From: Polyangiaceae bacterium | Lineage (GTDB): Bacteria > Myxococcota_A > Polyangia > Polyangiales > Polyangiaceae | Reading direction: 5' to 3' | Length of the DNA: 52,030 nt | Assembly (NCBI GenBank): GCA_020849655.1 | Contig: JADLFU010000093.1 | Coordinates: 1-52,030, forward strand | Shown: positions 1 to 52,030 of the stretch, in pieces | Position numbering within the stretch: position 1 is the stretch's first letter | Layout of the letters: every line of letters begins with the position of its first letter | Made by a program: the position numbers and the translations under genes | Notes under the pieces: model-generated | Told to the model about the DNA's origin: nothing | Database searches by the model: none | Seen by the model: the letters and a program-made list of their open reading frames with translations, nothing else

Positions 1-1
1 C

Positions 2-181
2 GGCGGCAAGGCTGGCAACAGCGGGAGCGCAGGCTCCACCGGTGTCGGCGGCAAGGCTGGCAGCAGCGGGAGCGCGGGCTCGACCGGCGTCGGCGGCAAG
101 GCTGGCAACAGCGCGAGCGCGGGCTCGACCGGCGTCGGCGGCAACTCTGGCAACAGCGCGAGCGCGGGCTCGACCGGTGTC
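2..181 (+). repeat. 45-bp tandem repeat, 4 copies
   Basis: Four in-frame copies of a 45-base unit begin at about 2, 47, 92 and 137 and encode the Gly/Ala/Ser-rich spacer of the truncated surface protein. Copies differ by only a few bases, for example AAC/AGC and CAAG/CAAC changes. The array may extend to the left beyond the window. Confidence 0.85.
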
Positions 182-427
182 GGCGGAGGCGGCGGCGTGT
201 CCGTCGGCGGAGGGACGGCGACCGGGAGCGGCGCGCGAGGAGGCGCGGGCGGTGGGGAGGTGCTGGTCCCGAGCAACGGCGAGGCGACCGGATCGGACGA
301 CGGGGGCTGCGGCTGTCGCGTCGCCGGCGCGGAGACGGAGCCCCAGAGGCGGGCGACGGTGTTCGTCCTCGCGCTCGGCGCGTGGCTCACGCGACGCCCG
401 CGCTCCGGTGCGCGAGCGCGGCGCTGA
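2..427 (+). CDS. MYXO-CTERM-type surface protein, C-terminal fragment
   Basis: The gene enters the window from the left, so only its last 141 residues are visible and the start is missing. The visible part opens with four copies of a 15-residue unit (GGKAGNSGSAGSTGV and variants) and continues as Gly/Ser/Ala/Thr-rich sequence. It ends with an acidic patch, DDGGCGC, a hydrophobic stretch (VFVLALGAWL) and an Arg cluster. Asp/Gly-Cys, membrane segment and basic end form the three-part layout of MYXO-CTERM sorting tails in myxobacteria, which send proteins to the cell surface. The function of the missing N-terminal part cannot be told. It converges with the L,D-transpeptidase gene; the 71 bases between them (428-498) hold no clear terminator. 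Confidence 0.75.
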   Translation, partial: GGKAGNSGSAGSTGVGGKAGSSGSAGSTGVGGKAGNSASAGSTGVGGNSGNSASAGSTGVGGGGGVSVGGGTATGSGARGGAGGGEVLVPSNGEATGSDDGGCGCRVAGAETEPQRRATVFVLALGAWLTRRPRSGARARR

Positions 428-498
428 TCGGCCCCGCGAGCCGCCGCGCAGCGACCTGCCTCGCGCGCGCCCGCGGCCTCATGGCGAGCGCGGGGAGG

Positions 499-2112
499 TC
501 ACGGGTGGATGTAGACGACCGTCCCGGTCTTCAGCGTCATCGCCCCGTGGAACCCCTCGGGCACCTCGGGCGTCGTCCACGCGAACAGCCAGGCGGCGTC
601 GGTCGGGTGGAGGTTGACGCAGCCGTGGCTCTTCGGGCGCCCGAAGTCGTCGTGCCAGTAGGCGGCGTGCAGCGCGTAGCCCTCGTGAAAGTACTGCACG
701 TACGGCACGTCGCGCAGATCGAACCGATCGTCGTCCTGATCGTTGTCCATCACCGCTGTCACGTGCTTCGTGTGGATGAGAAAGGCGCCGCGCACGGTCG
801 AGTGCGTCTCCTTCGGATCGCCGAGGCCGTCCGCGCCCGTCGAGACGAGCGTCGCGTACACGGGGCGCGCGCCCTCCCACGCGACCAGCGTCTGCTTGAG
901 GATGGAGATGTCGATCCACTTCTTCCCCTCCGCGGCGAACTGCGGGAGCTCCTTCGGCGGATCGACGCGCACGAGCCCCTCGGACTGGACGAGGTAGCGC
1001 CCGTCGCGCGCCTCGAGGTAGGTCGCGCGATCGACGCGCTCGCTCTTGCCGGTGAGCTGCACGCCCTCGCGGTACGAGACCGGGCCGACCTCGCGCATCG
1101 CCGAGGTCGCGGGGTCTCGCTGGTAGAACCGCGCGGCCTTCGTGCGCGCGAACACGATCGGCAGCCCCGCGTCGCCGAGCGCGACGCCGCGGAAGCTCGA
1201 CGGCGTGATCGGGCGGGTGCGGTCGAGCGGCACGAGCTGCAGGTCGGTGTTGAGCCCGAAGACGCGCCCCTCGTGCTCGTACGCCGCGAGCAGCGCGAAG
1301 CCGGACTTGGGGAACGCGCGGCCCGCGTAGAGCGCGCCCGCCCCGCGGTGGTTCGGCGTGAGCGACGGCACGACCTTGCCGTCGAGCAGCTCGGCGGGCA
1401 CCGGCAGCGCCGTCGCGGTGATCTCGGCCCTCGGGCGGGCGAGGTGCTTCGCGAGATCGCCCTCGACCGCGCGCTGCTCCGCCTGCGTCGGGAGCTTCAG
1501 GTAGAGCGGCGGCGTCGGGAACCGGCTCATCACGTAGGGGTACGGCAGCCCCTGCGCGCGGTCGGGGCGCCGCTTCGCCAGCGCGGCGATCGCGCCGTCG
1601 GGCTGCAGCGACGCGGCGGGCCCCGCGCAGACGTAGCCGCTCGGCGCGACGCGGTAGAAGCCCTGCTCGCAGCCGCCGAACCCCGCCGGCCTCGCGTCGC
1701 GCGACACCACCGCGCCGGCGCGCAAATACCCTATTTTTCTCGAGCGAAAGCTCGGCTTCGCGTAGACCCAGACCTCCTTGTAGAGCGCGAGCAGCTCGGG
1801 CCCGGTGGGGGGCGAGGGGGCCTCGTCCTTCGGCTCGTCCTCGTCGGGCTCGGGGTCGGGTGAGGCCGACGCGCTCGCGCCGGGCGGCGGCGCGACCGAC
1901 ACCGGCGCGATCGACACCGACACGATCGGCACCGAGATCGACGCGGCGAGGCGCGGCGGCGTCGGGCGGGCGCGGGGAGCCGGCGGATCGGGCGGACGCA
2001 CGACGGACGCCGCGCGCGAGATCGTCCGCGCGACCCACGGCGAGCCCTGCGCCGCCGCGACGCCGAGCCCCGCCGTGCCACCGATCAGAAACGCGAGGAT
2101 GCCCCGCCGCAT
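499..2112 (-). CDS. L,D-transpeptidase (YkuD fold), exported
   Basis: 537 residues. A signal or anchor segment (MRRGILAFLIGG...) is followed by a Pro-rich linker. An SH3-like stretch with two Cys (around residues 110-165) comes next, and a YkuD catalytic domain occupies the C-terminal third. The active-site signature is visible as LHAAYWHDDFGRPKSHGCVN, with the nucleophile Cys at about residue 498. Such enzymes make 3-3 crosslinks in peptidoglycan or attach proteins to it, acting in the periplasm. The start is the ATG at 2112; an upstream in-frame TTG at 2148 would add 12 residues before the signal peptide and is less likely. The next gene is divergent, with 92 bases between starts. Codons at 1723-1740 are six successive AT-rich or rare ones (AGA AAA ATA GGG TAT TTG), unlike the rest of the gene. 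Confidence 0.88.
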   Translation of the reverse strand: MRRGILAFLIGGTAGLGVAAAQGSPWVARTISRAASVVRPPDPPAPRARPTPPRLAASISVPIVSVSIAPVSVAPPPGASASASPDPEPDEDEPKDEAPSPPTGPELLALYKEVWVYAKPSFRSRKIGYLRAGAVVSRDARPAGFGGCEQGFYRVAPSGYVCAGPAASLQPDGAIAALAKRRPDRAQGLPYPYVMSRFPTPPLYLKLPTQAEQRAVEGDLAKHLARPRAEITATALPVPAELLDGKVVPSLTPNHRGAGALYAGRAFPKSGFALLAAYEHEGRVFGLNTDLQLVPLDRTRPITPSSFRGVALGDAGLPIVFARTKAARFYQRDPATSAMREVGPVSYREGVQLTGKSERVDRATYLEARDGRYLVQSEGLVRVDPPKELPQFAAEGKKWIDISILKQTLVAWEGARPVYATLVSTGADGLGDPKETHSTVRGAFLIHTKHVTAVMDNDQDDDRFDLRDVPYVQYFHEGYALHAAYWHDDFGRPKSHGCVNLHPTDAAWLFAWTTPEVPEGFHGAMTLKTGTVVYIHP

Positions 2113-2204
2113 GCTCCGGGCGTAGGTCAGGCCGCGCCGACGGGCCAAGTTCGGCGTCGCGCGCGCGCTTGCCAGGACGATGCGCCTGCACCACGCTCGG
2201 CCGC

Positions 2205-2756
2205 GTGACGCGCCCGCTCCTGTTCGCCGCGCTCCTCGTCGCCGGATGCTCGAAGCCGAGCGCGCCGTCTGCGCGCCCCGCGCCCACGTCGAGCGCGACC
2301 ATCGACGTGCCCGAGCTCGATCTCGCCGAGGGCGCGCCCGCGCCCCAGGTGCCGATGACGCTGCAGTCCGGCAAGACGGTGCGGCTCACCGACTTCGGCG
2401 GCAAGTACGTCGCCGTCTACTTCTACCCGAAGGACGAGACCCCCGGCTGCACGATGGAGGCCGCGCAGCTCCGCGACGCCTTCGAGCAGCTGAAGAAGGC
2501 CGACGTCGTCGTGATCGGCGTCTCTTCGCAGGACGCCGACTCCCACAAGCGGTTCATCGAGAAGGAGCGGCTGCCGTTCGATCTCGCGGTCGACGCGGAC
2601 GGCGCCGTCGCGCGCGCGTTCGGCGTGCCGCGCATCCTCGGGCACCACGCGCGGCAGACGTTCCTCATCGGCAAGGACGGCCGCGTGAAGAAGGCCTGGC
2701 GCAAGGTGCGGCCCGACGGCCACGCGCAGGAGATCCTCGACGCGGCGAAGGGGTGA
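2205..2756 (+). CDS. Bcp/PrxQ-family peroxiredoxin, lipoprotein, single-Cys
   Basis: 183 residues from a GTG start. A lipobox (LLVAGC, Cys15) precedes an Ala/Pro/Ser linker and an AhpC-TSA domain. The peroxidatic motif P-x3-T-x2-C is present as PKDETPGC with Cys82. Bcp/PrxQ enzymes usually carry a resolving Cys five residues later; here that position is Ala (CTMEAA), so the protein should work as a 1-Cys peroxiredoxin needing an external reductant. The lipobox predicts an envelope location, whereas most Bcp proteins are cytoplasmic. Its TGA overlaps the GTG of the next gene (GTGA), so the two are probably translated together. Confidence 0.88.
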   Translation: MTRPLLFAALLVAGCSKPSAPSARPAPTSSATIDVPELDLAEGAPAPQVPMTLQSGKTVRLTDFGGKYVAVYFYPKDETPGCTMEAAQLRDAFEQLKKADVVVIGVSSQDADSHKRFIEKERLPFDLAVDADGAVARAFGVPRILGHHARQTFLIGKDGRVKKAWRKVRPDGHAQEILDAAKG

Positions 2757-3634
2757 GCGCGCCCCTCGACGCCGAGCTGCGGCGGACGACGCACGGGCCC
2801 ATCACGCGGCTGTCGTTCGCGCCCACGGCGCCGCCGCGCGACGCGCAGGTCTCGGTCTACCTCGTCGGCGACGCGCTCGTCGACACCGGCAGCACGCGCG
2901 TGAGCCGGGCCGTCCTCGCCGCCCTGCGCGACCGGCCGCCGCGCAGGATCGTGCTGACGCACCAGCACGAGGATCACGTTGGCAATGTTAGATTGCTGCT
3001 GGACGCGCTCGGGCCGATGCCGGTGCTCGCGCCGCGCGAGCTGATCGACGTGATCGTCGCGACGCGCCGGGTGCCGCCGTACCGCGCGGCGTTCTTCGGG
3101 CACCCTCACCCGATCGAGCGCGCGGAGCTGTCACCGTACGACGACGGCGACGAGCTCGACTGCGGCGGGGTGACGCTGACGGCGCAGGCGACGCCCGGCC
3201 ACACGCCGGGCCACATGGCGCTCGTGGTCCGCGAGGGCGGGCTCGCGCGCGTGATGACGGGCGATCTGTTCACGCCGCGGCCGCTCGAGGTGTTCTTCGA
3301 GGCCGCCATCGACGACGCCGTGCGCTCGTACCGCGCGGTCGCCGCGCTCGCCCCCGACGTGCGGCTGCTGCCGACCCACGGGCGCGCGCGCGACGACGGC
3401 CGCGCGGCGCTGCTCCGCGGCGCGGATGAGCTCGAGGCGCTCGCGGCCCGGGTGCACGCGGAGGTCGCGCGCTCGGGCGACCGCGATCCCGTGCGCGTCT
3501 CGGAGCGGCTGTTCGGCGACGATCCGATGCGCGCGATCTCGGGCGGAGAGATCGGCCACGCGGTGTTCGTGCGCGCCGTGCTCGAGCCGGTGCGCAGGCT
3601 TCCGGCGATCGCGGTCACGCCGCCCGCGCCGTGA
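2753..3634 (+). CDS. Metallo-beta-lactamase-fold hydrolase (LACTB2-like)
   Basis: 293 residues, starting at the GTG that overlaps the peroxiredoxin stop. The binuclear metal motif is intact: THQHEDH (His70, His72, Asp74, His75), then TPGHTPGH, TGDLF and a late THGR. Length and motif spacing fit the LACTB2/glyoxalase-II-like branch, in which a helical C-terminal part (about residues 215-280) follows the catalytic domain. No signal peptide is visible, so it should be cytoplasmic. The substrate cannot be told; thioesters, nucleic acids or lactones are handled by relatives. The codons right after the HxHxDH motif (2978-2995) are a run of AT-ending or rare ones. Confidence 0.85.
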   Translation: MSAPLDAELRRTTHGPITRLSFAPTAPPRDAQVSVYLVGDALVDTGSTRVSRAVLAALRDRPPRRIVLTHQHEDHVGNVRLLLDALGPMPVLAPRELIDVIVATRRVPPYRAAFFGHPHPIERAELSPYDDGDELDCGGVTLTAQATPGHTPGHMALVVREGGLARVMTGDLFTPRPLEVFFEAAIDDAVRSYRAVAALAPDVRLLPTHGRARDDGRAALLRGADELEALAARVHAEVARSGDRDPVRVSERLFGDDPMRAISGGEIGHAVFVRAVLEPVRRLPAIAVTPPAP

Positions 3635-3706
3635 CGATCGCCTCTCTTCGCGTCACCAGCGACGCGCGCGCGTGACCCCCCGCGCGAACGGGCGCATCCT
3701 GCGCAG

Positions 3707-5065
3707 ATGACGCGCTCCCTCAAGCTCACCTCGTGCCTGCTGCCCTGGTTCGTCGCGTGCTCCTCGAGCGGCGACGGCGCGCCCGCCACCAACCTGCAAG
3801 GCGGCGTCGCGGGGGCCGGCGCCTCGCAGGCGGGCGCCGCGGGCAACGCCCAGGGCGGCAAGGCGCAAGGCGGCACCGGCGGCAGCGGGCAGAGCGGGAG
3901 TGGAGGCAAGGCGCAGGCGGGCAGCGCGCAGAGCGGGAGTGGAGGCACGGCGCAGGCGGGCGCGGGCGGGAGCGCGCAGGGCGGCGGCGGAGGCAAGGCG
4001 CAGGCGGGCGCGGGCGGAGCGGTCACGCCGCCCGCGTGCTCGGGCGCGAGCCTGAGCGCCGCGACGCGCGTCACGCCGCTCGCGTCGTCGTCCGGCGCGA
4101 GCGGCAACGTCGTCACCTCCGAGCGCCCGTCGGGCAGCGCGGTCGCGTGGTCGGCGGGGGGCAAGGTGCACCTCACGCCGCTCGACGCGGTCGACGCGCG
4201 CGCGGGCGCGGACGTGGTGCTCGACGGGGACGTCGTCTACGGCCTCGTCGCGTCCGACGCCGGCGCCGCGGCGCTGTTCTCCCGCCAGCCGGACTACATG
4301 ACGTTCGTCCGCGTGGACTGGAGCGGCAAGGAGCTCGCGCGCGTCGATCTGCTCGGCGGCAAGGACCACGCGGTGAAGGGCAACGAGTGGTTCTACGAGT
4401 TCGCGAAGACGGGCCGGCTCGCGCGCGGCGAGGCCGACGGCTACGTCGCGTACTTCGCGCTCCACCGGCGCTGGCCGGACGGCATCGGTCACCAGGGCGA
4501 CACGCTGAGGTTCCTCGACGCGGACGGCAAGCCGAAGGCCGGCGGCTGGGGCTGGGGCTGCAGCCACAGCATGGATCTCCGCCTCGCCACGCTCGGGGCC
4601 TCGACCGGCACCATCTGCATCTCGGACTGCTACCCGGACAAGGGCATCTTCTTCCAGCACGACAAGGTGAAGATCACGAGCGATCCGAAGGCCAACTGCG
4701 CGGGCGGGTTCACCACGGATCTCGGGGGCTTCGTCGCCACGCAGGACGGGTACTTTCTGTCGTACACCGACGCCGCCGGCGCGAGCCACCTCGCGAAGCT
4801 CGGCGCGGACGGGAAGGTCGCCGCCACCACGGATCTCGACGTCCCGGACACGCGCCTCGCCCGGCGCGGCAAGGGGCTGCTGCTCGGGCGCGGCGGCGGC
4901 GCCGTCACCCTCCAGGCGCTCGACGCGAGCGGCGCCGCCGTCGCGCCGCCCGAGGCCGTGGGCGCCTCGCTCCCCGCGCTCGATTTCGAGAGCCGCAGCG
5001 ACGGCGACGTCGCGTGGGGGTTCGCGAGCGGCGCGGGCGTCAGCGTCGTGCGCGTCTGTGACTAG
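3707..5065 (+). CDS. Lipoprotein with Gly/Ala/Gln-rich spacer, unknown function
   Basis: 452 residues. A signal peptide ends in a lipobox (WFVAC). Residues about 25-105 are low-complexity (GGKAQAGSAQSGSGG type, imperfect 15-residue units). The rest is a globular domain with repeating beta-type segments (VAWSAGGKVHLTPL, ADGKVAATTDLDVPDT), reminiscent of a beta-propeller although no blade motif is certain. Five Cys lie in the globular part (GCSHS, TICISDCYPD, ANCAGG, RVCD). It is not followed by a MYXO-CTERM tail, so anchoring is through the lipid. A weak -35/-10 pair sits immediately before the ATG (GTGACC at 3672, CATCCT at 3694). I do not recognise a functional family. Confidence 0.75.
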   Translation: MTRSLKLTSCLLPWFVACSSSGDGAPATNLQGGVAGAGASQAGAAGNAQGGKAQGGTGGSGQSGSGGKAQAGSAQSGSGGTAQAGAGGSAQGGGGGKAQAGAGGAVTPPACSGASLSAATRVTPLASSSGASGNVVTSERPSGSAVAWSAGGKVHLTPLDAVDARAGADVVLDGDVVYGLVASDAGAAALFSRQPDYMTFVRVDWSGKELARVDLLGGKDHAVKGNEWFYEFAKTGRLARGEADGYVAYFALHRRWPDGIGHQGDTLRFLDADGKPKAGGWGWGCSHSMDLRLATLGASTGTICISDCYPDKGIFFQHDKVKITSDPKANCAGGFTTDLGGFVATQDGYFLSYTDAAGASHLAKLGADGKVAATTDLDVPDTRLARRGKGLLLGRGGGAVTLQALDASGAAVAPPEAVGASLPALDFESRSDGDVAWGFASGAGVSVVRVCD

Positions 5066-5080
5066 CGAGTCCCGCGCGCG

Positions 5081-6322
5081 TCACTCGCCCGCCGCGCCCC
5101 GGGCCCGCACCTCGCCGGACAGCACCGGCAAGGCGAGCTTGATCGCCAGCGTCAGCACCATCAGGCCCACCGCCCAGATGCCCGCGGTGATCTTCCACTC
5201 GACCGCGGACGGCACGTACTCGACGACCTCGTGCAGCGTGCTCGGCACGAAGCCGGGGATGATCAGGCCCATGCCCTTCTCTATCCACACGCCGGCGAAC
5301 GCCGCGACGCACGCGAGATTGAGCATCGCGAGGCGGCGGCCCTCGGGCCACGGGGCGTGCGCGAAGAGCGCGGACGCGAGGTTCAGCGCGAGCGCCGACC
5401 AGATCCACGGCACGAGGGCCGTCTTGCCGTGCAGCCCGACGAACAGATACTTGGCAGACGCGCTGTGCGCGCCGCCCGAGTAGAGCTCGGTGAACACCTC
5501 CGAGCCGAACATGAACAGGTTGACCAGGATGGTCACGCGGAACACCGACGACAGCGTGCGGATCGGGCCCTCGCCGATCTTGAACGTCGTGGTGCTCCGG
5601 ACGAGCTGCAGCAACAGGATGACGAAGGCCGGCCCGGAGACGAACGCGGACGCGATGAACCGCGGCGCGAGGAGCGCGGAGTTCCAGAACGGTCGCCCGC
5701 CGAGCCCCGCGTAGAGGAAGGCCGTGACGCTGTGGATCGAGATGGCCCAGGCGATGCTCAGAAACACGAACGGCAGATACCACCGCTTCGCGGGGCGCTC
5801 GCCGAGGTAGCGCGTGTAGATGAGGTACCCGGCGATGTGCAGGTTGATGAGGAGGTACCCGTTCAGCACCAGCACGTCCCACGTGAGCATCGACACCGGC
5901 CAGTTGAACCGCCCGACGCCCGGCAAGATGTGCCAGAACCTGTCCGGTCGCCCCATGTCGACGACGATGAAGAGCAGGCAGACGACGATGGCGGCGATGG
6001 CCAGCAATTCGCCGAGGATGACGACGTCGTGCATCTCGTGGTCGTCGTAGAGGTACGCGGGGATCACCATCATCACCGCGCCCGCCGCGAGGCCGACCCC
6101 GAACGTGAAGTTGGCGATGTACAGGCCCCACGACACGTGGTCGGTCATGCCCGTCAGGGCCATGCCCTCCGCCAGCTGGTGGGCCCACGCGTTGGCTCCG
6201 ACGAGCGCGATGGCCGACAGCACCGTCATCCAGACGTAGAACCGCCACGTCCCCTCGAACGAGAGGAGGGCCATCCGGAGCAGGAACCGCGGGTAGTCGA
6301 CGGCGTGTCGCTGGGGCGTCAT
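5081..6322 (-). CDS. NrfD/PsrC-family quinol-oxidising membrane subunit
   Basis: 413 residues with about nine or ten hydrophobic segments spread evenly along the chain. It carries NrfD-family features such as W-x-L-Y-I-x-N-F in the first third (VSWGLYIANFTFGVG). NrfD-type proteins bind quinol in the membrane and hand electrons to a partner ferredoxin on the periplasmic face. It is the last gene of the leftward arm of the nitrate reductase locus, seven bases after the ferredoxin gene. In this locus it most likely replaces NapC or NapGH as the entry point for electrons from the quinol pool. Its C-terminus converges with the lipoprotein gene at 3707-5065. Confidence 0.85.
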   Translation of the reverse strand: MTPQRHAVDYPRFLLRMALLSFEGTWRFYVWMTVLSAIALVGANAWAHQLAEGMALTGMTDHVSWGLYIANFTFGVGLAAGAVMMVIPAYLYDDHEMHDVVILGELLAIAAIVVCLLFIVVDMGRPDRFWHILPGVGRFNWPVSMLTWDVLVLNGYLLINLHIAGYLIYTRYLGERPAKRWYLPFVFLSIAWAISIHSVTAFLYAGLGGRPFWNSALLAPRFIASAFVSGPAFVILLLQLVRSTTTFKIGEGPIRTLSSVFRVTILVNLFMFGSEVFTELYSGGAHSASAKYLFVGLHGKTALVPWIWSALALNLASALFAHAPWPEGRRLAMLNLACVAAFAGVWIEKGMGLIIPGFVPSTLHEVVEYVPSAVEWKITAGIWAVGLMVLTLAIKLALPVLSGEVRARGAAGE

Positions 6323-6329
6323 CGGGCGC

Positions 6330-7235
6330 TCATTTCTCGAAGAAGTAGAAGAACCGCGGGTGGGTGCCGAGCTCCTCCTTCAGCACGTAGACCCGGCGGT
6401 TCTCGAGCACCCAGCGGATGTCGCTGCTGGGATCGGCGAGGTTGCCGAACACGCGCGCGCCCGTGGGGCACGCCTCGAGGCACGCCGGGTTGCGCCCGAC
6501 GCGGGTGCGGTGCAGGCAGAAGTGGCACTTCTCGACGACGCCCTGGGGCCGCACGCGGTTCGACAGGTAGCTCTGGTCGGGGTTGATCTCCTCGGCCGGG
6601 ATCTCGGGCTTCTGCCAGTTGAACCTGCGGGCGTGGTACGGGCACGCCGCCTCGCAGTACCGGCAGCCGATGCACCAGTCGTAGTCGACGACGACGATGC
6701 CGTCGGGCTCCTTCCACGTGGCCTGCACCGGGCAGACGGTGACGCACGGCGCGTTGTCGCACTGCTGACACTGCACGGGCAGGTAGTACTTGCCCGGCGC
6801 GGGGACCGCGTGCTCGTAGGTGGCGTCGCCCCGTTCCATGTCGAACGATCCTTGCTCCATCTCGAGCACGCGGATGTACGAATTGTTGGTCGTGCGATCG
6901 TGGTTGTTCTCCACGTGGCAGGCCTCGGCGCACTTGCGGCAGCCGATGCAGACCGAGAGGTTCAGCGCGTACCCGAACTCCGCCCCCTCCAGCGGATCGG
7001 GGTCGCGGATGACGACGTCCCGCCCGTAGTCGGCCTTCGCCTTCGCCTCCAGGCGGCGGAGGATCGGCGCCAGCTCCTCCTTCGTCAGCTCGCGGTAGTG
7101 CCGCTGCAGGAACTGGTCGACCGACAGCCCCGCGGCCCACTTGCGGACGGGCGCCATCGCGTAGGCGAAGGCCGACGCGCCGAGCGTCGCCCCGAGCACC
7201 TTCAGCGCCACGCGCCGCTTCTGCGGCTCATCCAT
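6330..7235 (-). CDS. Four-cluster ferredoxin subunit (NrfC/HybA/DmsB type), Tat-exported
   Basis: 301 residues. The N-terminus has a twin-arginine type signal (QKRRVALKVLGA) and a hydrophobic stretch. Sixteen Cys form four [4Fe-4S] sites: 96/99/102/106, 156/159/164/168, 188/191/194/198 and 237/240/252/256. This is the standard ladder of iron-sulfur subunits that pair with NrfD membrane proteins. The start is the ATG at 7235, with AAGGAGG six bases upstream; that ribosome site lies inside the end of the cytochrome gene, which overlaps by 8 bases. Inferred job: take electrons from the NrfD subunit and pass them to the tetraheme cytochrome and NapB. Confidence 0.9.
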   Translation of the reverse strand: MDEPQKRRVALKVLGATLGASAFAYAMAPVRKWAAGLSVDQFLQRHYRELTKEELAPILRRLEAKAKADYGRDVVIRDPDPLEGAEFGYALNLSVCIGCRKCAEACHVENNHDRTTNNSYIRVLEMEQGSFDMERGDATYEHAVPAPGKYYLPVQCQQCDNAPCVTVCPVQATWKEPDGIVVVDYDWCIGCRYCEAACPYHARRFNWQKPEIPAEEINPDQSYLSNRVRPQGVVEKCHFCLHRTRVGRNPACLEACPTGARVFGNLADPSSDIRWVLENRRVYVLKEELGTHPRFFYFFEK

Positions 7236-7824
7236 GGGAGGCCTCCTTCGTCTGCTGGGTCACGCCCCGGTCGCGCGGCGGGAGCACCGGCGTCGACGGC
7301 TGGAACTTCGGGACGTGGGGGTCGTGACAGTCGACGCAGTGGTTCTTCTCGCGCGGGCCTCGGGAGAGGTCCCAGTGGCCGCGACCGCCGCCGTGCGCCG
7401 AGCGTAGGTACCCTCGAAACTGTGGGCCGTGGCACTGCGCGCACAGCTGCATCGCCTCGCTGGTCGGCACCGCGCGCCCGTCGGCGAGGCCCAGCGTCGG
7501 CGGCTGCCCGCCGCGGTGACACGACGCGCAGGAGAGGCCGCCGTGCGCGAACGTCATCCCGACGTGGAATTCCTTCAGCTCCGCGGTCGACTCGGGGACG
7601 GTCGCCTTGTCGCGCATCGAGTGGCAGGTCACGCACGGCACGCGCAGCTCCTCGCCCCGCGCGTCGGACTCGCCCGTCCCCACCGACACGAGGCGCGGCG
7701 GCTGGTTCGTCGTGACGGGGTACGCCGACGCCGACGGCGCCGGACCGAACCGCCGCGGCTGCTGAGGCCGGTTGCACCCGGCCGCGAGGGCCGCCAGCAG
7801 GAGGGCGACGAGGTTCCGTTGCAC
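7228..7824 (-). CDS. Tetraheme c-type cytochrome lipoprotein (NapM-like position)
   Basis: 198 residues counted from the GTG at 7824. In-frame GTG 7833 and TTG 7842 are alternatives and would add only a few residues. A lipobox (LAALAAGC) is followed by four CxxCH heme motifs at residues 64-68 (CVTCH), 99-103 (CASCH), 128-132 (CAQCH) and 163-167 (CVDCH). Spare His residues could serve as distal ligands. It is the first gene of the leftward nap arm and lies 75 bases from napD on the other strand. Small tetraheme cytochromes such as NapM occur with nap genes in sulfate-reducing bacteria; whether this is a true NapM orthologue is uncertain. Likely an electron shuttle on the periplasmic face of a membrane. 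Confidence 0.87.
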   Translation of the reverse strand: MQRNLVALLLAALAAGCNRPQQPRRFGPAPSASAYPVTTNQPPRLVSVGTGESDARGEELRVPCVTCHSMRDKATVPESTAELKEFHVGMTFAHGGLSCASCHRGGQPPTLGLADGRAVPTSEAMQLCAQCHGPQFRGYLRSAHGGGRGHWDLSRGPREKNHCVDCHDPHVPKFQPSTPVLPPRDRGVTQQTKEASHG

Positions 7825-7899
7825 GCCCCCCACGATGCGCAACGTCGGCCGGCCTGACCATGACCCGCATCATAGGCATGGCCGCCGGCGAGCGACAGG

Positions 7900-8172
7900 A
7901 TGGAGTCGATGCCCATCGGTGCACTGGTGGTGACCCTCGACCCCGACCCGGCGCGCCGCGCCGCCGCGCTCCTCGCGCTCTCGGCGGACGCGCGCGTGAC
8001 GGTCGGTGAGCCGCGAGGCGGCCGGCTGCCGGTCGTGTCCGACACGGCGACGCTGGAGGAGGGCGATCGGCTGTTCCGCGAGCTCGCCGAGGTCCCCGGC
8101 GTGCTGTTCGTCGACGTCGTCTCGGTCGATTTCTCGGACCTGGAAGGAGAGACACCCAGTGGACAGGCGTGA
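7900..8172 (+). CDS. napD: NapD, Tat-signal chaperone for NapA
   Basis: 90 residues with the NapD fold pattern: MPIGALVVTLDP at the start, a middle of short beta and helix segments, and VPGVLFVDVVSVDF near the end. NapD binds the twin-arginine signal of NapA until the molybdenum cofactor is loaded. A second in-frame ATG at 7909, with TGGAG just upstream, is an equally plausible start. The gene overlaps napA by 14 bases. It heads the rightward arm of the locus; the two arms share a divergent gap of about 75 bases. Confidence 0.87.
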   Translation: MESMPIGALVVTLDPDPARRAAALLALSADARVTVGEPRGGRLPVVSDTATLEEGDRLFRELAEVPGVLFVDVVSVDFSDLEGETPSGQA

Positions 8173-10579
8173 CTGGTTGAAGGCCTCTGCGATGGGCGCG
8201 GCGACGGTGGCGGCGAGCCGCCTCGCCGAGGGCGCCGCCAAGTCGAAGGCGCGGCTCGCCTCGCCGCACGCGCGGGAGGAGGGCGGCGTCGTCTGGGACA
8301 AGGCCCCCTGCCGGTTCTGCGGCACGGGCTGCCACGTGCAGGTCGGCGTCGAGGCCGGCCGCGTCGTCGCCATCCAGGGCGACCAGCACGCCGAGGTCAA
8401 CAGGGGCCTCTTGTGCGTGAAGGGTTACCACGTCGGCCTCGCGCTGTATGGCAAGGACCGCCTGACGAAGCCAAGGCTGCGCAAGGGCGACGAGCTGGTG
8501 CCGATCTCCTGGGACGACGCCATCGAGATCATCGCGAAGCGCGTGGTGGCCAACCCGGCCGGCTTCGCGATGTATGGGAGCGGCCAGTGGACCATCCCCG
8601 AGGGGTACGCGGCGCAGAAGCTGATGAAGGCGGGCATCGCCAACAACCAGATCGATCCCAACGCGCGCCTCTGCATGGCCTCGGCGGTCACCGGGTTCCT
8701 CGCGACGTACGGCGTCGACGAGCCGGCCGGCTGCTACGACGATCTCGACAGGGCGGACGTCGTCGTGCTGTGGGGCAACAACCCCGCCGAGATGCACCCC
8801 GTCCTGTTCTCCCGGCTGATGGACCGGCGGAGCCGCGGCGAGAAGGTCGTGCTCATCGACCTCACCACGCGCCACACCCGGTCGAGCGCGTTCGCCGATC
8901 ACGTGATGCTGTTCAAGCCGAACACCGACCTCGCCGTCGCGAACGGCATCGCGCACCTGCTGCTCGCGCGCGGCACCTATGACAAGGGGTTCGTGGAGCG
9001 CCACTGCGCGTTCCGCGCGCTCGGTGACAAGCCGACGCTCGAGGGCGACCCCATCTCCTTCGACGACTACAGGGCGCGGATGGCCGCGTACACCCCGGAG
9101 AAGGTGCAGGAGATCTCGGGCGTGCCCGCCGCCAGCATCCGCCTGCTCGCCGACCTGTTCGGCGACCGGACCCTCCGCATCACCAGCCTCTGGTGCATGG
9201 GGATGAACCAGCACACGCGGGGCACGGCGATCAACGCGCTGGTGCACGGCGTGCACCTGCTGAGCGGCCACTTCGGCAAGCCCGGCGACGCGCCGACCAG
9301 CCTGACCGGGCAGCCGTCGGCGTGCGGCACGGTGCGCGAGGTCGGCACGCTGGCGCACGGGCTGCCCGGCGGGCTCGTCGTCACGAACGACGCGCACCGG
9401 AGGGAGGCCGAGGAGATCTGGAACCTCCCGCCCGGGCGCATCCAGGCGAAGCCCGGGTACCACACGGTCGAGCTGTGGCGGCGGTTCTCGACCCCGAAGG
9501 AGCAGGGCGGCGACATCGACACGATCTGGGTGCAGGTCACCAACCCCGCGCAGTCGCTCCCCAACGTGCACGCGCTGGTCGACGCGAGCCGCAAGCTGCC
9601 CGGCAAGTTCCTCATCGTGTCGGACGTCTACCCGACGCAGACCGTCCGCCTCGCCGACCTGGTGCTCCCGTCGGCGATGTGGGTCGAGAAGAACGGGATG
9701 GTGGGCAACTCGGAGCGCCGCACGCAACAGTGGTTCAAGATGGTCGACCCGCCGGGCGACGCCCGCCCCGACGTCTGGCAGACGCTCGCGGTGGCGCGCA
9801 AGCTGTACGACCTCGGCGTGCCGGGGATGAAGGACAAGGACGGCAAGTTCCTGTTTCACCTGGAGCGCGACGGCAAGGAGGTGCGCTTCTGGGAGTACGA
9901 TCGCTTCCACGACGTCAACGTCGACGAGGCGCTGTTCGAGGAGTACCGGCGCTTCACGCGGTTCAAGCACAAGGATCTCGCGCCGTACTCGGAGTACGTG
10001 AAGGCGCGCGGGATGCGGTGGCCCGTCGTGGAGCAGCCCGACCACACGTGGCGCGAGACGAAGTTCCGCTTCGCGGAGTTCGACGATCCGTACGTGAAGA
10101 AGGGCGCTGGCGTCGAGTTCTACCACTCGACCACGAAGGACGGCCGCGCCCAGATCTGGTTTCACCCGTACGAGCCGCCCCCCGAGTCGCCGGACGCCGA
10201 GTATCCCTTCTGGCTGTGCACGGGCCGCGTCGTCGAGCACTGGCACACCGGCTCGATGACGATGCGCATCCCCCAGCTGCACCGCGCGATGCCGCAGGCG
10301 TACGTCGAGATCAACCGCGACGACGCGCGTCGCCTCCGCATCCAGAGCGGCGACGTCGTCACGCTCGAGTCGCGGCGGGGCAAGCTCGACCTGCCCGCGT
10401 GGGTCGACGGGCGCGGGAGCCCGGTCCCGGGGAGCGTGTTCGTGCCCTTCTTCGACGAGACGCTGCTGATCAACCGGCTGACGCTGGAGGCGCACGATCC
10501 CTTCTCGAAGCAGCCCGACTACAAGAAGTGCGCGGTCAAGCTGACGAAGCGCGCGCCCGCCGCCGGGAAGCCGCGATGA
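8159..10579 (+). CDS. napA: NapA, periplasmic nitrate reductase catalytic subunit
   Basis: 806 residues (E. coli NapA is 828). The start is the GTG at 8159, preceded by GGAAGGAG (from 8142) inside napD. A Tat signal (VDRRDWLKAS) leads to the [4Fe-4S] motif Cys51, Cys54, Cys58 and Cys86. The NARLCMAS motif contains Cys172, the expected molybdenum ligand of the Nap type. Molybdopterin-domain blocks follow, including VVLWGNNPAEMHP, and the C-terminal cofactor-binding domain has TGRVVEHWHTGSMT. It reduces nitrate to nitrite in the periplasm. Related assimilatory or formate-type enzymes are less likely because napD, napB and napF neighbours are all present. Its stop overlaps the next start (ATGA). 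Confidence 0.95.
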   Translation: MDRRDWLKASAMGAATVAASRLAEGAAKSKARLASPHAREEGGVVWDKAPCRFCGTGCHVQVGVEAGRVVAIQGDQHAEVNRGLLCVKGYHVGLALYGKDRLTKPRLRKGDELVPISWDDAIEIIAKRVVANPAGFAMYGSGQWTIPEGYAAQKLMKAGIANNQIDPNARLCMASAVTGFLATYGVDEPAGCYDDLDRADVVVLWGNNPAEMHPVLFSRLMDRRSRGEKVVLIDLTTRHTRSSAFADHVMLFKPNTDLAVANGIAHLLLARGTYDKGFVERHCAFRALGDKPTLEGDPISFDDYRARMAAYTPEKVQEISGVPAASIRLLADLFGDRTLRITSLWCMGMNQHTRGTAINALVHGVHLLSGHFGKPGDAPTSLTGQPSACGTVREVGTLAHGLPGGLVVTNDAHRREAEEIWNLPPGRIQAKPGYHTVELWRRFSTPKEQGGDIDTIWVQVTNPAQSLPNVHALVDASRKLPGKFLIVSDVYPTQTVRLADLVLPSAMWVEKNGMVGNSERRTQQWFKMVDPPGDARPDVWQTLAVARKLYDLGVPGMKDKDGKFLFHLERDGKEVRFWEYDRFHDVNVDEALFEEYRRFTRFKHKDLAPYSEYVKARGMRWPVVEQPDHTWRETKFRFAEFDDPYVKKGAGVEFYHSTTKDGRAQIWFHPYEPPPESPDAEYPFWLCTGRVVEHWHTGSMTMRIPQLHRAMPQAYVEINRDDARRLRIQSGDVVTLESRRGKLDLPAWVDGRGSPVPGSVFVPFFDETLLINRLTLEAHDPFSKQPDYKKCAVKLTKRAPAAGKPR

Positions 10580-11355
10580 CCGCGGATGGGTCAGAGGGCG
10601 CGGCGCGGCGCGTGGCGCACGTGGCGGCGGCGCTGGCGCTCGGGCTCGCGTTCGTCGGATTCCTCCGCGGAGTGCGCGACACAGGTCTGCACGTGTCCGC
10701 CCCGAGGCCGGCGCCCGCGGTGTCGTACGCGCCGGCGCCGGGGTACGCGGAGCTGAGGCAGGTGCAGCGTGGGCCCAACGCGCGCCTGTACGACGCGGCG
10801 TTCCCGGCGCTGTCGCGCGACCTCCCCTCGGCGCACGACGAGGTGAGGCAGACCAAGGAGGACCGGGAGGCCGCCGTCGGCGCCCGCGCCCGCCGGCGCG
10901 CGTACGACGGCGCGCCGCCCACGATCCCGCACGCCGTCGATCAGCAACGACAGCCGCCGTGCCTCGCGTGCCACGGGTCCGGCGCGAAGGTGGCGGGCAA
11001 GGTGGCGACGCGGATGAGCCACGCGCGCCATGACAACTGTCTTCAGTGTCATGTGGTCGACTCCGACCCCCGGCCAGGCGCGCCGCGGGTGGCCGCCCCC
11101 GACAACGGCTTCGTCGGGCTGGCGAGCCCGACCCGGGGCGCCCGCGCGTACGACGGCGCGCCGCCGACCATCCCCCACTCCACGCTGATGCGCGAGCAGT
11201 GCGGGAGCTGCCACGGCGTGGCCGGGCTCCACGGGATGCGCTCGACCCATGCGCACCGCCAGAGCTGCACGCAGTGCCACGCGCCGTCGGCGACGCTCGA
11301 TCAGCGGGAGATCACGGGCGCGGCGGGGCCCGCGGGGTGGAGCCCGGTGCCGTGA
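10576..11355 (+). CDS. napB: NapB-like cytochrome with duplicated diheme module (tetraheme)
   Basis: 259 residues. An N-terminal membrane or signal segment (residues 14-30) is followed by two NapB-like modules. The first has RAYDGAPPTIPH at 108-119 with CLACH (129) and CLQCH (155). The second has the same RAYDGAPPTIPH at 190-201 with CGSCH (209) and CTQCH (231). Canonical NapB is a small diheme protein of one such module, so this gene looks like an internal duplication or a fusion of two NapB-type domains. Its place directly after napA fits the role of electron donor to NapA. ATGA overlap with napA and GTGA overlap with the next gene indicate translational coupling. Confidence 0.85.
   Translation: MTADGSEGAARRVAHVAAALALGLAFVGFLRGVRDTGLHVSAPRPAPAVSYAPAPGYAELRQVQRGPNARLYDAAFPALSRDLPSAHDEVRQTKEDREAAVGARARRRAYDGAPPTIPHAVDQQRQPPCLACHGSGAKVAGKVATRMSHARHDNCLQCHVVDSDPRPGAPRVAAPDNGFVGLASPTRGARAYDGAPPTIPHSTLMREQCGSCHGVAGLHGMRSTHAHRQSCTQCHAPSATLDQREITGAAGPAGWSPVP
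10897..11165 (+). repeat. 23-bp exact direct repeat (10897-10919 and 11143-11165)
   Basis: The two copies are identical over 23 bases, lie 246 bases (82 codons) apart and encode the shared AYDGAPP segment of the two NapB modules. Near-perfect identity at the DNA level, including third positions, hints at a fairly recent duplication or continuing gene conversion, although extreme GC bias also limits codon choice. Confidence 0.8.
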
Positions 11356-11792
11356 GCGGCGACCGGATCACCCGGCGCGGGCTGCTCGGGCTGCTCGACC
11401 GCCGCCCGCCCGCGCCCGCCGGGTTCTCGCTCGGCGACTTCTACCGCGGCAGGGCGCCCACCGACGCGCTGCCGACGTTCTCGCTGCGCGAGGGGCTCCC
11501 GGTCGTGCAGACGTCCGACGTCGGCGTCGAGCGCGGCGCCGCGCGCCCTCCCTGGGCCGCGGGCGAGGTCACGCCGATCGACGGCGTCGTGCGCGTCCGC
11601 GGGTATGCGTGCCTCGAGCACCAGGGGTCAGCGTGCTCGGTGTGCAAGGAGCGCTGCCCCGAGGACGGCGCGATCCGCGTCGACGCCGGGCGCCCCACGG
11701 TCGTCGCGGAGCGCTGCACGGGGTGCGGGGCGTGCGTCAGCGCCTGCCCCGCGCCCGTCAACGGGTTCGACATCGTGCCGAGGGGCGCGTGA
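11352..11792 (+). CDS. napF: NapF-like ferredoxin
   Basis: 146 residues from the GTG that overlaps the napB stop. The N-terminus ITRRGLLGLLDRR resembles the Arg-rich start of NapF. Two [4Fe-4S] sites are visible: Cys87/95/98/102 (ending KERCP) and Cys122/125/128/132 (CTGCGACVSACP). E. coli NapF is a cytoplasmic ferredoxin that interacts with NapA during maturation and carries more clusters; this protein has only two. It is fourth in the napDAB operon, which supports the naming. GTGA overlap with the next gene. Confidence 0.78.
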   Translation: MSGDRITRRGLLGLLDRRPPAPAGFSLGDFYRGRAPTDALPTFSLREGLPVVQTSDVGVERGAARPPWAAGEVTPIDGVVRVRGYACLEHQGSACSVCKERCPEDGAIRVDAGRPTVVAERCTGCGACVSACPAPVNGFDIVPRGA

Positions 11793-12100
11793 CCGACGAC
11801 GCGCCGCTGCCGCCGCTCGCGGACGCGGTCATCACCTCCGACGAGGTCGCCGCGCTGCTCGACGACGTGGCCCGCGCCGCCACGCTGCTCGGCCACTCCG
11901 TGAAGGGCGGCGCCCGCGACCGGGCGGCGGGCAGCGGGGCGTCGCTCATCGCGGACGGCGCCCGGCTGCTCACGGGCGAGGTGCTCGGGCTGCAGCTGCG
12001 CTACTTGCACGACGGCAAGGAGTGGTGGGACACCCTGCTCGCGCTGCCGGACGGCAGGTTTCGGCTCGTGCGCATCGAGCAGCGGTACGGCGCCCAGTAG
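11789..12100 (+). CDS. Small conserved-looking protein at the end of the nap operon, unknown
   Basis: 103 residues from a GTG overlapping the ferredoxin stop. No signal peptide, Cys or membrane segment is visible. The sequence suggests an N-terminal helix (TSDEVAALLDDVARAATLLG), a charged loop and a C-terminal beta region (GLQLRYLHDGKEWWDTLL, GRFRLVRIEQRY). Tight coupling to napF argues that it takes part in nitrate reductase maturation or in handling the ferredoxin. I cannot assign a family. It converges with the CHAP-like gene only 11 bases away. Confidence 0.7.
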   Translation: MTDDAPLPPLADAVITSDEVAALLDDVARAATLLGHSVKGGARDRAAGSGASLIADGARLLTGEVLGLQLRYLHDGKEWWDTLLALPDGRFRLVRIEQRYGAQ

Positions 12101-12111
12101 CTCCTAGGCGG

Positions 12112-13755
12112 TCAGCCGCGCCGACGCCGGCGCGCGAGGAGCCCGAGCGCGACCAGCCCGGCCTCCCACGCGCCCGGAGCGCCGCCCGTCGAGCAGCCGC
12201 TCTCGCTCGCGGTGTCATCGCTGCCGGCGAGGCTCACCGTCGCGACGCCTCGCTCATCGGACTTGGCAGCGCCCGCGCCTGCCTTGCCCCCGGCGCCAGA
12301 GGCGGCGGTCGCCTTCCCCGCCCCGCCCGCGCTCGCGCCCGCCTTGCCCGCGCTCGCCCCTGCCTTGCCCGCGCCTCCCACGCCCGGCTTGCCGCCCGCC
12401 CCCGCCGCGCCGCCCTGGCCGGCCGGCGGAGGGTCGACCTTCTCCGCGCACATCCAGTTGTCGAGCCAGGTGGAGGAGGTCTCCGCGTGGTCGAACCAGC
12501 GGACGCAGGTCTTGCCGTCGAGCCGCCCGGCGCTGCTCCACGTGAAGCGCCACGGAGCGCCCTTCGGCGTGCAGAGAAAGTCATCCTTCCACGCGTCGGC
12601 GTGCGCGTCGGCGCTCTCGGCGACGTTCGCGCAGTCCATCCCCGCGATCGGCCCCGACGCCGACCACTTCATCCCGAGCGGCGCGTCGCTGCAGAACACG
12701 TTGTCGCTCCAGGTGTCAGGGTCGCCCGGCTCGTTCACGCTCACGCACTCCTTGCCGTCGAGCCCCGCCGCGCCGTCCGCGCTGAAGGTGAACCCGCCGC
12801 TCGAGAACCGATGGACGGCGCTCGCGCACAGGTAGTTGTCACCCCACGATCCGCCCTGGTCGGCGGGCTCGCTCCAGTTGACACAGTCCTTTCCGGCCAC
12901 CGGCCCCGCGGACGACCAGGAGAAGGCGTACGGCGCCTGCTCGGGCAGGCAGAGGAAGTTGTCCTTCCACGCGTCGGCGTGCGGTTCGGCGCCCTCGGCG
13001 ACGTTCGTGCAAGTCATCCCGGCGACGGGCCCCGCGGCCGACCACTTCATCCCGAGGTCTTGCTTGGAGCAGAAGTTGTTGTCGCTCCAGGAGTCCGGAT
13101 CGCTCGGCTCGTTGACCGTCACGCAGCTCATCCCGGCCTCGGCGCCGTCGCACGAGAACGCGAACGCGCCCGCCTTCGTGTCGCAGGGGACGGGCGGCTT
13201 CGCGAGCGCCTTCAGCCGGTAGAACCCGTACGGCTTCAGGTTGTACGTGTGGATGGCGGAGGCCTTCTTCTCGTTGCCGTTGAAGTTGGAGTCCATCATC
13301 CACAGGGAGCCGTAGGCGTTCGGATCGCCGCTCGCGAGGTGGTCGACCGAGGCGACGTGGCCGTAGGGGTTGCCGCTCGTGGGCGGGTAGATCAGCAGAT
13401 CGTACGTCTGGGGCATCGTGCTGCCCCACTCGTGGCGATCCCAGGTGGCCGGATCGGGGCGCGCGGCGCTGCTCACCCAGTACATGCAGGCGCCGAGGTA
13501 CGCGCAGCTGCCGACGTCGCCCGACTGCACACCGGTCGGCTTCAACGCCACCTGGAAGCGGTTCTTGTAGAAGGTCTGCGCGCCGATGACGCACTGGCCG
13601 TCGCCGTAGCCGCTCCAGTCGCCCTGGGCCGTCACGGCCTCGGCGCGCGAGCCGAGGCGCTCTTCTTCGTCGCCGGGGGCGAGGTCTCCCGTGGAGCACG
13701 CCGCCCCCGCGAACACGACGAACAGCCACGCGGTGAGGGCGCGAGAGGGTGACAT
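12112..13755 (-). CDS. Surface protein: CHAP-like domain, six W-x-D-N...C modules, MYXO-CTERM tail
   Basis: 547 residues. A lipobox-like signal (VFAGAAC) precedes a domain of about 150 residues with GQC near its start and YGHVASVDH and DSNFNG later. That is the order of Cys, His and Asn seen in CHAP amidohydrolases, so peptidoglycan cleavage is possible. Six modules of about 40 residues follow, each with a Trp-x-Asp-Asn/Asp...Cys ending (WSDNNFC, WKDNFLC, WGDNYLC, then again WSDNVFC, WKDDFLC, WLDNWMC). A Gly/Ala/Lys spacer leads to a MYXO-CTERM-like tail (SGCSTGG, hydrophobic segment, RRRRRG). The start is the ATG at 13755; the TTG at 13791 coincides with a good -35 box. Whether the N-terminal Cys or the CHAP fold governs its location is open. 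Confidence 0.8.
   Translation of the reverse strand: MSPSRALTAWLFVVFAGAACSTGDLAPGDEEERLGSRAEAVTAQGDWSGYGDGQCVIGAQTFYKNRFQVALKPTGVQSGDVGSCAYLGACMYWVSSAARPDPATWDRHEWGSTMPQTYDLLIYPPTSGNPYGHVASVDHLASGDPNAYGSLWMMDSNFNGNEKKASAIHTYNLKPYGFYRLKALAKPPVPCDTKAGAFAFSCDGAEAGMSCVTVNEPSDPDSWSDNNFCSKQDLGMKWSAAGPVAGMTCTNVAEGAEPHADAWKDNFLCLPEQAPYAFSWSSAGPVAGKDCVNWSEPADQGGSWGDNYLCASAVHRFSSGGFTFSADGAAGLDGKECVSVNEPGDPDTWSDNVFCSDAPLGMKWSASGPIAGMDCANVAESADAHADAWKDDFLCTPKGAPWRFTWSSAGRLDGKTCVRWFDHAETSSTWLDNWMCAEKVDPPPAGQGGAAGAGGKPGVGGAGKAGASAGKAGASAGGAGKATAASGAGGKAGAGAAKSDERGVATVSLAGSDDTASESGCSTGGAPGAWEAGLVALGLLARRRRRG
12438..13180 (-). repeat. Duplicated three-module protein repeat
   Basis: The six Cys-ending modules of the CHAP-like protein are arranged as A-B-C-A-B-C. 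Modules 1 and 4 share S/D-DP-WSDN, modules 2 and 5 share LGMKWSA and HADAWKD, and modules 3 and 6 share FSWSSAG/FTWSSAG. A unit of about 123 residues (roughly 370 bases) has therefore been duplicated in tandem. Confidence 0.75.
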
Positions 13756-13761
13756 CCTCCG

Positions 13762-13791
13762 ATGGTAGGCCCCGCGCAGCGCCCCGGTCAA
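13762..13791 (-). promoter_or_regulatory. Putative sigma70-type promoter abutting the start codon
   Basis: Read on the minus strand: TTGACC, 18 bases, TACCAT, then only CGGAGG before the ATG at 13755. The -35 matches five of six consensus bases and the -10 four of six. Transcription would begin at or next to the A of ATG, giving a leaderless message, so the GGAGG here would not serve as a ribosome site. Confidence 0.45.
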
Positions 13792-13807
13792 CGCGGGGGG
13801 CCGCGCG

Positions 13808-14572
13808 TCAGCGCTCGCGCGACTCGTACACGTTGCCGGCCGGCATCTCGATGGCGGTCAGGAACCCCCCGTTGCCGCAGCCCGTGTCGATGCCGATCAC
13901 GTTCTCGCCCGCCCAGAGATCGCTCGGATCCTCGGGCGTGTACGACGAGAACTCCTGGGGGAGGAACTCGGTGACCGTGTGGCCGAAGATCACCGTCTTC
14001 CCGCGGTACTTGAGGAAGAACTCCTCGGTGCGAAGCCAGAGGATGGGCGTCTTGTCGTCGAGCGTCGACGGGTGCTCGAAGCCGTCGCCGGACGCCGCCT
14101 TCGTCAGCCCCGCGTGCACGTAGATGGCGTGGTCGTCCTCGTAGAAATAGGGGAGGCCGCGCATCCACGCGACGACGTCGGGCGGGAAGAACCGGCCCTT
14201 CAGCATCTCCTGCATCTCGTCGGGCGTGGGGGTCTCGTCGCTCGCGGGCTGCGGCTTGCCCACGAACGAGCGGTACGTCTGGAAGCACCCGTTGCCGGGC
14301 GGCAGCACGAACCCAGGCCACCCGTGGTCCACCACCTTCAGCCACGCGTCCTCGTGGTTGCCGCGCAGGGCGACGACGCGCGCCTTCGTCTGCGTCGGCA
14401 GCGCCCGGCGGACGTAGTCGATGAGCTCGGCCGACCTTGGGCCGCGGTCGAGGAAGTCACCGAGGAACACGATCGTGTCGTCGGCGTCGAGCAGCGGGAA
14501 GGTCGACAGCAGCTTGAACAGGTGGTCGAGCTCGCCGTGGATGTCACCGATCGCGAAGGTGCGCCCGCTCAT
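13808..14572 (-). CDS. PPP-family Ser/Thr protein phosphatase / metallophosphoesterase
   Basis: 254 residues with the bacterial PPP signature: GDIHGELDHL (residues 8-17), GDFLDRGPR, RGNHED, a later HAGL and FGHT. These supply the two-metal site of PrpA/PrpB/ApaH-type enzymes. Length fits a single catalytic domain without extra modules, and there is no signal peptide, so it is cytoplasmic. It may dephosphorylate Ser/Thr phosphoproteins, a plausible counterpart to Hanks-type kinases, or act on diadenosine polyphosphates; motifs alone do not decide. It is a single gene on this strand with 87 bases upstream. Confidence 0.88.
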   Translation of the reverse strand: MSGRTFAIGDIHGELDHLFKLLSTFPLLDADDTIVFLGDFLDRGPRSAELIDYVRRALPTQTKARVVALRGNHEDAWLKVVDHGWPGFVLPPGNGCFQTYRSFVGKPQPASDETPTPDEMQEMLKGRFFPPDVVAWMRGLPYFYEDDHAIYVHAGLTKAASGDGFEHPSTLDDKTPILWLRTEEFFLKYRGKTVIFGHTVTEFLPQEFSSYTPEDPSDLWAGENVIGIDTGCGNGGFLTAIEMPAGNVYESRER

Positions 14573-14659
14573 GCGGCCGACGAAGAGACCAGAGATCCGC
14601 CGCGAGCGGTAGGCCCACGTGCGGGCGAGCGGCCCAGCATGAACCTCGGGAGCCCACGC

Positions 14660-15391
14660 TCAGGGACAGCGCGGCGGCGCCCACGACCCCGTGACCGACG
14701 CGGCGAGCAGATCGATCCGCGACACCGTGCCGGCGAACGGCGCGCCGCCGACGATCCACGCGACGCCCGGCCGCGCGCTCACGAGGGCGCCCTGCGTCGC
14801 CGCGGGCACGGGCAGATCGCCGTCGGGCTGGAGCGTGTCCGACGACAGGAAGTGGAGCACGCCCGCGACGTCGAGCAGCGCGAAGCGATCACCCGCCACC
14901 TGGACGAAGGGCGTCGTCGTGCGCGCGAAGAGCTCGGGCCGGTGGACCGTCCTCCCGCGGTCCTCGAGCGTGAGCTTGCACAGGCCGGCGGCGACGCAGG
15001 TGCGTGAGGCGCGCCACCGGCCGAGATTGGGCAGCACCTCCGGCGCTGGATCGTCGCGCCTCCACGGCGCGGGGCCGGGCTCCTCGGGCTCGAAGGCGCC
15101 GTCACGCGCGCTCGCGCACCAGCGCTCGCCCGACGGCGCGCCGAGGCAGAACCTCACCGCGCCGTCGTCCGTGGCGACGGCGACGTCGAGGGCGCCGAAG
15201 GCCGCGAGCGCGGGCGGGAGGCACGCGGCAGCGGGTGGCCGCGGCGGAGGGGGAGCGGGTCGAGGCGACGGCCTGGTCGGCGCGGCGGCCGGTGGGACGT
15301 CGACGCTCGCCACGACGTCGCGCGCGCCGCCCGCGCCGCCGCACGCGGCCGCGGCCAAGATGAAGAACTGTTGCACCGGGAGCGCGCGCAC
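14660..15391 (-). CDS. Lipoprotein of unknown function
   Basis: 243 residues if translation starts at the GTG at 15391; a TTG at 15415 would add eight. The N-terminus ends in a lipobox (ILAAAAC). A Pro/Ala-rich linker (about residues 35-55) follows, then a mostly beta domain with scattered Cys (FCLG, RWCAS, RTCVAAGLCK, PPRCP). Short repeats such as VAGDRFALLDVAGVLHFL look like propeller or sheet strands, but no family signature is clear. Probably anchored in the envelope. It is divergent from the Lys-rich small protein gene at 15466. Confidence 0.65.
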   Translation of the reverse strand: MRALPVQQFFILAAAACGGAGGARDVVASVDVPPAAAPTRPSPRPAPPPPRPPAAACLPPALAAFGALDVAVATDDGAVRFCLGAPSGERWCASARDGAFEPEEPGPAPWRRDDPAPEVLPNLGRWRASRTCVAAGLCKLTLEDRGRTVHRPELFARTTTPFVQVAGDRFALLDVAGVLHFLSSDTLQPDGDLPVPAATQGALVSARPGVAWIVGGAPFAGTVSRIDLLAASVTGSWAPPRCP

Positions 15392-15420
15392 GATCGGCGA
15401 CGTAGGGTAGGGCAAGACGA

Positions 15421-15438
15421 GGCGGCAGTTGAGCCGCC
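15421..15438 (+). promoter_or_regulatory. Hairpin in the 5' leader of the small Lys-rich protein gene
   Basis: GGCGGC and GCCGCC pair perfectly around the loop AGTTGA. It lies 28 bases before the ATG at 15466 and just after a weak -10 (TAGGGT, 15403). A hairpin near the 5' end could protect the message or tune translation; this is inference. Confidence 0.35.
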
Positions 15439-15465
15439 CCGGACCCCAAAAGGAGACACCGAATC

Positions 15466-15870
15466 ATGTTCCGCAAGCTCGCCGTCGCCCTCGCCCTCGC
15501 CCTCTCGACCGCCTCGCTGTCGACCGTCGCGCTCGCCGATCACGGCCAGCCGCACGCCGGCGCGCGCGCGGAGAAGGACGGCAAGCGCGAGAAGAAGTTC
15601 CCCGTCGAGGCCGCCAAGTTCAAGAAGCACGTCGACACCCGCATCGAGAAGGTCAAGGCCCGCGTCGAGAAGCACATCACCGACAAGAAGGTCTCCGAGG
15701 AGAAGGCGAAGGAGATCCGCGAGCGGCTCGCGAAGGGCATCGCGAAGGTCAACGCCGAGGTCGACAAGGCGACCGCCGACGGCTCGGTGACGAAGGACGA
15801 GGCGAAGCAGGTGCACCTCGCGATGCGAGAGATGCACCCGCACAAGCGCCACGCGAAGAAGCCCGCGTGA
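15466..15870 (+). CDS. Small exported Lys/Glu-rich helical protein
   Basis: 134 residues. A clear signal peptide (cleavage after VALA) precedes a charged, almost wholly helical mature part rich in Lys, Glu, Ala and Arg. It contains two similar stretches around VDTRIEKVKARVEKHI and AKVNAEVDKATADG. The end is His/Lys-rich (HPHKRHAKK), which could bind metal or nucleic acid. The ribosome site AAGGAG lies 10 bases before the ATG, one of the few clear ones in the window. The helical, low-complexity periplasmic design recalls Spy-like or DUF-type stress proteins, but no signature motif is present. Confidence 0.75.
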   Translation: MFRKLAVALALALSTASLSTVALADHGQPHAGARAEKDGKREKKFPVEAAKFKKHVDTRIEKVKARVEKHITDKKVSEEKAKEIRERLAKGIAKVNAEVDKATADGSVTKDEAKQVHLAMREMHPHKRHAKKPA

Positions 15871-15907
15871 CGCACGACGCCTGACGCCGCGCGCTCGAGC
15901 GGCTGCC

Positions 15908-15940
15908 CGCGGGGCGAGGTCGATGAGACCCCGCCCCGCG
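15908..15940. terminator. Bidirectional terminator hairpin between convergent genes
   Basis: Two 14-base arms (15908-15921 and 15927-15940) pair with a single mismatch around the loop GATGA. The stem is almost all G/C and sits in the 84-base gap between the stops at 15870 and 15955. There is no U-tract on either side, so it is a strong hairpin rather than a textbook intrinsic terminator. Confidence 0.6.
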
Positions 15941-15954
15941 TGTCGCGTCCCACC

Positions 15955-16560
15955 TCACGGCGGCGCGACGCGCGCGCCGCGGCCGAGCGCGCGCTCGACG
16001 AGCGCGATGGGCCTGCCGACGCTCTCCCGCACGAGCGCCCAGCCGGCGCCGAGGTACGGCCGGCGATCGGCGGCCGCGCCGACCGCGTCGATGCCGAACG
16101 ACCGCGCGAGGAACACCGCGCGCGCCCCGTACACGCGCTGCGTGCAGACGATCGCGCTCGTCACGCCGAACACCGCGCGCGCCCGGTGCATGCTGTCGAG
16201 CGTGCGGAACCCCGCGTCGTCGCGCGCGATCTTCTCGCCGGGCACGCCGCGCGCCACGAGCCACCGCGTCATCGCGCCGGGCTCGTCGTAGCTCGGCGAG
16301 CCGTGATCACCCGTCACGAGCACCCGCGCGACGCGCCCCGACGCGAGCAGCGCCTCGGCGCAGCGCAGGCGATCCTCGAGCACCGCCGACGGCTCGTCGC
16401 CGCGCAGCCCCGCGCCGGGCACGATCACCACCTCGCGCGCGGGCGCGACGTCGAGCTCGAACCGCAGGCCCCGCACCGCCGCGAGCACCCACGCGTTCGC
16501 GCCCATCCACGCGGCGACGAGCGCCAGCCCCGCCGCCACGAGCGGCCTCACCTTCTGCAT
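15955..16560 (-). CDS. SanA/YdcF-type DUF218 envelope protein
   Basis: 201 residues from the ATG at 16560; an upstream extension lacks any signal. One N-terminal membrane segment (VAAGLALVAAWMGANAWVL) anchors a DUF218 domain. Family blocks are visible: VVIVPGAGL, LEDRLRCAEALLASGRV, VLVTGDHG, PGAMTRWLVARGVP, DDAGFRTLDSMHRA and VCTQRVYGARAVFLA. SanA affects outer-membrane permeability in enterobacteria, but its chemistry is not established. The gene is divergent from the MFS transporter, with 55 bases between. Confidence 0.85.
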   Translation of the reverse strand: MQKVRPLVAAGLALVAAWMGANAWVLAAVRGLRFELDVAPAREVVIVPGAGLRGDEPSAVLEDRLRCAEALLASGRVARVLVTGDHGSPSYDEPGAMTRWLVARGVPGEKIARDDAGFRTLDSMHRARAVFGVTSAIVCTQRVYGARAVFLARSFGIDAVGAAADRRPYLGAGWALVRESVGRPIALVERALGRGARVAPP

Positions 16561-16600
16561 GCGGTGGGCGGACGGCGCGGCCACGTCGAGGTCAGCCTCG

Positions 16601-16606
16601 TATACC
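16601..16606 (+). promoter_or_regulatory. Putative -10 box for the MFS transporter
   Basis: TATACC lies nine bases before the GTG at 16616. No convincing -35 is seen. The position would give a leader of zero to three bases. Confidence 0.3.
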
Positions 16607-16615
16607 CTGCGCCGC

Positions 16616-17827
16616 GTGATCAAGCGCCCGCTGACCGTCGTGATGCTGCTCACGGGGCTGAACCTGCTGAACTACCTCGACCGCTGGCTCATCGCCGCGG
16701 TGAGCCCGAACATCCAGCGCGAGCTCGGCCTCTCGGACGCGCAGACCGGCGGCGTCGGGTCTGCGTTTCTGTGGGGATATCTGCTGTTCTCGCCGCTGGT
16801 CGCGCTGCTCGGCGAGCGCGTGCGCCGCACGTGGCTCATCGGCGCCGGCGTCGCGCTCTGGTGCCTCGCCACCGCGGGCTCCGGGCTCGCGGCGACGTTC
16901 GCGACGCTGATCGCGATGCGCGTCGCGGTCGGGATCGGCGAGGCGAGCTACGCGTCGCTGTCGCCGACCCTCATCGACGAGATCTCCCCCGCCGCGAAGA
17001 AGGCGCGCACGCTCGCGATCTTCTACGCGGCCATCCCCGTCGGCAGCGCGCTCGGGTTCGTGGTCGGCGGCGCGCTCGACGCGGCGATCGGCTGGCGCGC
17101 CGCCTTCTATGTCGCGGGCGGGCCGGGCGTGCTGCTCGCGCTGTCGTGCTTCTTCATCGTCGACGCGCCGCCGAAGCCGCGCGAGCGCCGGGCGGGCCTC
17201 GTGGAGGCGCTGCGTGGCACGCTCCGCTCGCCGAGGTACGTGTGGCTGGTCGCGGGGTTCATCGCGCAGACCTTCGCGCTCGGCGGGTTCGGGTTCTGGG
17301 CGCCGCACTTCCTCGAGCGGACGTTCCACATGGAGCTGTCGAAGGCGAACACCACGCTGGGCGGCATCCTCGTCGTCACCGGCCTCGCGGGCGCGATCCT
17401 CGGCGGCGTCGTCGCCGACCGCTCGCGCGACCACGATCGCGTGCGCGCGCAGGTGCGGGTCTGCGCGGTGACGGCGGCGCTCGCGGTGCCGTTCGCGGCG
17501 TGGGCGGTGCTCGCGGGCTCGCCCGTCGCGTTCTTCGTCGCGCTCGGGCTCGCGGAGCTGTTCATCTTCTCGTCGACGGCGCCGTTCAACGCGGCGCTGA
17601 TGGCGTCGGTGCCGTTCGGGCTGCGCGCGATGGCGATGGCGTTCTCGATCTTCGCCGGGCACCTGCTCGGCGACATCATCAGCGAGCCGCTCGTCGGCGA
17701 GCTGTCCGACCGCCTCGGCAGCCTGCGCCCCGCGATGTACGTGCTCGCCGCCGCCGTCGTCGTCAACGCGCTCGCGTGGGGCGCGGCGCTCCGTGCGCGG
17801 CAGGTGGTCGACGAGCCCGCGTCGTAG
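16616..17827 (+). CDS. MFS transporter (spinster-like)
   Basis: 403 residues from a GTG. About twelve hydrophobic segments are present. The first is followed by NYLDRWLIAAVSPNIQRELG and LSDAQTGGVGSAFLWGY, the pattern of spinster-type major facilitator proteins. GEASYASLSPTLIDEI and GSALGFVVGG fit the fourth and fifth helices. The substrate is unknown; relatives carry sphingolipids, sugars or organic acids. A possible -10 (TATACC) sits just upstream, which may give a leaderless message. No coupled gene on this strand. Confidence 0.85.
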   Translation: MIKRPLTVVMLLTGLNLLNYLDRWLIAAVSPNIQRELGLSDAQTGGVGSAFLWGYLLFSPLVALLGERVRRTWLIGAGVALWCLATAGSGLAATFATLIAMRVAVGIGEASYASLSPTLIDEISPAAKKARTLAIFYAAIPVGSALGFVVGGALDAAIGWRAAFYVAGGPGVLLALSCFFIVDAPPKPRERRAGLVEALRGTLRSPRYVWLVAGFIAQTFALGGFGFWAPHFLERTFHMELSKANTTLGGILVVTGLAGAILGGVVADRSRDHDRVRAQVRVCAVTAALAVPFAAWAVLAGSPVAFFVALGLAELFIFSSTAPFNAALMASVPFGLRAMAMAFSIFAGHLLGDIISEPLVGELSDRLGSLRPAMYVLAAAVVVNALAWGAALRARQVVDEPAS

Positions 17828-17873
17828 ACCGCGCGAGGCGCGACGCATCGGCGGCGCCGCTCGCGCCCCGTCG

Positions 17874-19592
17874 TCACCGCCCCGACGCCGCGAGCGCGAG
17901 GCGCGTCGCCGTGTCGGCGCTCACGAGCTCGACGTGCGAAGGCAAGAGCTTCGCCATCGCGGCGAACGAGTTCTCGAGCGTCAGGCCGCCGTCGCTCGTC
18001 ATGTACACCCAGGTGACGCTGCCCCGCGGGAGCGCGGCGAGCTCGTCGGCCATCTTCTGTGGTCCGTGGAAGAAGGGATCACTGTCATCGTTCACGCCGC
18101 GCCACTCGCGCGGCTTGAACACCACCACGAGCGCGCCGCCCGCGCCCGCGATCACCTCGAACAGCTGCTCCTTCGGCCACCAGGGGAAGGCGATGCCCTT
18201 GTACGGCACGTTCGTCGGGAAGACGCCGCGCACCTGCCGTCCGTACTTGGGCAAGAAGATCTCCTCGGCGTCGCGCCAGCTGTCGAACCACTCCCAGTGC
18301 ACGACGCCGGCGACGCCGAGCACGCGCGCGTCGGCCTCCGTCGCCGCGGCGAAGCGGTCTTGATCGGCCGGCGCGAGCGACGACGGGTAGGCGTACAGGT
18401 GACCGCTCGGCGGCAGCGCGAAGTAGTCGCGCTTCGTCTCGTGGCTCCGGTCGTAGTACCAGCGGAGCACGTCCGGCGCGAGGCGCGCGAGGTGCGGCGA
18501 GATCGTCCACGTGAGCGGCGGACAGGCCGGATCGGCCGCGCAGTCGGCGAGGCGCTGACGAAACCAGTCGCGGCGCGCGCTCAGCATGTACGCGAGGTTG
18601 TCGCCGTCGCCGACGAAGAAGGCCGCGTAGTTTTTGTTTGGATCGTACTGTGTCGTCTCCGGGGGGTTCTGCTGCACCACGCCGGGGCCTGTGATGGGGG
18701 CGCCGACCGTGGAGTAGTACGAGAGGTTGCCGGCCTCGCTGGCGATCGCGCCCATGTTGCGGGAGTCGAGGCAGCGGGTCTGCGCCTCGTACAGGTAGCC
18801 GCCGAGGACGTTCCACGTGCTGTTGTAGCCGTACACGGCGACCGGCGACGGCCAGCGACCGGCGTTGACGATGTCGCTCAAGAGCGCGCGCTCCGGATCG
18901 TCCTTCACGCAGCCGTTGACGAGGTACAGCGCGAACAGCCGCTCCGAGAACACGAGGTCGACCAGCGCCGGCCCCATGTCGGAGGTGAGCGCCGGGCGCG
19001 CGGGATCGGCCGGCGCGCGGTCGTAGCCGGGGCTGAGCATCGCGAGGCCGGTCGTGCGTGGGCCGTAGGTGTCGAACACGTAACGGGTGGCGGCGAGCGG
19101 CGTCGGCTTGTCGGCGAACACGTCGACCGCGTCCACCACCGGCGCTGTGCAGCCCGGCGACGCGGCCTCGTCGAGCGGCACGGCGCCCTCCGCCGCGGCG
19201 AGCGTGAGGACGCTGGGCAAGAGCGCCTGTTGCTGTTGGTAGTTGTACCTGACGCAGCGCCCCACCCGGGCGACGCAGCGAGAGAGGAAGTCCGCCTCGT
19301 CGAGCGTCTCGTGCGCCACGAGGCCGAGCTCCGCGACCCACCCGGCGTCGTGCGCCTCCCGCTCGACGAAGACGGAGCCGCCGGCCACGCGGTTCAGCAG
19401 CCCCGCGCACGCGTGCACGGCGAGCACCGTCGAGGCCGACACCCCGGGGGTGGCCCGGACGATCGTCAGCGGGTTTCGCGCGGGCGCCTGGGCGGGCGCC
19501 GACGCGCCCTCGCCGTCGCCGCAGCCGGCGGGACCGACGAGCGAGAGCGCGACGAGCGCCGTGATCGAGCCACAGACCGAGGTGCGAGCCAT
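17874..19592 (-). CDS. GxGYxYP-family putative glycoside hydrolase, lipoprotein
   Basis: 572 residues. A lipobox (LVGPAGC) opens the protein. The C-terminal two thirds carry blocks of the GxGYxYP family: FFVGDGDNLAYML, PLTWTISPHLA, and the name-giving stretch here as PPSGHLYAYPSS. The first Gly-x-Gly is thus altered to SGHLYAYP, while the Tyr-x-Tyr-Pro part is kept. The family is predicted to act on carbohydrates, but activity is not proven. A TGATATCC element and GGGAGG lie just before the ATG. The gene is divergent from the methyltransferase gene at 19666. Confidence 0.72.
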   Translation of the reverse strand: MARTSVCGSITALVALSLVGPAGCGDGEGASAPAQAPARNPLTIVRATPGVSASTVLAVHACAGLLNRVAGGSVFVEREAHDAGWVAELGLVAHETLDEADFLSRCVARVGRCVRYNYQQQQALLPSVLTLAAAEGAVPLDEAASPGCTAPVVDAVDVFADKPTPLAATRYVFDTYGPRTTGLAMLSPGYDRAPADPARPALTSDMGPALVDLVFSERLFALYLVNGCVKDDPERALLSDIVNAGRWPSPVAVYGYNSTWNVLGGYLYEAQTRCLDSRNMGAIASEAGNLSYYSTVGAPITGPGVVQQNPPETTQYDPNKNYAAFFVGDGDNLAYMLSARRDWFRQRLADCAADPACPPLTWTISPHLARLAPDVLRWYYDRSHETKRDYFALPPSGHLYAYPSSLAPADQDRFAAATEADARVLGVAGVVHWEWFDSWRDAEEIFLPKYGRQVRGVFPTNVPYKGIAFPWWPKEQLFEVIAGAGGALVVVFKPREWRGVNDDSDPFFHGPQKMADELAALPRGSVTWVYMTSDGGLTLENSFAAMAKLLPSHVELVSADTATRLALAASGR

Positions 19593-19628
19593 GCCTCCCG
19601 GATATCACGGCGCGCCTCGTTGGCTCGC

Positions 19629-19657
19629 TTGGTCGGCGCCGCGAGAGACCGTATCGT
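19629..19657 (+). promoter_or_regulatory. Putative promoter abutting the methyltransferase start
   Basis: TTGGTC (19629), a 17-base spacer and TATCGT (19652), then eight bases to the GTG at 19666. The geometry predicts a message starting within about two bases of the start codon. Confidence 0.4.
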
Positions 19658-19665
19658 CGCCTACC

Positions 19666-20940
19666 GTGAAGAGCCTCGAGCAGGCGGTGCAGCTGTTTCA
19701 AGCGGGGAAGCTCGCCGAGGCCGAGGCCGCGTGCCGCGCCTTCCGCAAGAAGGCGCCGAAGCACCCCGGCGCGCTGCACCTCGAGGGGCTGTGCGCGGCG
19801 GGCAGGGGCGCGGTGGGCGAGGCGATCGAGCTGCTCGAGCGGGCGGCGAGGCACGCGCCCGCGTACGAGGAGGCCCAGCACGATCTCGGGCACCTCTACG
19901 CGCGCGCGGGGCGGGCCGAGGACGCGGAGCGCGTCTGGCGCCGATCGATCGCGCGGTTCCCCATGTCGCCCGCCGCGTACGACGCGCTCGGCGTGCTGCT
20001 GACGCGCGCGCGCCGCTTCGACGAGGCCATCCTGTTGCTCGTCACCGCGCTCGGCCTCGACGCGGGGGATCCGCTGGCGAGGAAGCACCTCGGGGACACC
20101 CACTGGGACGCCGGGCGAGAGGCGGAGGCGATGCCCCACCACGAGGCGGCGTTCGATCTGTGGCGAGGGCCGCCCGATCCCGTGTTCTTCGAGCACCTCT
20201 GGCAGCAGGCGACGAGGGCGGGCAAGCACGACCGGGCGCGCGCGGTGCTCGAGCGGTGGCGAGAGGGGTGCCCCGACGATCCGGTCGCGGCGCACCTGCT
20301 CGCCGCGTCGTCGGGGGGCGCCGCGCCCGCCCGCGCGAGCGACGGGTACGTCGAGCACACCTTCGACGCCTTCGCCGCGACGTTCGACGAGCAGCTCGCG
20401 TCCATCGGGTACCGCACCCACACGCTCGTCGCCGAGGCGCTCGTGCGCGCGCGGCCCGAGGAGGGCGAGGTCGGGCTCGACGCGGGCTGCGGCACGGGGC
20501 TCTGCGGCCCGCTGCTGCGCCCGCGCGCGCGGCGGCTCGTCGGGGTCGATCTGTCGAGCGCGATGCTCGCGCGCGCGGCGGGCACCGGGTGCTACGACGA
20601 GCTGGTCCACGCGGAGCTGTCGAGGTTCCTCGCCGAGCGCGGCGGCTTCGACTGGATCGTGAGCGCGGACACGCTCTGCTACTTCGGCGAGCTCGCTGGG
20701 GTCCTCGGCGGCGTGGCGCGCGCGCTGCTCTCCGGCGGGCACGTCGTCTTCAGCGTGGAGCGCCTCGCGGACGGCGACGCCTTCGCGCTGCAGGCGCACG
20801 GCCGCTACAGCCACACCCCGGCGTTCGTCGAGCGCTCGCTCGGGGACGCGGGGCTCACCCTCGTCGCGCAGGCGACCGAGACGCTGCGCCACGAGAACGG
20901 CCGGCCGGTCGAGGGGCTGATCGTCACCGCCGCGCGGTGA
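19666..20940 (+). CDS. TPR-domain SAM-dependent methyltransferase
   Basis: 424 residues from a GTG. Residues about 1-200 are tetratricopeptide repeats (AVQLFQAGKLAEAEAACRAF, GALHLEGLCAAGRGAVGEAIELL, AQHDLGHLYARAGRAEDAERV, AYDALGVLLTRARRFDEAI). A class I methyltransferase domain follows, with motif I VGLDAGCGTGLCGPLL, VGVDLSSAMLARA and an acidic core FDWIVSADTLCYFGEL. Similar TPR-methyltransferases are common in proteobacteria; the acceptor is unknown. Its stop (TGA) directly abuts the reverse-strand stop of the next gene, forming TGATCA at 20938-20943. Confidence 0.88.
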   Translation: MKSLEQAVQLFQAGKLAEAEAACRAFRKKAPKHPGALHLEGLCAAGRGAVGEAIELLERAARHAPAYEEAQHDLGHLYARAGRAEDAERVWRRSIARFPMSPAAYDALGVLLTRARRFDEAILLLVTALGLDAGDPLARKHLGDTHWDAGREAEAMPHHEAAFDLWRGPPDPVFFEHLWQQATRAGKHDRARAVLERWREGCPDDPVAAHLLAASSGGAAPARASDGYVEHTFDAFAATFDEQLASIGYRTHTLVAEALVRARPEEGEVGLDAGCGTGLCGPLLRPRARRLVGVDLSSAMLARAAGTGCYDELVHAELSRFLAERGGFDWIVSADTLCYFGELAGVLGGVARALLSGGHVVFSVERLADGDAFALQAHGRYSHTPAFVERSLGDAGLTLVAQATETLRHENGRPVEGLIVTAAR

Positions 20941-22134
20941 TCACTCGAGGCGATCGTCCCACGCCGGCGAGCCGTCGAGCGCCGCGGCCAGCCACGTCGC
21001 GAACGTCACGCCGCGCACGACGCTCGTGTCCATCGCGCCGATCTTGATGTTGCCGAGCTTCGTCGCCGCGCCCGGCGGCAGCTTGACGGCCTTCAGATCG
21101 TCGCCGATGAGGCCGTCGACGCCGCCGAGCAGCGTCGTGTGCACGGCGCCCGCGACGAAGAAGCGCTTCAGGCGGTCGGGGTACGCCGCGGTCAGGCGCC
21201 CCGTCTCGTCGACGAGCGCCGCGTGGTAGTCGGCCGCGGGCACCTGGAGGAACACGTCGGAGATCACGTAGTCCTCGTACGAGGAGAACATCGCGACGCG
21301 CAGCTTCGGATCGTGCTCGAGGCCGTAGCGCAGGAGCCCCGTGACGTGCCCGCGCGCGACGCAGTCGGGGCAGCTCTTCGGGAGCAAGGGATCGATGCCG
21401 AGCTCCGACAGCACCCCCGAGAGGAACCCCTCGTCGCCCGGCCGGCCGAGCCCTGGGCCCGCGTCGTTCACGACGAGCAGCTCCTGATCGGGGTACGCGG
21501 CGCGCACGAGGATGGCCGCGAGGATGGTGCCGTAGCCGCCGCCGCTCGAGCCCGCGAGCACGATGCGCCGCGGGTGGGGGAACCTCCGGCGCGCGACGTC
21601 GAGGCCCGCCGAGAGGTTCGCGAGGCCGCGCTGATCGCGGTCGATCGTCCCGTCGCCGTCGTCGTCGTGCGCGGCGTCCCCGGCGAACATCGAGCCGTCG
21701 CAGTACGGAAAGTAGACGAGATCGTGCGCGGCGAGCGGGTTGGTAGGCTTACCAGGATCGAGCACGTCGAGCTTCGCGGGGAGCGTCTCGGTCGCCTGCG
21801 TGATCGCGAGGCAGAACGTCGACCAGCACGCGCCGCCGCCCTGGAGGAAGAGGAAGAGATCGTCGCTCGCGCCCTCGCGCACCATCACGCCGTAGGGCTC
21901 GCCGGTCATGCAGACGGGCCCGGACGCCGGATCGAACGTGTAGCGCGCCACGCCGCCGTCGTCGGCGGTCGCGCTGATCCTGGCCTTGCCGACGTACTTG
22001 CCGGCGCCCTGATCGAGGATCTCCTGGAACACCGACGGCTTCGGCGCGGGCGCGGCGGGCTCGTCGGAGCCTCCGCAGGCGGCGGCGACGAGGGCGACCA
22101 TGGCGGCGAGCGAGAGGCGCGCGAGGCGGGGCAT
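20941..22134 (-). CDS. Pectinacetylesterase-like lipoprotein hydrolase
   Basis: 397 residues. Lipobox VAAAC, then an alpha/beta-hydrolase-type domain with LFLQGGGACW, VYFPYCDGSMFAG and the nucleophile elbow GSSGGGYG. Asp and His partners are likely in DYVISD and GAVHTTL. These blocks match the PAE/Notum-like family, whose members remove acetyl or acyl groups from polysaccharides or proteins. The ribosome site TAGGAG lies seven bases before the ATG and includes the stop codon of the metallophosphatase gene upstream, so it is the third gene of a leftward operon (24890 to 20941). Confidence 0.8.
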   Translation of the reverse strand: MPRLARLSLAAMVALVAAACGGSDEPAAPAPKPSVFQEILDQGAGKYVGKARISATADDGGVARYTFDPASGPVCMTGEPYGVMVREGASDDLFLFLQGGGACWSTFCLAITQATETLPAKLDVLDPGKPTNPLAAHDLVYFPYCDGSMFAGDAAHDDDGDGTIDRDQRGLANLSAGLDVARRRFPHPRRIVLAGSSGGGYGTILAAILVRAAYPDQELLVVNDAGPGLGRPGDEGFLSGVLSELGIDPLLPKSCPDCVARGHVTGLLRYGLEHDPKLRVAMFSSYEDYVISDVFLQVPAADYHAALVDETGRLTAAYPDRLKRFFVAGAVHTTLLGGVDGLIGDDLKAVKLPPGAATKLGNIKIGAMDTSVVRGVTFATWLAAALDGSPAWDDRLE

Positions 22135-22143
22135 GCGCGGCTC

Positions 22144-23094
22144 CTACCTTGGAGACGACCGCGCGGGCAGGACGCGCGAGTAGAGGATCTCTCCGTCGTG
22201 CCGGATGAGATCGATCCGGGCGCCGGACGCGCCAGCGTCGACGGCGACGAAGCCGAGCTCGCTCGCGGCGAAGTGCGCGCGCGTCTCGCCCGCGACCGCC
22301 GTCGCCTCGCTGCCCGCGCCCGAGACGACGAGCGCGGTCCCGCGGCAGGGACCGGCCAGCCACTGCAGCGAGTGATCGTGCCCGGAGAGGTACAGATCCG
22401 CGCGCCCGCAGACGGCGTCGTCGAGCAGCGATCTCACCCCGTGCCCCGACGCCACCGGGAAGAACGACGGCAGCCCGTCGTACGCGCCCGCGTCGCCGTG
22501 CCGCCCGCGCGAGCGTCGCGGGTGGTGACCGACGGCGACGCGGAACCCGGCGGCCTCGTCGAGCGCGCGCGCGACGGCTCGCCGCGCGACAGGGCGACCG
22601 AACATCGCGCCGGCGGTGTCGACGCCGACCACCGTCACCGGCCCCGCGTCGAGGGAGAAGGAGCGGCGCACGCGGGGGGCGCCCTCGGGGAGGCGCGTCA
22701 GGTGAGACGCCCGCTCCGGGTAGAAGCCGCCGCCCTCGTCGTGGTTGCCGATCACGCCGAACACCGGCACCCCGAGCGTCGCGAACGGCCTGACGACCAG
22801 CCGCTCGATCGCCGGATCGTCGTCGCCGAGGGCGCCCCGCGGGTAGATGAGATCGCCGAGCAGCACCGCGAAGTCACAGCCCGCGAGCGCACAGTGCGCG
22901 CGCATCCGCTCGGCGGTCTTCGAGAGGCCCACCTCGCTCTTGCCCGTGTCGCCGATTGCAACAAACCTCACACGTTCGGCGCGCGGCGCCACGCTGAAGC
23001 GCGCGAGCGGCGGCTCCTCGGCGCGGCACGAGAGCGCGCCCGCGCCGAGCGCCGCCGCGAGCGCGCACGTGCCCACGCTGCGGGCGCGCGGCAC
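22144..23094 (-). CDS. Exported metallophosphoesterase (acid phosphatase type)
   Basis: 316 residues from a GTG two bases after the preceding stop. The N-terminus ends in a lipobox (GAGALSC). Calcineurin-type motifs are complete: GDTGKSEVG, GDLIYPRG, GNHDEGGG, GHHPRRS and SGHDHSLQW. The layout resembles tartrate-resistant (purple) acid phosphatases, so a periplasmic or outer-membrane phosphomonoesterase is likely. It sits between the pseudokinase-thioredoxin gene and the pectinacetylesterase-like gene in one operon; all three act outside the cytoplasm or reach across the membrane. Codons over the GDTG motif (22954-22974) are unusually AT-rich. Confidence 0.85.
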   Translation of the reverse strand: MPRARSVGTCALAAALGAGALSCRAEEPPLARFSVAPRAERVRFVAIGDTGKSEVGLSKTAERMRAHCALAGCDFAVLLGDLIYPRGALGDDDPAIERLVVRPFATLGVPVFGVIGNHDEGGGFYPERASHLTRLPEGAPRVRRSFSLDAGPVTVVGVDTAGAMFGRPVARRAVARALDEAAGFRVAVGHHPRRSRGRHGDAGAYDGLPSFFPVASGHGVRSLLDDAVCGRADLYLSGHDHSLQWLAGPCRGTALVVSGAGSEATAVAGETRAHFAASELGFVAVDAGASGARIDLIRHDGEILYSRVLPARSSPR

Positions 23095-23096
23095 CG

Positions 23097-24890
23097 CTAC
23101 CGCTCGCCCTCGACGGTGGTCACGTTCGCGATCACGCGCGCGGAGTAGAGCCGCTCGCGCGGGAGCTTCGTGGCGATCACGCGCGAGCGGGCGGCCTCGG
23201 CCTCGATCACGCGCGAGAGCGCCTCGTGGCCCCACGCGCCGTCGATGCGCCTGCCGTCGATGAAGGACACCGGCGTGCCCCGCACGCCGAGCCGGCGCGC
23301 GAGCGAGGCGTCGCGCTCGATGCGCGCCTTCGCCCGGCGCGCGCCGATCGCGCGGGTCACGGCGCCGGCCGGCAGCCCCGCCTTGATGCCGAGCTCCTCG
23401 AGCCGGCCTGCGTCTGCCGGGCGCCCCGCGATCGCCTCGACGAACCTCCAGAAGGCGGCGTCGCCGCGCTCGTCGCGCACGAGCAGCGCCGCCTCGAGCG
23501 CGGCCGTCGCGTCGGCGGAGGTCGGCGACGGGTGGCTCTTCCACACGATCCGCAGCTCGCGCCCGAAGCGCGCCTCGAGCGCGGGCACCTCCGCGAGCAG
23601 CCGCGCCGTGAACGGGCACGTGAGATCGCCGAAGAGCACCAGCGTGACCAGCGCGTCGCGGTCGCCGCGCACGATCGCGTCGGCCTCGATCGGGACGAGC
23701 GCGTCGGCGTCCTCGCGGTAGGGCGGCGTGCTCGCGACGAGCGTCGAGAGGCCCGGCGCCTGCGAGGGTGACGGCGCGGACGCGCTCGCCGCCGCGGTCA
23801 TGGAAGGCGCCGTGACGGGCGGGGACGCGGCCGACGCGGAGGTGGCGGGCGTCGACGCGCCGGGAGGTGAGGCGAGCACCCAGGCGAGCGCGCCGCCGAG
23901 CGCGAGCGCGAACGCGCCGAGCACGCCGGCGACCGTCCACGCGAGCCCGGAGCCTTCGCCTCTCCTCTGCGGCAGGGGGGCGGCAGGGGGCCTCGGAGCG
24001 GGCCCGCCGCCTGTCGCCGTCGGCGTCGGCCCGGCCGGCGCGTCGACGCGCGGACGCTCGTCCGCAGGCGGGGGTGCATCACCCGACGGGCGACTCGGCG
24101 CGCCGCGCGAGACGGTCGAGAGCCCGTGCATCAGCACCTCGATCGTCGGCCGCGGAGACGGCGATCGCGCGAGCGCGAGGCGGAGCAGATCCTCGTGGCG
24201 CTCGCCGAGCCCCGCGCCGTCGATCGATCCCGACGCAGGCCCCGGCGCCTCGGCGCCCCGGAGCAGCGCGAGCGAGATCGACGCGAGACCGTACACGTCG
24301 GACCACGGGCCCGGCGTCGCGCCGTCCGCCAGCTCCGGCGGACACGCGCCCGGCGGGTACAGGGCGGCGACGCCGCGGGCGCCGTCGGCCGCCTCGGCGA
24401 CCTGCGCGAGGCCGAACAGATCGAGCGCGAGCGCGCCGTCCCGCACGACGACCGTGTCGAGCGAGACGGCGCCATGCACCATCCCCTGCTCGTGCAGCGC
24501 GGCGAGCGCGCGGGCGACGGGCGCGAGCGCCTGGGCGACCTCGATCGGCGTCCACGCGCGCCCGAGCCACGTCGAGCAGGGAGGGAGCGCGTCGCCGCGG
24601 CGCACGACCGCGATGCACGGCCGGCCGTCGATCGCCTCGACGCGCGCCGACAGGAGCGGCAGCAGGCTGCGCTCGCCTACCGCGTGGCGCCCAGCGCGCT
24701 CGACGGCCGCCGCGAGCGCCGACGACGACGTGTGCACCTCGACGCGCGGCGCGAGCGCGACCGTGTACGGGCGCTGATCGAGCGTCGATCGGCACGACAG
24801 CACGATCAGCTCGTCGCGCTCGCGCGCCACACCGAGCACCTCGTGCTCGCCGAGGATCACCTGCCCGAGCAGCGCGTCGACGCCGCTCAT
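23097..24890 (-). CDS. Pseudokinase-TM-DsbA/thioredoxin-fold fusion
   Basis: 597 residues from the ATG at 24890. Residues about 1-270 have a Hanks-kinase outline but a degenerate active site. HGAVSLDTVVV replaces HRDLKPEN, DLFGLAQ replaces DFG, no glycine loop or VAIK lysine is visible, and only the helix-F block DVYGLASISL is kept. A Pro/Ala-rich linker and one membrane helix (WTVAGVLGAFALALGGALAWVL) follow, then a second low-complexity linker. The C-terminal 170 residues or so form a DsbA-like thioredoxin domain (VTLVLFGDLTCPFTARLL, later RRLGVRGTPVSFIDG with the cis-Pro). Its redox motif is CPFT, with one Cys only. The kinase part should be cytoplasmic and the thioredoxin part periplasmic. 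Confidence 0.85.
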   Translation of the reverse strand: MSGVDALLGQVILGEHEVLGVARERDELIVLSCRSTLDQRPYTVALAPRVEVHTSSSALAAAVERAGRHAVGERSLLPLLSARVEAIDGRPCIAVVRRGDALPPCSTWLGRAWTPIEVAQALAPVARALAALHEQGMVHGAVSLDTVVVRDGALALDLFGLAQVAEAADGARGVAALYPPGACPPELADGATPGPWSDVYGLASISLALLRGAEAPGPASGSIDGAGLGERHEDLLRLALARSPSPRPTIEVLMHGLSTVSRGAPSRPSGDAPPPADERPRVDAPAGPTPTATGGGPAPRPPAAPLPQRRGEGSGLAWTVAGVLGAFALALGGALAWVLASPPGASTPATSASAASPPVTAPSMTAAASASAPSPSQAPGLSTLVASTPPYREDADALVPIEADAIVRGDRDALVTLVLFGDLTCPFTARLLAEVPALEARFGRELRIVWKSHPSPTSADATAALEAALLVRDERGDAAFWRFVEAIAGRPADAGRLEELGIKAGLPAGAVTRAIGARRAKARIERDASLARRLGVRGTPVSFIDGRRIDGAWGHEALSRVIEAEAARSRVIATKLPRERLYSARVIANVTTVEGER

Positions 24891-25009
24891 CGCGCGCCCG
24901 ACCGGGATCGTTCGATCATCGCGGGACAGTCTGGCGTCAAACGGGCCGCGGTTGCCAGGTTGTCGTTCGCCGCGCGCCGCGCCCGCGCGGGCGGGAGGGG
25001 TTTGCGCGC

Positions 25010-25025
25010 TGGCACGGGCCGTGCT
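25010..25025 (+). promoter_or_regulatory. Possible sigma54 (-24/-12) promoter
   Basis: TGGCACGGGCCGTGCT matches the consensus TGGCAC-N5-TTGCT except for one T. Myxobacteria use sigma54 widely. The start would fall about four bases before the ATG at 25040, which is awkwardly close, so this could be chance in GC-rich DNA. Confidence 0.3.
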
Positions 25026-25039
25026 CAAAGGCGCGCCGG

Positions 25040-26476
25040 ATGTCTCGTCCACAGCGGTGGGCTCTCTCCGTCGTCGCCCTGTCAGCGCTGCTCGCGTGCG
25101 GCGGCGACGCGCTCGCGCAGACGGTCACGCTCGCGACCGCGCAGGCGAACCCTTCAAGGAAGAACGGCTTCCGCTCGCAGGACCGCTACCCGCTCTGGAT
25201 CAGCAAGGCCGACTGCCTCGCCGACGACGCGTACACGTTCGTCGTCCGCGTGGAGAGCCTCGGCTCGACGCCGCTGTTCGTGTTCGCGTCGGCCGCCGGC
25301 CAGGACTGCAGCGATCCGACGACCCGCTCCGGCGCGAACGCCCGCTGCTGGAAGCTCGCCGAGATCACGCCCGTGACCGGCGCGACCTCGTACTCGATCA
25401 CGGTGCCGGTGCGCGACATCGTCGGCGGCTACGACACGCCGTCGACGTTCAACCCGGGCTCGACCGTGGACGTGTGCGAGCGCAGCGGCAGCGACGCGCC
25501 GCTCGGCGTGCTGCTGCACTTCTTGCCGGTGCAGGCCGCGGGCGGCGTGGTCGCGGGGACGGGGTTCCAGTACAACGACATCAAGTTCGACCTCGTGCCG
25601 CCGTCCGCGCCGAGCAGCGTGACCGCCGGCATCGGCGACGACGTGCTCGAGCTGTCGTGGTCCGCGTCGTCGAGCACCGACGTCTCCGGCTACCAGTTCT
25701 ACTGCGATCCCGCGCCCGGCGAGGCCGCCCCGTCGTCGACGACGACCGTCGGCGCGGCCGGCGCCGCCGGGGCCGCCACGTCGACGGCCGCCTCCAACTG
25801 CGCGGGCACGGCGGGCGCGACCGGCGCGGCGGGGAAGGCAGGCACCGCGGGCGCGAGCGGCGCCGCCGGGGCGGGTGGCAGCGGCGGCGCGAGCTTCCTC
25901 GCGGCGGGCGCCGGCGGCTTCTCGGGCGACGCAGGCGCCGCCGGAGACGCGGGCGCGGCCGGCACGAGCGCAGCGGGCGCCGCTGGCAGCGTGTCAGGTT
26001 CGAGTGGCTCGAGCGCCGCGGGCGCCGCGGGCAGCGTGTCAGGTTCGGGAGGTTCATCCGGGGCCGCGGCGGGCACGTCGGGGGCGAGCGGCGCGGCGGG
26101 CTGCGCGGTCACCGGCGCGACCTGCGGGCGCTCGACGCTCATCGTCGGCGGGACGTTCGGTCCGGCGGGCCACGAGTGCGGCCGCGCGACCGGCAACACC
26201 GCGACCGAGGGGCGCACCTCGTCGCTGCAGAACGGCGTGGAGTACGCGGTGGCCGTCGCCGCGATCGACAACGTCGGCAACGTCGGGCGCATCTCGGCGC
26301 CGAAATGCCTCGCGCCGGCGCGCATCCAGGATGTCTACGGCGTCTACGTGCGCTCGGGCGGGCAGGCCGGCGGGGGCTGGTGCCAGGCGTCCGCGCCGGG
26401 GCAGGGGTCCGCAGCGCTGTCGCTCGGCGCGCTCGTCGCGATGGCCGCGCTCCGCGCAGCGCGGAGGCGCCGATGA
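25040..26476 (+). CDS. Surface protein with interrupted FnIII domain and MYXO-CTERM-like tail
   Basis: 478 residues. The signal peptide ends near LLACGGDALAQ. An N-terminal beta domain follows (residues about 25-190). A fibronectin-III domain begins with PPSAPSSVTAG...LELSWSASSSTDVSGYQFYC. After the first few strands the fold is broken by about 120 residues of Gly/Ala/Ser-rich sequence (GAAGAAGAA type). It then resumes with Cys-rich sequence and the final strands (EYAVAVAAIDNVGNVG). The C-terminus has GGGWCQ, a hydrophobic stretch and RRRR, a MYXO-CTERM variant. It overlaps the beta-barrel gene by ATGA, which suggests that the two products work together at the outer membrane. Confidence 0.8.
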   Translation: MSRPQRWALSVVALSALLACGGDALAQTVTLATAQANPSRKNGFRSQDRYPLWISKADCLADDAYTFVVRVESLGSTPLFVFASAAGQDCSDPTTRSGANARCWKLAEITPVTGATSYSITVPVRDIVGGYDTPSTFNPGSTVDVCERSGSDAPLGVLLHFLPVQAAGGVVAGTGFQYNDIKFDLVPPSAPSSVTAGIGDDVLELSWSASSSTDVSGYQFYCDPAPGEAAPSSTTTVGAAGAAGAATSTAASNCAGTAGATGAAGKAGTAGASGAAGAGGSGGASFLAAGAGGFSGDAGAAGDAGAAGTSAAGAAGSVSGSSGSSAAGAAGSVSGSGGSSGAAAGTSGASGAAGCAVTGATCGRSTLIVGGTFGPAGHECGRATGNTATEGRTSSLQNGVEYAVAVAAIDNVGNVGRISAPKCLAPARIQDVYGVYVRSGGQAGGGWCQASAPGQGSAALSLGALVAMAALRAARRRR

Positions 26477-27249
26477 GCGCGCGCGTGATCGCCGCGGCCG
26501 CCGCGCTCGCCGCGCTCGGCGTGACGCTCGACGCGCGCGCCGACGGCATGACCCCCGACTGGCGCCGCGCCGATCGCAGGCTGCGAGAGAGCCCGCAGTC
26601 GTTCGCCTTCGAGGCGCGCATCGGCCCGTACCGCCCGCAGATCGACGAGGAATTCTCCGGCGGCGCCCGCCCCTACGAGCAGACGTTCGGCGACGGGCGC
26701 GGCCTGTACTTCGGCTTCGAGCTCGACTGGCAGGCGCTGCGCATCCCGCACCTGGGCACGCTCGGGCCGGGCGTGTCGTGGGGCTACTCGCGCCGCAGCG
26801 CCGTCGCGAAGGTCGCCGAGGGGCCGCTCGCGGGCCAGGACTCCGCGCAGTCGACGTACCTCACCATCATGCCGATGTACGCGTCGGCGGTGCTGCGCGT
26901 CGACATGCTCTCGCGCGATCTGGGCGTCCCGCTCGTGCCGTACGGCAAGCTCGGGCTCGGGCTCGGCCTGTGGCGCGCGTCGACCGACAACGGCCTCTCG
27001 ACCGCCCCCGACGGCACGGTGGGCAAGGGGCGCACGTGGGGCACGCACATGGCGCTCGGCGGGATGTTCCTGCTCGACTTCCTCGATCCCAGCGCCGCGC
27101 TCGGGTTCGACGAGGAGCTCGGCGTCAACAATTCTTACCTCTTCGCCGAGTGGCAGTGGCTGAACCTCGACGGCCAGGTGGTCGAGAAGGGCCCGCAGAT
27201 GCACGTGGGCGCGACCGGCTGGATCGCCGGCCTCGCCCTCGAGTTCTAG
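26473..27249 (+). CDS. Outer-membrane beta-barrel protein
   Basis: 258 residues with a signal peptide (cleavage near DARA). The mature chain alternates short beta segments rich in aromatic residues and Gly (GLYFGFELDW, LGPGVSWGYSRRSA, YGKLGLGLGLWRA, HMALGGMFLLDFLD, SYLFAEWQWLNLDG) and ends in Phe (GLALEF), typical for barrels recognised by BamA. It resembles myxobacterial barrels of the MXAN_2562 type, but I cannot confirm the family. Coupled by ATGA to the FnIII surface protein, for which it may be an outer-membrane partner. It converges with mscS three bases later. Confidence 0.75.
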   Translation: MSARVIAAAAALAALGVTLDARADGMTPDWRRADRRLRESPQSFAFEARIGPYRPQIDEEFSGGARPYEQTFGDGRGLYFGFELDWQALRIPHLGTLGPGVSWGYSRRSAVAKVAEGPLAGQDSAQSTYLTIMPMYASAVLRVDMLSRDLGVPLVPYGKLGLGLGLWRASTDNGLSTAPDGTVGKGRTWGTHMALGGMFLLDFLDPSAALGFDEELGVNNSYLFAEWQWLNLDGQVVEKGPQMHVGATGWIAGLALEF

Positions 27250-27252
27250 CGT

Positions 27253-28062
27253 TCAGCGGCCGACGTGGTGGTGCGTCTCCGGGATGGCGAAGCCCGCGGC
27301 GCCCAGCTCCTGCCGGATGGCCTCGTTCGTGTCGAAGTACACCTGCCAGTAATTGTCGTTGTGCGTGTACGGGCGCACCGCGAGCACCGGCCCGGCGAGC
27401 GTGAAGTCGAGCAACACGACGTCCGGCGCCGGCTCCGCCAGCACGTTCGGGATGGTCGCGAGCTTCGCCTTCAGGAGCGAGATCGCCTGCTTGTGATCGG
27501 CGCCGTGCGCGAGCTGCGCCGTCCGCTCGACGCGGCGGTACGGGTTCGCGGTGAAGTTGTGGATGGTCTCGGCGAAGACCTTCGAGTTGCCGACGCCGGT
27601 GCGCACGTTGTCGGGCGTGTCGATCGTGGTGACGAAGAGGCCGACCTCGCGCACGGTGCCGGTGACGCCGCCCGCCGTGACGAAGTCGCCCTTCTTGAAC
27701 GGCTTCAGCACGATGAGGAACGCGCCCGCCGCGAAGTTCGCGAGCAGCCCGGACCACGCGGTGCCGATCGCGAGGCCGGCGCCGGCCAGCAGGCCCGCGA
27801 ACGTCGTCGTCTCGACCCCGAGGAACCCGAGCAGCGCCGCGACCAGCGCGATGTTCAGCAGCACGCCGACCGTGTTGTCGGCGTAGGTGATCAGCGTGCC
27901 GTCGACCTGGCGGGCGCGGAGCGACGAGTCCATCGCCCGCTTGACCCAGCCGATGATGAATCGGCCGACGATCCACAGCAGAATGACCGCGGCGAGCTTC
28001 GTGCCGAGGTTGATGCCCTTCTGGTACAAGAGCGGGAGGAGCTGATCGAGGTTGAGGTGCAT
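27253..28062 (-). CDS. mscS: Small-conductance mechanosensitive channel, MscS family
   Basis: 269 residues, close to E. coli MscS (286). Three membrane segments come first. TM3 is Gly/Ala-rich (GVETTTFAGLLAGAGLAIGTAWSG region) and is followed by the beta-domain blocks KPFKKGDFVTAGGVTGTV, TTIDTPDNVRTGVGNSKV and a C-terminal alpha/beta part. The channel opens on membrane tension to release solutes during hypo-osmotic shock. The ATG at 28062 is chosen over an in-frame GTG at 28080. The gene is 57 bases downstream of the Pro/Gln-rich lipoprotein on the same strand. Confidence 0.92.
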   Translation of the reverse strand: MHLNLDQLLPLLYQKGINLGTKLAAVILLWIVGRFIIGWVKRAMDSSLRARQVDGTLITYADNTVGVLLNIALVAALLGFLGVETTTFAGLLAGAGLAIGTAWSGLLANFAAGAFLIVLKPFKKGDFVTAGGVTGTVREVGLFVTTIDTPDNVRTGVGNSKVFAETIHNFTANPYRRVERTAQLAHGADHKQAISLLKAKLATIPNVLAEPAPDVVLLDFTLAGPVLAVRPYTHNDNYWQVYFDTNEAIRQELGAAGFAIPETHHHVGR

Positions 28063-28119
28063 GGCCCGCCACCCTCGCACTGGCGGGCGCAGAGATCCGT
28101 CAGGATTCTGGGGATGGCG

Positions 28120-28464
28120 TCACTTCGCGGGCGGCGCCCCCGGGAACGGGAACCCCGACGGGATCGGGAACCCGGGCGGCATCGCCGAGGGCATCACCGT
28201 GGGGAACCCCGCGGGGAACGGGAACGGCGACGCCGCGGTCGGCTGCGGCTGCGCGGTCGGCTGCGGCTGCGGCTGGTAGGGTTGCGGCTGCGGCTGCGGC
28301 TGGCCCTGGTACGGCTGAGGCTGCTGCTGGTAGCCGGGCTGCTGCTGGTAGTACCCGGGCTGCTGCTGGTACTGCTGGGGCTGCTGCTGCTGCGGCGAGT
28401 CGCGGTAGCACGCGGCGACGGCGACGAGGCAGAACGAGGCGACGGCGATCAGGCTCTTTTTCAT
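28120..28464 (-). CDS. Pro/Gln-rich lipoprotein
   Basis: 114 residues. A lipobox (VAVAAC) is followed directly by a mature chain made of Gln, Pro and Tyr (QQPGYYQQQPGYQQQPQPY) and a C-terminal Pro/Phe stretch (FPFPAGFP, GFPFPGAPP). The Gln/Pro/Tyr units repeat with a period of 6-7 residues. The only Cys is the lipidated one. Such chains probably stay disordered and may span the periplasm or bind peptidoglycan. A TAACCT element lies 12 bases before the ATG. It is divergent from the MNIO gene; the 127-base gap shows no other gene. Confidence 0.75.
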   Translation of the reverse strand: MKKSLIAVASFCLVAVAACYRDSPQQQQPQQYQQQPGYYQQQPGYQQQPQPYQGQPQPQPQPYQPQPQPTAQPQPTAASPFPFPAGFPTVMPSAMPPGFPIPSGFPFPGAPPAK

Positions 28465-28591
28465 GCGAACTCTCGGAGGTTAGCGTCTTTGACGGCGGCG
28501 CCGCGAGTTCGATGCCACGCGCGCGGCCGTTTGTCGACGGCGGCTTGATCTGGGCCAGGGCGGGCGCGCGGCGCTCGTGCGAGGGTGGCGC

Positions 28592-29422
28592 ATGCCTCAG
28601 CGTGTCCCGGACCTCGGCGTCGGCGTCGGCCTGCGCGTGCCGCACTACCGACGCGTGGTCGACGAGCGCCCGAAGGTCGACTGGTTCGAGTGCATCAGCG
28701 AGAACTTCATGGTCGACGGCGGCAAGCCGCTCCACTTCCTCGACGCCGTCCGCGAGACGTACCCCGTCATCCTGCACGGCGTGTCGATGAACCTCGGCGG
28801 CGCCGATCCGCTCGATCCCGCGCACCTCGCGAAGCTGAAGGCCCTCGTGCGCCGGGTCGAGCCGGCGTGGGCGAGCGACCACCTCTGCTGGAGCGCCGGC
28901 GGCGGCCACCACCTGCACGATCTGCTGCCGCTGCCGATGACCCTCGAGGTCGCGCGGCACGTCGCCCGGCGGGTGCGCCAGGTAGAGGACACGCTCGAGG
29001 TGCCGTTCGCGATCGAGAACGTGTCGTCCTACATGACGTTCCACGACGACGAGCTCTCCGAGTGGGAGTTCGTCAGCGAGGTCGTCGAGGCGGCCGACTG
29101 CGGCCTCTTGCTCGACGTGAACAACGTGTTCGTCTCCGCGTTCAACCACGGGTTCGACGCGCGCGCGTACCTCGACGGCGTGCCGCACGAGCGGGTGTTC
29201 CAGATGCACCTGGCGGGGCACACCGACGCGGGCACGCACCTGCTCGACACGCACGACCACCCGGTGCGCGACGAGGTCTGGGAGCTCTACCGCCACGCGT
29301 GCCGCCGCGTGGGCAGGCGCGCGACGTCGATCGAGCGCGACGATCACATCCCCGAGCTCGAGGAGCTGCTCGCCGAGGCTGAGATCGTCCGCCGGCTGCG
29401 CGACGAGGAGGCGCCGCGATGA
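28592..29422 (+). CDS. Multinuclear non-heme iron oxidase (MNIO, DUF692; BufB/HvfB/TglH/MbnB family)
   Basis: 276 residues (family usually 270-300). The metal-site blocks of the DUF692 TIM barrel are complete: GLRVPHY (13-19), LHGVSMNLG (His62), SDHLCW (His97), ENVSSYM (142-148), DVNNVFVSAFNHG (175-187), HLAGH (206-210), DTHDHPV (219-225) and ERDDHIP (248-254). Known members oxidise Cys or Asp side chains in small ribosomal peptides (methanobactin, 3-thiaglutamate, bufferin and Hvf copper-binding peptides). The start is the ATG at 28592 with GAGGG upstream. It is coupled by ATGA to a DUF2063 gene, the standard partner, so a bufferin/Hvf-like role is likely; no precursor gene is seen beside it. 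Confidence 0.92.
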   Translation: MPQRVPDLGVGVGLRVPHYRRVVDERPKVDWFECISENFMVDGGKPLHFLDAVRETYPVILHGVSMNLGGADPLDPAHLAKLKALVRRVEPAWASDHLCWSAGGGHHLHDLLPLPMTLEVARHVARRVRQVEDTLEVPFAIENVSSYMTFHDDELSEWEFVSEVVEAADCGLLLDVNNVFVSAFNHGFDARAYLDGVPHERVFQMHLAGHTDAGTHLLDTHDHPVRDEVWELYRHACRRVGRRATSIERDDHIPELEELLAEAEIVRRLRDEEAPR

Positions 29423-30216
29423 AGCGCCTCGCGGAGCTGCAGCGGGAGCTGTCGGCGGCGCTGCGCTCGCCGAGGCCAATCTGGCAAGACGACGGCACGC
29501 GGGCGCTCGCAGACCGCGTCGTGCGTGGGCAGCCGCGCCTGTCGGCAGCGCGGCAGCTCGAGCTGTACCGCGAGCAGTTCTTCTTCCGCCACCTCGACGC
29601 CGTCGCCGAGGACTTCCCTGCGCTGGTCGAGGCGCTCGGGTGGGACGCGTTCGAGGAGGTGACGACGGCGTACCTCGCCGCGCACCCGCCGACGTCGTTC
29701 AGCCTGCGCGATCTCGCCGCGCGGCTGCCCGATTTTCTGGAGGGGCGCGCCGCGCCCGCAGCGGTCGACCTCGCTCGGCTCGAGTGGGCGCTCGTCGAGG
29801 CGTTCGACGCCGCCGACGCGCCGCCGATCGACGCCGCGAAGGTGACCGCCGCGGGCGACGCGCTCGACCGCGCGACGATCACGCTCGACGCGAGCCTCAC
29901 CTTGCTGGCGCTCGGCGCGCCGGTGCACGAGGTGCGCGAGCGGCTCGCGGGGGGCGAGGCGACCGCGCTGCCCGAGGCGCGCCCGACGTGGCTCGTCGTG
30001 TACAGGCGCGAGCTCGACCTCGACTGGCGCGAGGTGCCCCCGCTCGCGCACGCGGCGCTCTCGGCGCTCTCGCGCGGGTTGCCGCTCTCCGACGCGCTCG
30101 ACGAGGTCGCGGCGCGGTGCGCGCCCGACGAGCTCGGGACGCTCGAGGCGGAGATCGGCGGGTGGTTCCGCCAGTGGGTCGCCGACGGGTGGATCCGCGA
30201 CGTGACGCTGCCGTGA
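29419..30216 (+). CDS. DUF2063 partner protein of the MNIO enzyme (BufC/HvfC type)
   Basis: 265 residues. The N-terminal half has the DUF2063 pattern: LQRELSAALR, ARQLELYREQFFFRHLDAVAEDFPALVEALG and FEEVTTAYLAAHPPTSFSLRDLAARLPDFL. The C-terminal half is a second helical/beta domain ending in WFRQWVADGWI. In known systems this protein binds the leader of the precursor peptide and presents it to the MNIO enzyme. Its start overlaps the MNIO stop, so the two are made together. Older annotations call it a putative DNA-binding protein, for which nothing here argues. It converges with the epimerase gene 12 bases on. Confidence 0.88.
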   Translation: MKRLAELQRELSAALRSPRPIWQDDGTRALADRVVRGQPRLSAARQLELYREQFFFRHLDAVAEDFPALVEALGWDAFEEVTTAYLAAHPPTSFSLRDLAARLPDFLEGRAAPAAVDLARLEWALVEAFDAADAPPIDAAKVTAAGDALDRATITLDASLTLLALGAPVHEVRERLAGGEATALPEARPTWLVVYRRELDLDWREVPPLAHAALSALSRGLPLSDALDEVAARCAPDELGTLEAEIGGWFRQWVADGWIRDVTLP

Positions 30217-30228
30217 GGACGCGAGCGT

Positions 30229-31194
30229 TCAGCCCGCGGACGCGCAGTACAGCTCGAACACCTCGCGGGTCGAGAGTCGCGGCGTGTAGCCGAACACCGT
30301 CTTCAGCCGCTGGTTGTCGAGCACCGGCCTGTACTTCAAGAACCTCACCTGCTCGGGGCCCCACGGCGCCACCCCGAGCGCCTTCGCGGCCCGGAGCGCG
30401 AGCTCCATCGCGTGGCTGGGCACGCCGACGAAGGGCTTGCGCAGGCGCGCGGCGATCTCCCGGAGCGTCATCACGCCGTCGCCGGCGAGGTTGAAGATGC
30501 CCACCTCCTCGCCGAGGGCGCCGCGCGAGAGGCAGGCGACGACGTCCTCGTCCCAGACGAGCGTGAACGGGCTCGCGGCGTCCGAGAGGCCGAGCACGGC
30601 GGGGCCCTCGAAGATCGCCGTGATCTGGTTCCTCACGCCCGCGCCCAGCACCGTGCCGGGCCGAAACACGAGCTGCTGGAGCTCGGGGTGCGCCACGCGG
30701 TGGTCCGCCAGCAGCTCCTCGACGAGGCGCTTGTGCCGGGCGTAAGGGAACTCGTCGTTGCCGCGCAGGCGATCGTCCTCGCGGAGCAGCGACGGGTTGT
30801 CGGCGTGGTAGCCGTACGCAGCGCCGCTGGAGGCGTGGACGAGCTTGCGCGCGCCCGTCGACAGGCACGCGTCGAGCACGTTGCGCGTGCCGTCGACGTC
30901 GATCTCGTACTCCTCCTTCGCGCGCGCCCCGCCCTTCGGGCTGACGACCGCGGCGAGGTGCACGACGACCTCGATCCCGTGCTCCTTCATCAGCTGCGTC
31001 AGCCCCGCGGCGTCCCGCACGTCGACGCGCGCATGCACGACCCCGGCGACCGGCGACGCGGGCGCTCGCACGTCGGCGGCGACCAGCGCCTCGAGCCTCC
31101 CGGTGCGCGCGAGCGCGGTGACGAGCTTGTGACCGATGTAGCCGCCCGCGCCCGTCACGAGCGCGCGCGTCGGCGCGGAGGGCGGCTCGCTCAC
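30229..31194 (-). CDS. NAD-dependent epimerase/dehydratase (extended SDR)
   Basis: 321 residues from a GTG that overlaps the stop of the ThDP-enzyme gene (GTGA). The nucleotide-binding motif is TGAGGYIG near residue 15. DVRDAAGL and HLAAVVSP follow, then the catalytic region HASSGAAYGYHADNP and the Tyr-x3-Lys YARHK. Extended SDRs of this kind epimerise or reduce nucleotide sugars and related compounds. Coupling to a ThDP-dependent enzyme suggests that both act on one carbonyl metabolite, but the substrate is unknown. Confidence 0.85.
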   Translation of the reverse strand: MSEPPSAPTRALVTGAGGYIGHKLVTALARTGRLEALVAADVRAPASPVAGVVHARVDVRDAAGLTQLMKEHGIEVVVHLAAVVSPKGGARAKEEYEIDVDGTRNVLDACLSTGARKLVHASSGAAYGYHADNPSLLREDDRLRGNDEFPYARHKRLVEELLADHRVAHPELQQLVFRPGTVLGAGVRNQITAIFEGPAVLGLSDAASPFTLVWDEDVVACLSRGALGEEVGIFNLAGDGVMTLREIAARLRKPFVGVPSHAMELALRAAKALGVAPWGPEQVRFLKYRPVLDNQRLKTVFGYTPRLSTREVFELYCASAG

Positions 31195-32990
31195 CCGGCG
31201 GGCTCCGCGTGCATGTCCTTGAACGTCTTCAGCGCCGGCGCCCACATGTGCCTCACGGGGTCGACGTCGACGTGGATGACCGCCGGCTTGCCCGAGCGGA
31301 GGCTGCGCTGGATCGCGCCCTCGAGACCGAGCGGATCGGCGACCCGCTCCCCGTGGGCGCCCATCGAGCGCGCGAGCACGTCGAACTGTGTCTCCGAGAG
31401 ATCGGCGTTGATCGTCTCCTCTGGCGGCAGCGACCGCTTCACGATCGTCCTCAGCGGGTCGAGCGCGAAGCTCTGGTTGATCTTCACCATGCCCCACTGC
31501 CTGTCACACAGCACGAGGTAGATCACCTGGAGCCCGTTGCGCACCGCGGTCTCGATCTCCTGCTGGTGAAACCCCATCGCGCCGTCGCCGATCACACAGA
31601 ACACCTGACGGTTGGGGTACGCCACCTTGGCGCCGAGCGCCTGGCTGACGCCGGCGCCGAGCATGCCCATCTTGGGGGTCCCGAGCACGGAGTCGGGGAC
31701 GCGCACCTCGTGGAAGAAGTTCGCCCAGATCGCGGTGTTGCCGCCGTCCATCACCGCGATGGCGTCGTCCGCGAAGACGCGCCTGCAGACGGCGGGGACG
31801 TGCGCCGAGCCCATCGGCAGGGACAGATCCGAGAGGTGCTCGTCGAGCCTCGCGCGGTCGCGTCGCCGGTCGGCGGAGAGCCTCGCGATGAACTCGTCAC
31901 GCGTCGGCTCGCGGACGGGGGCGGGGCCCAGCTCCTCGAGCAACCCCTGGAGGAAGAGCCTCACGTCGGCCTGCACCAGGAGGTCCGCGGCGCGCGTGCG
32001 CCCGAGGCAGTCCGCGTCGAGGTCGACCTGGATCGTCCGCTGCTCGCCCGGGCGCCCCCAGTACGGGGGCTTGCCCCACCAGTCGGTCTCGCCGACGCGG
32101 CTGCCGAGGATGAGGACGAGGTCCGCCTCCGTGCGCGCGCGGTTGACCACCTCGACGTGCTGCATCGGCACGGCGACGTCGAGCCGCTCGTCGAGCACGG
32201 CGCGCGCGCCCCAGCTGGTCGTGACGGGGACGCGCTGGCTGCGCGCGAGCGCGGCGAGCTCCGCCGTCGCCTGCGCGTGCGTGACGCCGCTGCCGGCGTG
32301 GATCACCGGTCGCTTCGCCGCGCGGAGGAGCGCCGCCGCCGCGCGGACGGCCCCCCGATCGGGCGAGAGGCCCGTCGTCACGCGGTACGCGCTCGGCTGA
32401 CGGTACCAGCCCTCGTGTGGGTCGAGATCGGCGTTCATCACGCTCTCGGGCACGTCGAGGTGCACGACGCCCGGCCGCCCCGTGAAGCACGCGCGCAGCG
32501 CCTGGCGCGCCAGCTCGGGCAGGCGCTCGACGCTCGGCACGGCGACGCTCAGCTTGGCCATCGGGCGGATGACGTCGACCTGCCGAAAGTACTGGTACGC
32601 GCCGCCGCGGTCGGGATCAGTGATGCCAGTGCGCCGGCAGCTCGTGATGAGCAGCACGCGGTTGCCCTCGGCGTTCTCGACCGCGACGCCGGGCAGGATG
32701 TTGGCGACGCCCGGCCCGTTGCTCGCCATGCACACCCCGAGCCGCCCGGTGAGGCGCGCGTAGGCGCCCGCCATGTGCGCGGCGCACGTCTCGTGGCGAG
32801 GCGACCACAGGCGCATCCCGTGGCGTGACAGCGACTCATAGAACCCGAAATAGGTGCCGTCGATGATGCCAAATACGTCGGTCACTCCCTCGAGCTCGAG
32901 CATGCGGCCGAGGATGGCGCCGCCCTTCACGCGGTCGGGGTGGAGCGCGCGGTGGGCGAGCGTCAGCCCGAGATCTTTGATGACAGTCAT
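31191..32990 (-). CDS. ThDP-dependent enzyme of the acetolactate synthase-like family
   Basis: 599 residues with the three-domain layout: an N-terminal Pyr domain with the catalytic Glu in [17 protein letters not shown], a central domain ([15 protein letters not shown]) and a C-terminal PP domain with [16 protein letters not shown]. The metal-binding motif normally ends in Asn-Asn; here it ends in Cys-Asp (VLCDRQWG), so the second Mg ligand would be Asp. The ATG at 32990 has GGAGG six bases upstream. No acetolactate synthase regulatory subunit or isoleucine/valine genes are nearby, so a catabolic carboligase or decarboxylase is as likely as biosynthesis. Translationally coupled to the epimerase downstream. 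Confidence 0.82.
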
Positions 32991-33171
32991 GTGGAGCCTC
33001 CGGGCGGGCGAGCGCGCCCGACGAGGGCCCGATGCTGTCAGTTTTGTGTCGACGAGCCCACCGCTCCCTGCCGCCGGATGACTTTCGTCAGTCGAGCGCG
33101 CGGCCTCCCAGGGCGAGACCGCCCGCCGCGCACGGCGCCCACGGCGCCCCCGCGCCCGGCCGCGCGCGCCT

Positions 33172-33200
33172 TTGACACCGCCCGGATTCGTTGGAAGAAG
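33172..33200 (+). promoter_or_regulatory. Possible promoter for the rpe operon
   Basis: An exact TTGACA (33172-33177) lies 35 bases before the GTG at 33213. Seventeen bases further the expected -10 is AAGAAG, a poor match, so only the -35 supports the call. The surrounding gap (32991-33212) holds no other gene. Confidence 0.25.
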
Positions 33201-33212
33201 GCGGGCCCCGCC

Positions 33213-33865
33213 GTGCCCCCCCCGATCAAGATCGCGCCTTCCATCCTGTCCGCCGACTTCGGCAAGCTCGCGGACGACGTCCGCGCCGTCGAGCGCGCGG
33301 GCGCCGACTGGATCCACGTCGACGTGATGGACGGGCGCTTCGTCCCGAACCTCACGCTCGGCCCCGTCGTCGTGCGCGCGGTGCGCCAGGCGACGACGCT
33401 CCCGGTCGACGTGCACCTGATGATCGTCGAGCCGGAGCGCTACGTCGCGGCCTTCGCCGACGCGGGCGCCGACATCATCTCCGTGCACGCGGAGGCGTGC
33501 CCGCACCTGCAGCGCGTCGTCGCGCAGATCCGCGAGCTCGGCAAGAAGGCGGGCGTCGTCCTCAACCCTCACACGAGCGAGGAGGCCGTGCGCTACGTCC
33601 TCGGCGACGTCGACCTCGTGCTGGTGATGAGCGTCAACCCGGGCTTCGGCGGGCAGGCCTTCCTCCCGCAGGTGCTGCCGAAGGTGCGCGCCCTCCGCGC
33701 GATGATCGACGCCTGCGGCCGCGACGTCGCGCTCGAGGTCGACGGCGGCGTGACACCCGAGACGATGCCGGCGCTCGTCGAGGCGGGGGCGCGCGTGTTC
33801 GTCGCGGGCTCCGCGGTGTTCGGCAAGCCCGATCTCGCCGCGGCCATCGGCGCGCTGCGGGCCGC

Positions 33866-33872
<7 letters not shown>
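33213..33872 (+). CDS. rpe: Ribulose-phosphate 3-epimerase
   Basis: 219 residues from a GTG, full length for the family. TIM-barrel blocks: [71 protein letters not shown] and [12 protein letters not shown]. The metal ligands (His and Asp in HVDVMDG, His in VHLM, Asp in EVDGG) are present. It interconverts ribulose-5-phosphate and xylulose-5-phosphate in the pentose phosphate pathway, in the cytoplasm. It overlaps the next gene by seven bases and leads a four-gene operon. Confidence 0.95.
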
Positions 33873-35244
<1,372 letters not shown>

Positions 35245-35248
<4 letters not shown>

Positions 35249-36471
35249 CCCAACGCGAACACGACGTCCTGCTCTGGGGCGCGACCGGCTTCACCGGCCG
35301 CCTCGTGGCCGACTACCTCGCCGCCCACCGCGGCCCGCTCGTCGTCGCGCTCGGCGGGCGCAACCGACAGAAGCTGGAGGCCGTGCGGCGCGAGGTCGCG
35401 GCGGTCACGCCGTCGTTCGCCGACGCGCCGATCGTGCTCGGTGACGCGACCGATCCCGCGTCGCTCGCCGACGCCTGCGCGAGGTCGCGGGTCGTCCTCA
35501 CGACCGTCGGCCCCTACTACCAGTACGGCAAGGAGCTCGCGCGCGCGGCGGCGGCGGCGGGCTGCGACTACTGCGATCTCACGGGCGAGGTCACGTTCTG
35601 GCGCTGGCTGCTCGACGAGGTCGAGCCCGTCGCCAAGCGCACCGGCGCCCGGCTCGTGCCGTCGGCGGGGTTCGACTCCATCCCCTCCGATCTCGGCGTC
35701 GCGATGCTCGCCGCGCACGCGATGGAGCGCCACGGCCGCACGCTCTCCGAGACGCGGCTCGTCGTCACGAAGATGCGCGGCGGCGTCTCCGGCGGCACGC
35801 TCGCGTCGGCGATGGGGCTCGCCGAGCTCGCGCGGAAGGACGCGGGCGTGCGCGCGCTCTTGCGCGATCCGTACGCGCTCTCGCCCGACCGCGCGCGCGA
35901 TCTGTCGAACGACGGGCGCGATCCGATGAACGTGCGCCACGACGCAGATCTCGACGTGTGGACGGCGCCCTTCGTGATGGGCGCGATCAACACGCGCGTC
36001 GTGCGGCGCTCGAACGCAGCGCGCGGCCACGCGTACGGCAAGGAGTTCTCGTACGGCGAGTGGATGAGCTTCGGCTCGGGCGCGCGCGGGTTCGCGCTGG
36101 CGAACGGCGCCAACGCGGCGCTCCTCGCCTTCCTCGGCGCCGCGGCGCTGCCCCCGACGAGGATGCTGCTCGAGCGCGTCCTGCCGGGCGCGGGCGAGGG
36201 GCCGAGCGCGGAGGCCCGGCAGAGCGGGTTCTTCCACGTCTCGATCACCGCGCGGATGGCGGGGGGAGGCCCGCTGCTCGTCGGCCGGGTCGAGGGCAAG
36301 CAAGACCCCGGCTACGGCGCGACGGCGAAGATGATCTCCGAGACGGCGATGGGGCTGCTCGATCAGCCGGGCGACGGCGGCGTGCACACGACCGCGGTGG
36401 CGCTCGGCGATCGCCTGATCACGCGGCTGCGCCGGGCCGGGATGACCTTCGTGATCGAAGAGCGCCCGTGA
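35245..36471 (+). CDS. Saccharopine dehydrogenase-like oxidoreductase
   Basis: 408 residues. Rossmann motif LLWGATGFTGRLVADYL at the start, VGPYYQYGKELARAAAAAGC, CDYCDLTGE, and GFDSIPSDLGVAML. This is the signature of the branch that includes the trans-acting enoyl reductases of mycobacteria and eukaryotic SCCPDH. No strong membrane helix except a weak one near residues 285-300. Substrate unknown; a lipid or polyketide enoyl group is a reasonable guess. Overlaps both neighbours by four bases, so it is made together with two lipoproteins, an odd set for a cytoplasmic enzyme. Confidence 0.85.
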
Positions 36472-38174
36472 CGCGCGGCGCGTGGGCGGCGCGCGCGCTC
36501 GCCGCGGCGGGCGGCCTCGGGTGCTCGAGCTCGACGCCCGGCCCGCGCGCGCCGTCCGCGGCGACCGACGCGCTCGCGCGGCGTTACCTCGCCGTCGTCG
36601 AGGGGTCCTCGCCCGAGACCGCGACTGCGCTCGGCCACCACGAGGCCGACCACCTGCTCGACGACAGGAGCCCGTCCGCGGAGGCGGCGCGCCTCACGCG
36701 CGAGCGCGCGCTGCTCGCGGACGTCGTCGCCCGGCAGCCGCGCGCCGAGAGCCTCCTCGACGCGACCGATCTCTCCATCCTGCGCGCCGAGCTCGAGGTC
36801 GATCTCGCGCGGACGGCGTGGGAGCGGCCGCTCGCGCGTCGGCCCGATCTGTACGCGTCGCCGATGAACGCCGTCTTCACGATGCTCGCGCGCGACTACG
36901 CGCCCCTGCCGCGCCGCGCGGCCGACGCCGTCGCGCGGATGAACGCCGTCCCCGCCGTCGTCGCGCAGGCGAAGGCGAACCTCTCGCCCGCCGAGATCCC
37001 GCCCGAGTGGGTCACCGTGTCGATCGAGATGGCGAGGAGCGCGCGCGCGTTCTTCGCGGCGGAGGCGCCCGCGCTCTCTGCCGCGCTCCCGGGGCGAGAG
37101 GCCGAGGTGGGCGCGGCGGTCGAGCGCGCGACCTCGGCCTACGACGACTACGCCACCTTCCTCGAGCGCGACGTCGCCCCCCGCGCGCGAGGCTCGTTCG
37201 CGATCGGTCGCGCCGCCTTCGATCACCTCGCGCGCACGAGCTACCACCTCGACCAGAGCCCCGAGGAGCTCCGCGCCGTGGGCGCGCGCGTGCTCGAGCA
37301 GACGAAGGCCGAGCTCGGGCGGGTGGCCGCGCGGATCGATCCGTCCGCCACAGGGTTCCTCCCTGTCATCGCGGCGGTGAAGAAGCGGCACCCGACCGCG
37401 GCCGAGCTGCTGCCGACGTACCGGCGCGAGGTCGCGCGCGTGAGGGCGTTCCTCGCCGAGCGGCGCGTCGTGCCGTTCCCCGAGGGCGACGACTGCGAGG
37501 TCATCGAGACGCCTGTGTTCCTGCGCTCGACGCTGACCGCGGCGTACGATCAGGCGCCGCCGTTCGACCCGGTGACGAAGGGCCTGTTCTTCGTCACGCC
37601 GGTCGATCCTCGCGCGAACCCCGCCGCGCAGGCGGCCGCGCTGTCCGAGCACGACTACGGGGACGTCGTCGACACGGCCGTGCACGAGGTCTACCCGGGG
37701 CATCACTTGCAGCTGTCGTTCGCGCGGCGCCACCCGTCGCTGACGCGCAAGATCACGGGCCCCTCGATCTTCGCGGAGGGGTGGGCGCTGTACAGTGAAG
37801 AGCTGCTCGCCGAGCTCGGCTACTACACCGACGAGGAGCGCCTGATGCAGCTGTCATGGACGCTGGTGCGCGCCGCCCGCGTGATCCTCGACGTCGATCT
37901 GCACACCCGCGGCATGACGGCCAGGGAGGCCGTCGCGATGCTGATGACGGAGGCAGGGCTCGGCGAGGGGCTCGCGAAGAGCGAGGTCGCCCGCTACGTG
38001 ATGACGCCGACCCAGCCGCTCTCGTACCTCATCGGGCGCGAGCAGATCCTGGCGATGCGAGAGAAGATGAGGGCGCGCGACGGCGCGGCCTTCTCGCTCC
38101 TTCGCTTTCACGACGAGCTGTTGCGGCGCGGCACCGTGGCCCCCGCGCTCCTGGCCCGCGAGCTCGGGCTGTAG
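36468..38174 (+). CDS. DUF885-family metallopeptidase-like lipoprotein
   Basis: 568 residues from a GTG overlapping the reductase stop. Short signal with lipobox-like GGLGC. DUF885 blocks are clear: SPEELRAVGARVLEQTKAEL in the middle, the zinc motif HEVYPGHHLQLSF, FAEGWALYSEEL and the C-terminal VARYVMTPTQPLSYLIGREQ. The family is related to M32-type carboxypeptidases, and members of similar length are usually exported. It ends the rpe operon; 54 bases follow before the next gene. Confidence 0.87.
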   Translation: MTRGAWAARALAAAGGLGCSSSTPGPRAPSAATDALARRYLAVVEGSSPETATALGHHEADHLLDDRSPSAEAARLTRERALLADVVARQPRAESLLDATDLSILRAELEVDLARTAWERPLARRPDLYASPMNAVFTMLARDYAPLPRRAADAVARMNAVPAVVAQAKANLSPAEIPPEWVTVSIEMARSARAFFAAEAPALSAALPGREAEVGAAVERATSAYDDYATFLERDVAPRARGSFAIGRAAFDHLARTSYHLDQSPEELRAVGARVLEQTKAELGRVAARIDPSATGFLPVIAAVKKRHPTAAELLPTYRREVARVRAFLAERRVVPFPEGDDCEVIETPVFLRSTLTAAYDQAPPFDPVTKGLFFVTPVDPRANPAAQAAALSEHDYGDVVDTAVHEVYPGHHLQLSFARRHPSLTRKITGPSIFAEGWALYSEELLAELGYYTDEERLMQLSWTLVRAARVILDVDLHTRGMTAREAVAMLMTEAGLGEGLAKSEVARYVMTPTQPLSYLIGREQILAMREKMRARDGAAFSLLRFHDELLRRGTVAPALLARELGL

Positions 38175-38228
38175 TGCAGGCGCGCCCCGCGCTTGCCGAC
38201 GCCGGGTCGCGTGTGGCAAGGGTGCAGG

Positions 38229-39644
38229 ATGCGCAAGCTCGCCTCCCTCCTCGCGCTCGCGCTCGTCGCCGCGCCAGGGCTCGCCCACGCGACCGGCATG
38301 CAAGGCCACGTCTACATGGCGATGTGCGCCGCCGAGCAGCTCCCCGACGGCAAGCTGAAGCAGGCGCTCGCGGCGCACGAGCTGCGGCTCATCAACGGCG
38401 GCTTCTTCCCCGACTCCGGCTACACCAACAAGAGCGACTACGATCAGGGCGAGATCCCCCACTGGGAGGGCTACGTCGAGGGCTGGATCCAGGAGCTCCG
38501 CGCGCGCTACCCCTCGCCCTGGACGGATCCGGAGGCGCAGAAGCACCTCGCGTTCCTGATGGGCTTCGCGGCGCACGGCATCACCGACTCGACGTTCGAC
38601 ACGCTGCTGTTCGCGCGGTCGGAGCAGGTCGATCCGGGCGGACCGAACGATCTCGACATGTCGATGGACGTGTTCCTCGTCTCGGATCTGAAGCGCCACC
38701 TGGTGCCCGAGCTCGATCACGACTCGTCGTTCTCCTCCACCGTGTTCGGGGCCAGGGCGGGGCACCCCGTCTCGCCGGCCGCGATCGACAAGGCGATGAG
38801 CGCCGCGCGCTCGGGGATGGGCGCCGTCGTGAAGGTGCTCGCGCCCGGCGTCGCCGACTTCGCGCCGAAGTACCCCTGGGCGCACGGCGCCATCCTCGAC
38901 TCGCGGGCGCCGGGCGGGTACGCGTTCGGCTCGAAGGTCGTCGTCCGCTACTGGGAGGAGCTCACGAAGCGCGTCGACGGGGACGCCTCGGCGGACGGCG
39001 TCGTCATCGGCACGTACCCGTCGCCCGCGTACCCGCTCGTCACCCTCGACCACACGCGCGTCGACAGCCACGTCACCGTGTACCTCGGGCACGGCCTCGA
39101 CCGCGCGTCGGTCAAGGATGACGCCGTCGTCGTGCTCGGCCCCGGTGGAGCCGTGGTGCCGGTGAAGTTCAACGAATTTCGCGGTGATAAGTGGCTCAAC
39201 GTCATCGTGCTGGAGCCCGTCGCCGACTGGCAACCCGACACCGACTACACGCTCGTCGTGAAGAGCTCGGTCCGCACGCTGTACGGCGCGTCTCCGTCGG
39301 CCGATGTCAAAATTACATTCTCAACACACTGCGCGACCGATCCGGGGGCGAGCGGGTGCCCCGCGGCCACCCCGTCGAAGTCGCCCTGCCCGCTGAACGA
39401 CGCGCGGTTCCAGCCCGTCCCCGATCCCGAGGAGGCGGGCGGCGCGGCGGGCGCGGCGGGCGCGGCGGGCGGCGCGGGCCCCGGAGGCGCCGCGGGCGTG
39501 ACGGCGGCGCCGAGCGCGGCCCCGGCGGCGAGCGAGGACGACGGCGGCTGCGCGTTCGTGCCTGGGAGCGGCGGCCTCGGCGCGTGGGCGCTCGGCGTCG
39601 TCGCGCTCCTCGCGGCGCGCGGCCGGCGGCGCGCTCGCGGCTGA
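38229..39644 (+). CDS. Zinc-dependent phospholipase C-like surface protein, Big_5 domain, MYXO-CTERM tail
   Basis: 471 residues from the ATG at 38229. The signal peptide is cleaved after AHA. Residues about 20-280 follow the Zn-PLC/S1-P1 pattern: MQGHVYMAMCAAEQL, NGGFFPDSGY, IPHWEGYV and MGFAAHGITDSTFDTLLF. Several His and Asp are placed to bind three metals. An Ig-like Big_5 (SbsA) domain follows (VTVYLGHGLDRASV to VKITFST). A Gly/Ala spacer and a MYXO-CTERM tail (DDGGCAFVPG, hydrophobic run, RGRRRARG) end the protein. A role in phospholipid or nucleic acid breakdown at the cell surface fits predatory or saprophytic feeding. Codons at 39303-39326 are AT-rich (AAA ATT ACA TTC TCA ACA). Confidence 0.82.
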   Translation: MRKLASLLALALVAAPGLAHATGMQGHVYMAMCAAEQLPDGKLKQALAAHELRLINGGFFPDSGYTNKSDYDQGEIPHWEGYVEGWIQELRARYPSPWTDPEAQKHLAFLMGFAAHGITDSTFDTLLFARSEQVDPGGPNDLDMSMDVFLVSDLKRHLVPELDHDSSFSSTVFGARAGHPVSPAAIDKAMSAARSGMGAVVKVLAPGVADFAPKYPWAHGAILDSRAPGGYAFGSKVVVRYWEELTKRVDGDASADGVVIGTYPSPAYPLVTLDHTRVDSHVTVYLGHGLDRASVKDDAVVVLGPGGAVVPVKFNEFRGDKWLNVIVLEPVADWQPDTDYTLVVKSSVRTLYGASPSADVKITFSTHCATDPGASGCPAATPSKSPCPLNDARFQPVPDPEEAGGAAGAAGAAGGAGPGGAAGVTAAPSAAPAASEDDGGCAFVPGSGGLGAWALGVVALLAARGRRRARG

Positions 39645-39690
39645 CGACACGGGCGCGTGGGCCGTCGAGCGGCGGTAGAGTCGCGCCGCC

Positions 39691-41319
39691 ATGCTCGATC
39701 TCCCCGCGCCTCGCCCGCTCCCGACCAACGAGCCGACCCTCTCCTACGCGCCCGGAACCACGGAGCGCGCGGCGCTGAAGGCGGCGCTCGCGCGGGTGGG
39801 CGACGAGCGGCCCGACGTGCCTCACGTGATCGGCGGCGCGCACGTCCGCGACGGCGCGCCCCGCGAGATCCGGTCGCCGCACCGCCACGCGCGCGTGCTC
39901 GGGGTGTTCCACGAGGGCGGCGGGGCGCTCGCCGAGCGCGCGATCGACGCCGCGCTCGCGGCCGCGCCCGCGTGGGCCGAGACGCCGTTCGACGAGCGCG
40001 CGCGCATCTTCACGCGCGCGGCCGAGCTCGCGGCGGGGCCGCTTCGCCAGACGCTGAACGCCGCGACGATGCTCGGCCAGAGCAAGACCGCCTACCAGGC
40101 CGAGATCGACAGCGCGTGCGAGCTCGTCGACTTCCTGCGGTTCAACGTCGCGTTCGCGACGCAGCTCGTGGCGCAGCCGCTCTCGACCGCGCTCGCGCAC
40201 AACGCCGTCGAGCTGCGGCCGCTCGAGGGGTTCGTGCTGGCCGTCACGCCGTTCAACTTCACCGCGATCGCCGGCAACCTGCCGTCCGCGCCCGCGCTGA
40301 TGGGCAACGTCGTCGTGTGGAAGCCCGCCGAGACGCAGAGCCTCGCCGCCTACCACCTCGCGCGGCTGTTCGAGGCGGCGGGGGTGCCGCCGGGCGTCAT
40401 CAACGTCATCTACGGCGACGGCCCGAGCGTGGGCGACGCGTGCGCGCGGCACCCCGCCTTCGCCGGGCTGCACTTCACGGGCTCGACGCGCGTGTTCCAG
40501 TCGTTCTTCCGCGTGGTCGGCGAGAACATCTCGCGCTACCGGACGTACCCGCGCCTCGTCGGTGAGACGGGCGGCAAGGACTTCGTGCTCGCGCACCCAT
40601 CGGCCGACGTCGACGAGGTGGCCGTCGCGCTCGTGCGCGGGGCGTTCGAGTTCCAGGGGCAGAAGTGCAGCGCGGCGTCCCGCGCGTACGTGCCGCGCTC
40701 GCTGTGGCCGCGCCTGCGCGCGCGCCTCACGGAGCTCACGGGCGAGCTCGTGGTGGGCGACGTCGAGGACTTCCGCGCGCTGATGGGCGCGGTCATCGAC
40801 GAGCGCGCGTACGCGCGGCTGACCTCGTGGCAGGCGCGGATGAACACCGAGCCCGGGGTCGAGCGCGTGGCGGGCGGCAGCGCTTCGCGCGAGGTGGGCT
40901 GGTTCGTCGAGCCCACGATCTACCGCGTCGACGATCCGGGCCACGCGATCTTCCACGAGGAGCTGTTCGGCCCGGTGCTCGCGGTGTTCGTCTACGACGA
41001 CGCCCGGCTCGACGAGACGCTCGACCTCATCGACCGCACGAGCCCGTACGCGCTCACCGGCGCCGTGCTCTCGGCCGACCGCGCGTTCGTCGCGACGGCG
41101 GCGCGCCGCCTGCGCAACGCCGCCGGCAACTTCTACGTCAACGACAAGCCGACCGGCGCGGTCGTGGGGCAGCAGCCCTTCGGCGGCGCGCGCGCGTCGG
41201 GCACGAACGACAAGGCGGGCAGCGCGTTGAATTTGTTGCGCTGGGTGAGCCCGCGCACCGTGAAGGAGACGTGGGTGCCGCCGCGCGAGGTCGCCTACCC
41301 GTCGATGGCCGAGCGCTAG
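39691..41319 (+). CDS. pruA: L-glutamate gamma-semialdehyde (P5C) dehydrogenase
   Basis: 542 residues, the usual length of monofunctional P5C dehydrogenase. Aldehyde dehydrogenase blocks: VTPFNFTAIAGNLPSAPALMGN, LHFTGSTRVF, LVGETGGKDF and the catalytic FQGQKCSAASRAYVP with Cys326, then NDKPTGAVVGQQPFGGARASGTNDKAG. The last block is specific for this subfamily. It oxidises glutamate semialdehyde to glutamate in proline breakdown; no proline dehydrogenase lies nearby. A weak -10 (TAGAGT, 39676) is nine bases before the ATG. Its stop shares the CTAG at 41316-41319 with the stop of orn on the other strand. Confidence 0.95.
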   Translation: MLDLPAPRPLPTNEPTLSYAPGTTERAALKAALARVGDERPDVPHVIGGAHVRDGAPREIRSPHRHARVLGVFHEGGGALAERAIDAALAAAPAWAETPFDERARIFTRAAELAAGPLRQTLNAATMLGQSKTAYQAEIDSACELVDFLRFNVAFATQLVAQPLSTALAHNAVELRPLEGFVLAVTPFNFTAIAGNLPSAPALMGNVVVWKPAETQSLAAYHLARLFEAAGVPPGVINVIYGDGPSVGDACARHPAFAGLHFTGSTRVFQSFFRVVGENISRYRTYPRLVGETGGKDFVLAHPSADVDEVAVALVRGAFEFQGQKCSAASRAYVPRSLWPRLRARLTELTGELVVGDVEDFRALMGAVIDERAYARLTSWQARMNTEPGVERVAGGSASREVGWFVEPTIYRVDDPGHAIFHEELFGPVLAVFVYDDARLDETLDLIDRTSPYALTGAVLSADRAFVATAARRLRNAAGNFYVNDKPTGAVVGQQPFGGARASGTNDKAGSALNLLRWVSPRTVKETWVPPREVAYPSMAER

Positions 41320-41846
41320 CGCATCACGCGCGCGCGGTAGTGCCGCAGCTCGGCGAGGCTGTCGCGGATGTCGTCGAGCGCGGTGTGGGTCTTGCCAGGC
41401 TTGTCGAACCGCGCGTCCGGGTACCACGCCTGCACGAGCACCTTCAGGGAGGAGACGTCCACCTGACGGTAGTGCAGGTAGCCCTCGAGCTGCGGCATGT
41501 GCCGCGTGAGGAACCTCCTGTCCTGGTAGATGGTGTTGCCCGCGAGGTACGCCGCGCGGAACGCGGCGTGTCGGGTGACCATCGCCAGCACCTCGCGCTC
41601 CGCCTGGGCGAGATCGACGCGAGACGCGCGCACCTTCGCCGCGAGGCCGTTGTCGTCGTGCATCTGGCGGACGAACGGCGTCATGCGCGCGAGCGCCTCC
41701 TCGGGCTGCCAGATGACGCGCTCGAGCTCCTCCAGCGGCTCGAGCTCGGGGCCCGTCACGATCGCCGCGATCTCGAGCACGACGTCGCGCTCGGGATCGA
41801 GGCCGGTCATCTCGAGATCGATCCAGACGAAGCGGTCGGCGCTCAT
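41316..41846 (-). CDS. orn: Oligoribonuclease
   Basis: 176 residues, typical length. DEDDh exonuclease motifs: WIDLEMTGLD near the start, NTIYQDRRFL in the middle and KTHTALDDIRDSLAELRHYR at the end. Orn degrades short RNAs and pGpG to mononucleotides, finishing mRNA decay and cyclic di-GMP turnover. The ATG at 41846 is chosen because the family begins just before FVWIDLEMTGL. The next gene upstream is divergent, with 62 bases between. Confidence 0.95.
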   Translation of the reverse strand: MSADRFVWIDLEMTGLDPERDVVLEIAAIVTGPELEPLEELERVIWQPEEALARMTPFVRQMHDDNGLAAKVRASRVDLAQAEREVLAMVTRHAAFRAAYLAGNTIYQDRRFLTRHMPQLEGYLHYRQVDVSSLKVLVQAWYPDARFDKPGKTHTALDDIRDSLAELRHYRARVMR

Positions 41847-41867
41847 CGCGGGGCGGGTCGCACGGGC

Positions 41868-41897
41868 TTGGCGCCGCGTCGAGCGAGGCGATAGGTT
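41868..41897 (+). promoter_or_regulatory. Putative promoter close to the multiheme protein start
   Basis: TTGGCG (41868) and TAGGTT (41892) are 18 bases apart, with 11 bases left before the ATG at 41909. The predicted leader is about five bases, too short for a ribosome site. Confidence 0.35.
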
Positions 41898-41908
41898 GCC
41901 GCTCCCCG

Positions 41909-43546
41909 ATGAGACCCGGTCCGCTCGCGCTCGCGCTGTCGCTCTCCGTCTCCGCGACGCTCGCCGCGTGCCAGGGCTGCAAGGGCGCGCCGTCGGGCGA
42001 CGCGCGCGGCCCGTCCGCCGGCGACGCGGGGCCGCCGACGCTGCGCCTGTACCTGATGTCCACCGTCGCGGGAGCGCTCGAGCCGTGCGGCTGCTCGAAG
42101 GACCAGCTCGGCGGCGTCGACAAGCTGGGCGCGCTGCTCGCCGCCGAGTCGAAGCGCGCGCCGGCGTCCGCGGTCGCGGCCGCTGGCCCGCTGTTCTTCC
42201 TGGAGCCGAAGCCCCGCGCGGAGCAGTCCACCCAGGACACCTGGAAGGCGGAGGCGCTCGCCGACGCGTGGAAGCAGCTCGGCCTCGCCGCGTTTTCACC
42301 CGGATACAACGACTGGGTCGGCGGCGACGAGGCGCTGCGCAAGCTCGCGGCCCGGAGCGGCGCGGCCCTCGTCGGCGCGAACCTCGCCGGCGCCTCGGGC
42401 GTCGAGGTGCGCGAGCTCGGCGGCCAGAAGGTCGGGTTCATCGGCCTCACGACCCCGGAGCTCCGCGGCGCCGCGCCGAGCGGCGTCACTGTCACGCCGC
42501 CGGCCGACCGGCTCGCGGGCGCCGTCGCGGAGGCGAAGCAGCGCGGCGCGACGATCCTCGTCGGGCTGTTCACGATGAACCGCGGCCTCGCGCTCCGGTT
42601 GACGGAGGCCGCGCCGGAGCTGGCGGTGGTCGCCGTCGGCAAGCCGTTCGCCGAGGGAGATCTCAACGACAAGCCCGCGCCGCCCGCGCTCATCGGGCAG
42701 ACGCTCGTGGTCGAGACGGCCAACCACCTGCAGACGGTCGCGGCGGTCGATCTGTACGTGCGGGGCGGCCCGCCGTTCCAGGACGGCGCGGGCCTCGCGC
42801 GGGCGGCCGAGCGCCTCGCGCTCTCGCGGCGCATCGACGAGCTGACCGGCAAGCTCCGCGGCTGGGAGCTCAACAAGACCATCCCCGAGGCCGATCTCGC
42901 CGCGCGGCGCGACGAGCTCCGCAAGCTCGAGCGCGAGCTCGCCGCGCTGTCGACCCCGCCGGCGCCGCAGAGCGGCAGCTATTTTCGGTACCAGATGCTC
43001 GACGTGAAGGGCGGGCTCGGCGAGGCGCCGGCGCTCCAGGCCTCGATGCAGGGCTACTACCGCCGCGTGAACGATCACAACCGCGCGGCGTTCGCGGGGC
43101 GCCGCGCGCCGAAGGTGCCCGACGGCGAGAGCGGCTACCTCGGCGCGGCGGCGTGCGGCGTGTGCCACCCGGGCGCGCTCGAGGTGTGGAAGAAGACCCC
43201 GCACGCGCGCGCGTACGCGACGCTCTCTGCGCAGGCGAAGGAGTTCAACCTCGACTGCGTGTCGTGCCACGTCACCGGCTACGAGCGGCCGGGCGGCTCG
43301 ACGGTCACCGACAACGCGAGCCTCCAGGACGTGCAGTGCGAGGCGTGCCACGGCCCCGGCGCGCGCCACAAGGAGGCCCCGTCCGACAGGTCGCGCATCA
43401 CGCGCCAGCCGCGGCCCGAGAGCTGCGTCGACGGCTGTCACCACCCGCCGCACGTCGAGGGGTTCGACCCCGCGGCGAAGATGCGGCTCGTCCTCGGCCC
43501 CGGCCACGGCGATCCGGGCAAGTGGCCCGCGCCCACGACGAAGTAG
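41909..43546 (+). CDS. Nucleotidase-like N-domain fused to a multiheme cytochrome, lipoprotein
   Basis: 545 residues. Lipobox-like TLAACQGC. Residues about 45-290 resemble the N-terminal domain of UshA/5'-nucleotidases (EPCGCSKDQLGGVDKLGALL, KVGFIGLTTPE), but the expected metal ligands (D-x-H, GNHE, GH) are absent. A coiled-coil-like stretch follows (around 295-350). The C-terminal part binds heme: CGVCH (416), CVSCH (450) and CEACH (477), plus an unusual C-x3-CH (CVDGCH, 506). It probably transfers electrons in the periplasm. Such hybrids are seen in other Myxococcota and deltaproteobacteria; function is unknown. Confidence 0.8.
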   Translation: MRPGPLALALSLSVSATLAACQGCKGAPSGDARGPSAGDAGPPTLRLYLMSTVAGALEPCGCSKDQLGGVDKLGALLAAESKRAPASAVAAAGPLFFLEPKPRAEQSTQDTWKAEALADAWKQLGLAAFSPGYNDWVGGDEALRKLAARSGAALVGANLAGASGVEVRELGGQKVGFIGLTTPELRGAAPSGVTVTPPADRLAGAVAEAKQRGATILVGLFTMNRGLALRLTEAAPELAVVAVGKPFAEGDLNDKPAPPALIGQTLVVETANHLQTVAAVDLYVRGGPPFQDGAGLARAAERLALSRRIDELTGKLRGWELNKTIPEADLAARRDELRKLERELAALSTPPAPQSGSYFRYQMLDVKGGLGEAPALQASMQGYYRRVNDHNRAAFAGRRAPKVPDGESGYLGAAACGVCHPGALEVWKKTPHARAYATLSAQAKEFNLDCVSCHVTGYERPGGSTVTDNASLQDVQCEACHGPGARHKEAPSDRSRITRQPRPESCVDGCHHPPHVEGFDPAAKMRLVLGPGHGDPGKWPAPTTK

Positions 43547-43568
43547 CCCGCTGCGACGAGACAACCGC

Positions 43569-43597
43569 TCGACCCTGGCGCACGCGCGCGGTAAAGG
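43569..43597 (+). promoter_or_regulatory. Putative promoter of the E2 gene
   Basis: TCGACC (43569), a 17-base spacer and TAAAGG (43592), with 13 bases to the ATG at 43611. Partial matches to both boxes with ideal spacing. Confidence 0.35.
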
Positions 43598-43610
43598 GCG
43601 CGTCGCCAAG

Positions 43611-44858
43611 ATGATCGACGTCGTCATGCCCCAGCTGGGGGAGAGTGTCGCGGAAGGTACCATCACGAAGTGGCTCGTCGCCGAGGGCGACGTCGTGGCC
43701 GTCGGCCAGGCGATCGTCTCGGTCGCGACCGACAAGGCCGATAGCGAGGTGCCGTCGCCGGTCGCCGGCACCGTGACGAAGCTCCTCGTCGCCGAGGACG
43801 AGACCGTCCGCGTCGGCACGCCGATGGCGCAGATCGACGAGACGAAGACGTCGGGCGCGGGCGCCTCCGCCCCGAAGGCCGCCGCGACGGCGCCCGCGAA
43901 GGAGCCGCCGCGCGCCGCGCCGTCCGTGCGCCAGGAGGCCCGCGAGCTCGGCGTCGATCTCGGCGGCGTGCAGGGCTCCGGCGAGCACGGCCGCATCACG
44001 AGGGCCGACGTCACCGCCGCCGCGCAGCCCGCGCCCGCCGCGCCCCCTGCCCCGGTGGTCCTCGCGTCCCCCGTCGCGCCGCCGGCGAGCGGCCCGTTCA
44101 CGTTCCCGATCGCGGGCGCGGGGTTCGGATCGTTCAAGGTGCCTCCGTACGTCGCCAGGCCCGGCGACAAGGTCGTCCCGTGGAGCCGCAAGCGGCGCAT
44201 CACGGCCGACCACATGGTCTACTCGAAGTTCGCCTCGCCGCACGTCGTCACGGTGGCCGAGGTCGATCTCTCGCGCGTGATGAAGATCCGCGAGGCCCAC
44301 AAGGCCGCGTACAAGAAGGAGGGCCTCGGCCTCACGGTCCTCGCGTTCGTGTGCCAGGCGATCACGCGCGCGCTCCGGCAATTCCCCGGCGTCAACGCGC
44401 GCGTCGACGGCGGCGCGACGGTCGAGCTGCGCAACGTGAACCTCGGCGTCGCGGTCGACGCGCCCGACGGCCTCGTCGTCCCCAACCTGAAGCACGCCGA
44501 CGAGCTGTCGCTGCGCGGGATGGCGCGCGCCATCGGCGATCTCGCCGCGCGCGCGCGCGACGGCAAGCTCACCCCCGACGACTTCACCGGCACGTCGTTC
44601 TCGGTCACCAACCCGGGCCTGCGCGGCAACCTCTTCGGCGGCGCCATCATCTCGCAGCCGAACGTCGGCATCCTGCGGATGGGTGAGATCAAGAAGCGCG
44701 TCGTCGTCGTCGAGGAGGACGGCGAGGACCGCATCGCCATCCACCCGGTGATGTACGCCGCGCTCTCGTACGATCACCGCGTGATCGACGGCGTGCTCGG
44801 CAACGATTTCCTCTGGACGATCGCCGAGACGCTGAAGCAGGGCGAGTTCGAGCCCTGA
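43611..44858 (+). CDS. 2-oxoacid dehydrogenase E2 (dihydrolipoyl acyltransferase)
   Basis: 415 residues. A lipoyl domain (residues 1-78) has the modified Lys in ATDKADSEVPSP (Lys42). An Ala/Pro linker leads to a peripheral-subunit-binding domain (VRQEARELGVDLGGVQGSGEHGRI in part), then the acyltransferase core, which ends with the catalytic YDHRVIDG. It transfers the acyl group to CoA in a pyruvate, branched-chain or 2-oxoglutarate dehydrogenase complex. No E1 or E3 gene is adjacent. The E2 type cannot be fixed from this sequence, though IDVVMPQLGESVAEGT resembles 2-oxoglutarate and branched-chain E2. Followed after 4 bases by the J-domain gene. Confidence 0.9.
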   Translation: MIDVVMPQLGESVAEGTITKWLVAEGDVVAVGQAIVSVATDKADSEVPSPVAGTVTKLLVAEDETVRVGTPMAQIDETKTSGAGASAPKAAATAPAKEPPRAAPSVRQEARELGVDLGGVQGSGEHGRITRADVTAAAQPAPAAPPAPVVLASPVAPPASGPFTFPIAGAGFGSFKVPPYVARPGDKVVPWSRKRRITADHMVYSKFASPHVVTVAEVDLSRVMKIREAHKAAYKKEGLGLTVLAFVCQAITRALRQFPGVNARVDGGATVELRNVNLGVAVDAPDGLVVPNLKHADELSLRGMARAIGDLAARARDGKLTPDDFTGTSFSVTNPGLRGNLFGGAIISQPNVGILRMGEIKKRVVVVEEDGEDRIAIHPVMYAALSYDHRVIDGVLGNDFLWTIAETLKQGEFEP

Positions 44859-44862
44859 GGCG

Positions 44863-45436
44863 ATGGCCCTCGACGTCCTGTCGCTGCTCGAGCGCGTCCC
44901 CAGGCTCTCGTACTTCCAGCTGCTCGGGCTGTCGCATGAGTGGCACCGCGCGCCCGCGGTGAAGCAGGCGTTCCACGGGTTCGCGGCGCTCTACCACCCC
45001 GACCAGTTCTCCGGCGCGAGCGAGCAGGAGCGCGAGGCGGCGCGCGAGGTGTTCAAGCGCGCGGTCGAGGCGTACGAGGTGCTCCGCGAGCCCGAGCTGC
45101 AGAAGCGCTACGTCGAGCGCTACCTGAAGAAGGGCAAGCTGCGGCTGCCGCCCAACGCGTTCGGCAAGGTCGATCCGTCCGAGCCGAGGCGCCCGAAGAC
45201 CGTGCCGCCCGAGCCGAAGGCGCGCACGTGGCCCGACGAGATGCGCACGGAGGACGGCCGCCAGGTCGCCGCCCGCATCGAGCGGATGATCGCCGCGAAC
45301 AACCTCCAGCCCGCGTACCAGCAGTTCGGGATCCTCGAGCAGCTCGAGGCGGGCAACCCGGCCGTCAAGCGCAAGCTCTCCGCGCTGAAGAAGCGCCTCG
45401 GCCTGTTACCTGACCTGCTGCGCGCCTTTTTGCTAG
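44863..45436 (+). CDS. J-domain protein, C-terminal end unresolved
   Basis: About 190 residues make sense as protein. A J-like domain (YFQLLGLSHEW, then the HPD motif in ALYHPDQFSG and EAYEVLREPELQKRY) is followed by a basic linker and a helical part (RIERMIAANNLQPAYQQFGILEQLEAGNP...LKKRLG). J domains stimulate Hsp70 ATPase. The frame does not stop here: it stays open to 46794, across the whole kinase gene, as Arg-rich sequence that looks non-coding. If one T were missing from the T5 run at 45427-45431, it would stop at TAG (about 45436), just before the kinase ATG; the end given here assumes that. Its position between E2 and the kinase suggests one transcript. Confidence 0.65.
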
Positions 45437-45448
45437 CCTCGTCGGCGC

Positions 45449-46783
45449 ATGTCCCAGGGGTCGACTCAGCTGGTCGCCGGGCGCTACCAGCTCACGCGGA
45501 TGATCGGCCGCGGGGGCATGGGCAGCGTGTGGGAGGGCGTGCACACGAGCCTCGGCACGCGCGTGGCCGTGAAATTCATCGACGGCGAGCTCGCAGAGGC
45601 GCCCGAGGCGCGGCAGCGGTTCCAGAACGAGGCGCGCGCCGCGGCGAAGCTCCAGAGCCGCTACGTCGTGCAGATCCACGATCACGGCGTGATGGACGAC
45701 GGGCGGCCGTTCATCGTGATGGAGTACCTCGAGGGCGAGCCGCTCGACTCGCGCCTCTCGCGGGTCGGGCGGCTGTCGGCGCCCGAGACGGCGCGCATCC
45801 TCGGGCAGGTCGCGCGCGGCCTCGCGAAGGCGCACGAGCTCGGCATCGTGCACCGCGATCTGAAGCCCGAGAACATCTTCATGGTGCGCTCGTCGGACGG
45901 CGACGAGGAGATCGCGAAGATCGTCGATTTCGGCATCGCGAAGATCACCGACACGGGCGCGGGGATCTCGGCGAGCACGCGCACCGGCTCCGTGATCGGC
46001 ACGCCGTTCTACATGAGCCCCGAGCAGGTGCGCGGCCTGAAGACCGTCGATCACCGCACGGACGTCTGGGCGTTCGGCGTCGTCGCGTACCAGTGCCTGA
46101 CAGGTCAGCACGCGTTCTCCGGCGAGTCGACGGGCGATCTGCTCGTGAAGATCTGCACGGTGCCGACGCCGACGCCGTCGCTGATGTTCCAGGGGATCTC
46201 GCCGGCCTTCGACGCGTGGCTCGCGCGCTCGCTCGCGAAGGAGCCCGCCGAGCGCTTCTCGTCGGTGACGGAGCAGGCGAACGAGCTCGCCGCGATCGCG
46301 GGGCTGTCCGGCCCGCACGTCGCGCCGCCGCTCTCGGCGCCGTCGCACGCGCCGAGCGCGCCGGGGGTCGCGGCGACGGTGAGCGCGTACGAGGTCGCCG
46401 GGCTCCCGAAGCGAAGGAGCGGCGCGCTGCCGATCGTGCTCGTCGGCGCCGTGATGCTCGCGATCGGCGTCGGCGGCGCGCTGCTCGTCGTCGGCAACAA
46501 GGGCAAGCGAGCGCGGCGCGAGGCGTCCGCCGCCGCCGTGACGACCGAGGCCCCCGCGACCGCCGCGCCGCCCGCCACGAGCGAGGCGTCGCCGATCGTC
46601 GCGCCCGCGGCCACCTCGACGGCCGCGCCCCCCGAGCCGCCGGCGCCGACCCACCCGCGCAAGCACCGACCGGGCAAGGTGGCCGAGCCGCCTCCGGTCC
46701 GCCCCGAGCCGCCTCCGATCCGCCCCGAGCCGCCGAAGCCGCCGCCGAAAACGAGCCCTGGAAAGGTCGACCTCGGGTATTGA
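45449..46783 (+). CDS. Hanks-type Ser/Thr protein kinase, membrane-anchored
   Basis: 444 residues. A full catalytic domain: glycine loop GRGGMGSVWEG, VAVKFI with the ATP-binding Lys, HRDLKPEN, DFGIAKI, the activation loop ending GTPFYMSPEQVRG, and DVWAFGVVAYQCL. It ends near residue 285. A linker, one membrane helix (LPIVLVGAVMLAIGVGGALLVV) and a Pro-rich tail (about 100 residues, PEPPAPTHPRKH, PPPVRPEPPPIRP) follow, so the tail should be periplasmic. TAGCCT nine bases before the ATG could be a -10. The next gene starts seven bases after the stop and codes for an outer-membrane protein, a possible functional link. Confidence 0.93.
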   Translation: MSQGSTQLVAGRYQLTRMIGRGGMGSVWEGVHTSLGTRVAVKFIDGELAEAPEARQRFQNEARAAAKLQSRYVVQIHDHGVMDDGRPFIVMEYLEGEPLDSRLSRVGRLSAPETARILGQVARGLAKAHELGIVHRDLKPENIFMVRSSDGDEEIAKIVDFGIAKITDTGAGISASTRTGSVIGTPFYMSPEQVRGLKTVDHRTDVWAFGVVAYQCLTGQHAFSGESTGDLLVKICTVPTPTPSLMFQGISPAFDAWLARSLAKEPAERFSSVTEQANELAAIAGLSGPHVAPPLSAPSHAPSAPGVAATVSAYEVAGLPKRRSGALPIVLVGAVMLAIGVGGALLVVGNKGKRARREASAAAVTTEAPATAAPPATSEASPIVAPAATSTAAPPEPPAPTHPRKHRPGKVAEPPPVRPEPPPIRPEPPKPPPKTSPGKVDLGY

Positions 46784-46790
46784 CATTCGC

Positions 46791-48092
46791 ATGAAGCACC
46801 GGGTCTCTGCGCTCGCGCTCGCGCTCTCCCTCTCTTGTTCGGCGGCGCTCGCGCAGTCCGACTCCGACCGCGCCGCGGCCCGCCAGCTCGCCGAGACCGG
46901 GGTGAAGCTGAAGAAGGACGGCAAGTACGCCGAGGCCCTCGACAAGCTCCAGCGCGCGCAGTCGCTGGTCGACGCGCCGACCCACCTCTTGCTCATCGCG
47001 CAGACCCAGGCGGCGCTGGGCCACCTGGTCGAGGCCGCCGAGACGTACCGCAAGCTCGCGCGCGTGACGCTCGCCCCGACCGCGCCCGACGCGTTCAAGA
47101 AGGCGCAGGAGCAGGGCGCGAGGGAGCTCGCGGAGCTCGAGCCGAAGGTGCCGCTCCTGACGCTCACGGTCGAGCCGTCGACCGCGAAGGATCTCGTCGT
47201 GAAGATCGACGGCGTCGCGATCCCGGCGGCGCTCATCGGCGTCGAGCGCCCGACGAACCCCGGCGCGCACGAGGTAGAGGTCTCCGCGACGGGCTTCGAG
47301 ACCGGGCGCCTCACGGTGTCGCTCACCGCCGGCGCGCGCCGCGCCGAGAAGATCACGCTGAAGGCGGGCGGGGCCGGCATCGCCGTGGTCCCCCCGCCGC
47401 CCGCCGGTCAGCCGGCGACGCCGCCCCCGCAGCAGCCCGCCGGCGAGCAGGTGTCCCAGCCTCCCCCTCCGCCTCCTCCGTCGTCGGTCGACGAGCGCAA
47501 GGGGCTGATGCTGCGGTTCGGGGTTGGCGGCGGCTCGGTCAACTCGGAGATGAAGGTCAAGCAAGGCTCCACGTCGGTCGACCTCGGCAAGTTCGGCGGG
47601 CTCGGGCCGTCGCTCGAGTTCTCGCTCGGCGGCACGGTGGCGCGCGGGGTCGTGCTCGGCGGGTCGTTCCTCTTCACGAGCCTCTCATCCGCCACGCGCT
47701 ACACCGCGCCGAGCACGCCGGTCAGGCTCACGGAGGACGACCTGAAGAAGGTGCAGCACACCTACGGGCTGCTGGGCGGCCTCGTCGAGGTGTACCCGAG
47801 CGCGACGAGCGGGTTCCACCTCGGCGGCATCGTGGGCGTCGCGGTCGCGACCCACAAGGGTGACGTCATCAGCTCGGGCACCGGCAAGCAGGACGAGGTC
47901 ACCGGCACGGGCCTCGGCTTCGCGCTCCACGGCGGCTACGACTTCAAGATCGGCGGCTGGTCGGCGGGCCTGCTCGCGCGGTGGTCGAGCCATGCCACAG
48001 AGGGCAAGATCGACGAGCCGCAGTTCTCCGACCTGAAGCTCGCGGGCAACGCGTCCATCGTGTCGCTGATGCTGACGGTGACGAACTACTGA
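46791..48092 (+). CDS. TPR/PEGA-like outer-membrane protein
   Basis: 433 residues with signal peptide (cleavage after ALA). Residues about 25-110 form TPR-like helices (AARQLAETGVKLKKDGKYAEAL, THLLLIAQTQAALGHLVEAA). A beta domain of PEGA type follows (LTLTVEPSTAKDLVVKIDG...PGAHEVEVSATGF), then a Pro/Gln linker (residues about 200-225). The last 200 residues are a predicted barrel with alternating strands, ending in an aromatic residue (LTVTNY). This architecture is frequent in myxobacteria. It follows the kinase gene by 7 bases. Its stop overlaps the convergent DUF2752 gene by seven bases. Confidence 0.82.
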   Translation: MKHRVSALALALSLSCSAALAQSDSDRAAARQLAETGVKLKKDGKYAEALDKLQRAQSLVDAPTHLLLIAQTQAALGHLVEAAETYRKLARVTLAPTAPDAFKKAQEQGARELAELEPKVPLLTLTVEPSTAKDLVVKIDGVAIPAALIGVERPTNPGAHEVEVSATGFETGRLTVSLTAGARRAEKITLKAGGAGIAVVPPPPAGQPATPPPQQPAGEQVSQPPPPPPPSSVDERKGLMLRFGVGGGSVNSEMKVKQGSTSVDLGKFGGLGPSLEFSLGGTVARGVVLGGSFLFTSLSSATRYTAPSTPVRLTEDDLKKVQHTYGLLGGLVEVYPSATSGFHLGGIVGVAVATHKGDVISSGTGKQDEVTGTGLGFALHGGYDFKIGGWSAGLLARWSSHATEGKIDEPQFSDLKLAGNASIVSLMLTVTNY

Positions 48093-48430
48093 CGCGCGCG
48101 CGCCGCGACGACGGCGCAGCCCGCGACGATCGCGACGGCGAGCGCGAGCGCGACGGGTGACGCGCGGTTGTACGCGAGCGCGCGCGACCACTGCCCGTGC
48201 CCGAGCGCCGCGACCCCGCGCGTCAGGCCGCACGACGGGCAGTCGCGCCCCGTGCGCGCGCGGACGGGGCACGGCGGCGACACGACGACGCGCCCCGCCT
48301 CGAGATCGTCGGGCGACACGAGCAGCGCGCCGGCGACGACGAGCCCCGCGCCCGCGCCGAGCAGCGCGGCGTACGCTCGCACGAACCAGCGGGGCACCGG
48401 CCGCGACACGCGGCCGAGCATCGTCGACAT
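48086..48430 (-). CDS. DUF2752 membrane protein
   Basis: 114 residues from the ATG at 48430. Two membrane segments (AYAALLGAGAGLVVAGALL and VALALAVAIVAGCAVVA) flank the family motif CPVRARTGRDCPSCGLTRG and ALGHGQWSRALAYNRASP. DUF2752 proteins are small inner-membrane proteins of unknown function; the Cys-rich loop could bind metal or form disulfides. It is divergent from the small tail-anchored protein gene, with 34 bases between the chosen starts. Confidence 0.8.
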   Translation of the reverse strand: MSTMLGRVSRPVPRWFVRAYAALLGAGAGLVVAGALLVSPDDLEAGRVVVSPPCPVRARTGRDCPSCGLTRGVAALGHGQWSRALAYNRASPVALALAVAIVAGCAVVAARARQ

Positions 48431-48464
48431 TGACCCCCCGCGCATCCGTGACTTTGCTCCGCGC

Positions 48465-48746
48465 GTGCGACGCGGACCGAGGGCCACCTTCGCGCGGGAC
48501 TTCCCGCGGGACGCCGAGCTCGACGCGCTGGTCGACGCGTTCGAGGCGGGCGACTACGCCGCTGTCCGCGCCCGCGCGCCGGAGCTCGCGGCGCGCGCGA
48601 GCGATCCCGAGGTGCGCCGCGCCGCGACCGAGCTCCGCGCGCGCCTCGAGCCCGATCCGCTCGCGAAGAGCATCCTGTACGGCACGGCGCTCTTGCTCGC
48701 CTTCCTGGTCGTGTGGTTCTACACGCACCGCGTCCATGGCCCCTGA
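48465..48746 (+). CDS. Small protein with C-terminal membrane anchor
   Basis: 93 residues if the GTG at 48465 is the start. The N-terminal two thirds are helical and charged (DAELDALVDAFEAGDYAAVRARAPELAARASDPEVRRAATELRARL split over a TPR-like pair). The end is a membrane segment (SILYGTALLLAFLVVWFYTH), so it is tail-anchored with its helices in the cytoplasm. The reading frame is open further upstream, so the start is uncertain. It overlaps the aldo/keto reductase gene by 11 bases and heads that operon. Confidence 0.68.
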   Translation: MRRGPRATFARDFPRDAELDALVDAFEAGDYAAVRARAPELAARASDPEVRRAATELRARLEPDPLAKSILYGTALLLAFLVVWFYTHRVHGP

Positions 48747-49722
48747 TCCCGACGCCCCCGCGCCCCCCCCGCGCGACACCGTGCGCACGCGCAGGCTCGG
48801 GCGCACCGGCATCCAGGTGAGCGAGCTCGCGCTCGGGACGTGGGGCCTCTCGGGCGACGGCTACGGCCCGGTCTCGCAGGCCGACTTCGACGCGGCCGTG
48901 CGCCGCGCCCTCGCGCTCGGCGTGACGGTCTTCGAGACCTGCGACGCGTACGGCCGCGGCCGCGCCGAGGAGACCCTCGGGCGCGTGCTCGCGGAGGCGC
49001 ACGACGAGACGGTCGTCGTCACGCGCGTCGGCGTCGATCGCGAGTGTGATCCGCCCCGCAAGCGCTTCGACGCGCCGTACCTCACGCGCGCGCTCGAGGC
49101 GTCGCGCGAGCGGCTGATGCGCGATCCCGACGTCGTGCTCCTGCACAACCCCGCCGCGAGCACGCTCGCCCGCGCCGACGTCGCGCGCCCGCTGCTCGAG
49201 GCCCGCGAGCGCGGCCGGCTGCGCGCGTGGGGCGTCGCCGCGGGGGACGTCGAGGTCGCCCGCGCGGCGATCGAGCTCGGCGCGGACGTCATCCTGCTCG
49301 CGTACAACCTGCTGTTCGACGGCGATCTCGTGGAGCTCACGCCCGAGCTCGAGGCGCGCGACGTCGGCGTGCTCGCGCGGAGCGTGCTGTCGCACGGGCT
49401 GCTCGCGGGGATGTGGTCGTCCTCGCGGATGTTCCCGCCCGACGATCATCGGCGCGATCGCTGGACACAGGCCGAGCTCGGCACGCGCCTGCACCACGCG
49501 AACGCCGCGCGCTGCCTCATCGACGAGCGCGTGCACACGCTCCGCTCCGCGTCGCTGCGGTTCGTGCTCGAGAACCCGCTCGTCTCGTCGGCCGTGCTCG
49601 GCCCGCGCACGGTGACGCACGTCGAGCAGCTGGTGCGCGAGTCGCGGGGCGGCCCGCCGTACCTCGATCCCGACAGGCTGGCTCGTCTGCCGTCGCGCCT
49701 CGCCGAGGTCGGCGCGCTTTGA
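48736..49722 (+). CDS. Aldo/keto reductase
   Basis: 328 residues. The barrel opens with LGRTGIQVSELALGTWGLSG. FETCDAYGRGRAEETLGRVL carries the catalytic Asp and Tyr, and VVLLHNPAAS supplies the His. The Lys of the usual TK-x-G strand is Arg here (VVVTRVGVD), a change at the fourth tetrad position. FVLENPLVSSAVLGPRTVTHVEQ is the NADPH-binding end. Substrate unknown. The ATG at 48736 gives a short acidic/Pro N-terminus; a later in-frame GTG before RTRRLGRTG is possible. Coupled to the cysQ-like gene by TTGA. Confidence 0.83.
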   Translation: MAPDPDAPAPPPRDTVRTRRLGRTGIQVSELALGTWGLSGDGYGPVSQADFDAAVRRALALGVTVFETCDAYGRGRAEETLGRVLAEAHDETVVVTRVGVDRECDPPRKRFDAPYLTRALEASRERLMRDPDVVLLHNPAASTLARADVARPLLEARERGRLRAWGVAAGDVEVARAAIELGADVILLAYNLLFDGDLVELTPELEARDVGVLARSVLSHGLLAGMWSSSRMFPPDDHRRDRWTQAELGTRLHHANAARCLIDERVHTLRSASLRFVLENPLVSSAVLGPRTVTHVEQLVRESRGGPPYLDPDRLARLPSRLAEVGAL

Positions 49723-50546
49723 CGGCGCCGCTCGCCGATCACGCGCGCACGCTCGCGCACCTCGCCGACATCGCGGAGCAGGCGGGGCGCCTCGTGCTCG
49801 AGGTCTACGCGACCGCGTTCCAGGTCGACCTGAAGGGCCCGAACGATCCCGTCACGCTGGCGGATCACCGCTCGAACGATCACATCACCGCGGCGCTCGC
49901 GCGGAGCTTCCCCGGCGTGCCGATCGTCGCCGAGGAGAGCGACCCCTCTCTCTACGCGGGGCACGAGCGCGCGCGCGAGGTGTTCTTCGTCGATCCGCTC
50001 GACGGCACCCGCGAATTCGTCGCAAGAAATGGGTAATTCGTGATCATGATCGGCCTCGCCGTCGAGGGCCGCGCGGCGCTCGGGGTCGTCCACGCGCCGG
50101 CGCGCGCGCGCACGTGGGCAGGCGCGGTCGACGGCGGCGCGACGGAGCGCGGGGGCGGCGTCCTCTGCCCCATCCACGTCCGCGATCTCGACGATCTCTC
50201 GCGCGCGAGCTGCGTCGTGTCGCGCTCGCGCCGCACGCCGCGCCTCGAGGCCACGCTCGCGCGCCTCGGCGTCACCGACGTGCGACCGCTCGGCAGCGCG
50301 GGCTGCAAGGCGGGCGCCGTCGCGACCGGAGAGGTCGACGCGTACGTCCACCTCGGGCGCGCCGGCTCGCTCTGGGACACCTGCGCGCCGGAGGCCGTCG
50401 TGCGGGGCGCCGGGGGCCGCTACACGCACGAGGACGGCGCCGCGCTCGACTACGCGACGCCCGACCTGCTCGTCCTCGGAGGCATCGTCGCCGCGGGGCC
50501 CCGGGCGCACGCGCGCATCCTCGAGGCCGCGGCCGCGACCCGATGA
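49719..50546 (+). pseudogene. cysQ: CysQ/inositol-monophosphatase-like gene split by an in-frame TAA
   Basis: Translation from the TTG at 49719, which overlaps the previous stop, gives 105 residues up to TAA at 50034-50036. The same frame continues to 50546. Both halves belong to one phosphatase: AEESDP and DPLDGTREF before the stop; FVIMIGLAVEGRAALGVVHAP, LGSAGCKAGAVATGEVDAYVH and LWDTCAPEAV after it. Family members read NG-E-F at this point, so a GAA or GAG codon has become TAA. A GTG at 50040 could restart translation. CysQ removes phosphate from PAP/PAPS. Options: true pseudogene, two-chain enzyme by reinitiation, read-through or a base-call error. The codons before the stop (GCA AGA AAT GGG) are also atypical. 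Confidence 0.8.
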
Positions 50547-51181
50547 CGACGCTCACGCACGTCGAGCTCGCCCGGGCGACGCGCCTCTACGGCTCGACCC
50601 TGGCGCTCCGCGACGCGTCCGCGAGCTTCGCCGCCGGCTCCGTCACCGTGCTCGAGGGGCCGAACGGCTCGGGCAAGAGCACGATGTTGGGCTTGTTGTC
50701 CACGAGCGTGAAGCCGACGAGCGGCAGCGTCGTGTGGCACCCCCTCGGCGACGACCGCGCGGCGGCGCGGCGGCACGTCGGCTGGCTCGGACACGACGCG
50801 GGGGTGTACCCGGATCTGTCCGGAGACGAGAACCTCCGGTGGGCCGCGGCGCTCTATGGCCTCGGCGACGACGCCGCGCGGCGGTCCGCGGCGCGCGTCG
50901 GGCTCGGGAAGATCGGCGCGCGGGCCGTGCGGACGATGTCGCGGGGGCAGCGGCAGCGCGTGGCGCTCGCCCGCGCGCTCGTGCACGCGCCCGGCCTGCT
51001 GTTGCTCGACGAGCCGTCGACAGGCCTCGATCGCGCGGGCACATCGCTGCTCGTGTCGCTGGTGGCCGAGGAGGTGGCGCGCGGCGCCATCGTGGTGCTG
51101 GTGACGCACGACGCCCACCTCCGCGACGAGCTCGGCGCGCGCCGCCTGCGCCTCGATCGCGGGCGCATCGTCGGCGCGTGA
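50543..51181 (+). CDS. ABC transporter ATP-binding protein (CcmA-like)
   Basis: 212 residues, the size of a stand-alone nucleotide-binding domain. Walker A GPNGSGKST, Q-loop region, signature MSRGQRQRVALARAL, Walker B LLLLDEPSTGLD and switch His VLVTHDAH are intact. Length and the LYGSTLALRDASASFAAGSV start resemble CcmA, the ATPase of heme export for cytochrome c maturation, and many cytochromes c are encoded in this window. No permease gene (ccmB) follows in the window, so the assignment is tentative. ATGA overlap with the cysQ-like gene. Confidence 0.8.
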   Translation: MTTLTHVELARATRLYGSTLALRDASASFAAGSVTVLEGPNGSGKSTMLGLLSTSVKPTSGSVVWHPLGDDRAAARRHVGWLGHDAGVYPDLSGDENLRWAAALYGLGDDAARRSAARVGLGKIGARAVRTMSRGQRQRVALARALVHAPGLLLLDEPSTGLDRAGTSLLVSLVAEEVARGAIVVLVTHDAHLRDELGARRLRLDRGRIVGA

Positions 51182-51187
51182 GCCGCG

Positions 51188-51886
51188 TCACGGCAGGACG
51201 CAGCTGAAGCCCGTGCAGGTGTTGAGCCCCTTGCAGGTGTGCTCGGTGTAGACCTGGGTGGTCTGATCGTACGACATGCCCTTGCAAGAGTTGGCGCCGC
51301 CGCAGTGGGGGTGAATCTCGATCTTGCCGCCGAGCGCGTCGCACATCGCGGTGAACTTCTCGAGGGTCATGTCGGGATCGTCCACGGTCTTCGTGATGAC
51401 CGGCGGCGCGCCCGCCGCCCCGGCCGAGCCCGCCATGCCCGCTCCCGCGGCGCCCGCCCCTGATGCGCCGCTCGCGCCTGATGCGCCGCTCGCGCCCGCA
51501 TCTCCGCCCGCGCCTGATGCGCCGCTCGCGCCCGACGCTCCGCTCGCGCCTGATGCGCCGCTCGCGCCCGCATCCCCGCCCGCGCCCGATGCGCCGCTCG
51601 CGCCTGCGTCGCCTCCTGCGCCCGCGCCGCTCGCGCCCGCGAGACCGCCCGACCCTGCCGCCCCCGACGCGCCGCCCACCTCGCCGCCGGCCGATCCGCT
51701 GGTGCCCGCGGCGCCCGTGCCCCCCGCGCCCGAGGAGGCACCCGCGGCGCCCGCGGCCGCGCCGGGAGCGCCCGTCGTCGCCGACTGCCCGGAGTCTGCC
51801 GCGCAGGCCCCTGCGCCGAGCAGGCCCGCGAGCGCGGCGGCGAGCAGGGAGCGTTGGGCCAGGTGGGGAGCGTCGTCGGTCGACAT
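51188..51886 (-). CDS. Lipoprotein with GASGAS spacer and six-Cys C-terminal tail
   Basis: 232 residues from the ATG at 51886; an upstream extension has no signal. Lipobox LLGAGAC. Residues about 35-170 are almost only Gly, Ala and Ser with some Asp (SGASGAGGDAGASGAS). The last 55 residues form a compact Cys-rich domain with Cys at 182, 195, 201, 218, 224 and 229, containing HPHCGGANSCKG and HTCKGLNTCTGFSC. The CKG...C spacing recalls precursor peptides of MNIO systems and other metal-binding secreted peptides; an MNIO gene pair lies 21 kb away. That link is inference. It converges with the ABC gene six bases away. Confidence 0.78.
   Translation of the reverse strand: MSTDDAPHLAQRSLLAAALAGLLGAGACAADSGQSATTGAPGAAAGAAGASSGAGGTGAAGTSGSAGGEVGGASGAAGSGGLAGASGAGAGGDAGASGASGAGGDAGASGASGASGASGASGASGAGGDAGASGASGASGASGAGAAGAGMAGSAGAAGAPPVITKTVDDPDMTLEKFTAMCDALGGKIEIHPHCGGANSCKGMSYDQTTQVYTEHTCKGLNTCTGFSCVLP
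51455..51640 (-). repeat. 18-bp tandem repeats encoding GASGAS
   Basis: Imperfect 18-base units (plus-strand form CCGCTCGCGCCTGATGCG) recur, with some units changed to CCGCCCGCGCCC. They encode the Gly/Ala/Ser spacer of the Cys-tailed lipoprotein. Length variation between strains is likely. Confidence 0.75.
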
Positions 51887-51942
51887 GGGCGGCGACCATA
51901 GCGCGTTCGGCCCGTCGAGGCAGGGCGGGGCCGAGCGAAGAC

Positions 51943-52029
51943 CTACCGCCGCCTCGGCGCCGCCGGTCTCGCCTTCTTGTCTACCTTCGTCCACCACTTG
52001 CCGTTCGGGCCGGTGCCTTGCCAGCGCTT
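51943..52029 (-). CDS. C-terminal end of an unknown protein (partial)
   Basis: Only the last 28 residues lie in the window, entering from the right edge and stopping at TAG (51943-51945). The sequence (KRWQGTGPNGKWWTKV, then a Lys/Arg/Pro/Ala end) has a protein-like mix of Trp, Gly and Lys. This frame is more plausible than the other open frame here, which is an extension of the neighbouring lipoprotein gene. No function can be given. The 56 bases to the lipoprotein start hold nothing clear. Confidence 0.45.
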   Translation of the reverse strand, partial: KRWQGTGPNGKWWTKVDKKARPAAPRRR

Positions 52030-52030
52030 C

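Follow-up and report, generated by a model that had tools for sequence, protein, structure and literature searches.

Introduction

Bufferins bind copper, and recognition of their precursors by BufB and BufC is believed to involve the signal peptide (PMC12452194). PME1-dependent MNIOs install 5-thiooxazoles on Cys residues, a chemistry that has been established for the Buf_EGKCG, oxazolin and fontiphorin class (PMC13097082). Lipoprotein signal peptides are predicted in ~16% of Buf2 precursors (PMC12452194), and RiPP-lipoproteins have been described for another MNIO subfamily (PMC12636315). RiPP mining usually seeks precursors beside the enzyme. A survey published in 2025 found sizeable fractions of bufferin precursors to be unlinked to MNIO genes and suggested that these are modified from another locus (PMC12452194).

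Here we describe a locus in a Polyangiaceae genome (G000; 6.56 Mb in 307 contigs, 97% complete), of which one whole contig of 52,030 nucleotides (C93), hereafter the window, was analysed. The locus and the precursor that we assign to it resemble Bufferin 2 (BufA2 or Buf_6/12Cys) in having a BufB-type MNIO, a DUF2063 partner and a precursor with a CxGxNxC core, and resemble the captophorins of the Buf_EGKCG, oxazolin and fontiphorin class in the MNIO and PME1 arrangement and in precursors rich in Cys, Lys and Gly. It appears to be a copper-peptide system of the ordinary kind, the parts of which have become separated, with the matching peptide gene standing alone elsewhere in the genome.

Table 1. 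Features of the locus and candidate precursors (positions refer to the window unless a contig is named)
Feature	Position	Strand	Basis
BufB-type MNIO (DUF692) maturase, 276 aa	28592..29422	+	PF05114 and NF050167 (BufB)
DUF2063 and RRE-like partner (BufC / PME type 1), 265 aa	29419..30216	+	PF09836 and AlphaFold model
Divergent Pro/Gln-rich lipoprotein, 114 aa, judged non-substrate	28120..28464	-	homologues elsewhere without MNIO nearby
Stand-alone precursor of 232 aa, a lipoprotein with a lipobox, a GASGASG linker and the core HCGGANSCKGMSYDQTTQVYTEHTCKGLNTCTGFSCVLP at its C-terminus	51188..51886	-	gene calling
Stand-alone precursor, 134 aa, BufA2-like lipoprotein	C37:66173-66577	-	A1 profile, BufA2, lipobox by eye

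Results

The MNIO of the window matches PF05114 (365 bits, E=2e-109) and belongs to BufB, with 363.8 bits against the NCBIfam model NF050167 (cut-off 310), while its score against the HvfB model (263 bits) lies below the cut-off of 360; its sequence matches in the PDB are 3bww, TglH (8hci) and MbnB (7dz9). The start codon of the DUF2063 gene overlaps the MNIO stop, and the encoded protein scores over the cut-off of PF09836 (E=1.5e-17), with an NGO1945_C-like C-terminus at 22.8 bits, below that model's cut-off of 27. An AlphaFold model of the protein, built with 23 sequences (pLDDT 93), resembles both TglI, as seen in the TglHI holoenzyme (8hi7, E=1e-5), and NGO1945 (3dee, E=3e-5), and gives a weak RRE match to the leader-binding protein TbiB1. 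As modelled, the protein is a two-domain PME type 1 partner of the kind described in PMC12452194.

Among 56 orthologues of the family, 58 MNIO columns are conserved in at least 97% of the sequences, and the window MNIO keeps all but two of them. The window's genome forms a supported clade with the congener G038 and with G018 (SH-aLRT 99 in a quick version of the tree), and 55 of the 58 columns are unchanged in all three members, the exceptions being S153D, T220S (G018 only) and W249R (window only). No candidate metal ligand is altered in the clade, ligand roles being assigned from the family. Between the congeners pN/pS is 0.46 for the MNIO and 0.63 for the DUF2063 gene, and both are under purifying selection. 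By analogy with its family, the pair is an intact one of the sort that would normally turn a small Cys-rich peptide into a copper-binding one.

The 127 bp between the divergent lipoprotein gene and the MNIO were read and hold no precursor-like gene, and the 3' neighbour of the pair is a convergent SDR epimerase ~12 bp away. No precursor directly upstream of the MNIO, in the order of bufABC, was found in the window, in G038 or in G018; no DoxX gene was seen adjoining the pair, and the DUF2282 precursor of Bufferin 1 (PF10048) has zero matches in the genome. An ORF of 92 aa with several Cys (28512-28790, plus strand) shares part of its length with the MNIO gene in a different frame; by eye it lacks a signal peptide, and we regard it as a chance ORF. 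The same gap is present in G038, an independent assembly whose MNIO is 76% identical, and the MNIO of G018 (66% identical) likewise has no linked precursor. Since the gap is repeated in both of these genomes, which form a supported clade with that of the window, we take it to be real and inherited rather than an assembly error. In G018 the MNIO and the DUF2063 protein are encoded in one frame of 572 aa (C473, locus L042, 8454-10172), a natural fusion of maturase and partner.

An earlier note on this DNA, made from the letters alone, had described a complete DUF692 metal site, a coupled DUF2063 partner at these positions, a convergent epimerase downstream and no precursor gene beside the pair, and our analysis bears out each of these points. 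It overlooked the Cys-rich precursor farther along the same window on the minus strand (Table 1).

The neighbourhood comparison that the note had proposed covered 58 further genomes of the family, in each of which the region upstream of the pair was read. In 52 of the 58 a short Cys-rich precursor with a lipobox is encoded immediately before the pair, in the same orientation, at a median distance of ~114 bp (51 by script and G088, whose precursor has two mature Cys, by eye; G080 is listed twice in the tally). A CxGxNxC core is present at 40 of the loci with an upstream precursor, and most of the upstream precursors carry CCKGKNECKGKGGC...CAGKNECKGKGGC (alignment A1); about a dozen loci have a simpler precursor of the SCSG/KSSC type. 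Of 33 BufB relatives in other lineages, most are preceded by a CxGxNxCKG precursor. A lipoprotein form of bufferin thus seems to be common across the family, whose members have large genomes. Two ways in which the note could have been wrong, namely a standard precursor just beyond an assembly error and homologues that always stand without a peptide partner, are both contradicted, the first by the gap in an independent genome and the second by these upstream partners.

The six genomes without an upstream precursor are G038, G018, G007, G009, G052 and G029, the contig of the last ending 242 bp upstream of the orthologue. As G007, G009 and G052 nest apart, among precursor-bearing genomes in the quick tree, the separation of enzyme and precursor probably arose at least twice.

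When alignment A1 is used as a profile, the window's genome gives a single hit, at C37:66176-66367 (E=7e-14); G038 has one strong hit, on contig C137 (E=4e-11). The C37 ORF (MQPRRPLLLAALAGLVAGAAGC...KHACAGMNQCRGQGGCRTQQHACKGKNDCKGRGGCSH) has a signal peptide with a lipobox, read by eye, and two CxGxNxCxGxGxC cores, with the six-Cys core reading HACAGMNQCRGQGGCRTQQHACKGKNDCKGRGGC; it scores 40.2 bits (E=3e-10) against the NCBIfam model BufA2 (NF050166), below the cut-off of 60. As a DNA pattern CxGxNxCxGxGxC occurs twice in the genome, both times in this ORF, and 0 times in the reversed control. The C37 and C137 precursors are syntenic, each adjoining greA and a sulfatase gene, and no MNIO lies beside either in the stretch read; they are 50% identical over their full length and agree at 26 of 34 core residues. 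Contig membership was assigned by binning and by synteny in one congener. Stand-alone precursors of the same type occur in G007, G009 and G052 too, and a profile search of G018 (81% complete) found none of the C37 type.

In a set of 108 genomes the precursor tends to be found together with the enzyme (48/60 against 19/48; Fisher p=2e-5), and in the part of the apparent exceptions that was checked many have a precursor of the simpler type or an MNIO with a lower score. The promoter words common to the MNIO and the C37 precursor amount to only one 10-mer and some 9-mers, in DNA rich in GC, and we do not consider them meaningful. Stand-alone precursors are also present in genomes with a linked one, for example at G055:C3 (L182) 6423-6884, and this co-presence suggests that one maturase may serve several precursors.

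A second MNIO in the same genome, on contig C183, likewise has no adjoining precursor and is preceded by two genes of other function. The stand-alone precursor of the window, which ends CDALGGKIEIHPHCGGANSCKGMSYDQTTQVYTEHTCKGLNTCTGFSCVLP, matches neither the NCBIfam models (BufA2 included) nor the Pfam precursor models, and shares 36-59% identity with precursors that immediately precede C183-type MNIOs. Its type of core was found in 13 of 108 genomes, comprising all 12 with a C183-type MNIO (Fisher p=5e-15; p=1e-7 when collapsed by genus; the C183-type MNIO of G038 is counted though broken across two contigs) and G083, where the core adjoins an MNIO. In G038 this precursor is again stand-alone and syntenic, with a core identity of 94%. 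Sequence type and co-occurrence together suggest that it is the partner of the C183 MNIO. The two MNIOs lack a neighbouring precursor and the two precursors stand alone, so both systems are split in the genus. In relatives, precursors of the C183 type (L189, L191 and L192) have after the core a C-terminal CxxCH region, cytochrome c-like by eye, which is absent from the window copy.

The genome also encodes a complete further system on contig C94 (L038, 6846-8807), in which genes for an MNIO and a DUF2063-domain protein stand in tandem with that of a lipoprotein precursor containing SCSAGSCSAGSCSGH, and a fourth MNIO of 438 aa on contig C88 (L040, 5343-8393), adjoining a TIGR04222-like membrane protein (below the model cut-off) that ends GCGGGGGCGGGGGCS.

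Discussion

The pair in the window is probably a working bufferin (captophorin) maturase whose precursor is encoded at an unlinked locus, C37, and is modified in trans. We propose C37 as the partner because its type of precursor adjoins this enzyme in most relatives; the pairing is drawn from type and phylogeny. Very probably the enzyme's kind of substrate has not been lost but is encoded elsewhere. The suggestion of the earlier note that the enzyme has a remote precursor as its substrate is therefore supported, the type that neighbours its orthologues being encoded alone on C37 and in the congener.

On the model of its family, the RRE of the partner would bind the signal peptide or leader of the precursor in the cytoplasm, and the multi-iron MNIO would oxidize core Cys with O2 to 5-thiooxazoles. 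The peptide would then be exported and lipidated at the lipobox Cys, and in this form could buffer copper at the envelope. The chemistry, the copper binding and the lipidation are all carried over from the family, as is every step past the identity of the genes.

Against the assignment to C37 count the lack of a hit in G018, which belongs to the same clade, and the full-length identity of just 50% between the C37 and C137 precursors, although their cores agree better. Whether the pairing is one-to-one is unsure, since the C183 MNIO could act on C37 and since stand-alone and adjacent precursors coexist elsewhere. By type, C37 would serve the window MNIO, and the precursor encoded in the window would serve the C183 MNIO; crosstalk is possible. 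The C183 MNIO as sole partner of C37 is less likely, as its orthologues adjoin precursors of the other type. Taken further, the bufferin systems of the genus might be trans-acting circuits in which two maturase pairs (C93 and C183) and two lipoprotein precursors (C37 and that of the window) are all unlinked, the maturases may be shared and the core of the window precursor defines a precursor family of its own; we offer this wider view tentatively.

It is unlikely that the pair instead modifies the precursor of its own contig, alone or along with C37, as one maturase acting on several remote precursors. This precursor lies only 21 kb away and is an intact lipoprotein with a Cys-rich C-terminal core, and genomes such as G055 have stand-alone precursors beside adjacent ones; against this stand the likeness of its core to the neighbours of C183-type MNIOs, its presence together with such an MNIO in 12 of 12 genomes and the lack of a match to BufA2.

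Two further readings are improbable to a similar degree. The pair could be a decaying relic kept after loss of the precursor, as the adjacent precursor is indeed lost in the clade and conservation between the congeners is 93% for the neighbouring mscS compared with 76% for the MNIO and 67% for DUF2063. Against decay, the conserved MNIO positions and candidate ligands are retained across the clade as described above, pN/pS is below 1, and neither reading frame is interrupted in any of the three genomes, the two being joined in frame in G018. The substrate could also be some other, unrecognized protein, a reading that draws on the ~4,000 main-cluster MNIOs without a recognized precursor in a published survey (PMC12452194), but here a precursor of the expected type exists in the genome.

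Least credible is the proposal of the earlier note that the divergent lipoprotein is modified on a non-Cys residue: although no divergent lipoprotein gene lies closer to the pair in any of the three clade members and other MNIO subfamilies do modify non-Cys residues (PMC12452194), genes for an HTH regulator and an AHSA1 protein intervene in G038, 19 similar loci elsewhere have no MNIO within flanks of ~1.5 kb (homology searches with this low-complexity protein being unspecific), and the neighbours of the BufB subfamily are Cys-rich precursors. Besides the lipobox Cys that was noted, the lipoprotein contains a second one, in the signal peptide, so that the mature protein does, as the note implied, have the lipobox Cys alone.

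Stand-alone bufferin precursors and lipoprotein forms of Buf2 are already known; what is added here is pairing by orthologue neighbourhoods, in which the neighbours of its orthologues and gene co-occurrence served to match a maturase lacking an adjacent precursor with a remote one, an approach that could assign substrates to many MNIOs listed without a precursor. The locus differs from Bufferin 2 in its unlinked precursor, in the BufA2 match of C37 (40 bits against a cut-off of 60) and in the apparent absence of a DoxX gene next to the pair. It differs from the Buf_EGKCG class in its CxGxNxCxGxGxC core, the EGKCG repeats being characteristic of that class, and from the stand-alone precursors of the survey in that candidate halves of two systems are identified in one genus.
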